Virus record (IMG/VR): IMGVR_UViG_3300037116_000250
Coordinates: 1 to 46,558 of that record
Direction: 5' to 3' (one strand)
DNA: 46,558 nucleotides
Source of the DNA: a virus
Program-made: the position numbers and the translations under genes
Part shown: piece by piece, positions 1 to 46,558 of the stretch
Layout: each line of letters opens with the position of its first letter
How positions within the stretch are numbered: the first letter of the stretch is position 1
The notes under the pieces: model-generated
Told to the model about the DNA's origin: nothing
Database searches by the model: none
What the model saw: only the letters and a program-made list of their open reading frames with translations

Positions 1-835
1 TTGCGAGCGTCTGCGTTGCGGTTGCGGAATTGCTTCCGGCGTTCTGGCACGCGACACCCAGGAACGAGTTCGCGCTCGCCGCCTGCGGCGCAGCGCTGTA
101 CGGAAAAGTCGTCGTTGCGGTAACGGTGCCTGAAATCGGCAGCGCGGTGCCACCGGCAACCCCCTGCACCGACACTACTCCACCCGACGGCGTGCCAGCC
201 GTTCCGGGTCCGGCGATGATCGCACGATTCGATGCGTCCTGCGCGAGCGCAACGCCGGTCGATCCTGCGGCGGTGCTCGTACACGTTGCCGCGGTGCAAG
301 GCACAGGCGTGTTGACGCTGAGCGCCCCTTGATCGCTCGCCAGCGTCACGGGAACCGACGCGGCTTTCACTGCCTGGCCGAGCGGCGACACGATCGCAAC
401 CGGCACGGGCGATGAGCCCGGGTTCGTAACCGTCACGGCTGACGAACCGCCGCTGGTGCTCGTTGGCACCGACGTTGAGCAGTTGTACGTTGCGGTTTCG
501 GTGCCGCCGGAAATCGCGGTGACGTTGATGCGGAAGTTCGTCGGGCTCGCATTGCCGATCGGTCCGCTCGACGTTCCGTTCGCCGTGAGCGAGCCGGTCA
601 CACTCGTTGCGGTGTTCCAGGTCGTTCCGCCGTCGCTCGAAGTCTGCGGAACAATGGTCAGTCCGGTGCCCGTACCCGAGAGCACGACCGCTGCGGCCGA
701 TGAGCCCGCGCACGAAATGCCCGGCGATGCGCCGGTCGCCGTGAACGTATAGACGTTGGTCGCTGCGCTGCGCGCAACGAGCGGCGCCCCCACGACGCCC
801 AGGGCCAAAAGGAATGCTGCGATGCGGCGAATCAT
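1..835 (-). CDS. Secreted or virion surface protein, N-terminal part (gene continues at 46440-46558)
   Basis: The frame starts at an ATG (833-835) whose ATGA overlaps the stop of the 133-aa gene behind it, and it is open to the window edge (278 complete codons). The first ~24 residues look like a Sec signal peptide: MIRR, a Leu/Ala/Val core, then an Ala-rich cleavage zone. The rest is rich in Ser, Thr, Gly and Ala, with the beta-strand-like composition of fibre or adhesin proteins. No named domain was recognised. Joined to 46440-46558 the frame continues in phase to give 317 aa. Its place between capsid and tail genes suggests a virion component, while the signal-like N-terminus raises export as an alternative. 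Confidence 0.8.
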   Translation of the reverse strand, partial: MIRRIAAFLLALGVVGAPLVARSAATNVYTFTATGASPGISCAGSSAAAVVLSGTGTGLTIVPQTSSDGGTTWNTATSVTGSLTANGTSSGPIGNASPTNFRINVTAISGGTETATYNCSTSVPTSTSGGSSAVTVTNPGSSPVPVAIVSPLGQAVKAASVPVTLASDQGALSVNTPVPCTAATCTSTAAGSTGVALAQDASNRAIIAGPGTAGTPSGGVVSVQGVAGGTALPISGTVTATTTFPYSAAPQAASANSFLGVACQNAGSNSATATQTLA

Positions 836-1233
836 GGCGTTGCGTTCACCAGTACGGAAACCGTTCCCGTTTGCCCGATTCCCGTTGCGACGGCGCGCAC
901 CGCCAGCAGCGCTGAACCGTACTCCATCGACTGGTTCGTCGCAGTGAGCGGGTTCTGCACGGTGCCGGTGTCCGCGTCGGTCGACGGTGACGGAAGCTGG
1001 AACCAGTTCGCTGCCGTACCGGCTGCCGTCGCAGCATCGAGCGTTCCGTACAGCGTGACCGAATAGTTGGTGAACACACCGGCGAGTGCGAACGTCCAGG
1101 TCTTCCAGAACTTGCCCTCTTGGCACTGCGGACCTGAGTCCGCGCTCGCCGCCGAAGTCGTGAGGATGACCTTCGGACCGGAACTGCCGATCCGCAACAG
1201 ACCGGCTTCTGCTCCGTGCATCCCCTTCGCCAT
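832..1233 (-). CDS. Hypothetical virion protein (133 aa)
   Basis: A 133-aa protein beginning MAKGMHGAEAG, with an upstream GGAGTAACCG that serves as ribosome binding site. It has no transmembrane segment and a beta-rich, Gly/Thr/Ala composition. It sits two genes downstream of the major capsid protein and overlaps the next gene by ATGA, so it is almost certainly expressed with the head genes. Role not recognised; a head decoration or head-tail joining protein would fit position and size, but nothing in the sequence decides this. Confidence 0.75.
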   Translation of the reverse strand: MAKGMHGAEAGLLRIGSSGPKVILTTSAASADSGPQCQEGKFWKTWTFALAGVFTNYSVTLYGTLDAATAAGTAANWFQLPSPSTDADTGTVQNPLTATNQSMEYGSALLAVRAVATGIGQTGTVSVLVNATP

Positions 1234-1274
1234 CGGTTACTCCTTCGGTGTGCTTCCCATCGTCGCTGTGTGCG

Positions 1275-1868
1275 CTACGGGATGTCGGTCGCTGCGTTGA
1301 ATCCGGTGAGCACCGGCTTGTTATAGGTCGGATCGTAGTACTTCACCAGCAGTGCGACGTAGAGCCGCCCGGCCGCCGCGCCGTTGGTCACCGTGCGCAG
1401 CGTGATCTCCGCACCGCCGGGGCCCCAGAGCGCGTCCCACGCTTTGCCCGGCGTGTTCGCCGGATAGCCCGATCCCGCAGCCGCGTTGGGCGTGAGCACG
1501 GTCGCTGTGTCGGCCGTCATCGTCAGCACTTGGTCGGCGAGAAACAACGACTGTCCGGCCGATGCGTACGCGGGCGGATACGCCGGTTGTCCCGCATAAT
1601 CGGTGTCGGGCGTTGGCAGCGTGCCGGTTTCGGCCGCCGTCCCCGCGACGATGTTGATCGAGCACGTTCCAGCAACGCCCGGTGCTGAGCCGAACCCAGC
1701 GATGACACGATAAATCTTCACCGCCGTCGGTAGGAAGATGCGTTCTTGGACGACGGAGTTCGCTTGGTTCGCGGTCAGGCTGATCGGTGAGAATTGCAGC
1801 GTCTCCAGCGAATCGAACGGAAACGCCGTCTGCATCGAGCCGTGATCTTTTGCACGTGTATCACCCAC
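1275..1868 (-). CDS. Hypothetical virion protein (197 aa)
   Basis: GTG start at 1866-1868 with GGGAG about nine bases upstream, three bases after the capsid gene's stop codon. The product is 197 aa, beta-rich and aromatic-rich near the end (LLVKYYDPTYN), without signal peptide or membrane segment. Its central stretch is Ala/Thr/Pro-rich with several PANT/YPPAY-like turns. Position directly after the major capsid gene suggests a head decoration or minor structural protein. The family was not recognised. Confidence 0.72.
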   Translation of the reverse strand: MGDTRAKDHGSMQTAFPFDSLETLQFSPISLTANQANSVVQERIFLPTAVKIYRVIAGFGSAPGVAGTCSINIVAGTAAETGTLPTPDTDYAGQPAYPPAYASAGQSLFLADQVLTMTADTATVLTPNAAAGSGYPANTPGKAWDALWGPGGAEITLRTVTNGAAAGRLYVALLVKYYDPTYNKPVLTGFNAATDIP

Positions 1869-1871
1869 GGA

Positions 1872-2810
1872 TCACGCTCCCGACGAGCCGTAGAACCCGC
1901 GCGGATCTTCCCAGCCGGTCGAGAGCCGGAAGCTCGCGCGCTGGCTCTGATTGCCGGTTTCGGGATCTTCCCACGTCCGTACGCGGTCGCGCCAGTGGAA
2001 CGGAGCGACGAGCGAATGCGTGTCGGCTTCCTCCTCGCCTTTGCCGGCGACGAGGTACCAGGAGTTCGGCAGCGTGAGGTACCGCGGCGACATCAACCCG
2101 GTTGCGTCTTTGACGACGTTCGGGCGATTTTCGCTCGAGTACGGATAGAGGTCGGCGTGCAGCACGGTCTGACCGATGCCGATGATGTTCGGATGCACGA
2201 TCAGCTTGCGCGGCGTCTTCCACATCGGCAGGCCGCGGTCGTCGGGCAACAGTTGGAACGCGGTCAGCGCGTTCTGAAAGCTCTCGGGCGTGAGGCTCGT
2301 GATTCCGCCGTAGTTCGAGTACGTTTGCCCCGGCAGACCTTCTAGTGGATGCACCGATGACGCGAGCGGCTGACCGTCGGGGCCGAGCACCGGCTGCGCT
2401 GAACCCACGCCGTTGAAAGCGAGGTTGAACACCGCCCAAATGATGATCTCTTTGGAGATCGTGCCTGAGTACGCGAGCATCTCGGGCAGCCGGCGGAACA
2501 TGCGCTCGGGATCTTCGAGACGGCCTTCCTCAGTGATTTTGTACGCGAGGCTGAACGTCGCGAAGGTGAACGTCGTGGGCGTTCCCTCGGCCGCCATATC
2601 GTAGGCGGGCGGCTGACCTTCGGGTTTGAGCGCGTAGAGCCCAAGACCGATGACCGGCATCGTCGTCGCAAAACTGCGCGACGGGTCCCAGCTCGGTGTG
2701 TTGAAGACTTCCTCGAACATTTGAGGCGCCTTCATGTACGTCTTCCAATAAATCTTCTGGAGACGCATTCCTTGCTGGTTGACTGTGGTGTTGGTTGAGC
2801 CGATCGCCAT
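1872..2810 (-). CDS. Major capsid protein
   Basis: A 312-aa protein, ATG start with GGGAG upstream. It begins MAIGSTNTTVNQQG and has a helical stretch (residues ~18-35, IYWKTYMKAPQMFEEVF), a PVIGLGLYALKPEG segment near 52-65, and a helical region near 90-125 with an acidic RLEDPER run. In the middle are WKTPRKLIVHPNIIG and later an acidic loop (KGEEEADTHS). This pattern of a long spine helix, beta-rich periphery and a LIVHP-type segment resembles Mu gpT/HK97-fold coat proteins. It is preceded by the 421-aa structural gene and the scaffold-like gene and followed by small virion genes, the usual neighbourhood of a coat gene. The family call is inference from sequence feel and context. Confidence 0.7.
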   Translation of the reverse strand: MAIGSTNTTVNQQGMRLQKIYWKTYMKAPQMFEEVFNTPSWDPSRSFATTMPVIGLGLYALKPEGQPPAYDMAAEGTPTTFTFATFSLAYKITEEGRLEDPERMFRRLPEMLAYSGTISKEIIIWAVFNLAFNGVGSAQPVLGPDGQPLASSVHPLEGLPGQTYSNYGGITSLTPESFQNALTAFQLLPDDRGLPMWKTPRKLIVHPNIIGIGQTVLHADLYPYSSENRPNVVKDATGLMSPRYLTLPNSWYLVAGKGEEEADTHSLVAPFHWRDRVRTWEDPETGNQSQRASFRLSTGWEDPRGFYGSSGA

Positions 2811-2822
2811 TGCCGTTCTCCC

Positions 2823-4088
2823 TTAGCTCAGTGCGACCGCGGGCAACAAGAATCGAATCACCACGCGTTTGCCGGTGTCGCCGGGACCACCGCGCCCTGG
2901 GCCATCGACCGAGCCGACGATGTTCGCGACTTTGTTTGCTTGGCTGGCGTCGGCGACGAACAGCCCTGACGCCGGATCGATGAGCAGTCCGACTTGCTGC
3001 GCGAAGACGTAGCCCGGGTCCCACGGCTGTACGAACGAAATCTCGAAATCCATCGAGCGCGCCGCGATGACGTGCGCGTTCTTGGCCTCTTGACCGATGC
3101 CGCCGGGGTAGACCTCGGTCACACCGTAGCGCGACTGGTTCCAAACCGGACGACCGAACGGTGTGAGGCCGCCCGGCTGTGCACCACCGACCGGACCGCC
3201 GTAGACGGCGTTGTAGTCGTTGTCGGCGAGGCCTAGAATCGCCGGAAGACCGTTGATTCCGACCGCCGGTTGGTTTGTTACCGCGCGCTGCACACCGGCC
3301 GATACGAGGCCTGTCGTGGGTTCCGTCCAGTTCGTACCGATTGCGATCGGTGTTGCGTTCTGTTTGACTTCCTGACCCGAGGCGAGCGCACCGTAGACGT
3401 TGTAGCCGGTCGCATCGCCCGACTGCGCCGGGCTCGTGACCGTTGCGAGTTGGCCCGCCGTGAGCACGACCGTTTGCTCGGGTGACGCGACGGTTTCGCC
3501 GTTCTCGTTGACGTACGTAACAGTGTAGTACTCGGTGCGCGCGGCCGGTCCGCCCGTTCCACCGCCCGCGACGGCTGGAATCGTCGGTGCAGCGAGGCCC
3601 GTTGCGTTGGTCGTCGGCGGCGCCGCTCCGGCAGCGGAGTACGCGGTGAGCGCAATCGCCGTGCCGATGGCGGTCGTCGCACCCTGCAAGTGATACGTGC
3701 CGAGCACGGTGCCGACGTAGAGCCGGTAGCCGATGGCGTCTTCGTTGATCGGCGGCGATGCGACGTTGATCGTCGAGGTCGCGCCGGTCGTGGTAACTTC
3801 GGTAACCGGGCCGGGCGTCGTCTCGCCGTTGGCGTTGAGGTAGGTCGTCGTGACGAAGTACGTTCCCGCAGCGATGCCGCCGCCGGTCGTAATCGCCGAC
3901 GCATCGACGGCGGCCGGCGTGGCGAGCAGCGTTCCGTTGGAAACCGGAGCACCGCCCGATGGACCGATGACCAAAAAGTCCGCTTCGAGAAACACGGCGA
4001 GCGGGCCGGGCGGAATCGAAATCCGATTCGGCTCTTTTTGTGTGCCGCTCGTGTGGAACGTCGGCTTTTGGTACGGAACGGTCGGCAT
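2823..4088 (-). CDS. Structural protein with two fibronectin-III/Ig-like repeats
   Basis: 421 aa, ATG start with a clear GGAG eight bases upstream. Residues ~70-160 and ~190-262 are two related modules with the pattern AGTYFVTTTYLNANGET / RTEYYTVTYVNENGET followed by TGYxxYxG, typical of FN3/Ig-like phage surface domains. The second module ends SGQEVKQNATPIAIGTNWTE, which recurs almost unchanged in the tail protein at 43882-46422. The N-terminus (MPTVPYQKPTFHTSG) and the region after residue ~290 lack the repeats and probably anchor it in the particle. It lies just before the coat gene in transcription order, so a capsid-surface or head-fibre role fits. Confidence 0.72.
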   Translation of the reverse strand: MPTVPYQKPTFHTSGTQKEPNRISIPPGPLAVFLEADFLVIGPSGGAPVSNGTLLATPAAVDASAITTGGGIAAGTYFVTTTYLNANGETTPGPVTEVTTTGATSTINVASPPINEDAIGYRLYVGTVLGTYHLQGATTAIGTAIALTAYSAAGAAPPTTNATGLAAPTIPAVAGGGTGGPAARTEYYTVTYVNENGETVASPEQTVVLTAGQLATVTSPAQSGDATGYNVYGALASGQEVKQNATPIAIGTNWTEPTTGLVSAGVQRAVTNQPAVGINGLPAILGLADNDYNAVYGGPVGGAQPGGLTPFGRPVWNQSRYGVTEVYPGGIGQEAKNAHVIAARSMDFEISFVQPWDPGYVFAQQVGLLIDPASGLFVADASQANKVANIVGSVDGPGRGGPGDTGKRVVIRFLLPAVALS

Positions 4089-4097
4089 GTGCTGCTC

Positions 4098-4697
4098 CTA
4101 ACCTACGTCGATCTGCATGGACGCGACCGCACTGCCGCGCAGTTCGCGATAGTCCCCACCACCCAGCGCCTCGGACTGGAAGTTCGCGAACGCTTCCTGG
4201 TGCTGCGAGAGCCGCACCGTGCTCGCGAGCGCAGGCATCTCGTAGTGCTCATGGTACGAGCGCTGCGGGATGCGCACGAGCGCAAGGCCGTGCCAGAGCA
4301 CGAGTTTGTTTGGACCGCGCTCGGTCATGATGTCTTCGGTTGCGATCGGCGCGTCGTTGTCGGGCTTGAGCTCGTCGATATAGACGGCTTCGTAGACACC
4401 TGCGCGCAGCTTGCCGCGAATCGCGGGGTCCGAGTGCTTGACCCAGCCGTAGTGCGCGCCGGGATCTGGCGTGAGTAAGAGGCGTTCGGGCCGGTCGACG
4501 TACGGGTTCCCTTGAAACGGGACGACTTTCATCCCCGCATACTTCGCGAGCGGCTGCTGCTTACCGAACGGGAAGAACACCGTCGGTCCTTTCGCCGCCG
4601 CTTGGCGCGCGCGCATCGCGTCGATCGCCGCGCGCTGCTCCGCCGCTGCGTGCGCAGCGGTCGGTGATACGTCGGGGGAGTCGAATACGTTGCTCAT
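4098..4697 (-). CDS. Hypothetical protein of the head cluster (199 aa)
   Basis: A 199-aa soluble protein with an Ala-rich helical N-terminus (residues ~12-35) and a mixed alpha/beta remainder containing YAGMKVVPFQGNPYVDRP and EDIMTERGPNKLVLWHG. No membrane segment and no recognised family. Seven bases separate it from the scaffold-like gene upstream, and it is followed by the repeat-bearing structural gene, so it is part of the head morphogenesis cluster. Confidence 0.72.
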   Translation of the reverse strand: MSNVFDSPDVSPTAAHAAAEQRAAIDAMRARQAAAKGPTVFFPFGKQQPLAKYAGMKVVPFQGNPYVDRPERLLLTPDPGAHYGWVKHSDPAIRGKLRAGVYEAVYIDELKPDNDAPIATEDIMTERGPNKLVLWHGLALVRIPQRSYHEHYEMPALASTVRLSQHQEAFANFQSEALGGGDYRELRGSAVASMQIDVG

Positions 4698-4704
4698 CGC
4701 CGTC

Positions 4705-5676
4705 CTATCGGTGCTCGAACGTCATGCCGTTTTCGGTCGAATTGCGCAGCACGATTCCTCGCGCGGCGGCCATCTTCTCGAACTCGGCGTCATCTTTGGC
4801 TTCATCCGTGAGCACGGGCGCTGTGGGACCGGGGCCCCCACTTGCCAAGGAGCCATACGGAGGCGGTGCGGCCGGTGCTTGCGGCGTGATCCGTCCGTCG
4901 GCGACGGCTTTTCCGTAGGCCTGTTCGTACGAATCGGCGAGCACGGTCTTCCAACCGGCTTCGAGCGCGGCGTATAATTGGCCCGACTGCGCGAGTTGCG
5001 CGAGCACCTGCGGCGGCGTCTGCGCAACGAAGGCGGCGAACCGGCCTTCGAGCTTGGCGAACAGCGCGCCCGACGGCCCCGCGCGCTTGCTGTTCTTGAA
5101 CGATTCGATCGCGTTCTGCGCGGTGAGCGAGAGCGCAGGACCGGCAGCGGCTTCGAACTGCGAGCGCATCGAGGCCTGTGCCAGCGTTGCCGAGGCCGTC
5201 ATCATCTCGCCCATCGCGCCTTCGAGGTCGCCGGCCGCGAGCTTTGCGCGGGCCGGGGCCATGAGCCGGTCACGCTCGGCGGCGACTGCTACGGGGTCGG
5301 GTCCGGCGGGCGGGGTGACCGAAGGCGGCGCACCGGCTCCGCCGCCGGTGTTGAACAGCGCCTGCTGAATGCGGCCTTGGAGCGTGGGATCGCGCTGCAT
5401 CGCCTCGCCGATCCAGGCCAGCGGCTGCACTTGAGCGCGCGTGGCTTCGAGTTCGGACTTGACGCGGTTGAAGTCGTCGACCGCAACGAATCCCGGTGCG
5501 GTGACAACCGGCTGACCGGTCGCGGGGTCGATCGTTGGCGGCGCTCCGGCGGGCGGAACACCAGCCGCGGGTGCCGGTGGCGGCGTCCCTCCTTGCGGCT
5601 CGGTGGCGAACGGATCGCCCGGGGTTCCAAAGAGCCCGAAGGGATCGTCGCCAGGAGGAGTTCCCGGAGGGTACAT
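4705..5676 (-). CDS. Scaffold-like protein
   Basis: 323 aa. A Pro/Gly-rich disordered N-terminus (residues 1-60) leads into helical, charged segments (DDFNRVKSELEATRAQVQ near 65-82; ERDRLMAPARAKLAAGDLEG near 135-155) and ends in an acidic helix (LTDEAKDDAEFEKMAAARG) and a basic tail. High helix content, flexible ends and a position between portal and coat genes are what phage scaffolding proteins show. No protease motif is visible, so fusion to a maturation protease is unlikely. The assignment rests on composition and order. Confidence 0.55.
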   Translation of the reverse strand: MYPPGTPPGDDPFGLFGTPGDPFATEPQGGTPPPAPAAGVPPAGAPPTIDPATGQPVVTAPGFVAVDDFNRVKSELEATRAQVQPLAWIGEAMQRDPTLQGRIQQALFNTGGGAGAPPSVTPPAGPDPVAVAAERDRLMAPARAKLAAGDLEGAMGEMMTASATLAQASMRSQFEAAAGPALSLTAQNAIESFKNSKRAGPSGALFAKLEGRFAAFVAQTPPQVLAQLAQSGQLYAALEAGWKTVLADSYEQAYGKAVADGRITPQAPAAPPPYGSLASGGPGPTAPVLTDEAKDDAEFEKMAAARGIVLRNSTENGMTFEHR

Positions 5677-5719
5677 GGCCGCCCCCGTTCCCTAGGGCGA
5701 CCGGCGTTCCTCCTGCCGT

Positions 5720-6013
5720 CTAGCGAAAAAGTGCTTGCACCCAAGCCGGGGCTTCGGCGGCCTCGGTGCTTGCGTAGACCGCGGCGATCATCTTTTCGAG
5801 TTCGAGCAGATGCAAAACCAGGCCGTACCGTTCGGCCGGATCGAGCGCCGGATCGCGCAGTAATAGACTGCGGATTTCGATGACGCGCGGACGTACGATG
5901 CGCTCGAGAAAAATCTTGAAACCGGGGCTGTACGCAAGCTCAGCGACGAGCAGGTCTTCTTCCAAAGGCACGAACGGTCCGGCGCCTTCGACGTTCGGTG
6001 CGCGGTGCTGCAT
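5720..6013 (-). CDS. Small helical head-cluster protein (97 aa)
   Basis: The ATG at 6011-6013 overlaps the portal stop codon as TAATG. Longer frames starting upstream are Arg-rich shadow translation of the portal gene and were discarded. The product (MQHRAPNVEGAGPFVPLEED...) is mostly helical and Leu/Glu/Arg-rich, with ERIVRPRVIEIRSLLLRD and LHLLELEKMIAAVYAS. It is translationally coupled to the portal and precedes the scaffold-like gene, so a portal- or scaffold-associated role is plausible. Family unknown. Confidence 0.72.
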   Translation of the reverse strand: MQHRAPNVEGAGPFVPLEEDLLVAELAYSPGFKIFLERIVRPRVIEIRSLLLRDPALDPAERYGLVLHLLELEKMIAAVYASTEAAEAPAWVQALFR

Positions 6014-8001
6014 TACGCCGGGAAGCCGCCGGGCGGCGGTGCTCCGTGCGGTGCTCCCGGATGCTGCTGCGGATGACCCGGATGCTGGCCGCCGCCGATC
6101 TTTCCGCCCATCGTCGCGGGATCGATTCCGGCCTGCGCCATCATCGCCATCGCTTTTTTCTGCTGCTCGGCCTCGTCGCGCGTACCGATGAGCGCAAGGA
6201 TGTCCGCGCGGTTGTACTCCTCGAGCAGCATGCGCGTGACGGCCCAAATCTTCACTGGGTCTTGACCGATGATCGGATTCGCGATGAGGATCGAGTAGAG
6301 CGCCTGCATCTCTTGTGCGCGCGTCGATTTGTCGAGCGGGCCACCAGTGCCGGCGATCGTGTACGTGTAGTCGTCGGCGAGCACTTCTTTAGGGATCGAC
6401 AGCTTTTCTGGCTGGCCGCCTTGGCTGGTCGTCGATTCGGCAACGTCGGGGCCATATTGAATCTTGAGTTGGATGATCTGGTGCAGCGTGCGGGCGTCCG
6501 CATCGCGCACGTTCATCGCAACGAAGTTGTGCCGCACCGACGCACGCGCGATCGAGGCCTGGATGCCCTTCGCTGTCGGTCGGCCCGACGACGGCGCGCC
6601 GAGCATGGGTGCTGAATTGCCGGTGAACTCCTCGATTTCTTCGAGCAGCATCGCTTCTTCTTCGCGTCCGGCGAGCAGCGCGGCAACGTCGGGCAGCGGC
6701 ACGAACCCAACCGCGTCCTTCGAGGGCAGTTTCCAACGCGCATCGGGGCCCCACGCATTGTTCTTGGTGAGCAGCTTTGCGCCGTCGAGTTCGTACATCG
6801 GCGGAAGCGTGCGCTGGTCGAGAAAGTCGTTGCGCCGGTTCTTGTTCGCCGCCGCTTCGACGACGTTCGGTGCGATGCGCTCGATGAGACTCAGACCATA
6901 GAAGCGGTTGATGCGCGCGAGCGGGGTCTTGACCGAGAACGGGCGCTGTCCGTGCCAGTACTGGTAGCGCTGGTAGCCCAGGCACGTCTGTGATTGCGGA
7001 TGCAGCCAGAATACATACTCATCGCCGCCGAAGAACTGGCGCGAATGCAGGCGGATGATTTCGAGCGGACCGATGTGCTGCTGGAGCTCGGGCTGCGCAA
7101 TCGCGCCTTCCTCGCTGCCGATCTGAATTTGGCCCGCGATCGTGTAGGTCGAGTACCCCTGACGCGCGAGCTTGAGTTCGGACTCCCCGTTCGCGACGTA
7201 CGAGATCGCGTACTCAACGGCGCTGCCTTCGAGCGGGCCGTCGGGGTTGCCGACGCCTTTGACCATCGCGCGCAACTCGGTTGAATCCATGTACGCGCGG
7301 CGCCACACAGCAGCGGCCTTGTCGATGTCGGTCTGCCAGGCCGGAATGACACCGAAGTCGCGCAGCTCGACCGTCGAGAGATCGGCGTCGTCGTAAATCG
7401 GCAGCACGGCATCTTCAGTCGTCGTGCGCACGATCGGCTTACCGGTCGACGGATCGAGAATCTCGATGCCGGTTTCAGGGTCTTTGAGCCGCTCGACGAT
7501 TGCGACGCGGTGCTTTGCCATCTCGCGCCGGTAGAGAATCTCGGTGATTCCGTTGCCGTCGCGCAGTGCGGCGAACAGGCTCTCGACGTGCTGCATGAGC
7601 CACGATTTGCCGCGCCGTGGGCGCGTGAGCTCAGCGTTGAGGTACTGCTCTACGTCGTGTTGGTTGTTAGCGGCCTGGGGCGTGTTGCCGTTGACGACGT
7701 AGAAGCGTTGAATCGCGTAGACCGCGAGCACGATGTTCGCGAGCATCGTGTCGAGTTGGGTCGGAATCGTGAGCGGAACGATATTCGACGCGTTCTTCCA
7801 CGGCCAGTTGCGCGGCGCGCGGCGCATTTCGTAGAAGTTGTTCCACAGCGTGAGGTTGCGGTCGAGATCCTCGCGGTCCGAGATCGCCGCATCGTAGGTC
7901 GAATACAGCGCTGTGGACAGCGCGTTCCAAGAGACTCCGAGTTTTTCACGCTGGAGCGAGACGGACGATTTCGGCTGGTACGTTACGCTCGTCTCGCTCA
8001 C
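6013..8001 (-). CDS. Portal protein
   Basis: 662 aa, in the size range of podovirus-type portals. The N-terminus is helical with WNNFYEMRRAPRNWPWKNAS near 53-72, a typical portal wing motif. The core has VIPAWQTDIDKAA and RFYGLSLIERIAPNVVEAA, the latter like the portal stem/clip helix region. A long acidic helix (EEEAMLLEEIEEFTG, ~448-462) follows, then a Gly/His/Pro-rich C-terminal tail (QHPGHPQQHPGAPHG). It lies downstream of the terminase and upstream of scaffold and coat genes. Function: the 12-mer ring at the capsid vertex through which DNA is packaged and ejected. Confidence 0.87.
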   Translation of the reverse strand: MSETSVTYQPKSSVSLQREKLGVSWNALSTALYSTYDAAISDREDLDRNLTLWNNFYEMRRAPRNWPWKNASNIVPLTIPTQLDTMLANIVLAVYAIQRFYVVNGNTPQAANNQHDVEQYLNAELTRPRRGKSWLMQHVESLFAALRDGNGITEILYRREMAKHRVAIVERLKDPETGIEILDPSTGKPIVRTTTEDAVLPIYDDADLSTVELRDFGVIPAWQTDIDKAAAVWRRAYMDSTELRAMVKGVGNPDGPLEGSAVEYAISYVANGESELKLARQGYSTYTIAGQIQIGSEEGAIAQPELQQHIGPLEIIRLHSRQFFGGDEYVFWLHPQSQTCLGYQRYQYWHGQRPFSVKTPLARINRFYGLSLIERIAPNVVEAAANKNRRNDFLDQRTLPPMYELDGAKLLTKNNAWGPDARWKLPSKDAVGFVPLPDVAALLAGREEEAMLLEEIEEFTGNSAPMLGAPSSGRPTAKGIQASIARASVRHNFVAMNVRDADARTLHQIIQLKIQYGPDVAESTTSQGGQPEKLSIPKEVLADDYTYTIAGTGGPLDKSTRAQEMQALYSILIANPIIGQDPVKIWAVTRMLLEEYNRADILALIGTRDEAEQQKKAMAMMAQAGIDPATMGGKIGGGQHPGHPQQHPGAPHGAPPPGGFPA

Positions 8002-8004
8002 GAG

Positions 8005-8169
8005 CTACTTCTTCTTGGCGCCCTTTTTCTTGGTCATCTTCTTGCCGCCGCCGAACGGCATCGCTTTCTTGCTGGGGCCTTTGTCCATCATTTCTTCCTT
8101 GACGGCGGGCATCTTTTTGCCGCCGGCCTTTTTCAGTTCGGCTTCCTCGGGCTTTTTCTTACGGGCCAT
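8005..8169 (-). CDS. Small lysine-rich protein (54 aa)
   Basis: The preferred start is ATG 8167-8169 with AAGGAG eleven bases upstream; an in-frame start at 8223 would add an unlikely 18-residue extension. The product is about one-third Lys, with blocks MARKKKPEE, GGKKM and MTKKKGAKKK. Such small highly basic proteins often bind DNA or RNA inside the particle. It lies immediately before the portal gene. No fold is recognised. Confidence 0.55.
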   Translation of the reverse strand: MARKKKPEEAELKKAGGKKMPAVKEEMMDKGPSKKAMPFGGGKKMTKKKGAKKK

Positions 8170-8212
8170 CGTCTTCGTTGCTCCTTGTACGGCAGTGTTG
8201 GTAGAACCGATC

Positions 8213-8246
8213 ACGCGCAGCAACGATCTTTGGCGCTGCTGCGCGT
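8213..8246 (-). other. Hairpin in operon gap
   Basis: In the 95-base gap between the 125-aa and the 54-aa genes there is a perfect 10-bp inverted repeat: ACGCGCAGCA at 8213-8222 and TGCTGCGCGT at 8237-8246, with a 14-base loop. There is no U-tract on the minus strand, so it is more likely an mRNA stabiliser or processing site than a full terminator. Confidence 0.5.
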
Positions 8247-8264
8247 GGCGGAGTTCATCTGCGT

Positions 8265-8642
8265 CTAACTCGACGCGGGCGGCGGAACGGTCACCGGCGG
8301 CGTCGCAGCCGGAGGCGTGACAGGCGTGCCCGCAGCATCGTCGGTTTGGAGCTGCGTGATTCCGCTCGTGATGAGCTGGTTGGCAGCGACGACTTCGTTG
8401 ACTTCGGTCGTCAGATCGGGCGGGACGTTGGTGCCCACCGCGGCAACGAGTTTGCCGATGACCGTGGTGTTGGCGGCGATCTGCGTTCCGAGCGCCCCGA
8501 CAGTGGTGTTGAGCGTTTGCAGCGCGGTGTCGAGCGCGGCTTGGTTGGACATGATTTTCTGTTGGCCTTTCGAGAGAAGTGAGAAACCCGCGACTGCGGT
8601 AAGAAGTACGACGATCGTACAGACAACGAGAACCACGGTCAC
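8265..8642 (-). CDS. Membrane-anchored coiled-coil protein (125 aa)
   Basis: GTG start overlapping the previous stop as GTGA. Residues 2-23 (VVLVVCTIVVLLTAVAGFSLL) form one transmembrane helix, followed by a heptad-like helical region (~30-95) rich in Ala/Thr/Leu/Val, then a Pro/Thr tail (VTPPAATPPVTVPPP). An N-terminal anchor plus a coiled coil is the architecture of inner-membrane spanins. With the lipoprotein at 16033-16551 it could form a two-component spanin, but similar proteins of unknown role are common in phages. Confidence 0.65.
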   Translation of the reverse strand: MTVVLVVCTIVVLLTAVAGFSLLSKGQQKIMSNQAALDTALQTLNTTVGALGTQIAANTTVIGKLVAAVGTNVPPDLTTEVNEVVAANQLITSGITQLQTDDAAGTPVTPPAATPPVTVPPPASS

Positions 8643-8878
8643 GTTCGGACCGGAACGATCTTGCGCTGACGCGGTGCCGAAGCCGTCATCGGACTATCGC
8701 CGGGATAATGCGTACGAATCTCCTTGCCTTGCGTACGCAGTTTCGCTTCGATAAGGTCCGCGTGCGCCCGGTGCTTTTCGGCCATCGAGCGATGGTGCTC
8801 ATACTTCGCGAGCATCCCGTCGTCGCCGGGCTTTTTCTTCGCAGCGGCTTTCTTTGGCGACGACTTCTTCGCGGCCAT
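8639..8878 (-). CDS. Small basic helical protein (79 aa)
   Basis: The start is taken at ATG 8876-8878; a longer open frame reaching 9199 is Arg-rich shadow translation. The N-terminus is a Lys/Ala block (MAAKKSSPKKAAAKKKPG) like a histone tail, followed by an amphipathic His/Arg/Glu-rich helix (EHHRSMAEKHRAHADLIEAK) and a basic tail. It is probably a nucleic-acid-binding or packaging-associated protein. It lies between the small two-helix membrane protein and the coiled-coil protein. Family unknown. Confidence 0.6.
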   Translation of the reverse strand: MAAKKSSPKKAAAKKKPGDDGMLAKYEHHRSMAEKHRAHADLIEAKLRTQGKEIRTHYPGDSPMTASAPRQRKIVPVRT

Positions 8879-8880
8879 CG

Positions 8881-9051
8881 CTAGTGCAGTAGACCGATAA
8901 CGAGCAATGTGACGATGACGAGCAGGATTGCCGCGACATCGCCTGCGTACGGCGCGAGCGACGGTGTGCGGCGCGCGGCGAGGTACGCCAGCACGTAGAA
9001 GATCAGTAGAACGAGCGCGACGAGGTGCCAGAGCGTCCAGATGCCGGTCAT
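8881..9051 (-). CDS. Small two-helix membrane protein (56 aa), holin candidate
   Basis: ATG at 9049-9051 overlaps the preceding stop as ATGA; stop TAG at 8881-8883. Translation gives MTGIWTLWHLVALVLLIFYV, then a short hydrophilic loop (ARRTPSLAPYAGD) and a second hydrophobic helix (VAAILLVIVTLLVIGLLH). Two closely spaced transmembrane helices in under 60 residues fit a class II holin or another small phage membrane protein. Its neighbours are terminase and head genes rather than the hydrolases, which weakens the holin call. Confidence 0.6.
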   Translation of the reverse strand: MTGIWTLWHLVALVLLIFYVLAYLAARRTPSLAPYAGDVAAILLVIVTLLVIGLLH

Positions 9052-9257
9052 TTCTTGCCACCCTGACGCAGAACTTCTTGGATCGACGGCACGCCGGTCT
9101 GACCGCGCGGGATCGTCTTACCGCCCTGGCGCATCGCGGCTTGCACCGACGGCATCGCTTCGGAGACGCGGCTGTTCCCGCCCTGGCCCATGACCTCACC
9201 GACGGACTCCAGTTTCGGCGCTTTGGCTTCTTTGCGGCGGTACCCGTTGCTCGGCAT
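9048..9257 (-). CDS. Small protein with three QGG repeats (69 aa)
   Basis: ATG 9255-9257 with GGGAG eight bases upstream; a longer in-frame extension starting at 9308 is not favoured. The protein carries three copies of a short repeat: SVGEVMGQGGN (18-28), SVQAAMRQGGK (37-47) and SIQEVLRQGGK (58-68), spaced about 20 residues apart. Each is a short amphipathic helix ending in QGG, suggesting three equivalent binding sites for one partner. It sits between terminase and portal. A peptide-like adaptor role is inference. Confidence 0.65.
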   Translation of the reverse strand: MPSNGYRRKEAKAPKLESVGEVMGQGGNSRVSEAMPSVQAAMRQGGKTIPRGQTGVPSIQEVLRQGGKK

Positions 9258-9268
9258 GTGCTGCTCCC

Positions 9269-11041
9269 TTACGCGGCGTTGTAATCGGGTGTACCCAGGC
9301 CTACCCACGCGCCCCCGACGGATTCCTGCTCGCCGTTCCCGTCCTCGAGGTCGAACGCCTCCTCACCGGCTGAGAGCGGGTCGATGTCGTCGGGCTCGGC
9401 CGGCCGGCAGATCGTCTTCTGCTGTACCATCGTGTCGATCACGTCGTCGTGTTCGAGCTGCGGGAAGTTGTCGAGCTGGTGCTTGAGCGGCTCGCAGAAC
9501 CCCTTGCGCAGCCACCAGCGCCATTGATTCCAGCGCGGCTGCAACGTCTTGATGTTCACGACTTTCGAATCGCTGTTGCCCGAGGACCATTCAACGATCT
9601 CGATGTGCCCGAGCCCCGCTTCGCGCATGACCGGGCGCAGCAGATCGACGTAGAGCCCCTGCATGCCGCCGCCGCGCGTCTCGATGCTCACCTTAGAACA
9701 ATGATAGTGCCGCACGAGCACGACGATGCGCAGCAGTGCGGCGTCGAGCGGGAGCTTGTGCTCCTCTGCGTGCAGCGTCCACCACACATCGGAGGAGTCG
9801 TTCCCGTTGACGGTGAGTCCGTGAAAGTCTGACTTCTTGGATGCGCGGCGCCCTGCAGGGTCCCAGGCCAGGGTAACGTAGAGCGAGCGGCGCGTTCCGT
9901 TCGGAAGTTCGACGAACGGAATCGTGTCGAGCACGAGATCAAAGTCCTTTTCATGCGCTTCGATCTGCCGGAAAATCTTGGCGCTTTCCTCGATCGGCTC
10001 GTTGCGGTACCAGACCGAGAACAGATATTCTTCGAGTTCGATCGACTGCTGCATGAGAAACTTCTCGTTGAGCAGGACCGGATAGTACAGCGAGCCGTCG
10101 GTGTTCCACGCCGAGCGAATCGTCACGTTGAACAGGTAGTTCTTCAGATCGCTCTTTTCGAGCACCGCGCCGTGCAGCTTGAGCGCTTCCTCGCGGCGCT
10201 TTTGCAGCCACCAGTACACGTCTTGGCGATGGTAGCGCGTACCGATAACGAGCATGCCGCCGTGCGTAGCGAGTTGCGGGAAGTACTCCTGGAGCGCCGT
10301 GCGCACTTTTTCGCGCATCGTCTCGGTGTCGACGTTCTTACGGCTCTGGATGTCATCGACGACGATGAGATCGTAGTGCCCGCCGGTCTTGGAAACGTCG
10401 GCGCCGGCCGTGTCGATCGATGGGTCTTTGAGCCCGGTGTGCCGCGGCGCGACCATGATCGCATCGGCTTTCCATTGCTCGGCGAGCTTGGCCCAATCGC
10501 CGTAGAACAGGCGGAACGTCTCGTTGCGCTCGTACTCGTACTGAATGGCGGCGAGCATCTTCTTTGCTTCGTCGTGCCGGTGGGACGCAATGAGCACGCG
10601 ACCGTTCGGATTGAAGCAGAGATAGTACATGATCGCGGCTTTGGCGACCGAACTTTTCAGGCTCCCGCGCGGTTCGAGGTCGAGTTCTTTGGTCTGCATC
10701 TGCCGGTCCGCGTTATTGCGAATCGGCAGCGCAGCTTCGGCCCGTGCGCACATCGGGCCGTGAACCGGCCGGTAGAGCAGACCGTTGCCGCCTTGCTCGA
10801 TCGGTGCATAGCCGAGCACGACTTCCATCCAACGGTAGAGGCTGGATTCCGCGTCGATCCGGCGCGCGAGCGTGAACGGATCGAGACTCGCCGTGTACTC
10901 ATCGAGCGAAAAGTACGTCGGCTCTTTGATTTCGACTTCCGCTTTTTTCTTGCGGTCAGCGCCGGTCGTGCCGTTCTTCCAGCCGGTCGGCATCGTGCGC
11001 TTGCGCAGCGGCGCGGGCGCCGGAAAGTCGAACGGGTTCAT
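9269..11041 (-). CDS. terL: Terminase large subunit
   Basis: 590 aa, the usual size. The ATPase domain has a Walker A-like PRGSLKSSVAK (~122-132), with the basic residue early in the loop as common in terminases, and a Walker B YDLIVVDDIQ (~222-231). VIGTRYHRQDVYWWL (~265-280) matches the coupling-motif region. The nuclease domain has TLAWDPAGRRASKKSD (~387-402), an acidic middle, and HDDVIDTM (~530) supplying the last metal ligand. It packages concatemeric DNA through the portal. A separate small subunit was not recognised. It lies upstream of small basic genes and the portal. Confidence 0.92.
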   Translation of the reverse strand: MNPFDFPAPAPLRKRTMPTGWKNGTTGADRKKKAEVEIKEPTYFSLDEYTASLDPFTLARRIDAESSLYRWMEVVLGYAPIEQGGNGLLYRPVHGPMCARAEAALPIRNNADRQMQTKELDLEPRGSLKSSVAKAAIMYYLCFNPNGRVLIASHRHDEAKKMLAAIQYEYERNETFRLFYGDWAKLAEQWKADAIMVAPRHTGLKDPSIDTAGADVSKTGGHYDLIVVDDIQSRKNVDTETMREKVRTALQEYFPQLATHGGMLVIGTRYHRQDVYWWLQKRREEALKLHGAVLEKSDLKNYLFNVTIRSAWNTDGSLYYPVLLNEKFLMQQSIELEEYLFSVWYRNEPIEESAKIFRQIEAHEKDFDLVLDTIPFVELPNGTRRSLYVTLAWDPAGRRASKKSDFHGLTVNGNDSSDVWWTLHAEEHKLPLDAALLRIVVLVRHYHCSKVSIETRGGGMQGLYVDLLRPVMREAGLGHIEIVEWSSGNSDSKVVNIKTLQPRWNQWRWWLRKGFCEPLKHQLDNFPQLEHDDVIDTMVQQKTICRPAEPDDIDPLSAGEEAFDLEDGNGEQESVGGAWVGLGTPDYNAA

Positions 11042-11055
11042 CGGTCCGTGACGGT

Positions 11056-11445
11056 CTACAGCCCCGCCGCGGTACGGAAGGCGATCGCGGCTTCGTTGGT
11101 CGAGGTCTTCGCAATCGCGAACACGTCGCCCGGAATCCCGAGCGCGGTGAAGTTCGAGTCCAGCACCGCGACTTGGCCCGAGGTGTAGTCGTTGACGACC
11201 TGCGCGACATTGAGCGCCTGGTCCATCGCAGATCCGCTCACAACACCCTGCGTCTTTACGTCGGTCAGGAGCTGCGTGATGTTCGCGACGGCGGTCGGAG
11301 TCGTGGCCCCGCCTGCCGCGAGCGTCGCAGCGTCCGCGGCGATGGTCGAGACTTCCACGCCGGTTGAGGTTTTTACGATGCCGACCGCTTGGGCTACGCC
11401 GATGATGGTCGGTAGAATCTGAAGAAGCGGGAGCAGGAAAGCCAT
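11056..11445 (-). CDS. Hypothetical protein (129 aa)
   Basis: Starts MAFLLPLLQILPTIIGVAQAVG, a hydrophobic stretch that could be a membrane helix or amphipathic anchor, followed by a Thr/Ala/Val-rich region (STIAADAATLAAGGATTPTAVA) with helix character. It has a GAAAGG-type RBS and lies between the M15-type peptidase and the terminase. Role not recognised; a small membrane or virion protein is possible. Confidence 0.65.
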   Translation of the reverse strand: MAFLLPLLQILPTIIGVAQAVGIVKTSTGVEVSTIAADAATLAAGGATTPTAVANITQLLTDVKTQGVVSGSAMDQALNVAQVVNDYTSGQVAVLDSNFTALGIPGDVFAIAKTSTNEAAIAFRTAAGL

Positions 11446-11464
11446 TGAGTCAGCCTTTCAAGGC

Positions 11465-11920
11465 CTAGATTGGGTGGATGCCGTCCGTGTACGTCGTACC
11501 GTCGAACGTGAGGTACTGGCGACGTTGACCGAACTCTGTGTTCTGCGGCGACCAATGGACCCAGGCGTTCTCCTCGAAGATGCACTGATCGAACGCGACG
11601 TTGTTCGCGTCGGCCCATTTCTGAATCGCTTGCGCGCATTCGTACGGCGTTCCGAATGACGGGCAGCGAATGTCGGCTGCGTGGCCCTGCTCGTGCGCGC
11701 TGTTCGGTACGCCGCCGACCGCCGCGTTCACAGCGGGCGAACGGTACGCGCTGTCGATGAGCACGGCTTGCCCACCGAAAACGCTCGTACGCAAGGCTTC
11801 GAGGGATTCAGCGAGATGCGTAAGCGCTTCGAGGTGCGGTGCGTCGGGCGTGTTGTCGATGCCGGTGCCGGTCACCGTGAGTTCGGCTTGCGAAAAATGC
11901 GGCGTGAGTTGATTGCTCAT
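11465..11920 (-). CDS. M15-type L,D/D,D-peptidase (endolysin candidate)
   Basis: The start is ATG 11918-11920, overlapping the lysozyme-like gene's stop as ATGA; upstream extension is shadow sequence. The 151-aa product shows the peptidase M15A/VanY-like pattern: IDSAYRSPAVNAAVGG (~51-66), the zinc-binding SAHEQGHAADIR (~73-85, His and Asp ligands), and a C-terminal WVHWS (~120) giving the last His. Enzymes of this family cut peptidoglycan cross-links or stem peptides at host lysis. It follows the lysozyme-like gene directly, forming a two-enzyme lysis cassette. Confidence 0.82.
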   Translation of the reverse strand: MSNQLTPHFSQAELTVTGTGIDNTPDAPHLEALTHLAESLEALRTSVFGGQAVLIDSAYRSPAVNAAVGGVPNSAHEQGHAADIRCPSFGTPYECAQAIQKWADANNVAFDQCIFEENAWVHWSPQNTEFGQRRQYLTFDGTTYTDGIHPI

Positions 11921-12381
11921 GGACGTTGTCCGTTCAACAGCGCCGTGTAGTTCGTCAGCGCGCGGTCGGCATAGTGGTTCGTTGTGAACTCGTCCACGTC
12001 GCCCGCGTCGTGGCCGCGCATCGCACCACCGCGGCCTGCGTTGAACTCGGCAGCGATGCACCGCACGAGGTCATCACCCTGGTAGCCCAGACCCGACCAG
12101 TACGTTTCCGCCGGAATGAGGAAGTGCTGACAGGCGTAGTACGCGTTTGAATACGGCTCCTGCCAATCTGACGGGAACGAACTCGTCAGTTGAAACAGGC
12201 CGTGTCCCCCGTCGTCCGAGACGATGGTCGGCGGATCGTCGTAGCCCGTCTCGTTGATCTTGATTGCGTACGCAACGATCGGCGAGAACGTCGGCGCCTG
12301 CTCGCACGCGCGCTCGATGTCGGCAGCGTATGGCAGGTTCAGCGCGGCCGGTAACGGTCCGGCGCTCAGTCCGTTTCTCAT
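11917..12381 (-). CDS. Lysozyme/lytic transglycosylase-like protein
   Basis: 154 aa. The lysozyme-like core shows AYAIKINETGYDDP with a likely catalytic Glu44, then GHGLFQLTSSFP (60-71), equivalent to the GLMQI signature of SLT-type transglycosylases, and later LVRCIAAEFNAGRGG, matching the AYNAG-type helix. There is no signal peptide, so a holin or virion delivery would be needed for access to the wall. It overlaps both neighbours (GroES-like upstream, M15 peptidase downstream) by four bases. Confidence 0.75.
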   Translation of the reverse strand: MRNGLSAGPLPAALNLPYAADIERACEQAPTFSPIVAYAIKINETGYDDPPTIVSDDGGHGLFQLTSSFPSDWQEPYSNAYYACQHFLIPAETYWSGLGYQGDDLVRCIAAEFNAGRGGAMRGHDAGDVDEFTTNHYADRALTNYTALLNGQRP

Positions 12382-12803
12382 TCGTTCTCCTTCGGGGGTT
12401 GCTCGACGACGGCGAGCACGTCGCTCGCTTTCATCGTGCGGTACGGCTGGCTGCCGATCGTGATCTCGTAGCCTGCATGCCGCGAGAACGTCACGATGTC
12501 ACCGACGTTGATTCCGAGCACCGAACCGATCGCGAGCACGACACCGCGGTTCGCGTCGGGGCGCGCGGTGTCGGGAATGTGAACGCCGCCGCCGCTCACG
12601 CGGTCGGCTTCTTCGATCACGCGCACGACGACGCGGTCGAGCAGCGGTCGCAGCGGGCACGCGCCGTCGGCCTGCACGCCCGCATCGACGAGACGACTCG
12701 CGAGCGCGAAGGCGTTCTGTGCGCTGAATACGCGCTCACCTTGAGAGTCGAGGGTGATCGTCCCGTTACGGACGATCACCTCGACGAGTTGATCGGCGAT
12801 CAC
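12378..12803 (-). CDS. GroES-like co-chaperonin A
   Basis: 141 aa. After a ~50-residue helical extension comes a GroES core: PLLDRVVVRVIEEADRVSGG (compare RPLHDRVIVKR of GroES), GGVHIPDTARPDANRG as the mobile loop and following strand, GVVLAIGS, VGDIVTFSRHAG, and ASDVLAVV as the last strand. Expected role: capping host GroEL, possibly enlarging its cage for coat-protein folding as T4 gp31 does. No GroEL gene is present. A second GroES-like gene lies at 13371-13739. The N-terminal extension is not part of GroES. Confidence 0.8.
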   Translation of the reverse strand: MIADQLVEVIVRNGTITLDSQGERVFSAQNAFALASRLVDAGVQADGACPLRPLLDRVVVRVIEEADRVSGGGVHIPDTARPDANRGVVLAIGSVLGINVGDIVTFSRHAGYEITIGSQPYRTMKASDVLAVVEQPPKENE

Positions 12804-13051
12804 GTCGTCTTCGGAACGATCGTCGTCGATGCAGCGCTGGCCGGAACGATCGACGCGCCCGACGAGATTTGATAGTTCGGATCGGTGCTCAGCACGCCGA
12901 GCAGGTAGACGGGCTTTCCGCCCGCGGTCCCGACTTGCAGATGGCCGGGAACTTCGACCGGCTGGCCCGTTTCGAGCTCGGCGCCGGCAACGCCGACTTC
13001 CGCTGCATCTTCGGCAACGGTTTCGACGAGCTGGAAGATATTGAGACTCAC
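12800..13051 (-). CDS. Hypothetical protein (83 aa)
   Basis: Begins MSLNIFQLVETVAEDAAEVG, an acidic helix, followed by beta-rich sequence (VEVPGHLQVGTAGGKPVYLLG) and a Ser/Ala/Thr tail. It overlaps both neighbours by four bases (ATGA type), so its translation is coupled to the GroES-like gene after it. No family recognised. Confidence 0.68.
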   Translation of the reverse strand: MSLNIFQLVETVAEDAAEVGVAGAELETGQPVEVPGHLQVGTAGGKPVYLLGVLSTDPNYQISSGASIVPASAASTTIVPKTT

Positions 13052-13374
13052 GGTGCGGGTGCTCCTTTGGTGAGGACGGCCTGCTGGCCTGAAGGTAGGG
13101 TCACGGTGTTACTGACTCGTCGCGATGCCTGGTGCGCGCGGTAGGCGGCGGCAATAGCGAGTGATGCGGCTCCCACGAATCCGGGGCTTACGAGTAAATG
13201 CAGGAATCCCGGCCACGTTGGGCTCGCGATCTGGGCGTTGAAAAAGTACGCGGTGTACGCGGTCGAAACCGCGGTTGACAAACCAAAGGCGGACGCCACC
13301 GATGCTGATCGAATCGGCTCGCGGATGGGGGGTGGAATCTCGGTCCAAAAGTTGTATGCCCGCTGAAAGATCAT
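13048..13374 (-). CDS. Two-helix membrane protein (108 aa), holin candidate
   Basis: Two hydrophobic segments are visible: about 24-48 (ASVASAFGLSTAVSTAYTAY) and about 60-82 (FLHLLVSPGFVGAASLAIAA), followed by a basic stretch (RAHQASRRVS) and a polar tail. This is the layout of class II holins, and the gene is about 1 kb upstream of the two cell-wall hydrolases in the same transcript. A small membrane protein of other function cannot be excluded. Confidence 0.6.
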   Translation of the reverse strand: MIFQRAYNFWTEIPPPIREPIRSASVASAFGLSTAVSTAYTAYFFNAQIASPTWPGFLHLLVSPGFVGAASLAIAAAYRAHQASRRVSNTVTLPSGQQAVLTKGAPAP

Positions 13375-13739
13375 CGCACATCCGAAAAGTCCGGTTGCAG
13401 AGTGAAGCGCGCGGCTTCTTCGTCGGTGTAGCGCAGCGCCTCCTTTGGAATCTCGGCCAGGATGTCGTGCATCGAGAAGATCGCGAACACCCGGCCGTCG
13501 TCGTGCTCATCGGTGATCTCGCCTGCGTACCGAACGAACAGCACGAGCATCCCCGGCGCAAATCCCGCAGTTTGGGCCTGCGGTCCGACCGCGAGGATCT
13601 CGCCGAAGATCGCGGGCAGGTTCTCCGAATGCTCAACCCACAGACCGCTCGGCGTCATGCCGATACCGGCGGGCGTGTCGTTCATGCGCACCATGACGGT
13701 GTCGGGATGCACGAGCCGCTGACCGAGCGCTGCGTTCAC
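13371..13739 (-). CDS. GroES-like co-chaperonin B
   Basis: GTG start at 13737-13739 overlapping the small TM gene's stop as GTGA, chosen over an Arg-rich upstream extension. The 122-aa product again follows the GroES order: HPDTVMVRMNDTP (first strand), a loop with GIGMTPSGLWVEHSEN (compare GIVLP and the mobile loop), FGEILAVGPQ, FAPGMLVLFVRYAGEI and IFSMHDILAEI (last strand), then a ~27-residue C-terminal tail. It is only distantly similar to co-chaperonin A at 12378-12803. It could cap GroEL on its own or form mixed rings; both are inference. Confidence 0.72.
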   Translation of the reverse strand: MNAALGQRLVHPDTVMVRMNDTPAGIGMTPSGLWVEHSENLPAIFGEILAVGPQAQTAGFAPGMLVLFVRYAGEITDEHDDGRVFAIFSMHDILAEIPKEALRYTDEEAARFTLQPDFSDVR

Positions 13740-13831
13740 AGCCGCGTCTGCTTTCCGGCATCGTAGCCCGCAAACCACGACAGTCCGACGGCAATGATGA
13801 GCACGATCGGCGCGAAAAGATCGGCGTCCAT
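13736..13831 (-). CDS. Tiny membrane protein (31 aa)
   Basis: ATG 13829-13831 overlaps the preceding stop as TAATG, and its TGA overlaps the GTG of co-chaperonin B. Translation: MDADLFAPIVLIIAVGLSWF followed by AGYDAGKQTRL, i.e. one short transmembrane helix and a basic end. Tight overlap at both ends supports a real gene. Function unknown. Confidence 0.55.
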   Translation of the reverse strand: MDADLFAPIVLIIAVGLSWFAGYDAGKQTRL

Positions 13832-14064
13832 TAACCGAGCGGCGTCTTTCGCGCGTCGATAAATGCGTTGGGTCCGGGGTTCTCAGCCCAGCGCTTTACT
13901 TCAAGATCGACGACGTTCGCCGCACGTCCGGATGCGCTGCGCGGCAAGTTGTCGACGCAATCCGGCATCGGCGGTGCTTGCGGCATCGCAAGATACCGTT
14001 CGAGTTCGGGCCGCAGTTCTTCGTCGAACTGCGCCTTGAGCATCGCAAGTGAATCGTACGGCAT
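13831..14064 (-). CDS. Hypothetical protein (77 aa)
   Basis: Start taken at ATG 14062-14064 (MPYDSLAMLKAQFDEELRPE); a longer in-frame version to 14142 is basic and unlikely. The first half is an amphipathic, acidic helix, the second a more extended segment with two Cys-free Arg clusters. It overlaps the tiny membrane gene (TAATG). Role not recognised. Confidence 0.65.
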   Translation of the reverse strand: MPYDSLAMLKAQFDEELRPELERYLAMPQAPPMPDCVDNLPRSASGRAANVVDLEVKRWAENPGPNAFIDARKTPLG

Positions 14065-14065
14065 A

Positions 14066-14380
14066 TCAGTACCTCGGCGCCATGAGCGGCGTCGCTGACT
14101 GGAAACGGCTTTTGAGAAAAGCATCGGCCGCGCTAAACGCATCGCTATTCTTCACGTCGAGCGTTCCACCGTTGCAAATAATGACGACCGCGTCGTGAAC
14201 TAGATTGTCCATTGTACGCGAATCGTCGGTGTACTTCCAACAGTCATGACAGTGGACAACCGCCATGCGGCCGGTCAACGGTGAGCGTTCGTCGGTTTGC
14301 GGCTGCTCGGGTTTGTTCGCTCCCATCGAACAGTCCTCGCCGTGCGCGTCGGCGCGCGGTGTATCATCGCTTGGATTCAT
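14066..14380 (-). CDS. Hypothetical Cys/His-containing protein (104 aa)
   Basis: Start chosen at ATG 14378-14380, two bases after the previous stop; an in-frame ATG at 14392 would overlap the upstream gene by ten bases and remains possible. The product has a disordered acidic N-terminus, then VVHCHDCWKYTDDSR, a Cys/His cluster that might bind a metal, and a helical C-terminus (DAFSAADAFLKSRF). Family unknown. Confidence 0.65.
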   Translation of the reverse strand: MNPSDDTPRADAHGEDCSMGANKPEQPQTDERSPLTGRMAVVHCHDCWKYTDDSRTMDNLVHDAVVIICNGGTLDVKNSDAFSAADAFLKSRFQSATPLMAPRY

Positions 14381-14382
14381 CG

Positions 14383-15465
14383 TTACATCCACATCCGAAC
14401 GGGCCCGCGCGGCTGCATCGGTGCGGCGTTCTCGTCTTCGATCTCGTGCTGCGCGGTCACGTTGATGCGTTCGCCGTGCGGCGCGCGCAGGCTCACCGCG
14501 TCTTCGATCGGCACCGCCACGCGCACTTCGTCAGGTGCGCCGCCGAGCGGATCGACGATGCGCAGCGCGCGTTCGATGCTCGGGCTTTGCGGATCGACGT
14601 ACCGCTGCGGTTCGAGCTGCGCGAGGTTGTGCTGCTGCACGGTGCGCGCAACGTCGGGGAACATATCCTGCGTCCCACCGACCGTGCGCCGCATCATACC
14701 GTCGAGCATGTACGCCTCGTACCGCTTGCGCCGCTCGTCCGCGAGCACCAGGCCGCACTCGAGCAGGTACCGCCCCGTCGCCGAGCGCGATTCCCCGCGC
14801 TGCCGGGCGAGCGTCTCGATCTCCGCGAACAGCCGCGTACCGACTTTAACAGTGACCGCTTCGGCCGGCGTCTCGGGGTCGAGCCGTTGCAGGCGCCCGG
14901 TGGCCTCGCGGTACCGCGCCGTGCGCTCCTCGATCGCATCGACGCGCACGAGCGCAGCTTCGATCGCGTCGGGCAGGCCTGAGCGCTGCGCATCGTCGGG
15001 AGCGGCAAGGCCGGTGCTCAGCGTGCGCAGCGCAGCATCGCGCGCTTCCTGCGCGTCGGCGAACGTCTCGCGGTAACTCGTCGGCGCGGGCGGAGTCGAC
15101 AGCACCGGCGCCGTTGCAAGCGCGGCCGAACCGAACACATCGGCAGCGATGGCCCGCGCGACGGGGCTCGCCGGATGTGGGACCGCGCCCCCCTCTTTGG
15201 CCGTCGTCGTGCGCGCCGCGAGCTTGGGATTCGCTGCGAACGCGGCGGCGACCGACGGTGAGTACGTCTGTTCAGCCACAGCAGCGCTCCCCGGTATTGC
15301 TGATAACGCGCAAACGTCGCAGTCGTCGCGCGTCTCGAACTCGTGATCCAGCGTCTCGCTGCTCGTGGTGGGGTCACTCATCGCGGCTAATTGCTCTTGC
15401 CGTGAGACGAAGGTTCCGTCCGGCAATACCTTGTCGAAAACGTCGCCGTGCTCTAGTTCACTCAT
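14383..15465 (-). CDS. Large protein with ribbon-helix-helix-like segment (360 aa)
   Basis: Start at ATG 15463-15465 (MSELEHGDVFDKVLPDG), overlapping the previous stop as ATGA; the upstream 42-residue extension is shadow. The N-terminal half is Ala/Thr/Pro-rich. Around residues 200-250 the stretch VTVKVGTRLFAEIETLARQR followed by GESRSATGRYLLECGL matches the strand-helix-helix pattern of MetJ/Arc-type DNA-binding proteins. The C-terminus is Arg/Pro-rich. It could be a DNA-binding regulator or a terminase-small-subunit substitute; both are speculation. Confidence 0.6.
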   Translation of the reverse strand: MSELEHGDVFDKVLPDGTFVSRQEQLAAMSDPTTSSETLDHEFETRDDCDVCALSAIPGSAAVAEQTYSPSVAAAFAANPKLAARTTTAKEGGAVPHPASPVARAIAADVFGSAALATAPVLSTPPAPTSYRETFADAQEARDAALRTLSTGLAAPDDAQRSGLPDAIEAALVRVDAIEERTARYREATGRLQRLDPETPAEAVTVKVGTRLFAEIETLARQRGESRSATGRYLLECGLVLADERRKRYEAYMLDGMMRRTVGGTQDMFPDVARTVQQHNLAQLEPQRYVDPQSPSIERALRIVDPLGGAPDEVRVAVPIEDAVSLRAPHGERINVTAQHEIEDENAAPMQPRGPVRMWM

Positions 15466-15728
15466 TGCACACCGTCGAGTCGTTGGAGATACCGCCGCCG
15501 GATCGCCTCGTCGTCGGCGGGCGGATGCCATTCGACGGTTGTCCGACCCGTGGGGTTCACGAAGTACCACCAGCCGCAAGCGCAGCGCCATGCGAGATTG
15601 GGCTTCGTAGTCGGCGTCATACGAACGGGAGCGCCGATGCTGCGATGCTCGTGGCGTGGATCACTCGCGGGCAGGAAGAAACGCGCTTCGTCAACCGGAG
15701 CCACTTGCGTCACCTCGTCGTTACTCAT
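15462..15728 (-). CDS. Hypothetical protein (88 aa)
   Basis: Starts MSNDEVTQVAPVDEARFFLP and contains a compact aromatic core, AWRCACGWWYFVNPTGRTTV, with a CxC pair, then a charged helix near the end (DDEAIRRRYLQRL). Four-base overlaps with both neighbours. The CxC and the Trp-rich strand recall small zinc-ribbon proteins, but only two cysteines are present, so metal binding is doubtful. Confidence 0.65.
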   Translation of the reverse strand: MSNDEVTQVAPVDEARFFLPASDPRHEHRSIGAPVRMTPTTKPNLAWRCACGWWYFVNPTGRTTVEWHPPADDEAIRRRYLQRLDGVQ

Positions 15729-16036
15729 GTCTGCTCTCCGGTAGGGACGGCGGCGCGGGCGTTCTTCACTAAGAGTGCGCAGGGCACGGCAACCTGCCGT
15801 CCCGCTAACAGCTCGTTGTATGCAGTGAGCGTCAGCACTGTGCCGATCGTCGGCAAGTAGACCTGCGTCTGCTGCCGCAGCGGATCGCTGCGGTACTCAG
15901 TCTGGGGCGGCTTGCACCGTTTCGCGAACCCGCGCCGCACATACGGCTTGCGCTTTTTGTGCGGGTGGATCAAGCACGCCTGCGAACACGAGTGCCGCTG
16001 CGGTAACAAGCGCAGCATCCGCGTCGGCTCGATCAC
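15725..16036 (-). CDS. Hypothetical basic protein (103 aa)
   Basis: GTG start at 16034-16036 overlapping the lipoprotein's stop as GTGA; the long upstream frame is shadow translation of the lipoprotein gene. The product opens VIEPTRMLRLLPQRHSCSQ, has a Lys/Arg block (HPHKKRKPYVRRGFAKRC) suggesting RNA or DNA binding, and ends with a beta/helix segment (YNELLAGRQVAVPCALL). Family unknown. Confidence 0.6.
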   Translation of the reverse strand: MIEPTRMLRLLPQRHSCSQACLIHPHKKRKPYVRRGFAKRCKPPQTEYRSDPLRQQTQVYLPTIGTVLTLTAYNELLAGRQVAVPCALLVKNARAAVPTGEQT

Positions 16037-16551
16037 GGAGCGTTCGTCGGCAGCGGGATCACGGTTGGGACACCGTTGATGATGACGCGCACCGAGGTCG
16101 CGTCGGCCGGAACGTTGTTCAGTTGAATGAGCATCGTCGCGCGCGGAACGGGGCTGGCCGTTGGGGTCGGCGTTCGCGTCGGGCTCGGTTTGGGTGTTGG
16201 TTTGGGCGAAGGCGTCGGCGCGGGCGAATTCGTCGCCACCAGATAAACCGGCTCGACGACGCGCCAACCTTTCGGCGCCGGCGTCGTCAAGCAGATCACC
16301 CCGCTCTGCGCGGCGCTCGTCACCAAGTAGCAGCCCGGCGGCGCCGTTGCGCCCGTGACAGGTGCCGCAGCAACGAGCATATCGGACCGCAGGCTTGCAC
16401 TCTCGGTGATGCCGCCGAGCCCGATGCTCGCTTTTGGGTGCGGCGTGAACATGTGCCGCCAGATCGGCGGATCGGCGGGCTTGTGCGCGCACGCGGTGAT
16501 CGTCGCGACGATCACCAGAGCGAATGCGCAGTGCGTGCGAACGGTCTTCAC
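16033..16551 (-). CDS. Lipoprotein with Pro/Thr-rich linker (172 aa)
   Basis: GTG start at 16549-16551 overlapping the previous stop (GTGA). The N-terminus VKTVRTHCAFALVIVATITA followed by Cys is a classical lipoprotein signal peptide with a lipobox-like TITAC, so the mature protein should begin with a lipidated Cys. Near the middle is a linker of repeated Pro/Thr/Ser/Lys pairs (PTPSPKPTPKPSPTRTPTPT) leading to a small C-terminal beta domain. Phage lipoproteins act as outer-membrane spanin partners or in superinfection exclusion. Which applies here is not shown. Confidence 0.7.
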   Translation of the reverse strand: MKTVRTHCAFALVIVATITACAHKPADPPIWRHMFTPHPKASIGLGGITESASLRSDMLVAAAPVTGATAPPGCYLVTSAAQSGVICLTTPAPKGWRVVEPVYLVATNSPAPTPSPKPTPKPSPTRTPTPTASPVPRATMLIQLNNVPADATSVRVIINGVPTVIPLPTNAP

Positions 16552-16742
16552 GGCTTGGCCTCCTGCGGTACGCGCGGATTGCGCACCACGCGCCCGCGCG
16601 TCGGGTACTGCAACTGCTGAAACGCCGTCGCGTCGATGCCCCACATGAACCGCGCCATGCAGCCGTCGACCGTGCGCACCTCCCACGGCAACTTGCGCGC
16701 GATGTCGAGATCGTCGACCGGATCGTCTTCGGGACCCGGCAT
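16548..16742 (-). CDS. Hypothetical protein (64 aa)
   Basis: MPGPEDDPVDDLDIARKLPW opens an acidic N-terminus followed by a more hydrophobic aromatic core (GCMARFMWGIDATAFQQLQY) and a basic tail. Its ATG overlaps the RHH gene's stop (TAATG) and its stop overlaps the lipoprotein start. No family recognised. Confidence 0.62.
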   Translation of the reverse strand: MPGPEDDPVDDLDIARKLPWEVRTVDGCMARFMWGIDATAFQQLQYPTRGRVVRNPRVPQEAKP

Positions 16743-17032
16743 TACACCTTCGCTCCGCCCGGCGTGAGCAGCTCTGCGAACGGGTGCGGAATCCGCGTCA
16801 CCGTCCTGCCGGCGGCGTACGCTTCGGCCGATGCCTCGAGCGGCGGCCCGTTGAACGTCGGCATCGCGGTGTTCGCGATGAGCCAGTCGGTGAGCACCGT
16901 GCGGATCAGCACGGCCTGACTCACCCCCCGGGCGCGTGCGGCAACGATGAGCCGCGCGTTGAGCTCCTTTGGCATCTCGATGCTCTTGCGGGTGATCTTG
17001 GTTCGGCGAATCTTCTCTTGATCGGACGGCAC
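16742..17032 (-). CDS. Ribbon-helix-helix regulator candidate (96 aa)
   Basis: GTG start at 17030-17032, seven bases after a -10-like hexamer and without a convincing Shine-Dalgarno, consistent with a leaderless message; a TTG start at 17062 is the alternative. Residues ~12-55 read RTKITRKSIEMPKELNARLI followed by VAARARGVSQAVLIRTVL, the strand-helix-turn-helix arrangement of CopG/Arc repressors: basic strand, then helix A with the ELNARLI core, turn at RGVS, then helix B. The remainder is a Pro-rich tail. It is the first gene after a terminator and promoter, so autoregulation is plausible. Confidence 0.65.
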   Translation of the reverse strand: MPSDQEKIRRTKITRKSIEMPKELNARLIVAARARGVSQAVLIRTVLTDWLIANTAMPTFNGPPLEASAEAYAAGRTVTRIPHPFAELLTPGGAKV

Positions 17033-17039
17033 AACCGCA

Positions 17040-17069
17040 AGCCTACCGCAATACCACCACAAAAGTCAA
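17040..17069 (-). promoter_or_regulatory. Promoter, probably leaderless, for the RHH gene
   Basis: On the minus strand TTGACT (17064-17069) and TAGGCT (17040-17045) are separated by 18 bases. The distance from the -10 hexamer to the GTG codon is seven bases, which puts the predicted start point on the first base of the start codon. The -35 hexamer overlaps the tail of the terminator just upstream. Confidence 0.5.
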
Positions 17070-17099
17070 CGCACTCCGCCATCGGGCCGGCGGAGTGCG
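17057..17099 (-). terminator. Rho-independent terminator after the first two leftward genes
   Basis: An 11-bp perfect stem, CGCACTCCGCC (17070-17080) with GGCGGAGTGCG (17089-17099) and an 8-base loop, is followed on the minus strand by the U-rich TTGACTTTTG. It lies 72 bases downstream of the stop of the Pro/Ala-rich gene. Confidence 0.7.
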
Positions 17100-17108
17100 C
17101 TGCTTCCC

Positions 17109-17147
17109 AAGACCGCCGCGCGACACTCTCTTACCGCGCGGCGGCTT
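17109..17147 (-). other. Second GC-rich hairpin upstream of the terminator
   Basis: CCGCCGCGCG (17113-17122) pairs perfectly with CGCGCGGCGG (17135-17144), with further AAG/CTT pairing around one mismatch. There is no U-tract. In tandem with the terminator ten bases away it may assist termination or form an antitermination-type RNA structure. Confidence 0.5.
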
Positions 17148-17171
17148 GGACGATGGTTGCCCGGTTCGGCG

Positions 17172-18029
17172 CTACGATCGAACGACGCGCGGCGCTCCTT
17201 CGACGTGCGTGAGCTCGGGCAGCGGCGCGGCCGAGGTCCCCGTCCCGTACGCCGGAGCCGAGAGCGCGGGCGGCGGAACGGTGCTCGGCGCCTGCGTGCC
17301 GGGCGTGTGCGCCGAGGGCCGCAGCGCAACGCCGGTCGAGGTCACCGGCGCTCCGCCGGGCTGCCGCTCGCTGATCGGCGCGATGACGACGCCAGCGACA
17401 CCAGCCGGAACGACGGCTGGTACCGCGCTCGTTGCGACGGGCGTGGGCCGAACGTGATCGACCTTCGCCGCCTCGGCCGCACGCTGGTTCGCCAGTTCGA
17501 TCGATGCAGTCATCGGCGCAGCGTCGACCGCATCTCGCTGGACCTGCTCGGCTTCGAGCCGGGCCACCTCGGCGCGCAGCGCCGCCAGAGCCGTCGCGTC
17601 ACCAGCGGGGCTCGAAGGGACGGTCGTACCGTCCTTCGGCGCGCTCGACGGCGGCACGGTCGGCGGTCCGGCCGCTGCGCCAACCGGCTCCCCGAAAGGG
17701 GCGACGTGACCGAGCCCCGCGCTCTGCGCCGCTTGCGGCTGCTGGTTCTCGAGCGCGTTCGGCGCCTGCTGGCCGGCCGGGTGCTCGACCGCCGCTGTGG
17801 TGCTCGGCGGTTCGATCACCGGCGTCTGACTGAGCGGATCTGCGATCACGGCCGGATGCGCCGCAGCATACCCGCCGCCGGTCGACGGCACCGCGTGCTG
17901 CGCACCAACGCCGGTCGATTCGGGCCCGACGCCGCCCGCCGGCTGCGTCGAAGGCTGCATCACCGCGCCCGACGGCGTGATCGTTGGTCCCGGCGGGACG
18001 GCGGTCGTAGACGGCTCTTGCGGGTTCAC
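17172..18029 (-). CDS. Pro/Ala/Thr-rich protein with one coiled-coil segment (285 aa)
   Basis: GTG start overlapping the stop of the first leftward gene (GTGA). Most of the 285 residues are Pro, Ala, Thr, Gly and Val in short irregular motifs, predicting disorder. One helical, charged segment (ALAALRAEVARLEAEQVQRD, ~145-165) looks like a short coiled coil. No catalytic motif and no family recognised. It is the second gene of the leftward block and ends just before the double hairpin. Confidence 0.62.
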   Translation of the reverse strand: MNPQEPSTTAVPPGPTITPSGAVMQPSTQPAGGVGPESTGVGAQHAVPSTGGGYAAAHPAVIADPLSQTPVIEPPSTTAAVEHPAGQQAPNALENQQPQAAQSAGLGHVAPFGEPVGAAAGPPTVPPSSAPKDGTTVPSSPAGDATALAALRAEVARLEAEQVQRDAVDAAPMTASIELANQRAAEAAKVDHVRPTPVATSAVPAVVPAGVAGVVIAPISERQPGGAPVTSTGVALRPSAHTPGTQAPSTVPPPALSAPAYGTGTSAAPLPELTHVEGAPRVVRS

Positions 18030-18247
18030 GCGCGGCCCGCCAAGAGTTCGGGGTCACCGCGCCGCAGCGCCCGTCGCCGCTGTCCGGCTCCGTAGCTCGG
18101 TGGCAGTTCAGCGAGGATGCCGCCGCGCGCTCGAACGTTGCGCGACGCCGATGCGGCAGTCTCCGCTTGGACCGGCGCACTGATCGCTCGGTCGATCTTG
18201 GATTTTTCGAGCGCGATGGCGATGGGCAACGATTTTTCGGGGTTCAT
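18026..18247 (-). CDS. First leftward gene, hypothetical (73 aa)
   Basis: ATG 18245-18247 with AGAGAGG six to seven bases upstream. The product begins MNPEKSLPIAIALEKSKIDR (helical) and ends in a basic stretch (GQRRRALRRGDPELLAGRA). It is the promoter-proximal gene of the whole leftward block. Function not recognised. Confidence 0.65.
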   Translation of the reverse strand: MNPEKSLPIAIALEKSKIDRAISAPVQAETAASASRNVRARGGILAELPPSYGAGQRRRALRRGDPELLAGRA

Positions 18248-18288
18248 CAGCGGCCTCTCTTGCGGTGCGCAAAGATTCGTACGGCCCT

Positions 18289-18317
18289 ACACTAGCACGC
18301 GCGGACGGCCCGGTCGA
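18289..18317 (-). promoter_or_regulatory. Leftward promoter candidate
   Basis: Minus-strand TCGACC (18312-18317) and TAGTGT (18289-18294) with 17-base spacing, about 40 bases upstream of the ATG of the first leftward gene, which has its own RBS. Match to the sigma-70 consensus is moderate. Confidence 0.4.
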
Positions 18318-18324
18318 TACCCAA

Positions 18325-18340
18325 CGTTCCCCGTGGAACG
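18325..18340. promoter_or_regulatory. 16-bp palindrome resembling parS, or an operator
   Basis: CGTTCC-CCGT-GGAACG is an almost perfect inverted repeat. Its core GTTCCCCGTGGAAC differs at one base from the GTTCCACGTGGAAC form of bacterial parS (ParB-binding) sites. It ends eight bases upstream of the leftward -35 hexamer, so a repressor or activator operator is equally possible. Confidence 0.5.
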
Positions 18341-18415
18341 CTCGGCCCCCAATATGCTCGGGCCAGTATATCAACGTCTTTACATTCATGCCTTGGCATC
18401 AACGCCGGACACAAC

Positions 18416-18445
18416 GAAGCCGCCGGTGTGCCAGCCGGCGGCTTC
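18416..18445. other. GC-rich hairpin in the control region
   Basis: GAAGCCGCCGG (18416-18426) and CCGGCGGCTTC (18435-18445) form a perfect 11-bp stem with an 8-base loop. No U-tract on either side. It could insulate the two divergent transcription units or be part of a non-coding RNA. Confidence 0.5.
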
Positions 18446-18766
18446 GAAGGCGGTGGTCTTCCGCGCCGCTTTCGAAGGTCAAGCGGTATACCGCGCTACG
18501 CATACTGTCTTGATAAGGGACCCGGGTAAAACGCACGCAGCGCGCGTGGTCCCCCGCCCCCCTGCTACCGTAGCGGGAGGGCCGGCGCCTTCGGTAGAGC
18601 TGCCGCTACGCAAGGAATGAGGCCTCGCGCTTCGCTAGAAGGCTTCTACCGAAGGTTTGCCTCGTGGCTTCGCAAGCCGGCGGCGTTTGGCGCTTCGGAA
18701 GCGGCCTCGTTTCGTTTGTTTGCCTTAGGTAGCACCTTGCCCTTCGCAAGATTCTTCGTCGGAGGC

Positions 18767-18795
18767 TTGACGCGGTTCGCGGGTTGTGGTACGGA
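18767..18795 (+). promoter_or_regulatory. Rightward promoter candidate
   Basis: TTGACG (18767-18772) matches five of six consensus bases, and a weak TACGGA (18790-18795) lies 17 bases downstream, about 50 bases before the ATG of the 67-aa gene. The weak -10 keeps confidence low. Confidence 0.35.
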
Positions 18796-18845
18796 AGGAG
18801 TGCAAGTGCAGCAACGCTTGCAAACTACAACCGCAGGAGAACCGC

Positions 18846-19049
18846 ATGAACCTCATCGTTATTCACAAGGGCGCGACCTCGCTGGAAGCAACGTTCGAAG
18901 GTCCACACGCAAGCGAGATCGTCAACCTGTTCGGCAGCGCGACGCTCCCTATGCCCTACGCGCCGAGCTTCGACCTCGCGACGGCCGTGCTCGAACAGCA
19001 GACCCGCGAGAACGCGCGCGGCACCGACGCAATCGTAGTGGCCGGCTGA
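18846..19049 (+). CDS. Hypothetical protein (67 aa)
   Basis: ATG 18846 with CAGGAG seven bases upstream, preferred over an in-frame TTG at 18786. The product begins MNLIVIHKGATSLEATFEGP and continues with a mixed helix/strand pattern (ASEIVNLFGSATLPMPYAPS). It is the first gene of the rightward accessory block. A small alpha/beta protein of unknown role. Confidence 0.7.
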   Translation: MNLIVIHKGATSLEATFEGPHASEIVNLFGSATLPMPYAPSFDLATAVLEQQTRENARGTDAIVVAG

Positions 19050-19870
19050 TGCACACCTGCGCCGACTGCGCAACCGGCAAAATCCCGGATTCGGGATGCT
19101 CACTCCCCGCGCACGAGTTCACTGAAGTCGACGGGGCGCGGTGCTGGAACTGCGGCGCGGCGCGTCCGCGCGACGCTCGCGTGATGTGTGCCGACCGCCT
19201 CGTTCTACCAAGAGAGATGCCTACCAACGATACCACGTTCGCCCGCGCGACCGTCCAATGCCACTGCGGGCACTACGGCCCAATCGGCACCGTCACCACG
19301 CCGGGCTGCACGAACGAACGCTGCCTTTTCTTCATCGGCCCGAAGCGCCCGCAGTGCGAACGGCGCGACTACGCGATCGCGGCAGCAACGCCGGGACCGT
19401 GCGACGATTGCGGCGATCCGGCCGAGCTGCGCATCCGCTGGGGGACGGTTCTTCTGTGCCCGGCTTGCGCCGGACCGCTCGGCCGCGGCGTCCTCGCTCC
19501 GAAGGGCGCGCGACGGCTCGACTGCGGTCACGCGCCTTCGGCGCACGGGCCGCACGACACGGGCTACGGAACCGACAGCAACGGAAAGACCTTCTGCTAC
19601 GACTGCGCCGCGCAGCTCGACCGCGAGATGATGATCCGCGACGGGCGCGCGACGCTCTATCTCATCGACGGATCGCCTTCGCGCGTCACGAATTGGCCTG
19701 GTTCACTTTCGTTCCTTGCGTATGACGTTCGCACGTCGTCGCACGGTGGCGGATTCGGCGCACAACGCACCGATGCGAAGTTCTTCGGCCCCGACGGGTT
19801 CGTTTGGACCGCGACGAATCGCGGTGACTCGCAAATCGCCCGTTGCCGGCGTACGAAGGTGCTCGCATAA
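19049..19870 (+). CDS. Multi-zinc-ribbon protein (273 aa)
   Basis: ATG 19049-19051 overlaps the previous stop by one base. The protein has many Cys pairs spaced as in zinc ribbons: CADC and CWNC near the N-terminus, CHCG and CTNERC, CDDC and CPAC, and CYDC near residue 190. The C-terminal ~80 residues (ATLYLIDGSPSRVTNWPGSL and FFGPDGFVWTATNRGDSQI) form a beta-rich domain of the kind seen in many uncharacterised phage proteins. An internal ATG at 19217 could give a shorter form. Several zinc modules in a row suggest nucleic-acid or host-protein binding. Confidence 0.72.
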   Translation: MHTCADCATGKIPDSGCSLPAHEFTEVDGARCWNCGAARPRDARVMCADRLVLPREMPTNDTTFARATVQCHCGHYGPIGTVTTPGCTNERCLFFIGPKRPQCERRDYAIAAATPGPCDDCGDPAELRIRWGTVLLCPACAGPLGRGVLAPKGARRLDCGHAPSAHGPHDTGYGTDSNGKTFCYDCAAQLDREMMIRDGRATLYLIDGSPSRVTNWPGSLSFLAYDVRTSSHGGGFGAQRTDAKFFGPDGFVWTATNRGDSQIARCRRTKVLA

Positions 19871-20103
19871 TGCGCCGCAGGCATCACGCTCCTCTAGCCC
19901 GGCGCCGCTTCGCAACGCTCACGGTCGCCGGAATCGCGGCAGCAACCATCGTCACGATCTCCGCGCTCGAGGGCGTCAAGGAATACGGCCGTGTGCAATT
20001 CGCGTCCGGTTACTGTTCACACGCCCAAGACGCGAACCTACTTCAACCGCGTCATTTCGGTCAGTGCGTGGCAGCAATTACGCAAGACCCGAACGACCGC
20101 TAA
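19870..20103 (+). CDS. Small membrane or exported protein (77 aa)
   Basis: ATG 19870 overlaps the previous stop codon (TAATG). A basic N-terminus (MRRRHHAPLARRR) precedes a hydrophobic segment (FATLTVAGIAAATIVTISAL), giving a signal anchor or signal peptide, and the rest (~40 residues) is polar with two Cys that could pair after export. No family recognised. Confidence 0.65.
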   Translation: MRRRHHAPLARRRFATLTVAGIAAATIVTISALEGVKEYGRVQFASGYCSHAQDANLLQPRHFGQCVAAITQDPNDR

Positions 20104-20201
20104 AAACGGGATTCGGTGCTACTGTCTGCGCCGCGCGTTCGGGTGAACGCACGGCTCAGCCGGGAGCATACGCTCCGCCTCTCTTTCGCAGGAGAATATC
20201 C

Positions 20202-20522
20202 ATGACCATCATCGACACAGACGACATCCGCTCACACTACCGCGGGCACGGACACTGGTTCGACGCCGACGCAATTCGGTTCTTCCATTCGCGCGTCGCG
20301 GCGACCGCGTACAAAACCGACGACGGCTCTCGCGCGTACTTCGTTTCGAGCGAACGCTACGACTTCGATACTGCGCGTAAGTTCACGGTTCGCGTCTACA
20401 ATTTCGAGACGCACGACATTCGCACGGTTGGCGAGTTCCAAGCCTACGCTTCGCGCTCGGGCGCGGATGCTGCCGCGCGGCGTCTCGCGCGTCATTCCTC
20501 CGGCGAGGCCGTCGGCGTATGA
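20202..20522 (+). CDS. Hypothetical protein (106 aa)
   Basis: ATG 20202 with CAGGAG upstream. Starts MTIIDTDDIRSHYRGHGHWF and continues as a compact alternating strand/helix protein rich in Tyr, Phe, Arg and Asp (RAYFVSSERYDFDTARKFTV). The 98-base leader carries a small GGAGC/GCTCC hairpin 24 bases before the RBS. Function unknown. Confidence 0.7.
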   Translation: MTIIDTDDIRSHYRGHGHWFDADAIRFFHSRVAATAYKTDDGSRAYFVSSERYDFDTARKFTVRVYNFETHDIRTVGEFQAYASRSGADAAARRLARHSSGEAVGV

Positions 20523-20659
20523 GCACCCGTACTTCGCCCCGGCGCACGTTCGCAAAACGACCCACGCGCTCGCGTAGAACCGCGTATATCTGTCTCAAGG
20601 GGCACACGCTGCGCCAATCGCGCACGCGCGGCCTGTACTGCGAGGTCTGCGACAAGTGA
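20519..20659 (+). CDS. Small zinc-ribbon protein (46 aa)
   Basis: ATG overlaps the previous stop as ATGA. Translation begins MSTRTSPRRTFAKRPTRSRR and has CLKGH followed 15 residues later by CEVC before the stop. A basic N-terminus plus two Cys/His pairs fits a minimal zinc ribbon that could bind nucleic acid. Its tight overlaps on both sides support it as real. Confidence 0.6.
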   Translation: MSTRTSPRRTFAKRPTRSRRTAYICLKGHTLRQSRTRGLYCEVCDK

Positions 20660-20831
20660 TCGTCGCACTCTGCGTCGTCCCAATCATCTGCGCGGGCCTC
20701 GCGTTCGCGTTCTGCCTCTGGCGCTCAGCGCGTCGGCGCACGCACCTCGTCTCGGCCGATCAACGCGCACGCAAGCACTACGCCGCGACGCTCGACACCT
20801 ACTACCAGTTCCCGTTTCCGAAGGAGAACCC

Positions 20832-20835
<4 letters not shown>
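20656..20835 (+). CDS. Small membrane protein (59 aa)
   Basis: GTG start overlaps the zinc-ribbon stop (GTGA), and the TGA overlaps the next ATG. The N-terminus VIVALCVVPIICAGLAFAFC is a single transmembrane helix, followed by a basic cytoplasmic-type tail (RSARRRTHL) and a short polar region. No further identity. Confidence 0.58.
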
Positions 20836-21620
<785 letters not shown>

Positions 21621-21623
21621 ATC

Positions 21624-22451
21624 GTGCTCGATTTTACGCAAGCAACGAACGAACTGAATCACGCCGACCGCATCATTGCAAAGGCGATCCGCGAACAACA
21701 GACCGGCGGCGATCCGTTCGCCAATCATCTCATCGAAACGTACTCCGCCGGAACCGCCGGCAGCGAAGACAATCAAACCGCGTTCCTGACCGCCTACGAT
21801 GCGTGGCGCAACGCGAACGTCGCGCTCGTCGTACCGATCGCCCAGCAGCTCGGTCACCCGGTGTCCGGCAGCATCGAAGTCGCTCCAGCCGCACCGACCG
21901 CCCCACCCCCCTCACCGGCCGTTTTCGCGCAGCCGCCGGTTCCCGTCGCTCCGATGCCGGTCGCGGCAGCTCCGCAGCCGATTCCAGCCCCACAGAGCCC
22001 TCCGGCCGCGCCGATGGCACCGACACCCGCTCCGAGCGCTCCCGCGGCTCCTGGGGCCCCTAGCGCTTCGGCAGCGGGCACTCCGGCGGCGCGCAAGCGC
22101 ACGTCGTGGTCCCAGACCGACATCGTCGCGCTCACCCGGTTCCTGCTCGCTGCACCGGTCGAGCAGCACGAAGCGGCCTTCCCGATCTTCGACCAGCAGA
22201 CCGCCGGGCGCTACGGCGTCGATGCGATCAAGTCCAAAGCGGTCGAACTCGAACTCACGCCCGCGCCGGTTGCACCGAGCGGTCCGCGCGAGCTCAACGC
22301 CGACGAGCAGACCGCGATCGGCGAAGCGATTCTCGAGTGGATCGCACCCGAAGCGATGGACCGCGAGACGCGCCTTGCACGGCTGCGGTACGCCGGCACG
22401 GCAATCCGCGAGATCGCCAAAGGCATCGACCGGAGCAACGGCGTAGCGTAA
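21624..22451 (+). CDS. Protein with Pro/Ala linker between two helical domains (275 aa)
   Basis: GTG start three bases after the previous stop. Residues 1-85 are helical (LDFTQATNELNHADRIIAKA; FLTAYDAWRNANVALVVPI), residues ~86-155 a Pro/Ala-rich linker, and the C-terminal ~115 residues a second helical domain (TSWSQTDIVALTRFLLAAPV; DAIKSKAVELELTPAPV). No motif of known function. It is the last gene of the block and ends before a bidirectional terminator. Confidence 0.7.
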   Translation: MLDFTQATNELNHADRIIAKAIREQQTGGDPFANHLIETYSAGTAGSEDNQTAFLTAYDAWRNANVALVVPIAQQLGHPVSGSIEVAPAAPTAPPPSPAVFAQPPVPVAPMPVAAAPQPIPAPQSPPAAPMAPTPAPSAPAAPGAPSASAAGTPAARKRTSWSQTDIVALTRFLLAAPVEQHEAAFPIFDQQTAGRYGVDAIKSKAVELELTPAPVAPSGPRELNADEQTAIGEAILEWIAPEAMDRETRLARLRYAGTAIREIAKGIDRSNGVA

Positions 22452-22478
22452 AATCGGGACCCGTCGACTACGAACGAC

Positions 22479-22507
22479 AAAGCCCGACGAGTGATCGTCG
22501 GGCTTTT
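22479..22507. terminator. Bidirectional rho-independent terminator
   Basis: AAAGCCCGACGA, a GTGA loop, then TCGTCGGGCTTT form a perfect 12-bp stem followed by T and TCGTT on the plus strand and by GTCGTT on the minus strand. It lies between two converging genes. Confidence 0.8.
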
Positions 22508-22595
22508 CGTTGTGCTGGTCGGGGCGCAAAACCCGGCTGCCAGCGGGATTCCGTTTCGCAGGAGATCCGCACGCTTCGTCGTCGTGCTCGCAGCG

Positions 22596-23186
22596 CTAGT
22601 CTACCCGAAACGGAGAATCGTTGTCAAATTGCGGCGCGATGACGAACTCCGCTTCGAGCGCACGTGCGAGCTGCGCACCCGTAGCAGCCCCCCACGATTC
22701 GAGGCCAGCAGGAGGCGGTGCGCTCGGCCACGGCAACTCGAAATCGGGATAGTCGACGCGCATCGTCGCGAACACGCGCGCTCGCTCGGCGAGGAAGCCG
22801 TCGCCGAACTTCGCCGCTCCGAACTGGTCGATCTTCCAAACGCGCCGGTCGATCCATAACAGACACGCTTCCTCGATGAGTCGCCCGAGCGTGCAACGCT
22901 CGCCAGCCGCACGCCGCTGATTCTTTATACCCCGCAATCGCGCCATGAGGACGTTGACCTCGGTTACGTTGCGCTCCGCGCGATACGTTGAACTTACAAA
23001 GAACTGTTCCGCTGGCGCATTCTTCGATAGATCGGGGGCGAAGACTTCTGCACAGCAATCTTCGATAACGCTTGCTAACGATTGACCCTTCTTAATCCCG
23101 ATGGCTTGCAGGTAGCGCATCAATTCTGGATTCTTGCGAAGTTGCGGGTAGACGTACTGATAAGGACCATTTCGGCCGTACGACAT
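22596..23186 (-). CDS. Hypothetical protein downstream of the primase (196 aa)
   Basis: Starts MSYGRNGPYQYVYPQLRKNP. The first ~90 residues are helical and basic (IGIKKGQSLASVIEDCCAEV), and the mid-region FFVSSTYRAERNVTEVNVLM and RLIEEACLLWIDRRVWK look like a helical DNA-binding type fold, but no HTH is convincing. The C-terminus is Ala/Pro-rich. It lies just beyond the AT-rich inverted repeat and is the last gene of the leftward replication block. A replication-accessory role is possible only by position. Confidence 0.65.
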   Translation of the reverse strand: MSYGRNGPYQYVYPQLRKNPELMRYLQAIGIKKGQSLASVIEDCCAEVFAPDLSKNAPAEQFFVSSTYRAERNVTEVNVLMARLRGIKNQRRAAGERCTLGRLIEEACLLWIDRRVWKIDQFGAAKFGDGFLAERARVFATMRVDYPDFELPWPSAPPPAGLESWGAATGAQLARALEAEFVIAPQFDNDSPFRVD

Positions 23187-23331
23187 GCACTTTGGCTTTC
23201 TTTATCGTTTAGTCAATTTATATTTTACATCACTCTCAGAGCGCGTACGTACGCACGCGCGAGCGCGCCTGCGCGTGAGGATGGTGAGAGTGTATAGTGT
23301 AAAATATAAATAGACTAATTTACCGAAAAAA
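23187..23331. other. AT-rich inverted repeat region, candidate replication origin
   Basis: 145 bases that are visibly AT-rich at both sides within a GC-rich genome. Two arms, 23209-23238 and 23285-23318, are imperfect inverted repeats (about 28 of 30 positions matching, plus a 4-base insertion in the right arm). The inner part holds a perfect 21-base alternating purine-pyrimidine run (23241-23261) and a GCGTACGTACGC palindrome. It lies directly after the primase-polymerase/helicase gene. A terminator is less likely because there is no U-tract. Confidence 0.6.
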
Positions 23332-25143
23332 TCAAGCCTTAACGAGTTCCAAATGCGGTTTTTCTTCCGAAGCGCCGTGTTTTCCGTTCTTCGGCTTCGC
23401 ATCGTCCTCCGGCTTCGGAGGCATGAGCCTCCATATCGGATTGTTCCGATCGTGCTCTAGGTCGATGAACCCGCGTTCTAAGTCCCGGCCCTTGAAACTG
23501 ACCCTTGCTTGGGGCTTCCGATCGTCGTGTTCCATAATCATGATCGCATCGACGGCGGCTTGCGAGCCCAAAGTACCGGCTCCGGCGTCAAACGGATCGG
23601 TCGAACCCATCTTTCCTTTGCCTTTAGAGGCATGATCGACCATGATAACAGGGATTTTGTGCTGCTGGGACATCTCCCATATCGGGCGGAACATGCGGTA
23701 TTCCGCTCGGAAGGCGTTGCCTTTGCCGCTATTCTTCGGATCGCCGGGACCAACGAACGCCGCTACGGTGTCGATAACGACCAAGCGTGCGGCTGGGTGC
23801 TGGATCACCCAATCCGCCACGCGGGCGAGGCCGCCGTCAAAGAGCGGCGCCCAGCGGGTCGCGAAGTGCAGGTTGGCCGGATAGTCGGCGAACGCACCCA
23901 GGAGCTGCTCGAGCCGCGCGCGCAGCCGGCGCTCGGAATCCTCGAGCGCAAGGTACAGCACGTCGCCCTGAACCGTCGAGAACCCGGCGTTGTGCCCGGC
24001 CGCAAACGATCGCATATCGCGTGGAAAGAGCGGGCGGCCCAACGCGACCGCGAGCGCCATCTGCAATGCGAGCAGGCTCTTTCCGGCCTTGGGCTTGCCG
24101 AAAAGCTGGGTAAGGCCATCGTGAACGAGGTTGTCGATCGCATAGCCCAGCGCGGGCAGCGTCTTGGCCCCGAGCTCGCCGGCCGTCACGAACACCTCGT
24201 GTTCGCCCAGCGAGAGCCGTTTGAGCCGCTCTTTGCGGCAGATCGATTCCCAGGTCGTCTCGAGCTCGGCGTGCGGCAGCGGGGGCGAACACGCCGCGTT
24301 CCAGGCCTGCACCGAGGGCCAGTACATGCTCCACGACGATTCATCACCGACCCCGGCGATGAGCTTGCCGACGTACGACGCGAGCGTTTCGTTGCGCTCG
24401 CCCTCACCCGTACCGAACATCCCGACGCGCCAGCGTTCCTGACCGAGCACGCGCTCGTATTTCGCGATGCCCTGCGTACGCGTGACGACTTCGAACACCC
24501 AGCCGGGGAGCTCAGCGATCCCTTCTTCGGGCGGCGTGTCCCAGGTGTAGGAGCAGCCCGACGGATGAAGGCTCGGCGGCGCGAGCACATAGCCGCCTTC
24601 GGCGCGCGTATCCAGGCCGGGAAGAAAACGCGCGTTGGTTGGTACGACCAGCGGCGCGCGGTCCGGTCCCATCGGCGGACGAAAGTAGAAGTGCCGGCCC
24701 TTTGCCGTACGCGCGACCGCGGTCGGGATCTGTTCGAGCGCAGCGATCAGCGCGTCGGCCGCCGCGTACGCTTCGATCAGTTTTTCGTGCGAGCCGTACC
24801 GGCGTACATAGTCGTCGTAAACGCGCTGCACGTTCTCATCGAGCGTTCTACTCTGGCCCGCGTCAAGATTAGGCCGCGTCGAGCGGTCGTCGTCGATCAC
24901 TGCGAGATTCGAGATCGCGCCGGTGACGATCCCCACGCCGGCCGAGGGCCAGCGGTGTGCCCAATCGCGCAGCATGTCGTACGTGGCTGCTGTCTCTTGG
25001 TGTTTTTTCCACGACACCAGCGGCTCTTTTGCTTCGGCAGCGTGGTCTTTGCCGGGCGTCGATGCGTAGCGGCGCGTTTTGATCGGAATTGTGGAGAAGC
25101 CGAGATTGGCGTACCGATAGAAGTACGTCTCGATAAAGTTCAT
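23332..25143 (-). CDS. Primase-polymerase fused to RepA-like helicase
   Basis: 603 aa, ATG start with AGAGG upstream. The N-terminal half is a primase-polymerase (archaeo-eukaryotic primase type): GVGIVTGAISNLAVIDDD (69-86) carries the catalytic acidic pair, then GRHFYFRPP and the GGYVLAPPSLHPSG region typical of the Prim-Pol domain. The C-terminal half is a RecA-fold ATPase: GKPKAGKS (~346-353, Walker A), LALEDSERRLR, and LVVIDTVAAFVGPG (~449, Walker B). Such fusions unwind DNA and prime it at the origin. It is the last of three leftward genes before the inverted repeat. Confidence 0.88.
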   Translation of the reverse strand: MNFIETYFYRYANLGFSTIPIKTRRYASTPGKDHAAEAKEPLVSWKKHQETAATYDMLRDWAHRWPSAGVGIVTGAISNLAVIDDDRSTRPNLDAGQSRTLDENVQRVYDDYVRRYGSHEKLIEAYAAADALIAALEQIPTAVARTAKGRHFYFRPPMGPDRAPLVVPTNARFLPGLDTRAEGGYVLAPPSLHPSGCSYTWDTPPEEGIAELPGWVFEVVTRTQGIAKYERVLGQERWRVGMFGTGEGERNETLASYVGKLIAGVGDESSWSMYWPSVQAWNAACSPPLPHAELETTWESICRKERLKRLSLGEHEVFVTAGELGAKTLPALGYAIDNLVHDGLTQLFGKPKAGKSLLALQMALAVALGRPLFPRDMRSFAAGHNAGFSTVQGDVLYLALEDSERRLRARLEQLLGAFADYPANLHFATRWAPLFDGGLARVADWVIQHPAARLVVIDTVAAFVGPGDPKNSGKGNAFRAEYRMFRPIWEMSQQHKIPVIMVDHASKGKGKMGSTDPFDAGAGTLGSQAAVDAIMIMEHDDRKPQARVSFKGRDLERGFIDLEHDRNNPIWRLMPPKPEDDAKPKNGKHGASEEKPHLELVKA

Positions 25144-25166
25144 GGGACCTCTTGCGAAATTGCGCT

Positions 25167-26303
25167 TTAGATAACGGAACGAAGTATTGCGAGAGCGAGG
25201 AGCGGAGGAATGGCATTTCCGATTTGCTGGAACTGCGCTGAACGCGAGCCTCGCCAGGGGAAATCGCTTGGGAAGGATTGTAGGAGCGCGGCTTCTTGCG
25301 GCGTGACACGCACGCCGTTTTCTTGACGCGACGCACCGCCGGTCGTTCGATAGCCGGGCTCGGCTACTACGTCAGCTCCGAAGGAGCTGACGATAGTCGT
25401 TGCAGGACGTTCGCGCGTCCACGATCGTGCTTTTTCCGTCAGCGCCCATGCGGGCGCTGACGCATCGAACACATTACCGCCCGGCGTTTGCCGGTCGCCG
25501 CGCGTGCGTACATACCAACGATCTGCGTCCGTTCCGGTGAACGTTGGGGCGGGTAGGGTCATGGCGCGCGTCAGACGCGCGCCATTCTCTCGTTGATCTC
25601 TATTTGTGTGAAGCAACGCCGCGCTTCGCGCGGCGTTGGCGAAGACCTCTGCCCCGCCCGTTGCCGTACCACCGCCCGAAACGGTCGGTGACGGACGTTC
25701 GTCAAAGCCCCAAGCGAGCGCGTCCGCCATCGAAATCCAGGGTAACACGCCGTGATTGTCGTAGCGCATCGGGTCGCGCGGATAGTATTTCGAATGCGAA
25801 GGCTGCGGCGGTGTAACCGGCCAACCGCGTCGTGCAATAAGGATCGCGCGCTTGCGCGTTTGCGGTACTCCGTACTGCTCAGCGCGCAGCACGCCGCACC
25901 ATGTCGAGTAGCCCAACGCTTCGAGTTCGATTGCGCACTCGCGCCAGATCGGCAACACGGGCGGAACCTGCTCCCATGCGCACCAGCGCGGCAGCAACGC
26001 GCGTGCCCAGCGCAGCGGCTCGTAGACGAGGCGGCCTTCGGGGTGCGCAAGTCCTTCGCGTTTGCCTGCGAGCGAGAACTTTGCGCAGGGCGGCGATGCG
26101 ATTAGTCCGTCGACACCGAACGGCGCAACGCTGTGTGGATCAAGCGCGGCAACGTCAGCGCGCAGCGTTCGAAAGCCCGCAGCACCGCGCGTGCTAATCG
26201 CTGGTTCCCATTTCTCGACGCCGATCGGATCGAGCCCGAGTTCGCGCGCCGCGAGGTCCCAGCCACCGGCGCCGCTGAACAGATCGAGCACCGGCAGGGT
26301 CAC
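25167..26303 (-). CDS. DNA (cytosine-5-)-methyltransferase
   Basis: GTG start at 26301-26303 overlapping the zinc-protein stop; the upstream extension is discarded. The 378-aa product has motif I LDLFSGAGG (6-14), the catalytic Cys in SPPCAKFS (Cys73), EQVPP (111-115) where most family members have ENV, GVPQTRKRA (145-153), and motif X QIGNAIPP near the end, so it looks complete. It methylates cytosine C5 in an unknown site set by the variable region (~200-330). No restriction enzyme is adjacent, so protection against host restriction is likely. Four small palindromes lie in the variable-region DNA. Confidence 0.9.
   Translation of the reverse strand: MTLPVLDLFSGAGGWDLAARELGLDPIGVEKWEPAISTRGAAGFRTLRADVAALDPHSVAPFGVDGLIASPPCAKFSLAGKREGLAHPEGRLVYEPLRWARALLPRWCAWEQVPPVLPIWRECAIELEALGYSTWCGVLRAEQYGVPQTRKRAILIARRGWPVTPPQPSHSKYYPRDPMRYDNHGVLPWISMADALAWGFDERPSPTVSGGGTATGGAEVFANAARSAALLHTNRDQRENGARLTRAMTLPAPTFTGTDADRWYVRTRGDRQTPGGNVFDASAPAWALTEKARSWTRERPATTIVSSFGADVVAEPGYRTTGGASRQENGVRVTPQEAALLQSFPSDFPWRGSRSAQFQQIGNAIPPLLALAILRSVI
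25371..25638. repeat. Four perfect hairpins in the methyltransferase variable region
   Basis: Within 268 bases of the gene there are GTCAGCTCC/GGAGCTGAC (25371-25391, 3-base loop), GTCAGCGCCC/GGGCGCTGAC (25438-25461, 4-base loop), ATGGCGCGCGT/ACGCGCGCCAT (25561-25585, 3-base loop) and CAACGCCGCGC/GCGCGGCGTTG (25614-25638, 3-base loop). All are in coding sequence and do not break the frame. Confidence 0.75.
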
Positions 26304-26509
26304 GCGCTCTCGGCTTTTCCGAACGTGTCGAGCAATGCTGCGCCGTGGACCGGGCACTCAGAGTCGAACCAAAACCAGCGCTGCCGGCGCCGTTCACCGA
26401 CCTGAGGCGTGACGACGCGCGGACCGCCCGCGCAGATGCAGCCCGCCTTCTGTGCCTGCTCGCTTTGGGGACTAATAGAGCCGTTGATTCTTGCTCGGAG
26501 ACTGCGCAC
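26300..26509 (-). CDS. Small zinc-binding protein (69 aa)
   Basis: GTG start at 26507-26509 with AGGAG five bases upstream, preferred over longer Arg-rich starts. The product has AGCICAGG (two Cys, CxC) and SECPVHG about 27 residues later (Cys and His), the typical spacing of a small zinc knuckle, around a basic-aromatic stretch (RRRQRWFWFD). It is the first gene of the leftward replication block and is coupled to the methyltransferase by a GTGA overlap. Confidence 0.65.
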   Translation of the reverse strand: MRSLRARINGSISPQSEQAQKAGCICAGGPRVVTPQVGERRRQRWFWFDSECPVHGAALLDTFGKAESA

Positions 26510-26569
26510 GGGGGCTCCTAGGCTAACAAAGGGATTACGGTGAGTTAGCGTACCATACCCGGACGACGG

Positions 26570-26598
26570 TTGACGAGCCCCGGCTTTCGCGCTACACT
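26570..26598 (+). promoter_or_regulatory. Promoter of the rightward replication block
   Basis: TTGACG (26570-26575) and TACACT (26593-26598) with 17-base spacing, followed by CAGGAG (26627-26632) and the ATG at 26636. It lies in the 126-base divergent gap between the two replication blocks. Confidence 0.65.
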
Positions 26599-26635
26599 TG
26601 CACCACAAGCGCGGCGCTCGCGCAGCAGGAGTTCG

Positions 26636-27106
26636 ATGCTCAACGACATCCGCGTTCGGTTCGTGCCGCACGCTCAGCAGCGCTATCCAACGGTCGGTGA
26701 TTGGGAGACAAAGCCCGTGCTCGCGCACGACGGCTCACCGGTCGATCTCGTCGTCACCGTTTCCGACACCGGGAATTGGCGATTCAACGCACTGGTTGCG
26801 GTGCACGAACTCGTCGAAGCGCTGCTGTGCGCGAGCGCTGGCATCCCACAAGAAGACCTCGACGCATTCGACATCGCGTTCGAAGCTGCGCGCGAAACGC
26901 ATGAGCCCATCCGACAAAACTGTGAAACGCGCGAACTATTTACGTTCCGCGGCGCGGTCGTCGATGCGGACGCAGAGCCTGGCGATCATCCCGACGCGCC
27001 GTACCAGCGTCAGCACAACTTCGCGACCGCCGTCGAACGGATGATGTGCGCCGCGATGGGCATTCGCTGGGCGGACTACGAAAACGCAATCGACGCGCTC
27101 GGTTAA
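26636..27106 (+). CDS. Putative metallopeptidase-like protein (156 aa)
   Basis: ATG 26636 with CAGGAG upstream; a TTG at 26570 lies inside the promoter and is rejected. The central helix has FNALVAVHELVEALLCASAG, a His-Glu-x-x-Glu pattern like zinc-dependent proteins found in many phages, and a C-terminal EPGDHPDAPYQRQHNFATAV block completes the pattern with further His residues. The HExxH signature is incomplete, so peptidase activity is unproven. It is the first gene after the block promoter. Confidence 0.68.
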   Translation: MLNDIRVRFVPHAQQRYPTVGDWETKPVLAHDGSPVDLVVTVSDTGNWRFNALVAVHELVEALLCASAGIPQEDLDAFDIAFEAARETHEPIRQNCETRELFTFRGAVVDADAEPGDHPDAPYQRQHNFATAVERMMCAAMGIRWADYENAIDALG

Positions 27107-28549
27107 GTGGACCTATGGGCGCACCAGCAACGTGAGATCGACGAGCACGCCTTCGAGCCGGGGTGGTTCCAGTTCTGGGACCCTCGTACCGGAAAAACCC
27201 GGCCGGCGGTTATCAAAATCGCGCTCTGGATCGCGCGTGCTGGTGTACGCCGCGTGCTCGTCGTCGCACCGAAGTCCGCGTGCCCGGTGTGGCTGCAAGC
27301 CGACGAACTCGGCCGGTTCGATCCGGCGCACGTTCGCATCATCGACCTCTCGGACGGACCGATTCCCGATCGACGTGCAATGATCGCTGCGCTCGATGAC
27401 ACGTTACCGACCGTGTTGGTCATCAATCGTTCGGTGCTCAAGGCGCTGACCGGGGACTCTGCTCATCCTGGCCCGCTGCGAAAATGGGCGCCGCAAGCGC
27501 TCGTGCTCGACGAGAGCCACGAGTACAAGACACCGTCGGCGCAGTGCTCGCGTGCCGCGCTCGCCCTCGCTAAGGGGGCGCGTTTTCGGCTCGGCCTGAC
27601 CGGCACGCCCGATCCCGAATCGTACGAAGACTTCTACGGACAGTTCAAGATCATCGCGCCCAACGTGTTTCGGTTCCCCGACCCCAAGACCGGCGTGCTC
27701 AAGAACACCACGCTCGCCTCGTTCGAGGAACACTATATCAAGCGCAACGTGGTCTATCCGGACAAGATCGACGGTTATACGAACGTCGATGACCTGCGCG
27801 CTCGCATCTTCAGCCGGGCCAGCCGGGTGCGGCAGTCCGACTGCTTCGATATGCCCGCCGTGCGCGACATCATCGTGCCGGTCCCACTGACCCGCAACGC
27901 ACGCGAACTCTACGACGAGCTCGTGCAGAACACCGTCGCGGACTTCTTTGGTATCGACATCGACGCAACGCATCAGCTCTCGCGCCTGACGATCCTGCAC
28001 CAGCTTGCTGCGGGCTTCGTGCGCAACGAGGGTGGCGTCGAGTGGGTCCACGATGGCAAGATCACCGCCGCGCTCGAGTACGTCGAGACGATGCTGGCCG
28101 CCGGCAAGCGGCTCGTGCTGTTCCACCACTACCGGGCCGAGGGCGAGCGGCTCGTCGGCGCAATCCGCAAGGCCTTCGGACGGGAGATCGTTCACGCGCT
28201 GCACGGGGACACCAAGGGTTCGGACCGCTCGGCGACACCGTTTTTGACGTGGCCCAAAATGCAGGTCTTCGTCGCGCAGGAGGACACCGCGAACCTCGCG
28301 ATCAGCCTACGCGAAGCCGATCACGTCGGCTGGACGAGTTGGGGGCCGAAATCCGACGTACACTACCAGGCCCGGCAGCGGATTTTCGATGACGCGCACG
28401 CAAAGCCGGGCGGACTGACCTACACCTATTTCGAAGCGCCGAACACCGCCGATGCGTTCATGCGCGCAACGATCAAAAAGAAACAGACGGCATCGGAAAT
28501 GCTGCTGGACTACGGCTTTGAGCGCGCGGCGCTAGGAAGAATAGCATGA
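27107..28549 (+). CDS. SNF2/SF2-type helicase
   Basis: GTG start directly after the previous stop. The 480-aa product has WDPRTGKTRPA (24-34, Walker A), VLVVAPKSACPVWLQ (motif Ia region), VLDESHEYK (~132-140, DESH box) and LGLTGTPDP (~161-169, motif III), then in the second RecA domain LVLFHHYRAEGERLV and DRSATPFLTW, and SLREADHVGWTSW (motifs V-VI). Typical of phage SNF2-type translocases that support replication and recombination. It is followed immediately by a small unknown gene. Confidence 0.88.
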   Translation: MDLWAHQQREIDEHAFEPGWFQFWDPRTGKTRPAVIKIALWIARAGVRRVLVVAPKSACPVWLQADELGRFDPAHVRIIDLSDGPIPDRRAMIAALDDTLPTVLVINRSVLKALTGDSAHPGPLRKWAPQALVLDESHEYKTPSAQCSRAALALAKGARFRLGLTGTPDPESYEDFYGQFKIIAPNVFRFPDPKTGVLKNTTLASFEEHYIKRNVVYPDKIDGYTNVDDLRARIFSRASRVRQSDCFDMPAVRDIIVPVPLTRNARELYDELVQNTVADFFGIDIDATHQLSRLTILHQLAAGFVRNEGGVEWVHDGKITAALEYVETMLAAGKRLVLFHHYRAEGERLVGAIRKAFGREIVHALHGDTKGSDRSATPFLTWPKMQVFVAQEDTANLAISLREADHVGWTSWGPKSDVHYQARQRIFDDAHAKPGGLTYTYFEAPNTADAFMRATIKKKQTASEMLLDYGFERAALGRIA

Positions 28550-28902
28550 GCAAGTTACGCAAAACGGTTCCGTCCGACGATCCCGCTCCGGCGCCTGCGG
28601 ACGCGCTCTACATGATTCGGGATTCCGTGCGTCGGCGCGACCGGCTGGTTTACGGGACGCTGGACGACGGTGTCGGCAATCACTGCGCGATCGGTGCGTT
28701 CTTCGAGGATAACCCGAAACTCGCGCTGCCGTGCAGTCTCATTGACGAAGTCGCTGCGTACAACGACTCGATTCCCGAGACGGCTTCGGAAAAGACGCGG
28801 CAGCGCGAAGTGCTCAAGTGGCTCAACTTCAAGCTGCGTGTGCTCGCGGGCCTGAATCCGTTTACGAAAAAGCGTACGGTGAAGGCAACTGCCAAGTCTT
28901 AA
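28546..28902 (+). CDS. Hypothetical protein preceding the glycosylase-polymerase (118 aa)
   Basis: ATG overlaps the helicase stop (ATGA). The core reads YGTLDDGVGNHCAIGAFFED and EVAAYNDSIPETASEKTRQR, then a helical KWLNFKLRVLAGLNP and a basic Lys/Thr tail. This pattern occurs in many uncharacterised phage proteins next to replication genes. Its end lies one base out of phase with the glycosylase-polymerase frame, which matters for how that protein begins. Confidence 0.68.
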   Translation: MSKLRKTVPSDDPAPAPADALYMIRDSVRRRDRLVYGTLDDGVGNHCAIGAFFEDNPKLALPCSLIDEVAAYNDSIPETASEKTRQREVLKWLNFKLRVLAGLNPFTKKRTVKATAKS

Positions 28903-31342
28903 CCCGGATTGTACGCGCTGCGAACTACATAAGACAGCGCGGACGGTCTGTGTCGCCGGCAACGGTCCGAAAGACGCGCAGGTCGTGTTCGTCGGCGAGG
29001 CGCCCGGCTACGACGAGGATTCGCGCGGCGTGCCGTTCGTTGGTCGTGCGGGCGCGATGCTCGATGCGCTGCTGCGCGAGAACGGCTTTCGCCGCGAAGA
29101 CGTGTTCGTAACAAATGCGGTGCGCTGCCGTCCGCCCGAGAACCGCGATCCAAGCGTCAAGGAGCTAAAGGCCTGTCGTGAGTACCTCGTCAACGAACTT
29201 CGCTCCGTTCAACCCAAGTACATCGTCGCTCTGGGGAACACCGCACTGCGCGCTCTCACCGGAGATTCCGGCGTCGGCAAGCACCGCGGCGCCGTCCTTC
29301 CTGCTCACCCTGACTTTGGCAACAGCAGCAGCGTTGTCGTCACCGCACATCCTGCCGCCGCACTCCGCTATCCGCATTTCGCCGACCAAATCCGCGAAGA
29401 CCTAACGTTCCTGCGCCGCACGCTCGACGGCTCGTTCTCGGCCGTGCCGCTGGAGTGGACGTACGCAACGGACGCCCAAGGTCTGACCGGGCCAGTGTGG
29501 GCGTTCGACTACGAAACCAACGCGCGCGAGCCTCGCGATCCGTTCCTGGCGGCGTACCTGTGCGCGATCGACGTAGGCGCGGGTCCGGTCAAAGTCTTCG
29601 GCGGTGAGTCCGTCGGCATCGCGGCATGGCAACTCGACAACGCAGCGCAGCGCGGCGTGCGCGTGGTCGGGCACAACGCGAGCCGCTTCGACCGCGTGAT
29701 CGGCCGGGCGCTGTTTGGCGGAAACGTGCGCTGCGACGACACGATGCTCATGGGCTTTCTGCTGCACGAAGAATGGGGCGCCGCTAAGCGCCTGAACCTC
29801 GAATCGTTGTGCGCAGCCGAACTCGGCGTCGAGCCCTGGAAGCGCGATGTCGTGTGGAACTGGCGGGATGCTGCGAAGATCCCCTGGGACAAGGCCGCGG
29901 AGTACAACGCCCGCGACACGCGCTACACCCGCGAACTGTTCACGGTGCTCGAACGCAAGCTCAAAGAGGACGGCGCCGGAACACTGTTTGCGGGCGCGCT
30001 CTGGCGCGTCTACGACCGCCTGCTGCTGCCCGCGAGCCGGGCGCTCGCCGATATGGAGCAGCGCGGCCTATACGTTAACCGTGCGAACTGCGACGAAGCC
30101 AGCGCAGAGTTTACCGCGCAAGCCGAACGGCATCTTGCGACGATCAACGCTATTGCCGGCGCACAGGGCCTGCCCGACTTCAATCCCCGATCGCCGACGC
30201 AGGTCGGCGAACTGCTGTTCAAGCGCCTGGGCCTGCCGCCGGTCAACTGGACGGCCTCGGGTACGGCGTCGACCAACGTCGAGGCGCTCAAGACGCTGCG
30301 CGAACTCGGTGCGGCGCCCGATCTGCTCAACGCGATCCTGCTGTACCGCAAGGCCCTGCGGATCGTGAACACCTATTCGACCAAGTTCGCACGGCTCGCC
30401 GACTGGCAGAGCATGATCTATTCGTCGTACTCAATGGTGAACACGGACTCCGGGCGCACGGCGAGCTTCGACCCCAACGCTCAGAACATCCCGCGCAATA
30501 AGCGCGTGCGCCGGATCATCGGAGCACCGCCGGGCAAGGTCGTGCTGGCAGCGGATTTCTCGCAACTCGAACTGCGCACCGGGGCCAGTCGATATGTCTT
30601 CGACGAGCCGAACCTGCGCGCGGCTTTCGAGCGCGGCGAGGACCCGCATCGCCTCTTGGCCGCCTCGATCACCGGTAAGCCGCCGCATCTGGTGTCGTCT
30701 AAGGAACGCACCGACGCCAAGCGCGCGAACTTTTTGTTCCTGTACGGCGGCGAGGAAGATATGTATATCCGTAAGCAGCTCGAAGATTACGACATCGTCA
30801 AGTCGCGCGAGGACGCCCGGCGCGAGCGCGACGCGTTCTTCTTCCGCTGGAGCGCACTGCCGGCGGGCTACGAACGGATCATGACCGAACTCGACAAGAC
30901 GGGGCAAGTCCGCAGCCCGCTCGGTACGCTGCGGCGGCTTCCCAACGTCTTTGCCGATAACCGGAGTGTGAAGACCGAGGCGTACCGCGTTGCGATCAAC
31001 TTTGTAAACCAGTGCTTTGCGTGGCACCTCGCCGCTATTGGCCTGGTGCTGCTGGGGGGCGCCGGACTCGATGTACGGTCGTTCCAGCACGACGCGTACT
31101 TGATCTATGTCGACGACGATGAGAACGCGGTGCGCCACGCATCGACGCAGGTCCGGTATCTGCTCGAACACGGCGTGCCGCAGGTGCTGCGCTCGGAGTT
31201 CAACCTGGAGTTCGACGTACCGCTGAAGGTCGACGTGAGCGCCGGAACGGCGTGGACCGACGATGACCGGCTGTGCGAACACGGGATCTGGATGCCGCGA
31301 ACCGCGTGCCCGAGCTGCGTGGCATCGAGGATCGCTGCTTGA
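28889..31342 (+). CDS. Family 4 uracil-DNA glycosylase fused to family A DNA polymerase
   Basis: The glycosylase part has NPDCTRCEL (two Cys), VVFVGEAPGYDEDSRG, VTNAVRCRPPENRDP with KACREYL (two more Cys) and HPAAALRYP: a complete family 4 enzyme with four Cys for a 4Fe-4S cluster. Next comes a full 3'-5' exonuclease (FDYET, VGHNASRFD, YNARDTRYT) and a polymerase domain (VLAADFSQLELR, DAKRANFLFLYGG, FQHDAYLIY). The equivalent of E. coli Pol I Phe762 is Phe. Motif C reads HDA instead of HDE. The first standard start (GTG 28985) would lose two cluster Cys; the frame opens at 28883 and a CTG at 28889 is the only near-standard start upstream. Coordinates here assume that CTG. Confidence 0.85.
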   Translation: MPSLNPDCTRCELHKTARTVCVAGNGPKDAQVVFVGEAPGYDEDSRGVPFVGRAGAMLDALLRENGFRREDVFVTNAVRCRPPENRDPSVKELKACREYLVNELRSVQPKYIVALGNTALRALTGDSGVGKHRGAVLPAHPDFGNSSSVVVTAHPAAALRYPHFADQIREDLTFLRRTLDGSFSAVPLEWTYATDAQGLTGPVWAFDYETNAREPRDPFLAAYLCAIDVGAGPVKVFGGESVGIAAWQLDNAAQRGVRVVGHNASRFDRVIGRALFGGNVRCDDTMLMGFLLHEEWGAAKRLNLESLCAAELGVEPWKRDVVWNWRDAAKIPWDKAAEYNARDTRYTRELFTVLERKLKEDGAGTLFAGALWRVYDRLLLPASRALADMEQRGLYVNRANCDEASAEFTAQAERHLATINAIAGAQGLPDFNPRSPTQVGELLFKRLGLPPVNWTASGTASTNVEALKTLRELGAAPDLLNAILLYRKALRIVNTYSTKFARLADWQSMIYSSYSMVNTDSGRTASFDPNAQNIPRNKRVRRIIGAPPGKVVLAADFSQLELRTGASRYVFDEPNLRAAFERGEDPHRLLAASITGKPPHLVSSKERTDAKRANFLFLYGGEEDMYIRKQLEDYDIVKSREDARRERDAFFFRWSALPAGYERIMTELDKTGQVRSPLGTLRRLPNVFADNRSVKTEAYRVAINFVNQCFAWHLAAIGLVLLGGAGLDVRSFQHDAYLIYVDDDENAVRHASTQVRYLLEHGVPQVLRSEFNLEFDVPLKVDVSAGTAWTDDDRLCEHGIWMPRTACPSCVASRIAA

Positions 31343-31368
31343 CCAAAAACCGCTGATCGTGGTATAGT
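31339..31368 (+). promoter_or_regulatory. Strong sigma-70-like promoter before the nuclease gene
   Basis: TTGACC (31339-31344) and TATAGT (31363-31368) with 18-base spacing, each matching five of six consensus bases, in the gap after the polymerase stop codon. AGGAG lies at 31390-31394, about twelve bases before the ATG. Confidence 0.75.
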
Positions 31369-31405
31369 GCAACAGGCGCAACAGTAGCAGGAGAAAAGAC
31401 CGTTT

Positions 31406-32434
31406 ATGATCGACCCGTCTGCATTCGCGACGTTCCCGGTTCTCGATACGTCGATGAGCCAACTTGACACCTGGAGCCGCTGCGATCGGCGGTACATGTA
31501 CCGCTATGTGCGCGGTCTGGTGCCCGTCGGCGCGTCCGATGCGATGATCTGGGGCACGCTCTTTCATCGCGCCGCGCAGGAGTACTACCGCAGCATCCAG
31601 AGCGGCCTCACCGAAGCATCGGCCAACGTCAACGTGCATTGGATCATCGACAACACGACCAAGGTCGAGAACCAGTACCACGGCGATTCGGAGATCACGC
31701 TCTCGCAAGAGCAGCGCGAGACGATGCACGACTGCTGGGACTACTACTACCAACAGACGGCCAGCAAAGACGAGTGGGACGAGATCGTTAAGGTCGAGGA
31801 CCCGATTTTCTTGGTCATCGGCTACAACGGTCAGCCCGTGCTGCGCATCCGTTCGACGCTCGATATGATCGCGCGCAAGAACGGCAAGCTCGTCGTGGTC
31901 GATCACAAAACGACCGGCGATGTCGAGCAGTCCGTTGAGTTCCTCGCACTCGATTTTCAGGTGCGCGAGTATCCGTTAGCCGTGCGGGCGTACTACGAAG
32001 AAGACCCGATCGTGTGCTATAACATGATCGCGCGCGAGGTGCCGCCGGGCTTTGGCCGCCGGCCGCTCACGACCGACACCGGCCGCAAGCGCAACGCGGA
32101 CACGCTGGCGAACATGCAGCGTCCCGAACGCTATCTGCGCCGGGAATGGCTCTCGTTCTCCGAAGCGCAGCACAATTCGTTCCAGTTGAACCTCGTACAG
32201 ATCGCGCTCGCGTTGCAGTTCGAGGGGAACGCCGGTATCTGGCCGCGCCGGATTGTCAAGATGGGCGGCATGGCGTGCTCGGGGTGTCCGTACTTTGCGA
32301 TCTGTACGGCTGAACTCGACGGTCGCAAGATCGCCGACGACGCACCGCTGGTCACGATGGCCTTCACGCGCGATCCGTTGCTCGAAAAGCCGAAGATTTA
32401 CATTCCGCCCTCGGGAAGCCCGTTCGCGCGGTGA
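31406..32434 (+). CDS. PD-(D/E)XK nuclease (RecB/Cas4-like)
   Basis: 342 aa with its own promoter and RBS. The N-terminus has SQLDTWSRCDRRYMYRYVRG, matching the start of RecB-nuclease-like domains, and a WGTLFHRAAQEYY helix carrying the conserved His. The active site is RSTLDMIARKNGKLVVVDHK (~147-168), with Asp and DHK as metal ligands. CSGCPYFAIC (~291-300) with one earlier Cys suggests a Cas4-type iron-sulfur cluster. It probably acts in recombination with the ATPase and SSB-like neighbours. Confidence 0.85.
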   Translation: MIDPSAFATFPVLDTSMSQLDTWSRCDRRYMYRYVRGLVPVGASDAMIWGTLFHRAAQEYYRSIQSGLTEASANVNVHWIIDNTTKVENQYHGDSEITLSQEQRETMHDCWDYYYQQTASKDEWDEIVKVEDPIFLVIGYNGQPVLRIRSTLDMIARKNGKLVVVDHKTTGDVEQSVEFLALDFQVREYPLAVRAYYEEDPIVCYNMIAREVPPGFGRRPLTTDTGRKRNADTLANMQRPERYLRREWLSFSEAQHNSFQLNLVQIALALQFEGNAGIWPRRIVKMGGMACSGCPYFAICTAELDGRKIADDAPLVTMAFTRDPLLEKPKIYIPPSGSPFAR

Positions 32435-32625
32435 CGCACGAACTGCACACCGTCGAGCGTTCCGGTGAGTTCTCGTCCTGGCGTGCGAAATACCGCTTCG
32501 TCTGCTCGTGCTCGACGCGCGGGCCGTGGCGTAAGGCCGATAATTATGGTGAATCGACAGCAGCACGAGACGAGGCTGTGGGCGATTTTGTCTATCATAA
32601 ACGAAAGGGGAGTGTTGCCGCATGA
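32431..32625 (+). CDS. Hypothetical protein (64 aa)
   Basis: GTG start overlapping the nuclease stop (GTGA) and a TGA overlapping the ATPase ATG. The sequence VTHELHTVERSGEFSSWRAK is followed by FVCSCSTRGPW with a CxC and a charged tail. The tight overlaps make it real. Function unknown. It carries no P-loop, which is relevant to the ATPase downstream. Confidence 0.6.
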   Translation: MTHELHTVERSGEFSSWRAKYRFVCSCSTRGPWRKADNYGESTAARDEAVGDFVYHKRKGSVAA

Positions 32626-33362
32626 TCGTTGCACACATCGACACCGAGGGCGGTCGCGGTAGCATCGCCGATCTCATCGAGTCCGGCAAAGTCGTGTCCT
32701 ACGACGGCTCGACCTATGAGAAGGCCGAGCAAATCTATTGGGCGCTCTACTACGGCCGGATCAAGTGCGACGTGGTCGTGCTCGACACGCTCACCACGCT
32801 CGTCGACCGCTACGTTCGGGACGTGACGCTCGATCCCGAGAACATCCGACCCGATCAGGGGCAAACGTGGTGGAGCCAGCGCAAGAAGATGCGCACGAAT
32901 CAAGACGTGTGGAACATCGTCAACTTTGGCATCGGCCAGCTCATGAGCGGCGTGCGCAACCTGCCGCAGCCCTCGATCTTCCTTGCGCACGAAACCGAGC
33001 GTGACGATCCGACCGCCGAAGTGGAGGTCGATCGGCACATGCCAGCGCTCACACCGAAGATCCTCAAGATGGTCATGGCGTACTCCGATCTCGTCATGCG
33101 CATCTATAAGAGCCCGACGCCGTTTGCGCTCGCCGGAGCCAACTGGCCTGCCAACACGCGCGTGCTGCAACTCGAAAACACCGCCAACGCCTACACGGGC
33201 GTGCGGCTGACCCCGACCGTGACCGGCACGCTGCCGCAGTATATCCCCGATCCGACGCTCGCCAAGCTCGCGACGGCGATCGGTTTTCTTCCTAAAGCGA
33301 TGACGGTCTACGGCTTTCCGAAGGTCGGCAAGACCGTGCTCGCATGCACGATGCCAGAGTAA
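32622..33362 (+). CDS. Recombination-type P-loop ATPase (Sak4/AAA_24-like), circularly permuted
   Basis: The 246-aa frame starts MIVAHIDTEGGRGS, the strand that normally follows the P-loop helix. It continues with CDVVVLDTLT (49-58, Walker B), IFLAHETERDD (~119-129, sensor) and the usual C-terminal region, and then ends with AMTVYGFPKVGKTVLACTMP and a final Glu (226-246), where GFPKVGKT is Walker A. Family members have Walker A at the N-terminus. Joining the C-terminus to the N-terminus restores the canonical order. It lies between a nuclease and an SSB-like gene, the usual setting of Sak4-type recombination ATPases. Confidence 0.82.
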   Translation: MIVAHIDTEGGRGSIADLIESGKVVSYDGSTYEKAEQIYWALYYGRIKCDVVVLDTLTTLVDRYVRDVTLDPENIRPDQGQTWWSQRKKMRTNQDVWNIVNFGIGQLMSGVRNLPQPSIFLAHETERDDPTAEVEVDRHMPALTPKILKMVMAYSDLVMRIYKSPTPFALAGANWPANTRVLQLENTANAYTGVRLTPTVTGTLPQYIPDPTLAKLATAIGFLPKAMTVYGFPKVGKTVLACTMPE

Positions 33363-33374
33363 CAGGAGATCACG

Positions 33375-34166
33375 ATGTATCCACCCCCAGGCCCGCCGTC
33401 GACCGGACAGAGTTTTCGGCTCGGCGATCACGCCGGTCAGCGCGGAGCGAATCCCGGCGACTACATGGCGCGCGTGACCGCGCTCGAACCCGCAACGTCC
33501 AAGGACGGCAACCCGCAGCTCAAGATCACAACGCACCTGCTCGGCGCCGCGCAAGGGCAGCAGCACGCGTGGTGGTACTCGCTCTTGCCGCAGGCGCTCT
33601 GGCGGCTGTTCCAAGACCTCATCGCGGCCGGCGTCGATCCGAACTTCGATCCGGGGCCGCCTGACGCAGCGCGGTACGCGGGGACCTTCGCTCCGGCGCT
33701 GGTCAACCGCGCGTTCCAAATCCGCGTGACGGCGAACGGTGAGTACACGAACACCAAGATCGTCGGTCCGGTCCAGCTCGGTCCCGACGGCAACCCGGTC
33801 GCATTCGGTCCCGGCCCCGCGCCGACGGCAGCACCGCCGCAGCAGTACGCACCGCCCGTCGCGCCGTCGGCACCCGCCGGAGCACCGTCAGGATGGCCTC
33901 CTCCGGCCGCTGTGGGCGTTCCGACGAGCCCGACCGGACCTGGACAGGGTCAACCGGCCGCGAACGTCCCACAGGCTCCGCAATACGGCGCTCCACCCGC
34001 GCCGATGATGGCGCCCGGACCCCCGCAGCCATCGCCGTACGCTCCGCCCGCCGGGGGCGCTGCCGTTGAGCACGCGCAGCAGCCGTTCCAGCAGTACCAG
34101 CCGCAACCGGCCGGAGCGCCGCCGACGGCCTACGCTGACGTGTCCGGGCTCTTTCGGCAGCAGTAG
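33375..34166 (+). CDS. SSB-like protein (DUF669 type)
   Basis: ATG with CAGGAG upstream. The N-terminal ~120 residues show an OB-fold-like pattern of phage DUF669 proteins: GDYMARVTALEPATSKDGNP, LKITTHLLG, then a helix (WRLFQDLIAAGVDPN) and ITVTANGEYT-like strands (FQIRVTANGEYTNTKIVG). The remaining half is a Pro/Ala/Gly/Gln-rich tail, like the flexible C-terminus of SSBs but without an acidic tip. It probably binds single-stranded DNA and works with the ATPase just upstream. Confidence 0.72.
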   Translation: MYPPPGPPSTGQSFRLGDHAGQRGANPGDYMARVTALEPATSKDGNPQLKITTHLLGAAQGQQHAWWYSLLPQALWRLFQDLIAAGVDPNFDPGPPDAARYAGTFAPALVNRAFQIRVTANGEYTNTKIVGPVQLGPDGNPVAFGPGPAPTAAPPQQYAPPVAPSAPAGAPSGWPPPAAVGVPTSPTGPGQGQPAANVPQAPQYGAPPAPMMAPGPPQPSPYAPPAGGAAVEHAQQPFQQYQPQPAGAPPTAYADVSGLFRQQ

Positions 34167-34169
34167 CCG

Positions 34170-34520
34170 ATGGCGGAGGGTGCGTTTCAGACCAAGGCCA
34201 TCGCGCACATCCGATCGCGCGGCGGCTACGTGGTCAACCAGTGGGGATCTCCGCTCGCTCGAGCGGGGGTCCCCGACCTCCTATGCGGCTTTCGCGGGTT
34301 CTTCGTCGCCTTCGAACTCAAGCACCCCGAAGGACCGCTCGACCCCGGGCCGCTGTGCCGGCGCAACGATCGGTTCGCCGAGCCTGCGCAGCAGCGTCAC
34401 ATCGCGCGCATCCGGGAAGCCGGGTGCATCGCGTTCGTCGTGAACAACCTGCGGCAGGTCGACGCCGTGCTCGATATGGTGGAGAAGTATGGGACAGCCG
34501 ACATCGCCGCAACTCGTTAG
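34170..34520 (+). CDS. VRR-NUC domain nuclease
   Basis: 116 aa, three bases after the previous stop. The motif order fits VRR-NUC: SRGGYVVNQWGSPLARAGVP then DLLCGFRG (catalytic Asp in GVPDLL), FVAFELKHPEG (Glu and Lys of the E-x-K motif), and a C-terminal helix QQRHIARIREAGCIAFVV. Such small nucleases resolve branched DNA or process replication forks. It overlaps the HTH gene by 32 bases in another frame. Confidence 0.82.
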   Translation: MAEGAFQTKAIAHIRSRGGYVVNQWGSPLARAGVPDLLCGFRGFFVAFELKHPEGPLDPGPLCRRNDRFAEPAQQRHIARIREAGCIAFVVNNLRQVDAVLDMVEKYGTADIAATR

Positions 34521-34692
34521 CGCCGGGGCGCTGGCAAAAGAACTCGGTGTGCATCGCACGACGGTCGACCGCATGCGCAAAGACGGACGAATCAAAGCGC
34601 GGTTGCAGTTACCGAAGTCCGGACAGCGCCCCGGCGCGTGGCGCTACGACCTTGCCGAAGTACGCAAGGCGTTCGCGGCCGAGCGCGCTTAG
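34489..34692 (+). CDS. Small HTH DNA-binding protein (excisionase/MerR-like)
   Basis: 67 aa. SAGALAKELGVHRTTVDRMR is a helix-turn-helix of the MerR/excisionase type, followed by KDGRIKARL and a wing-like GAWRYDLAEVRKAFAAERA. A regulator is the best call; an excisionase is not supported because no integrase was found. It is the last gene of the rightward block and its stop overlaps the stop of the opposing gene. Confidence 0.75.
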   Translation: MGQPTSPQLVSAGALAKELGVHRTTVDRMRKDGRIKARLQLPKSGQRPGAWRYDLAEVRKAFAAERA

Positions 34693-35000
34693 TCGTTCGT
34701 TTTCGTAACGAGGATACTCGTCAGCGTTGCGACCTGCGCACGCATTGCCCCGAGTTCGTCGGTGAGCGCTTTGATCGTTGCAGTGTCCTCTGCCTTTGCC
34801 CGGCGCGCTTCGGAAGCAGCACCGTCGACCAATGAGTGAACATCGCTCGCTGTATGCGCAACCACGTCGATTTTGTCGGCGGTCGCTTTGGCGTCCTTCG
34901 CCGCTGCCATGCGCGTAGCGCGCGATGAAAAATACGCCGCGGCCGTAGGAACCAGCGTGACGACGCACGCCGAGATGACCGTTGCCGTTGCGGAGTCCAT
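34689..35000 (-). CDS. Membrane-anchored coiled-coil protein (103 aa)
   Basis: The N-terminus (SATATVISACVVTLVPTAAA) is a transmembrane segment, followed by a basic stretch (SSRATRMAAAKDAKATADK) and a long heptad-type helix (~45-95) rich in Ala, Thr, Leu and Glu. It resembles a small phage inner-membrane protein or spanin. It is the last gene of the leftward block; its TAA overlaps the TAG of the opposing gene. Confidence 0.65.
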   Translation of the reverse strand: MDSATATVISACVVTLVPTAAAYFSSRATRMAAAKDAKATADKIDVVAHTASDVHSLVDGAASEARRAKAEDTATIKALTDELGAMRAQVATLTSILVTKTND

Positions 35001-38000
35001 TTACGTGCGGGGCCGCAATCCGCGGCGCTGGCTGCGCTGCATCTCACGCAGTTCGCGCGCTGCCTGCTGCACCGCGAGCGGATCGCCGTCGTTCACGCGC
35101 AAGATCAAATCGTAGAGATGATTTTCCATCGGATGGTTCGCGTCGTTCTTCGCGCGACGGAGCGCCGCCCGCAGGTCCTGCGCGACCGCGTACGCTTGCT
35201 TTGATGCACCGCCGGAGTTCGGTGACGAGTACACCGACGGCCCCACAGCGCCTAGGGCCAAGGTAGGATCGTGCTGCTGCACCGCTTCGATCGGTGCGCG
35301 CACGATACCGGGCGAATAGCGATCAGCGAGCTTCGTTGCCGCCTGACTCCACATCGCGGCAGGTGAAGGCGCGTCCTTGTCCCAGAGCTGCGCGTTGTAG
35401 CCCTTCGGTACGTCCGCCGGCAGAACGGCGGTGAGCCCAGCACCGAACGCAAGACCGGCGAGCGGTGGCAGATGGTTCAGGAACAGGCTCGTCGCGGTCT
35501 TGGCAGCTTCAGTCGGATCGCCGCTCATCGCCGAGCCCAGCCGTACAACATCGGCACCATAACGAAGCTGCGGAAACGGCAGCGAGAGATAGCGCGGGTT
35601 GCCCTTCGCGTCGGTGCCCCAGAGCTTACGCATCGAGAGCGCGCCGCCGGACACCGAACCTTCGTCGCCCTGCATTTGGTTCGCGCTTTGTACGCCGCGC
35701 TGCGGCGCCATGATCGATTGTGGCTTAGTTAGCGCCTGACCGCCGAAGTACCGAAGCTGGCCGCGCATCCAGGTGTAGAAGTACGACCAGTTGCGCAGGC
35801 CCGCGTGACGCTCGGCCGAGGTCATGTTCTCATAGTCACCGAGCACCTTGCGCGTTTGGCGTGCAGCGGCTTCGGGCGTGAGGCCCTTTTGCTCGAAGTG
35901 CCGGAGCGTGACGGCGGCGATGCGGTCCTCGAAATAGCCGAACGTCACGTCCTGGTTCCATTTCGAAGCCGAGATCAGCGCCTTCTGGAGCATTTCGTGC
36001 GGCGCGAGGCCCTGGTACGGCACGGTGAGCAACTTTGCGCGCAGGTGCGGATCGAGCGTTAAGCTGGTGCCGAACTTGGGTGCGCCCGCGTTGTACTTCT
36101 GCGCGCGGTCGATCCAGGCTTTGGGAATCATCGTTCCGTTGCGATCGAGCGCGACGGCGCGTGCGAGCATTGCCGGATTGACGCCCTCGTTGAGCGCGAG
36201 CGGAATAAGGTTGAACGCGGGGTGAAAGCCGACGTTCGCAAGGATGCCCTGGCGGACCGTCGAGTTGAGATTATCGAGCCACGTATGGAACGGATCGGTC
36301 GGACCTTCGTCTTGCGTATGCACCGCGAACCGTTCGCCCCCCGGGCTCTCGCCGCGCTGGAGTTTGGAGAGCGTCGGGTGGCTGTCGATCGCAGCATTGA
36401 CCGCAGCGTTGTGCAGCGCGCGGCCCTTGAGCATCGGCATACCGAGCGATTCGGCAGAGTCGAAGTCGTGGTCGGGGTGTCGGCCGCGAAAGACCTTGCG
36501 CATCTCATCGACCGCAACGTCTTTGTAGTGCGATGCGTGCTCGTGTGCCCACGAGTCGATCTGCTCTTGCGTCCACCCCTGGCCCGCGCCCTTAGCGGTC
36601 GCTTCGGTCAGCGCCCGGTTTTCGCCGTACTGCTGCGCCATCGTCATCGCGCGCTCGTAGCCCGCGCGCCCGCTGCCGACGCTCGCAACGTTGCCGCCGG
36701 GCATCGGAAAGAGGTACTCGATGTCGAACAGCCCGGGCTTGCCGCTCGCCGTTTTCTGCGCGCCGAACGAATCGACCCAGTCAGCGAGATCGATGTAGCG
36801 CCGCAGCTTTGCTTCGTGCATTGCAAGCGCCCCCGAGGGCGTCCAGTCGGGATCGAGTTGCAGTCCCGCCGCTTGACCCGCCTCGAGCGTGTCGTGAATG
36901 CGGCCGGTCGGTACGACGCCGCTCGTCGCCGAACCCTGCGCGCCGCGGCCGACCGACGGGTTCCCCCACGGATCGGACGCTGCAGAGTTCGGCAGATCCC
37001 ACGCGCCGCCGTGCGGGAAGTACGGCTCGGACAGCAACTTGGACGCCATTTCGGGATCGACGCGGCGCAGCTCGTTCTCGGTGTCGGAGATCGCTTGGCT
37101 GATCGTCGTCGCACGGTCGGCGATCGTTCGGCCGCCGACGACGCGCTGGGCGCCGGGATGCGCCTGCGGCCCGGCCGGACTCTCGATTGCGTGAACGATT
37201 TCGACTTGATCGCCGATCGGTGCGCCGCCGAACGTGTCGGCCGAAGTCGCCATATCTTGGGCAATGTGCGGCGCGTTGCCCATATCGCGCGCGAGACTCG
37301 CGTGCGCGTGCTCCCAGGCCACCCCGCCCGCGTCGCCCATGCGCGTGAAGCGGTTGCCGGCGAGCGGTGCTTTCGAGGCGAGGATCGCGAGTTTCTGCGT
37401 CGTCGCGCCGAACTTTCCGACGCGCGCCGCGTCACCGAGCCCCGACGCGCCGCGCGCAAGAGCGCCCCCAGCAGCGCCTGCGGCCATATAGGCCGGATTG
37501 ACGGCCTCGCCAACGAACGTTTCGGCTCCGGTGAGGTACGGATGGTTGGGCTTGTAGCGCGCGAGGTCCGCGTGCATGCCGAGCGCAACTTGCAGCGCCA
37601 TGCCTTGCGGTGTGGTCGGATGCGCAGCGAGGATGCGGCTGCGCATGCCGGGTTGGTTGGCCCAATACTTGATGTCGTCGGGCGCGTTGAAGCCGAACTT
37701 CGCCGCCGTCTCATCGAGGCTTTTACCTGCGTCGGTGTTCGGATCGAACAGCGTGTGCGCGTAGTCGTACAGGCCGCCCTTGTGATCGCCGCTCAAATCG
37801 CGCAGTGCTGCGTTCGCAGGCGCGTAGGTGAACGCATCGCCGAGTTCGCCGACGACCTGGAGCGAGCGCGCTGTGCGGGACTTATTCGTTGCACGTTCGA
37901 GCAGGTCGCGCGTACTGGCCGGATCGCCGCCGGGGCGCGCGCCGAACGGGTCACCGCCGCCGGACCGGCCGAGCATGATGCTGGGCAGTGTCGGACGGCC

Positions 38001-38777
38001 AGTAGGTACAGCGCTCGGTGCGGGCGTCGGGCCGCGCATCGCTTCGGCACCGACTGAACTATGCGAGAGCACCTCGGCGCCGATGCCGTGCAGCGCAGCC
38101 AGCGCGCGTTTCATCGTCGCAGAAACCGCATCATCCTGCGTCTTACGAACAGTCGCGACGTTCGCGGTTTGCTTGGGCGTCGGTGTTGCGGTCGTCGGTG
38201 CGACTTGGAAGTGCAGATGCGGTCCCGTACCAACATCCTCGAATAGATCGACGTTGTGCTGCGCAGCCAGCGTACGAATCTGCGGGTTGTCGATGATGTC
38301 GCGCGTCGAACCGACCCGCTGGAGATTCCCGTGCTCGATAGCGAGCATGAGAAAATTGAGCGTGTGCGGATTCGCGCCAACGGCTTGCCCACCGACAGAG
38401 CCAATGTCAATTGCTCGGCCGTCGAAGTGCGCCGAATCCTTGGCGTGCGGGCCGGAGACAACCGAGGTCACGTCGGATGGACTCAGTCCGTACGGCGCGA
38501 CCGCTTCGTACAGACGCAGGGCCAGCGGATGCGCGGAAATCTCCGGCGCGAGCTTGCCCGAAAAGACCGCGCCGCGCTGCGCAAGATCCGGCGGTGCGTC
38601 GAGCACCGTACCGACATCGTGATTCGAGCTTGGCAGATGCTGCGGTGCGGGCGTCGGACGCGCGGGCGCCGGGCGCATCCCCGGCGGTGTGTCGACGACC
38701 GAACCGATGGGATGCTGCTGAGCCTGTTGCGCTGCGAGATCGGGCGGCGCGTCGACAACGTCACCGACGGGCGGCAT
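35001..38777 (-). CDS. Large virion protein with peptidase-like domain (1258 aa)
   Basis: The N-terminus has three short repeats of V-G-x-V-x-D-x-P-P (4-12, 24-32, 55-63). Residues ~75-195 form a domain with zinc-peptidase (LAS/M15-like) signs: SAHFDGRAIDIGS with His117 and Asp124, and GPHLHFQV with His187/His189. A long middle follows, with helical and aromatic parts such as FYTWMRGQLRYFGGQ. Proteins of this size with a wall-degrading domain are ejected with the genome in podoviruses. Its neighbours are internal-type virion genes. The middle was not matched to any family. Confidence 0.72.
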   Translation of the reverse strand: MPPVGDVVDAPPDLAAQQAQQHPIGSVVDTPPGMRPAPARPTPAPQHLPSSNHDVGTVLDAPPDLAQRGAVFSGKLAPEISAHPLALRLYEAVAPYGLSPSDVTSVVSGPHAKDSAHFDGRAIDIGSVGGQAVGANPHTLNFLMLAIEHGNLQRVGSTRDIIDNPQIRTLAAQHNVDLFEDVGTGPHLHFQVAPTTATPTPKQTANVATVRKTQDDAVSATMKRALAALHGIGAEVLSHSSVGAEAMRGPTPAPSAVPTGRPTLPSIMLGRSGGGDPFGARPGGDPASTRDLLERATNKSRTARSLQVVGELGDAFTYAPANAALRDLSGDHKGGLYDYAHTLFDPNTDAGKSLDETAAKFGFNAPDDIKYWANQPGMRSRILAAHPTTPQGMALQVALGMHADLARYKPNHPYLTGAETFVGEAVNPAYMAAGAAGGALARGASGLGDAARVGKFGATTQKLAILASKAPLAGNRFTRMGDAGGVAWEHAHASLARDMGNAPHIAQDMATSADTFGGAPIGDQVEIVHAIESPAGPQAHPGAQRVVGGRTIADRATTISQAISDTENELRRVDPEMASKLLSEPYFPHGGAWDLPNSAASDPWGNPSVGRGAQGSATSGVVPTGRIHDTLEAGQAAGLQLDPDWTPSGALAMHEAKLRRYIDLADWVDSFGAQKTASGKPGLFDIEYLFPMPGGNVASVGSGRAGYERAMTMAQQYGENRALTEATAKGAGQGWTQEQIDSWAHEHASHYKDVAVDEMRKVFRGRHPDHDFDSAESLGMPMLKGRALHNAAVNAAIDSHPTLSKLQRGESPGGERFAVHTQDEGPTDPFHTWLDNLNSTVRQGILANVGFHPAFNLIPLALNEGVNPAMLARAVALDRNGTMIPKAWIDRAQKYNAGAPKFGTSLTLDPHLRAKLLTVPYQGLAPHEMLQKALISASKWNQDVTFGYFEDRIAAVTLRHFEQKGLTPEAAARQTRKVLGDYENMTSAERHAGLRNWSYFYTWMRGQLRYFGGQALTKPQSIMAPQRGVQSANQMQGDEGSVSGGALSMRKLWGTDAKGNPRYLSLPFPQLRYGADVVRLGSAMSGDPTEAAKTATSLFLNHLPPLAGLAFGAGLTAVLPADVPKGYNAQLWDKDAPSPAAMWSQAATKLADRYSPGIVRAPIEAVQQHDPTLALGAVGPSVYSSPNSGGASKQAYAVAQDLRAALRRAKNDANHPMENHLYDLILRVNDGDPLAVQQAARELREMQRSQRRGLRPRT

Positions 38778-40151
38778 CTATTGAATCCGCTTCCATTTGC
38801 CGTCGGGCTGCTGCTCCCACACAAAGCCCGTTGACGGATCGGTGTGGCGCTCGGGAACCTTTGGCGCGTTCGGAGCGCCGGGGCTGCCGATCGCGCGCTG
38901 GTAGAGCGAACTCGCTGAACCCACATCCTTCGCTGCGTCGTCCATCGCGCGTTTGTAGCCGTCGGCCGCAGCCTGCGCCTGGGCACCGTACGGCTGACCT
39001 TTGTAGGTCTGCGCGTCGAGCAGCGACTGCTGGTACGCCTTATTGAGCGAATCGTAGCGCGCCTGCGCTTCGTGCGCTGCGCGCTGCAACGTCGAGAGCA
39101 CCGAGGGCGGAACGTGCCCGCTCACCGTGTTCGAGAGCGTCTGATGCAGTGTAAGTGCGCGCTGGTGCGCAGCGTCGGCGTCCGCGTAATCCTTGGCCGT
39201 ATCGGCTTTGAGCTTGTCGATCTTCGCGCCGACCTGCGCAGCATCCGAAGCAGCGCGCGAGGCATCGGCACCGGCGCGCTGTCCCGCTGCGGCGGCCATC
39301 TGCGGATAGTATTCGGCCATGACGGAGTGCAGATCGTTGAGCGAATGGATCGCCGAAATGCGCTCTGGCAGCATCTTGAGCGCGACCTGGGCCTTTGCTA
39401 CCTCGTCTTTGGTCTTGGCTTGGATGAGCGCAAGCTGCGCCTGTTGCATGGCCTGCGCGTACAGATCGGGCTTGAGTCCGTCGATGAGCACGTTCGCGTC
39501 GATACCGGCATCGGCGAGTGGCTTTGACACGGCCTGAATCGTTGCGATGACGTTGTCGATCGAGCCGCCGGGTTTGTTCAGTCCCCCAACGCTGGTCTTG
39601 ACGTAGTTGAGCAGCGATCCAGCTTCGGCTGGCGACTGGAGATACTTGCGCGGGATCTTCGCGAGCTGGTCGGCGATCTCGGGCGGCACCGGCTGGCCCG
39701 TTGCGCTTTGAATCAAACCGGCGCGGTCTTTTGGCTCTGTCTGAAGCAGCATCGGCAGGTTCTGCGCGATGAAGTCGTGCAGCGGTGCGAACGCACCGAC
39801 TGCCTGCGCATCGATGCCTTGCTTACCGTCCTGCCCCGGCGTCAGCGGCGCGTCCATGCCCATCGCCTTGAACGCGCGCTGGTACGCGCTCACGATGTCG
39901 GGGCTCGATCCGATCGCCGGATTCTGCGCGATCATTTTGTTCAGCACCGAGAGCCGCTGCGAGGCCATCTGAAACTGCTGGGTATCGAGCTGCTGCTGCT
40001 GTTCTTGGATGCCGAGGTTTTCGGACTGCGCTTGGCGCTGCTGCGCAGGGAACTGACCGACGGCCGCACCCAGCTCGACGAGTGGCGTCGGCTGGTTGTA
40101 CTGCGGTGCTCCGACAGGTCCAAGCGACGGAACGGAAGCGAGGCCCGGCAT
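38778..40151 (-). CDS. Coiled-coil internal virion protein (457 aa)
   Basis: Start taken at ATG 40149-40151 (MPGLASVPSLG), nine bases before the ATP-grasp stop; the upstream part of the frame is Arg-rich shadow. The protein is helical and Gln/Ala-rich, with a long polar coiled coil (~35-70, NLGIQEQQQQLDTQQFQMAS) and further coils (~255-300; DADAAHQRALTLHQTLSNTV near 325). No enzymatic motif. It probably forms part of an internal or ejection complex with the 1258-aa protein next to it. Confidence 0.68.
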   Translation of the reverse strand: MPGLASVPSLGPVGAPQYNQPTPLVELGAAVGQFPAQQRQAQSENLGIQEQQQQLDTQQFQMASQRLSVLNKMIAQNPAIGSSPDIVSAYQRAFKAMGMDAPLTPGQDGKQGIDAQAVGAFAPLHDFIAQNLPMLLQTEPKDRAGLIQSATGQPVPPEIADQLAKIPRKYLQSPAEAGSLLNYVKTSVGGLNKPGGSIDNVIATIQAVSKPLADAGIDANVLIDGLKPDLYAQAMQQAQLALIQAKTKDEVAKAQVALKMLPERISAIHSLNDLHSVMAEYYPQMAAAAGQRAGADASRAASDAAQVGAKIDKLKADTAKDYADADAAHQRALTLHQTLSNTVSGHVPPSVLSTLQRAAHEAQARYDSLNKAYQQSLLDAQTYKGQPYGAQAQAAADGYKRAMDDAAKDVGSASSLYQRAIGSPGAPNAPKVPERHTDPSTGFVWEQQPDGKWKRIQ

Positions 40152-40159
40152 GCCGGGAA

Positions 40160-41548
40160 CTACCCTACGGCGGCCGTTTCTTCCCGCCGAACGTCGATGC
40201 GGGGCGTCGGGAACCCTGCTTTGCGAACGGCGGCGAGGTCCTTTGCAAGCGCGGCGCCAGCATCGGTCCGGTACGAAAGATCGGCGATCCCGAGGCCCTT
40301 GGCGTACTTGACGCAGGCGGCGTTCATCGTCGCAAGGTCGGTACCGACCGCTGAAGCCAAGCCGACCAAGCCCGACGGATCGGCGAGCGCATAGCCGCCG
40401 TCGCGCTCCATGACGCCGTAGGCGATGAACCGATCGCGGTCGCGCTGCGCCCATAGACCGTCGAGGCCAAGGAGTGGAAGCCCGAAAAGCGACTTGCGTT
40501 CGGGCAGCACGCCGTACGGAACCTCGAACGGATACGGCGGCACAGCGAGGCGAATCGAAAACGCCGCACGTTCGAGCGTGAACGGCGCCATCGGCAGCGT
40601 TCCTTCGGTAAGCCGGAACAAAAAGTCACCGTACGGAACGTCGAGCAGCCGCTGCGCGGTGGGTTCGGCGTCGTATCCGTAGCGCGGCGTGAACTCAAGG
40701 AAGTAGACTTTGCCATCGGTGAACGAACAGATCGCGTTGATGTCGTAAATGCCCGGCGGTGCGTAGTTCTTGCGCAGGTGCTCGGCGAGCTTATCGAAGT
40801 GGATTTCGCGCGCGATCTGCGTTTCGTTGGGATAGAACCACACCACGTTCATTGAGCAGCCGGTCTTGGGTCCGGTGTCGTCGTTACCGGATTCCTTGCG
40901 TTCGAGCGTGCCTTCCCACGGACGCAAGAAAGTTTGACCGTTCCAGTAGCCCGCCGTCGAGATAGCGATGCCGTCGATCTTCTCTTGCAGCACGTTCTTG
41001 ATGCGGTCGCCGTACTTGGCCCGAACGTAGGTGAGCCGCGCCGTCAATCGTGCGCGGTCACCGCCGCCGGTCACCGATGCGTCGAGCAGCCGGTGCGTTT
41101 TGAAGAACCATTCCTCGTCCGCCGGCCGGGCGCGCAGCCACGCAATCGCATCCGAGACGGTCGAGAAAGCGTGGTACTTGGGAATCGCCATACCGCACGC
41201 CTGCGCGAGCTCGAAAGCGTACTCGCGGTCCCCTTCGAGCCGGTCGCAGTAGACGCTCGAACCGATGACTGCAACACCGCGCGCCCGCAGCTCGTCAGCT
41301 TTATGGCCGTGGTCGCTAGAATCGAACACGGCGACGGCGCTGGGTTCGTTGAAACCGCCGCGCGCCCAGGTCGCGAACTGCTCCCAGGTCTTGGCAACGT
41401 TGATAATACCTTCACCGATGTACCGTTCTTCGGGCGTGAGCATCGGTTTTGGCGGCATATAGTAGACTAGGACATCGTTGCCCTCGTCTTGCAAGCGTGC
41501 CGCCATCCAAAGGCTCGCACCTTCGCAACTTACGATGCCGAATCGCAT
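40160..41548 (-). CDS. ATP-grasp enzyme, PurD-like
   Basis: 462 aa, ATG start. The N-terminal Rossmann-like part begins RFGIVSCEGASLWMAARLQD. It is followed by GVAVIGSSVYCDRLEGDREY and AFELAQACGMAIPKYHAFST, which closely follow the GxxVFGPSxxAAxLEGSKxF pattern of phosphoribosylamine-glycine ligase, and WFFKTHRLLDASVTGGGDRA in the ATP-binding region. The C-terminal part has YFLEFTPRYGYDAEPTAQRL. An ATP-grasp enzyme forms amide bonds using ATP. It lies among virion genes, not purine genes, so it may modify a virion or host protein; its substrate is unknown. Confidence 0.75.
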   Translation of the reverse strand: MRFGIVSCEGASLWMAARLQDEGNDVLVYYMPPKPMLTPEERYIGEGIINVAKTWEQFATWARGGFNEPSAVAVFDSSDHGHKADELRARGVAVIGSSVYCDRLEGDREYAFELAQACGMAIPKYHAFSTVSDAIAWLRARPADEEWFFKTHRLLDASVTGGGDRARLTARLTYVRAKYGDRIKNVLQEKIDGIAISTAGYWNGQTFLRPWEGTLERKESGNDDTGPKTGCSMNVVWFYPNETQIAREIHFDKLAEHLRKNYAPPGIYDINAICSFTDGKVYFLEFTPRYGYDAEPTAQRLLDVPYGDFLFRLTEGTLPMAPFTLERAAFSIRLAVPPYPFEVPYGVLPERKSLFGLPLLGLDGLWAQRDRDRFIAYGVMERDGGYALADPSGLVGLASAVGTDLATMNAACVKYAKGLGIADLSYRTDAGAALAKDLAAVRKAGFPTPRIDVRREETAAVG

Positions 41549-41560
41549 GCGATCTCTGTG

Positions 41561-42385
41561 CTACGCTGCGTAGTTCTGACCGGAATACTGCGTTCCGTTC
41601 GCTGTTGGTCCGAACGCCGCACCCGGCAATCCCGGCAGCGCGCCGAGCGAACCGCCGGGTGAAGGCGGCTGGAACAACGAGAGCAGCGAGGGGTCGATGT
41701 TCGGGCTGGGTGCAGGCATGCCGGACGGCGTGTTCACGTCGATCGACCCCGAGCCCGGCGCACCGAGTTGCGATCCGAACTGCGCGAGGAACGTGCCGAG
41801 CGATGAGAACGGATTGGTCTGCGGTTGCGAAGCCGCTTTGCCGAATTGTGCACCCAGGCCCGAGAGCCCGCCGGCCGCACCGCCGAGCATCTGCGAGCCG
41901 AAACCGAGCACGTCGTTGGCAATGCCGGTAAGCCCCTGCGCGCCTTGCGTGCGCACGCCCTGGTTTTGTCCGGCAAGGCCGATATTCTCATTTACGTCGG
42001 CGGTCAGGTTCTGCTCGTTGAAATCGCGGATCGAACCGGCGAGGTTCGGCAGCGCAGGACCGAGTTGATTGCGAATCGAGGAGATGCCCTGCTGCTGTTG
42101 CTGTTGCAGGTTCGCGTTCGCGGCGGCGATGACTTGCGGTGAGAGCCCGCTCGACGCTTCGGTGCCGAACACGCCTTCGGCTTGCGAAAGCGCGCCCGAC
42201 GGATTCGTTGCGTCCGAAACGGTCTGGTAGTTTTTGAGCATCGCGTTGTAAATCGACACGAGTTGGTTGTCGATGCCCGATTCGGCCGACTGGTTCGCCT
42301 TTTGCGCGTTCTTCTGATTGTTCGAGCCGACCAGCGATCCCAGCGTCGAGACGCCCATACCGATCGTTACCGGGTCCATTCCCAT
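41561..42385 (-). CDS. Internal virion protein candidate (274 aa)
   Basis: The N-terminus MGMDPVTIGMGVSTLGSLVG is glycine-rich and amphipathic, followed by a helical, Gln/Asn-rich core (NDLVSIYNAMLKNYQ-like stretch near 40-60, and NLQQQQQQGISSIRNQLG near 90-107), then Gly/Ser/Pro-rich low complexity to the end. The arrangement resembles the small internal proteins of podoviruses that line the ejection channel. It sits next to the ATP-grasp and coiled-coil genes. Confidence 0.62.
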   Translation of the reverse strand: MGMDPVTIGMGVSTLGSLVGSNNQKNAQKANQSAESGIDNQLVSIYNAMLKNYQTVSDATNPSGALSQAEGVFGTEASSGLSPQVIAAANANLQQQQQQGISSIRNQLGPALPNLAGSIRDFNEQNLTADVNENIGLAGQNQGVRTQGAQGLTGIANDVLGFGSQMLGGAAGGLSGLGAQFGKAASQPQTNPFSSLGTFLAQFGSQLGAPGSGSIDVNTPSGMPAPSPNIDPSLLSLFQPPSPGGSLGALPGLPGAAFGPTANGTQYSGQNYAA

Positions 42386-42388
42386 CGG

Positions 42389-42868
42389 TCAGCCCTCCGC
42401 TTCCGAAGGCGCGTCAAAGTCTACGCTGGCCTCCGGCTCGTCGGTCGCTTCCCAAATCTCGACCATGCAGCGTCCGCCCGCGCGCGTGAGCGCGTCTTTG
42501 AGCCGCGCGTTCTTCGGAAGGATGAGCGCTTGGAGCCGGATGCCGTCGCGTTTGGAGGCAGCGATGAGCTTTTCGATGATCGAGAGCACGCCGACCGTGC
42601 CCCAGCGCGAACCGGCGCGATCGACTTCGGTCACCATTCGAAAGCCGTGCTTTTCCTCGAGCCACCCGACCGCCGCGACGAGCTCGACGGCGCCGGGCGC
42701 GCAGCGTACGAACGCGCCGATCCAGTGCGTCGGAGTCGAAGTCGGTACGCCGCCGGGATGCCGGAGCCGCAGCGCGGCCAGGCGCGCGTCGTCCGGTGCA
42801 AGGCGCGTGAACGCGAGCGCGTCGCGCGGGCGCAGCCGACCGACATCGAACGGCGAGGGCGCGATCAC
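42389..42868 (-). CDS. GNAT-like acetyltransferase candidate (159 aa)
   Basis: WIGAFVRCAPGAVELVAAVG is followed by HGFRMVTEVDRAGSRWGTVG and LSIIEKLIAASKRDGIRLQA, which follow the strand-helix pattern of GNAT folds, although the Q/RxxGxG/A loop is not clearly present. Small GNAT-like proteins next to head or tail genes are known in phages. It overlaps the preceding gene by four bases. The call is tentative. Confidence 0.45.
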   Translation of the reverse strand: MIAPSPFDVGRLRPRDALAFTRLAPDDARLAALRLRHPGGVPTSTPTHWIGAFVRCAPGAVELVAAVGWLEEKHGFRMVTEVDRAGSRWGTVGVLSIIEKLIAASKRDGIRLQALILPKNARLKDALTRAGGRCMVEIWEATDEPEASVDFDAPSEAEG

Positions 42869-43296
42869 CGTGCCGCTCCGCCTGCCGGTGCCCCGGGCTG
42901 AGCGCCGCCGCCCTGCTGCATCGAACCGATCGCGTGCAGCACTTTGAGCGCGATCGGGATGAGCGTCACGAGCGCCGGCAAGAGCGCAGCGAGGCCGCCA
43001 CCGGCATTCTGCTGGCCCCCGGTCTGCTGGGGCGCTGCGCCTTGAGCCACCACGGGCGCGCTACGCTGCGCGGGAGCCGAACCCGGTCCGAGCATCGGCG
43101 CACCGCCTTGCAGGCCGCCAGCGGCCCCAGAACCGCCGTTTTGCGGCACGATCGCGCCGACCGGGCCCTGACCGCGACCGGCCGCGGCGCCGAGCATGCC
43201 CATCGGTCCCTGCGCGTTTTGCTGCGGCGAGCCGCCGCCCGAGGGGCCCCCACCGAGAAACGAGGCCAGCAGGGCTTTGATGATCGAGTCGTTCAT
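42865..43296 (-). CDS. Gly/Ala/Pro/Gln-rich protein with one hydrophobic helix (143 aa)
   Basis: Starts MNDSIIKALLASFLGGGPSG, continues as low-complexity Gly/Ala/Pro/Gln sequence, and contains one hydrophobic helix (~105-125, LAALLPALVTLIPIALKVLH) before a Gly/Pro tail. A membrane-interacting virion protein is conceivable. Family not recognised. Confidence 0.6.
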   Translation of the reverse strand: MNDSIIKALLASFLGGGPSGGGSPQQNAQGPMGMLGAAAGRGQGPVGAIVPQNGGSGAAGGLQGGAPMLGPGSAPAQRSAPVVAQGAAPQQTGGQQNAGGGLAALLPALVTLIPIALKVLHAIGSMQQGGGAQPGAPAGGAAR

Positions 43297-43304
43297 GGGC
43301 CCTC

Positions 43305-43880
43305 CTAACCGGACTGGAAGGTGAGCGTTCCGTTCGTGGTGACGCTCGCCGTTCCCGCGGCGGCGTCGGCCTGCGCGGTCACGACGAACGTGCAGAGCAC
43401 CGTGAACGCGGAGTACGGCTGGCCGCCCGGCAGCACCGGACCGTTGAACGATTGGCTCCCCGAACGCGCTTGCGGAACGATCGTTGTCGAAGTGAGCACG
43501 AGGCCGAACGGCAGACCGGCGATAAAGGCTGACGCAGTGAACCGCACGCGGTCAGCGTTCCGGGTCGCCAAGATCGGAACCGGCGATGCCGGCGCGGACG
43601 GCGGCGTGGTCTGCGCGGCGAGAGCGCTGGGCAGCGCGGGCAGCGGCACGGCGACGCTCACGGTCGCCGAAGCGCCTTTGGCGAGCGCCGGGACCGCGAC
43701 GGTGCGCATCTGGGAATCGACACCGATCACGTTGAGCCGCGGCGGCGTTCCGGCGAGCGTTGCGAGGTTCGGTGCGGTCGCCGCTGTGGAAACGGGCGGC
43801 TTCGTCGGTCCGGTTCCCAGCGTGAACATCGTGACGGCGCGCGAGGACGTGCTCGGTGTGTTGCGCGGCAGAATCGGCAT
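43305..43880 (-). CDS. Hypothetical virion protein (191 aa)
   Basis: Start taken at ATG 43878-43880 (MPILPRNTPSTSSRA), one base after the tail gene's stop; an earlier in-frame start would overlap that gene. It is beta-rich, with alternating Val/Thr/Ala strands and no membrane helix. It immediately follows the tail nozzle-like gene and is probably a small tail or head-tail component. Confidence 0.68.
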   Translation of the reverse strand: MPILPRNTPSTSSRAVTMFTLGTGPTKPPVSTAATAPNLATLAGTPPRLNVIGVDSQMRTVAVPALAKGASATVSVAVPLPALPSALAAQTTPPSAPASPVPILATRNADRVRFTASAFIAGLPFGLVLTSTTIVPQARSGSQSFNGPVLPGGQPYSAFTVLCTFVVTAQADAAAGTASVTTNGTLTFQSG

Positions 43881-43881
43881 G

Positions 43882-46422
43882 CTATCCGTACACGCTGTAG
43901 ACGCGCCGGACCCAGCCGTGCGCGGCGGCAGCTTCGAGCACGAACGCATCGGAGGTGACCGCGACGATGCTGAGTTGCAGGATCTGTCCTTGGACGCCGG
44001 GCGGTACCGAAATGAGCTGACGCGGAATCGTGCTGCCGCTGAACGCTTGGGTGAACGGCGGCGGTGTTGCGCTCGCCGGATTGGCGTCGATCGTGATCGA
44101 GACTTGATCGGTCGGGCTTAGGTTCGCGTTGAGTTCGAGGTACCGCACGCGCATCGTGCCGATGGTCTGTTCTTGCGTCGAGCCGAGCCGCGAGGTGAGT
44201 TTCGAGGTGATCGGTTGTCCGCGATCGGTTTCAGCCGAGAACCACTGCTCGGTGCGCAGTGCGCCCAAAAGCAGCGTTGCCCCGACGACGAGATCAGGTG
44301 ACGTTGCGCGCGTCGCGGCTTCTGGATCGAATGCGAACAGCGTTGTGGAGAACGAAGACTTCCACCACGTCTGCGTGACCGTATCGTAGCCCAGCGAGAT
44401 GCCCTGCGTTGGAAAACTCAGCCAGTACATCCGATCCGAGAACGCGCCGGTCGAGGCGGCAAAGTCCGCCGCACTAAAACCGTCAAGCAGCTTCTTAATC
44501 TTCTGCGAAAGATACGACAGGCTCGACCCGTCGAACATATAGATGCCTTGGTCGGAGAGCCAGAACACGACGCCCAGGGCATTCACGACCGACGCTGCGC
44601 TCGCACAGCCCACATCGAACAGTTTTTGCGCGAAGAAGTCCGACGCGCTTTCACCGTAGACGGCCCAGGTCGTTTTCGATTTGAACGCAACGAGAATCGA
44701 GGACAGCGAGACGACTTGCACGGCAACGTCGCCGGTAACGTGCGAGCCGATCGGGATGACTTGGTTGGTGTTGTCGAAGCCCCAGGGCTCAGCGTAATTG
44801 GAGTACCACAGATCGCACGGCGCGGCCGGATACGTCGATCCGTTCTGCGTATAGGCCGGATAGCCGAAACCCCAGATGCGTTCCTTGTGTGCGCAGATCG
44901 CACCGAACGGTGCCGGCGGATCGCGGTGTAGCACCAAACTCTGTCCGGTTACGACCGCGTCGGGCTCGGTGTCGACGAACGTGACGCCTGCCGGGTTGTT
45001 AGTGGTGTTGCCGACGAACAGCCATTGCCCCAGGCTTCCACCGATCCGGTAGAGGTTCACCTCGACGGTCTGCGGGTCGTTCGAGCCCGGGGCGTTGATG
45101 GTCGGAACCTCGCCGAGAATCAAACCGACCGTCGGCTCGGTCCAATTCGTTCCGATAGCGATGGGCGCTACGTTTTGCTTGACCTCTTGGCCGGAAGTCT
45201 TCGATCCGTAGACGTTGTAGCCGGTCGCGCCGGGGACGCCGGACGGTGACTGCACCGTCACGAGTTCGTTTGCCGGAACGCTGATCGAAGTTTCGCTCGA
45301 CGCGCTCGTTTCTTGGTTTGCGGCGAACACGTAGGTAATGACGTAGTACTCGGTGCGCGCAATGAGCGTTCCACCTGCCGCGGCCGAGAGCACCGGCGCC
45401 GGAGGCGGTGCGACCGTCGTTCCGATCGTACTGACCGGTGGCGGCGCACCCGCAGCGTTGTACGCGGTGACGACGTTGTTCGTATTGATCGGTGTGTTCG
45501 TGCCGCTTTGCAGGTGATAGTTGACAGCGTCGGTGCTGATATAAGTGTTATAGCCCGTCGCGCCCGGCAAGTTCGGATTCGGAAACGTCGTTGAGTCCGT
45601 GACCGTGACCGTGAGTTCGCCCGTCGCTGAGAGCACGATACCGAACAGCGAGGAAAGCCCGGACTCACCGGCAGGCGTGAGCAGTGTGACCGCAACGTAG
45701 TACACGCCGGGCGGAACCGCGCCCGTTCCGGTCGTCGCTGCCACGAGCGGCATGCCCAACAGGAACGAGGTGTTGTTCGCGTTCGGCGGCGCGAGCGTCG
45801 TCCCCATATCGAACGGGCCAAGAATAGGCCCCGGCGAACTCTCTTGGTTCGCATTCGAATACGTGGTGCGCCAGTAGTAGCCCGTGCCGAACAGTCCGAC
45901 CTGGCCCTGCATGCGCGAGACGAGCATCGGTGCGAGCGTCGGTGGATAGATTTGCCAGAACGTCGGTGCGAGTGACTGGTCGAGCTTGATCGCAACGCCG
46001 GTCGGATCGCTGTTGGCTTCGAACAGCCATTTCATGTACGATGCGAACGTAGCGGGCAGCGGGCTCGGAACACCGGGCAGCGCGGCAAGTGAGATCGGTG
46101 CGTACGACCCGCCGCCCGGCGTGAGGGCGGAGAGTTCGAACGCACCGCCGACGTTGCTCGCCGCGATCTTGTCGGGCAGCGCGCCGCCGACGTAGTACAG
46201 CGAAAGACCGAGCAGCGCAGTTCCCGGGATAGACGGTGCATCGAGCACCCGGCCGCGCATCGAGGCGTACGCTTGATACGTGCGGTTGGGAACAAGATTC
46301 GTTACGTCGATCGCAAAGGTACCGTCGACATAGTACGGATCGGTCGACGCGTCCAGGCCCGCGAACGGACCGACGACGAGCAGCGGTTTAATCGAAGCGT
46401 TATTGAATTGCGGTTGACCCAC
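43882..46422 (-). CDS. Tail nozzle-like protein with inserted FN3/Ig repeats (846 aa)
   Basis: The N- and C-terminal parts carry a beta-propeller-like pattern of podovirus tail proteins (P22 gp10/T7 gp12 type): AICAHKERIWGFGYP, VAFKSKTTWAVYGESASDFF, VNALGVVFWLSDQGIYMFDG and TQTWWKSSFS. In between, about residues 235-440, are at least two FN3/Ig-like modules (PPGVYYVAVTLLTPAGESGL; RTEYYVITYVFAANQETSAS). The end of the second (SGQEVKQNVAPIAIGTNWTE) is almost the same as in the 421-aa protein at 2823-4088. The combination fits a tail tube or nozzle protein decorated with surface domains. Confidence 0.72.
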   Translation of the reverse strand: MGQPQFNNASIKPLLVVGPFAGLDASTDPYYVDGTFAIDVTNLVPNRTYQAYASMRGRVLDAPSIPGTALLGLSLYYVGGALPDKIAASNVGGAFELSALTPGGGSYAPISLAALPGVPSPLPATFASYMKWLFEANSDPTGVAIKLDQSLAPTFWQIYPPTLAPMLVSRMQGQVGLFGTGYYWRTTYSNANQESSPGPILGPFDMGTTLAPPNANNTSFLLGMPLVAATTGTGAVPPGVYYVAVTLLTPAGESGLSSLFGIVLSATGELTVTVTDSTTFPNPNLPGATGYNTYISTDAVNYHLQSGTNTPINTNNVVTAYNAAGAPPPVSTIGTTVAPPPAPVLSAAAGGTLIARTEYYVITYVFAANQETSASSETSISVPANELVTVQSPSGVPGATGYNVYGSKTSGQEVKQNVAPIAIGTNWTEPTVGLILGEVPTINAPGSNDPQTVEVNLYRIGGSLGQWLFVGNTTNNPAGVTFVDTEPDAVVTGQSLVLHRDPPAPFGAICAHKERIWGFGYPAYTQNGSTYPAAPCDLWYSNYAEPWGFDNTNQVIPIGSHVTGDVAVQVVSLSSILVAFKSKTTWAVYGESASDFFAQKLFDVGCASAASVVNALGVVFWLSDQGIYMFDGSSLSYLSQKIKKLLDGFSAADFAASTGAFSDRMYWLSFPTQGISLGYDTVTQTWWKSSFSTTLFAFDPEAATRATSPDLVVGATLLLGALRTEQWFSAETDRGQPITSKLTSRLGSTQEQTIGTMRVRYLELNANLSPTDQVSITIDANPASATPPPFTQAFSGSTIPRQLISVPPGVQGQILQLSIVAVTSDAFVLEAAAAHGWVRRVYSVYG

Positions 46423-46439
46423 CGTTCACCGCTTCAGTG

Positions 46440-46558
46440 CTAAACGCCGCGGGCGTGGTATGAGTAGACGTGTCCGGTCGTCGCCGTAAACGTGAACGAG
46501 TCGATCGTTTTGGCCGTCGCCGCTACGGCTGCAAACGTCGTCTGATCGGTGATGCTGA
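46440..46558 (-). CDS. C-terminal part of the surface protein that begins at 835
   Basis: The frame is open from the right edge to a TAG at 46440-46442 and encodes SITDQTTFAAVAATAKTIDS then FTFTATTGHVYSYHARGV. The last base of the left-edge frame (position 1) plus the first two bases here form one Ile codon, so the two parts give 317 aa without a break. See the left-edge entry for the N-terminal description. Confidence 0.75.
   Translation of the reverse strand, partial: SITDQTTFAAVAATAKTIDSFTFTATTGHVYSYHARGV

Follow-up and report, generated by a model that had tools for sequence, protein, structure and literature searches.

A circularly permuted lineage of phage Sak4-type ATPases with a C-terminal Walker A motif

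In a 46,558-nucleotide stretch of viral DNA (IMG/VR record IMGVR_UViG_3300037116_000250, hereafter the window) we found a gene for a 246-aa ATPase of the Sak4/AAA_24 type (32622..33362, + strand) whose motifs stand in a rotated order, with Walker A at the C-terminus. The same order and the same breakpoint are present in nine further IMG/VR records (L001, L006, L026, L027, L104, L108, L116, L117 and L119), so that IMG/VR holds at least ten permuted members. Since the rearrangement has been kept in ten divergent phage genomes, an error of assembly can be dismissed, and the permutation is truly inherited. The initial annotation of the window had already read the gene as a rotated ATPase of this family, broken in the loop that leads from the P-loop helix to the following strand. 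Its coordinates, frame and motifs were right, and both the order and the breakpoint recur in every member of the clade. We consider it very probable that the protein is a Sak4-type, core-only ATPase of the RecA/Rad51 superfamily which was permuted once in the ancestor of this phage group, which folds as a RecA core with an ATP site built from both ends of the chain, and which anneals single-stranded DNA.

The permuted gene and its motifs

The reading frame begins with the ATG at 32622, is intact and ends with the TAA at 33360-33362; a Shine–Dalgarno-like sequence, AAAGGGGAG (32604..32612, +), can be read 9 nt 5′ of the start codon. The protein starts with MIVAHIDTEGG and ends with MTVYGFPKVGKTVLACTMPE directly before the stop codon. 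AAA_24 (PF13479) is the sole Pfam family matched (42.9 bits, cut-off 27), and the alignment, counted as two stretches, pairs residues 4-195 with positions 26-194 of the 195 in the model. Among the PHROGs the protein matches phrog_124, the Sak4-like ssDNA annealing proteins (E 1.2e-25). Other members score against AAA_24 with 57.5 (L026), 40.2 (L006), 31 (L001) and 30.8 bits (L027) at the same cut-off.

The new N-terminus consists of strand β2 and the acidic motif DTEGG (residues 3-11, 32628..32654, +; strand 3-7 in the AlphaFold2 model), in which E9 falls in the alignment column of the catalytic Glu of RecA-type cores. Walker B had been put at residues 49-58; the motif does lie in this region, but model and alignment place it better at residues 51-55 (VVVLD, 32772..32786, +), where D55 is invariant in permuted and canonical proteins alike. 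Further along the chain, R195 (33204..33206, +) is aligned with the trans K-x-R of Sak4 (Lys229/Arg231 in phage 52A), the position of the Lys being occupied by Gly193. The canonical C-terminal helix (PTLAKLATAIG) is fused at 33252..33296 (+) to the canonical N-terminal strand, and the distance from the Pro at this joint to GK[S/T] is 24-26 residues in nine of the ten members; in L001, with its insertion of 4 residues, it is longer. The transposed β1/P-loop/α1 unit follows as residues 226-246 (33297..33359, +; strand 226-231 and helix 237-242 in the model). It contains the only Walker A motif of the protein, GFPKVGKT at residues 231-238 (33312-33335, +), with the Lys and Thr at positions 237 and 238 and eight residues left before the stop codon, as the initial annotation had stated.

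No hidden canonical start or N-terminal P-loop precedes the gene, as the Sak4 frame continues for just 7 codons 5′ of the ATG before it is closed, and the three plus-strand frames encode no G-x4-GK[S/T] motif over 1.5 kb to either side. Thus, an overlooked upstream P-loop, which had been named as a possible source of error, is ruled out. The suggestion that the internal ATG (Met-227) is a relic of the ancestral start had to be dropped: this Met is shared with L001 and is not conserved across the other members. Like the other nine members, the protein has the GK[ST] of Walker A and the Asp of Walker B that belong to a Sak4 core, and the collinear succession of Walker A, catalytic Glu, Walker B and C-terminal strands is rotated in all ten. 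We therefore filed the proteins as a permuted lineage derived from Sak4 and not as canonical Sak4.

Relatives, profile comparisons and phylogeny

Because the permuted protein as query finds near relatives only, members beyond L001 were sought via the neighbouring polymerase and nuclease and via growing alignments. Identity to the window protein is 57% for L001 and 21–28% for five of the other eight that were aligned. All ten members come from metagenomic virus records, and the frames of the nine relatives are intact. Every member starts at or near strand β2 and ends past the P-loop helix; in most of them only a few residues separate the start from β2, and L026 has an N-terminal extension of ~24 residues. 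In the seven records which were searched whole there is no second AAA_24 gene, all AAA_24 matches falling within the permuted gene, and in three of these seven the P-loop part of the Pfam model (positions 3-29) is matched 3′ of the rest in the same frame. One further record, L002, gave a short match only and a relationship was not found. A BLAST alignment in which L026 runs on into the tail of the canonical Sak4 of Serbin/Tlacuache appears to be fortuitous.

Two scans of genome_contigs with a few peptide patterns yielded no permuted protein. With tblastn against 50,697 phage records, the window, L116 and L117 proteins had no match, and other permuted proteins matched Sak4s which were canonical where read, so that no permuted cultured phage was among these records. 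The initial annotation had put forward a tandem gene duplication followed by loss of both outer ends as a route to the permutation, and the rearrangement may have arisen in this way. Intermediates with two P-loops had been proposed as something to look for; none was seen among the Sak4s examined, and by eye the ends of L006 and L026 carry no convincing copy that would be a remnant of a duplication.

A non-circular test of the rotation is provided by a profile built from 21 canonical Sak4s only, which was run on the ten proteins as encoded and after rotation. As encoded, they match model positions 45-63 to 194-252 first and positions 22-46 at the C-terminus; in the window protein, residues 5-220 correspond to positions 47-248 (E 1e-19) and residues 226-245 to positions 23-42. 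The C-terminal pieces alone score low (6-13 bits), since this is a motif of 20 residues. When the sequences are rotated in silico, nine of the ten are matched collinearly in a single piece and score higher: the window protein rises from 69.6 to 92.1 bits, a gain of 22 bits, and L006 from 84.3 to 100.7 bits. Fusing end to start thus restores the family order as had been predicted. The rotated L026 still matches in two pieces, now in the right order, because its extensions intervene. At the sequence level, it is the recurrence in ten of ten members together with the gain upon rotation that argues for a permutation.

In an unrooted tree of 31 Sak4 cores from which the P-loop columns had been removed, the ten permuted proteins lie on one side of a branch with support of 100/99, and the same split is obtained when these columns are kept. 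The same phages also form one group (98/99) in an unrooted tree of the family A polymerases. The canonical motif order is the rule elsewhere in the RecA superfamily, and for this reason, the trees being unrooted, we regard the permuted form as the derived one. These data speak for a single circular permutation in the ancestor of the phage group. As the sequences show, a short linker came to connect the former C-terminal helix to the former N-terminal strand, and the chain was opened anew after the P-loop helix, before the strand that follows it.

Conserved residues and gene neighbourhood

Among the first seven members only a dozen columns are invariant, including the GKT of Walker A, the Asp of Walker B, H123, P141, R160 and P211. 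Across all ten members, at ~25% identity, GK, the Walker B Asp and P141 do not vary; the same holds for H123 and R160, which are not invariant in canonical Sak4s. Between the window and L001 proteins the last 24 residues are 79% identical and the rest 55%, whereas the third codon positions are similar in both parts (54 and 51% identical). Selection thus acts on the protein, and the C-terminal segment is not a decaying appendix, in agreement with the initial view that this is a working gene.

Several positions depart from canonical Sak4. In the column of E9, Glu is found in three and Asp in seven of the ten permuted proteins, and canonical proteins have Glu in 86%. Unlike in the 52A Sak4, the trans Lys is replaced by Gly in the window (Gly193) and L001 and is kept in the other eight; the trans Arg is kept in five members including the window (R195) and lost in five others, which do not include L001. 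Taken together, the trans K-x-R is incomplete in seven of the ten. Given the change from Glu to Asp and the losses of the trans Lys and Arg, hydrolysis or the coupling between subunits may differ from that of canonical Sak4. The basic tail which commonly follows the last helix in canonical proteins is absent there in the permuted ones, because this helix now runs into β1.

The gene lies in a module of plus-strand genes. An SNF2-type DNA helicase (27107..28549, +; PF00176, phrog_62) stands 5′ of a fusion of uracil-DNA-glycosylase and family A DNA polymerase (28985..31342, +; PF03167, PF01612 and PF00476, a 3′–5′ exonuclease included), which is followed by a Cas4-like PD-(D/E)XK exonuclease (31406..32434, +; PF12705, E 5e-23; phrog_1218), the permuted Sak4, an SSB-like protein (33375..34166, +) and, in the VRR-Nuc position of the module, an endonuclease (34170..34520, +; phrog_93, E 8e-17). 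The nuclease and SSB-like neighbours reported in the initial annotation are therefore both in place. The order polymerase, Cas4-like nuclease, Sak4 is found in all ten permuted records, and also in cultured phages with a canonical Sak4; an SSB-like gene follows 3′ of Sak4 in the window, L001 and L006.

The SSB-like protein has a conserved N-terminal domain, which is 47% identical to the L001 counterpart, a long linker rich in Pro, Ala and Gln, and a short C-terminal tip. The tips of the window (ADVSGLFRQQ) and L001 (GAATDLFAQG) proteins are similar and recall the partner-binding tip of SSBs. The window protein matches no Pfam or PHROG family and the L006 counterpart matches DUF669; a role as SSB is tentatively assigned.

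Some other features of these genomes were observed. An ORF of 64 aa (32431-32625, +) occupies the space between the nuclease and Sak4 genes and runs into the start of the latter, and L006 has a different small Cys-containing ORF in the same place (about 9274-9597). On the minus strand of the window, one protein (23332-25143) combines Prim-Pol, PriCT_1 and AAA_25 as a primase-polymerase/helicase, a 1258-aa ORF without Pfam match (35001-38777) reads in its N-terminal part like a peptidase-type virion or lysis protein, and an 846-aa ORF (43882-46422) weakly resembles, in one frame, both an internal virion protein and a head-closure (Hc3) protein. The L001 helicase (264-2309) is seemingly interrupted by an intein which begins with CVPAGTLVSTPYGDIPIEALTVG and ends with GLAVHNC; nested in it is a homing-endonuclease-like ORF (733-1293) without Pfam match at E 0.001.

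The activities of studied Sak4 proteins might give a hint of how the permuted protein works. The Sak4 of HK620 needs ATP for binding ssDNA, anneals complementary strands, is stimulated by its SSB and does not perform strand exchange (PMC5928155). By analogy, the permuted protein is most likely a working ATP-dependent ssDNA-annealing recombinase. The adjacent Cas4-like exonuclease would resect DNA ends, SSB would coat the resulting single strand, and the permuted Sak4, as expected from homology, would load in an ATP-dependent manner and anneal complementary strands, serving recombination and replication of the phage. The departures at the catalytic Glu and the trans K-x-R would also fit a permuted protein which is not a recombinase but a mediator or regulator like RadB or the Rad51 paralogues, binding ATP without annealing DNA, and these phages leave room for other recombinase families. 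On the other hand, the gene takes the place of Sak4 in the polymerase–nuclease–Sak4 module of cultured phages and is the only AAA_24 gene in the seven records searched, so that we regard a mediator as unlikely, though with a real chance of being right.

Predicted fold and comparison with known systems

AlphaFold2, given an alignment of seven members, predicts the permuted protein with a pLDDT of 82.1 and a pTM of 0.81, the elements running from E3-7 to H213-220, E226-231 and H237-242; residues 221-240, the region of the transposed strand, have a mean pLDDT of 87-90. L111, a canonical protein of the same data set that served as control (pLDDT 82.9), has the elements E23-28, H34-43, E50-54 and, at its end, H251-259. 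In this comparison with a canonical fold, which the initial annotation had called for, the order in the permuted model equals that of the control rotated by one β-α unit. For both models the best solved match is the Sak4 filament of phage 52A (8rc5), with a Z of 20.6 over chain 23-259 for the control and 13.7 over chain 49-257 for the permuted protein; in a sequential alignment the latter loses exactly the strand, loop and helix that have moved, i.e., the P-loop unit. Among the predicted viral structures of BFVD the query TM was at most 0.67 and no full-length match had the same order, and a search of the PDB by sequence with the window protein as sole query gave no match. As judged from the model, the protein should have a RecA core fold without the RecA C-terminal domain.

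The permuted chain is thus predicted to fold as an ordinary RecA core. Both ends of the chain would contribute to the ATP site, the final 16 residues with Walker A and position 9 with the catalytic acidic residue, and D55 of Walker B would be added from the middle. In the 52A Sak4, which forms a filament with ATPγS, the residues shown around the nucleotide belong to two subunits: one provides Lys41, Thr42 and Tyr216, its neighbour Lys229, Arg231 and His232 (PMC11846896). By analogy with this structure, Arg195 would reach in from the neighbouring subunit of a filament.

A more far-reaching proposal is that the RecA/Rad51 superfamily has here its first natural circular permutation and that this altered the working of the enzyme: docking of the terminal unit, possibly in the neighbour, would complete or regulate the ATP sites of the filament, which would be why the form was kept across a deep phage lineage. 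We give this proposal only a small chance of being right. A full segment swap, in which the C-terminal β1/P-loop/α1 unit docks in the neighbouring protomer and completes its ATP site in trans in the manner of donor-strand complementation, appears quite improbable. The unit is indeed terminal and tied to the core by a short stretch, and Sak4 filaments carry ATP at the interface. However, in the model, which is of high confidence, a lone chain forms one compact domain, and docking of the unit within the same chain would account for the nearly constant spacing between the last helix and the P-loop.

Still less probable is a replacement, in which the original P-loop of the core would have disappeared and an unrelated one would have been fused to the terminus later. 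P-loops are short and generic, and several other NTPase profiles weakly match the C-terminal segment, but this segment matches the P-loop part of both AAA_24 and the canonical Sak4 profile, includes the family's strand β1 with Y/F-G before the loop, and ends where the N-terminus resumes; in addition, one rotation requires fewer events. Misassembly, a pseudogene or an annotation error can practically be disregarded: the window is a single metagenomic virus record, but nine others have the same order, intact frames and conserved motifs.

A single rotation within the Sak4 family being the preferred reading, the lineage can be set against known proteins. Like the Sak4s of Staphylococcus phage 52A (8rc5) and HK620, the permuted Sak4 is an ATPase consisting of the RecA core only and is encoded together with SSB genes, but its Walker A is at the C-terminus and theirs is N-terminal. 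The order of polymerase, PD-(D/E)XK nuclease and Sak4 is shared with the phages Serbin (Serratia), Lebethron and Almagne (Pseudomonas), Caudoviricetes ctfzr933 and Gordonia MaVan, to whose Sak4s the identity is about 25–31% over the matched parts; these differ in having the canonical motif order and lie on the other side of the tree. Unlike the strand-exchange recombinases RecA, Rad51 and UvsX, the protein with its 246 aa has no room for an extra (second DNA-binding) domain.

Full-text searches revealed no permuted Sak4, RecA, Rad51 or AAA_24 protein in the literature covered, a set outside which most subscription papers lie, in line with the initial impression that such a member is undescribed. 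Annotation pipelines expecting an N-terminal P-loop will miss or misname these proteins, and with ten members the family is ready for tests of structure and activity. Few ATPases in biology are as conserved as the RecA-type cores. A β-α-β stretch has been proposed as the ancestral seed of the P-loop NTPases (eLife 2020, PMC7758060), and as the break falls inside this stretch, the permuted Sak4s are a natural test of whether it has to be contiguous.

The permuted lineage of Sak4 is new, whereas natural permutation of P-loop NTPases is already known from the GTPases. YawG, YlqF, YqeH and RsgA have the order G4-G5-G1-G2-G3 and cpRAS the order G3-G4-G5-G1-G2 (PMC6912228, PMC2430557). In both cases a P-loop NTPase fold was permuted naturally with its function kept or expected to be kept (PMC6912228, PMC2430557). 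The window protein has no NKxD (G4) motif and matches no Pfam family besides AAA_24, hence no GTPase profile. In contrast to the permuted GTPases, it is a RecA-type ATPase, and its break lies between α1 and β2, theirs elsewhere.
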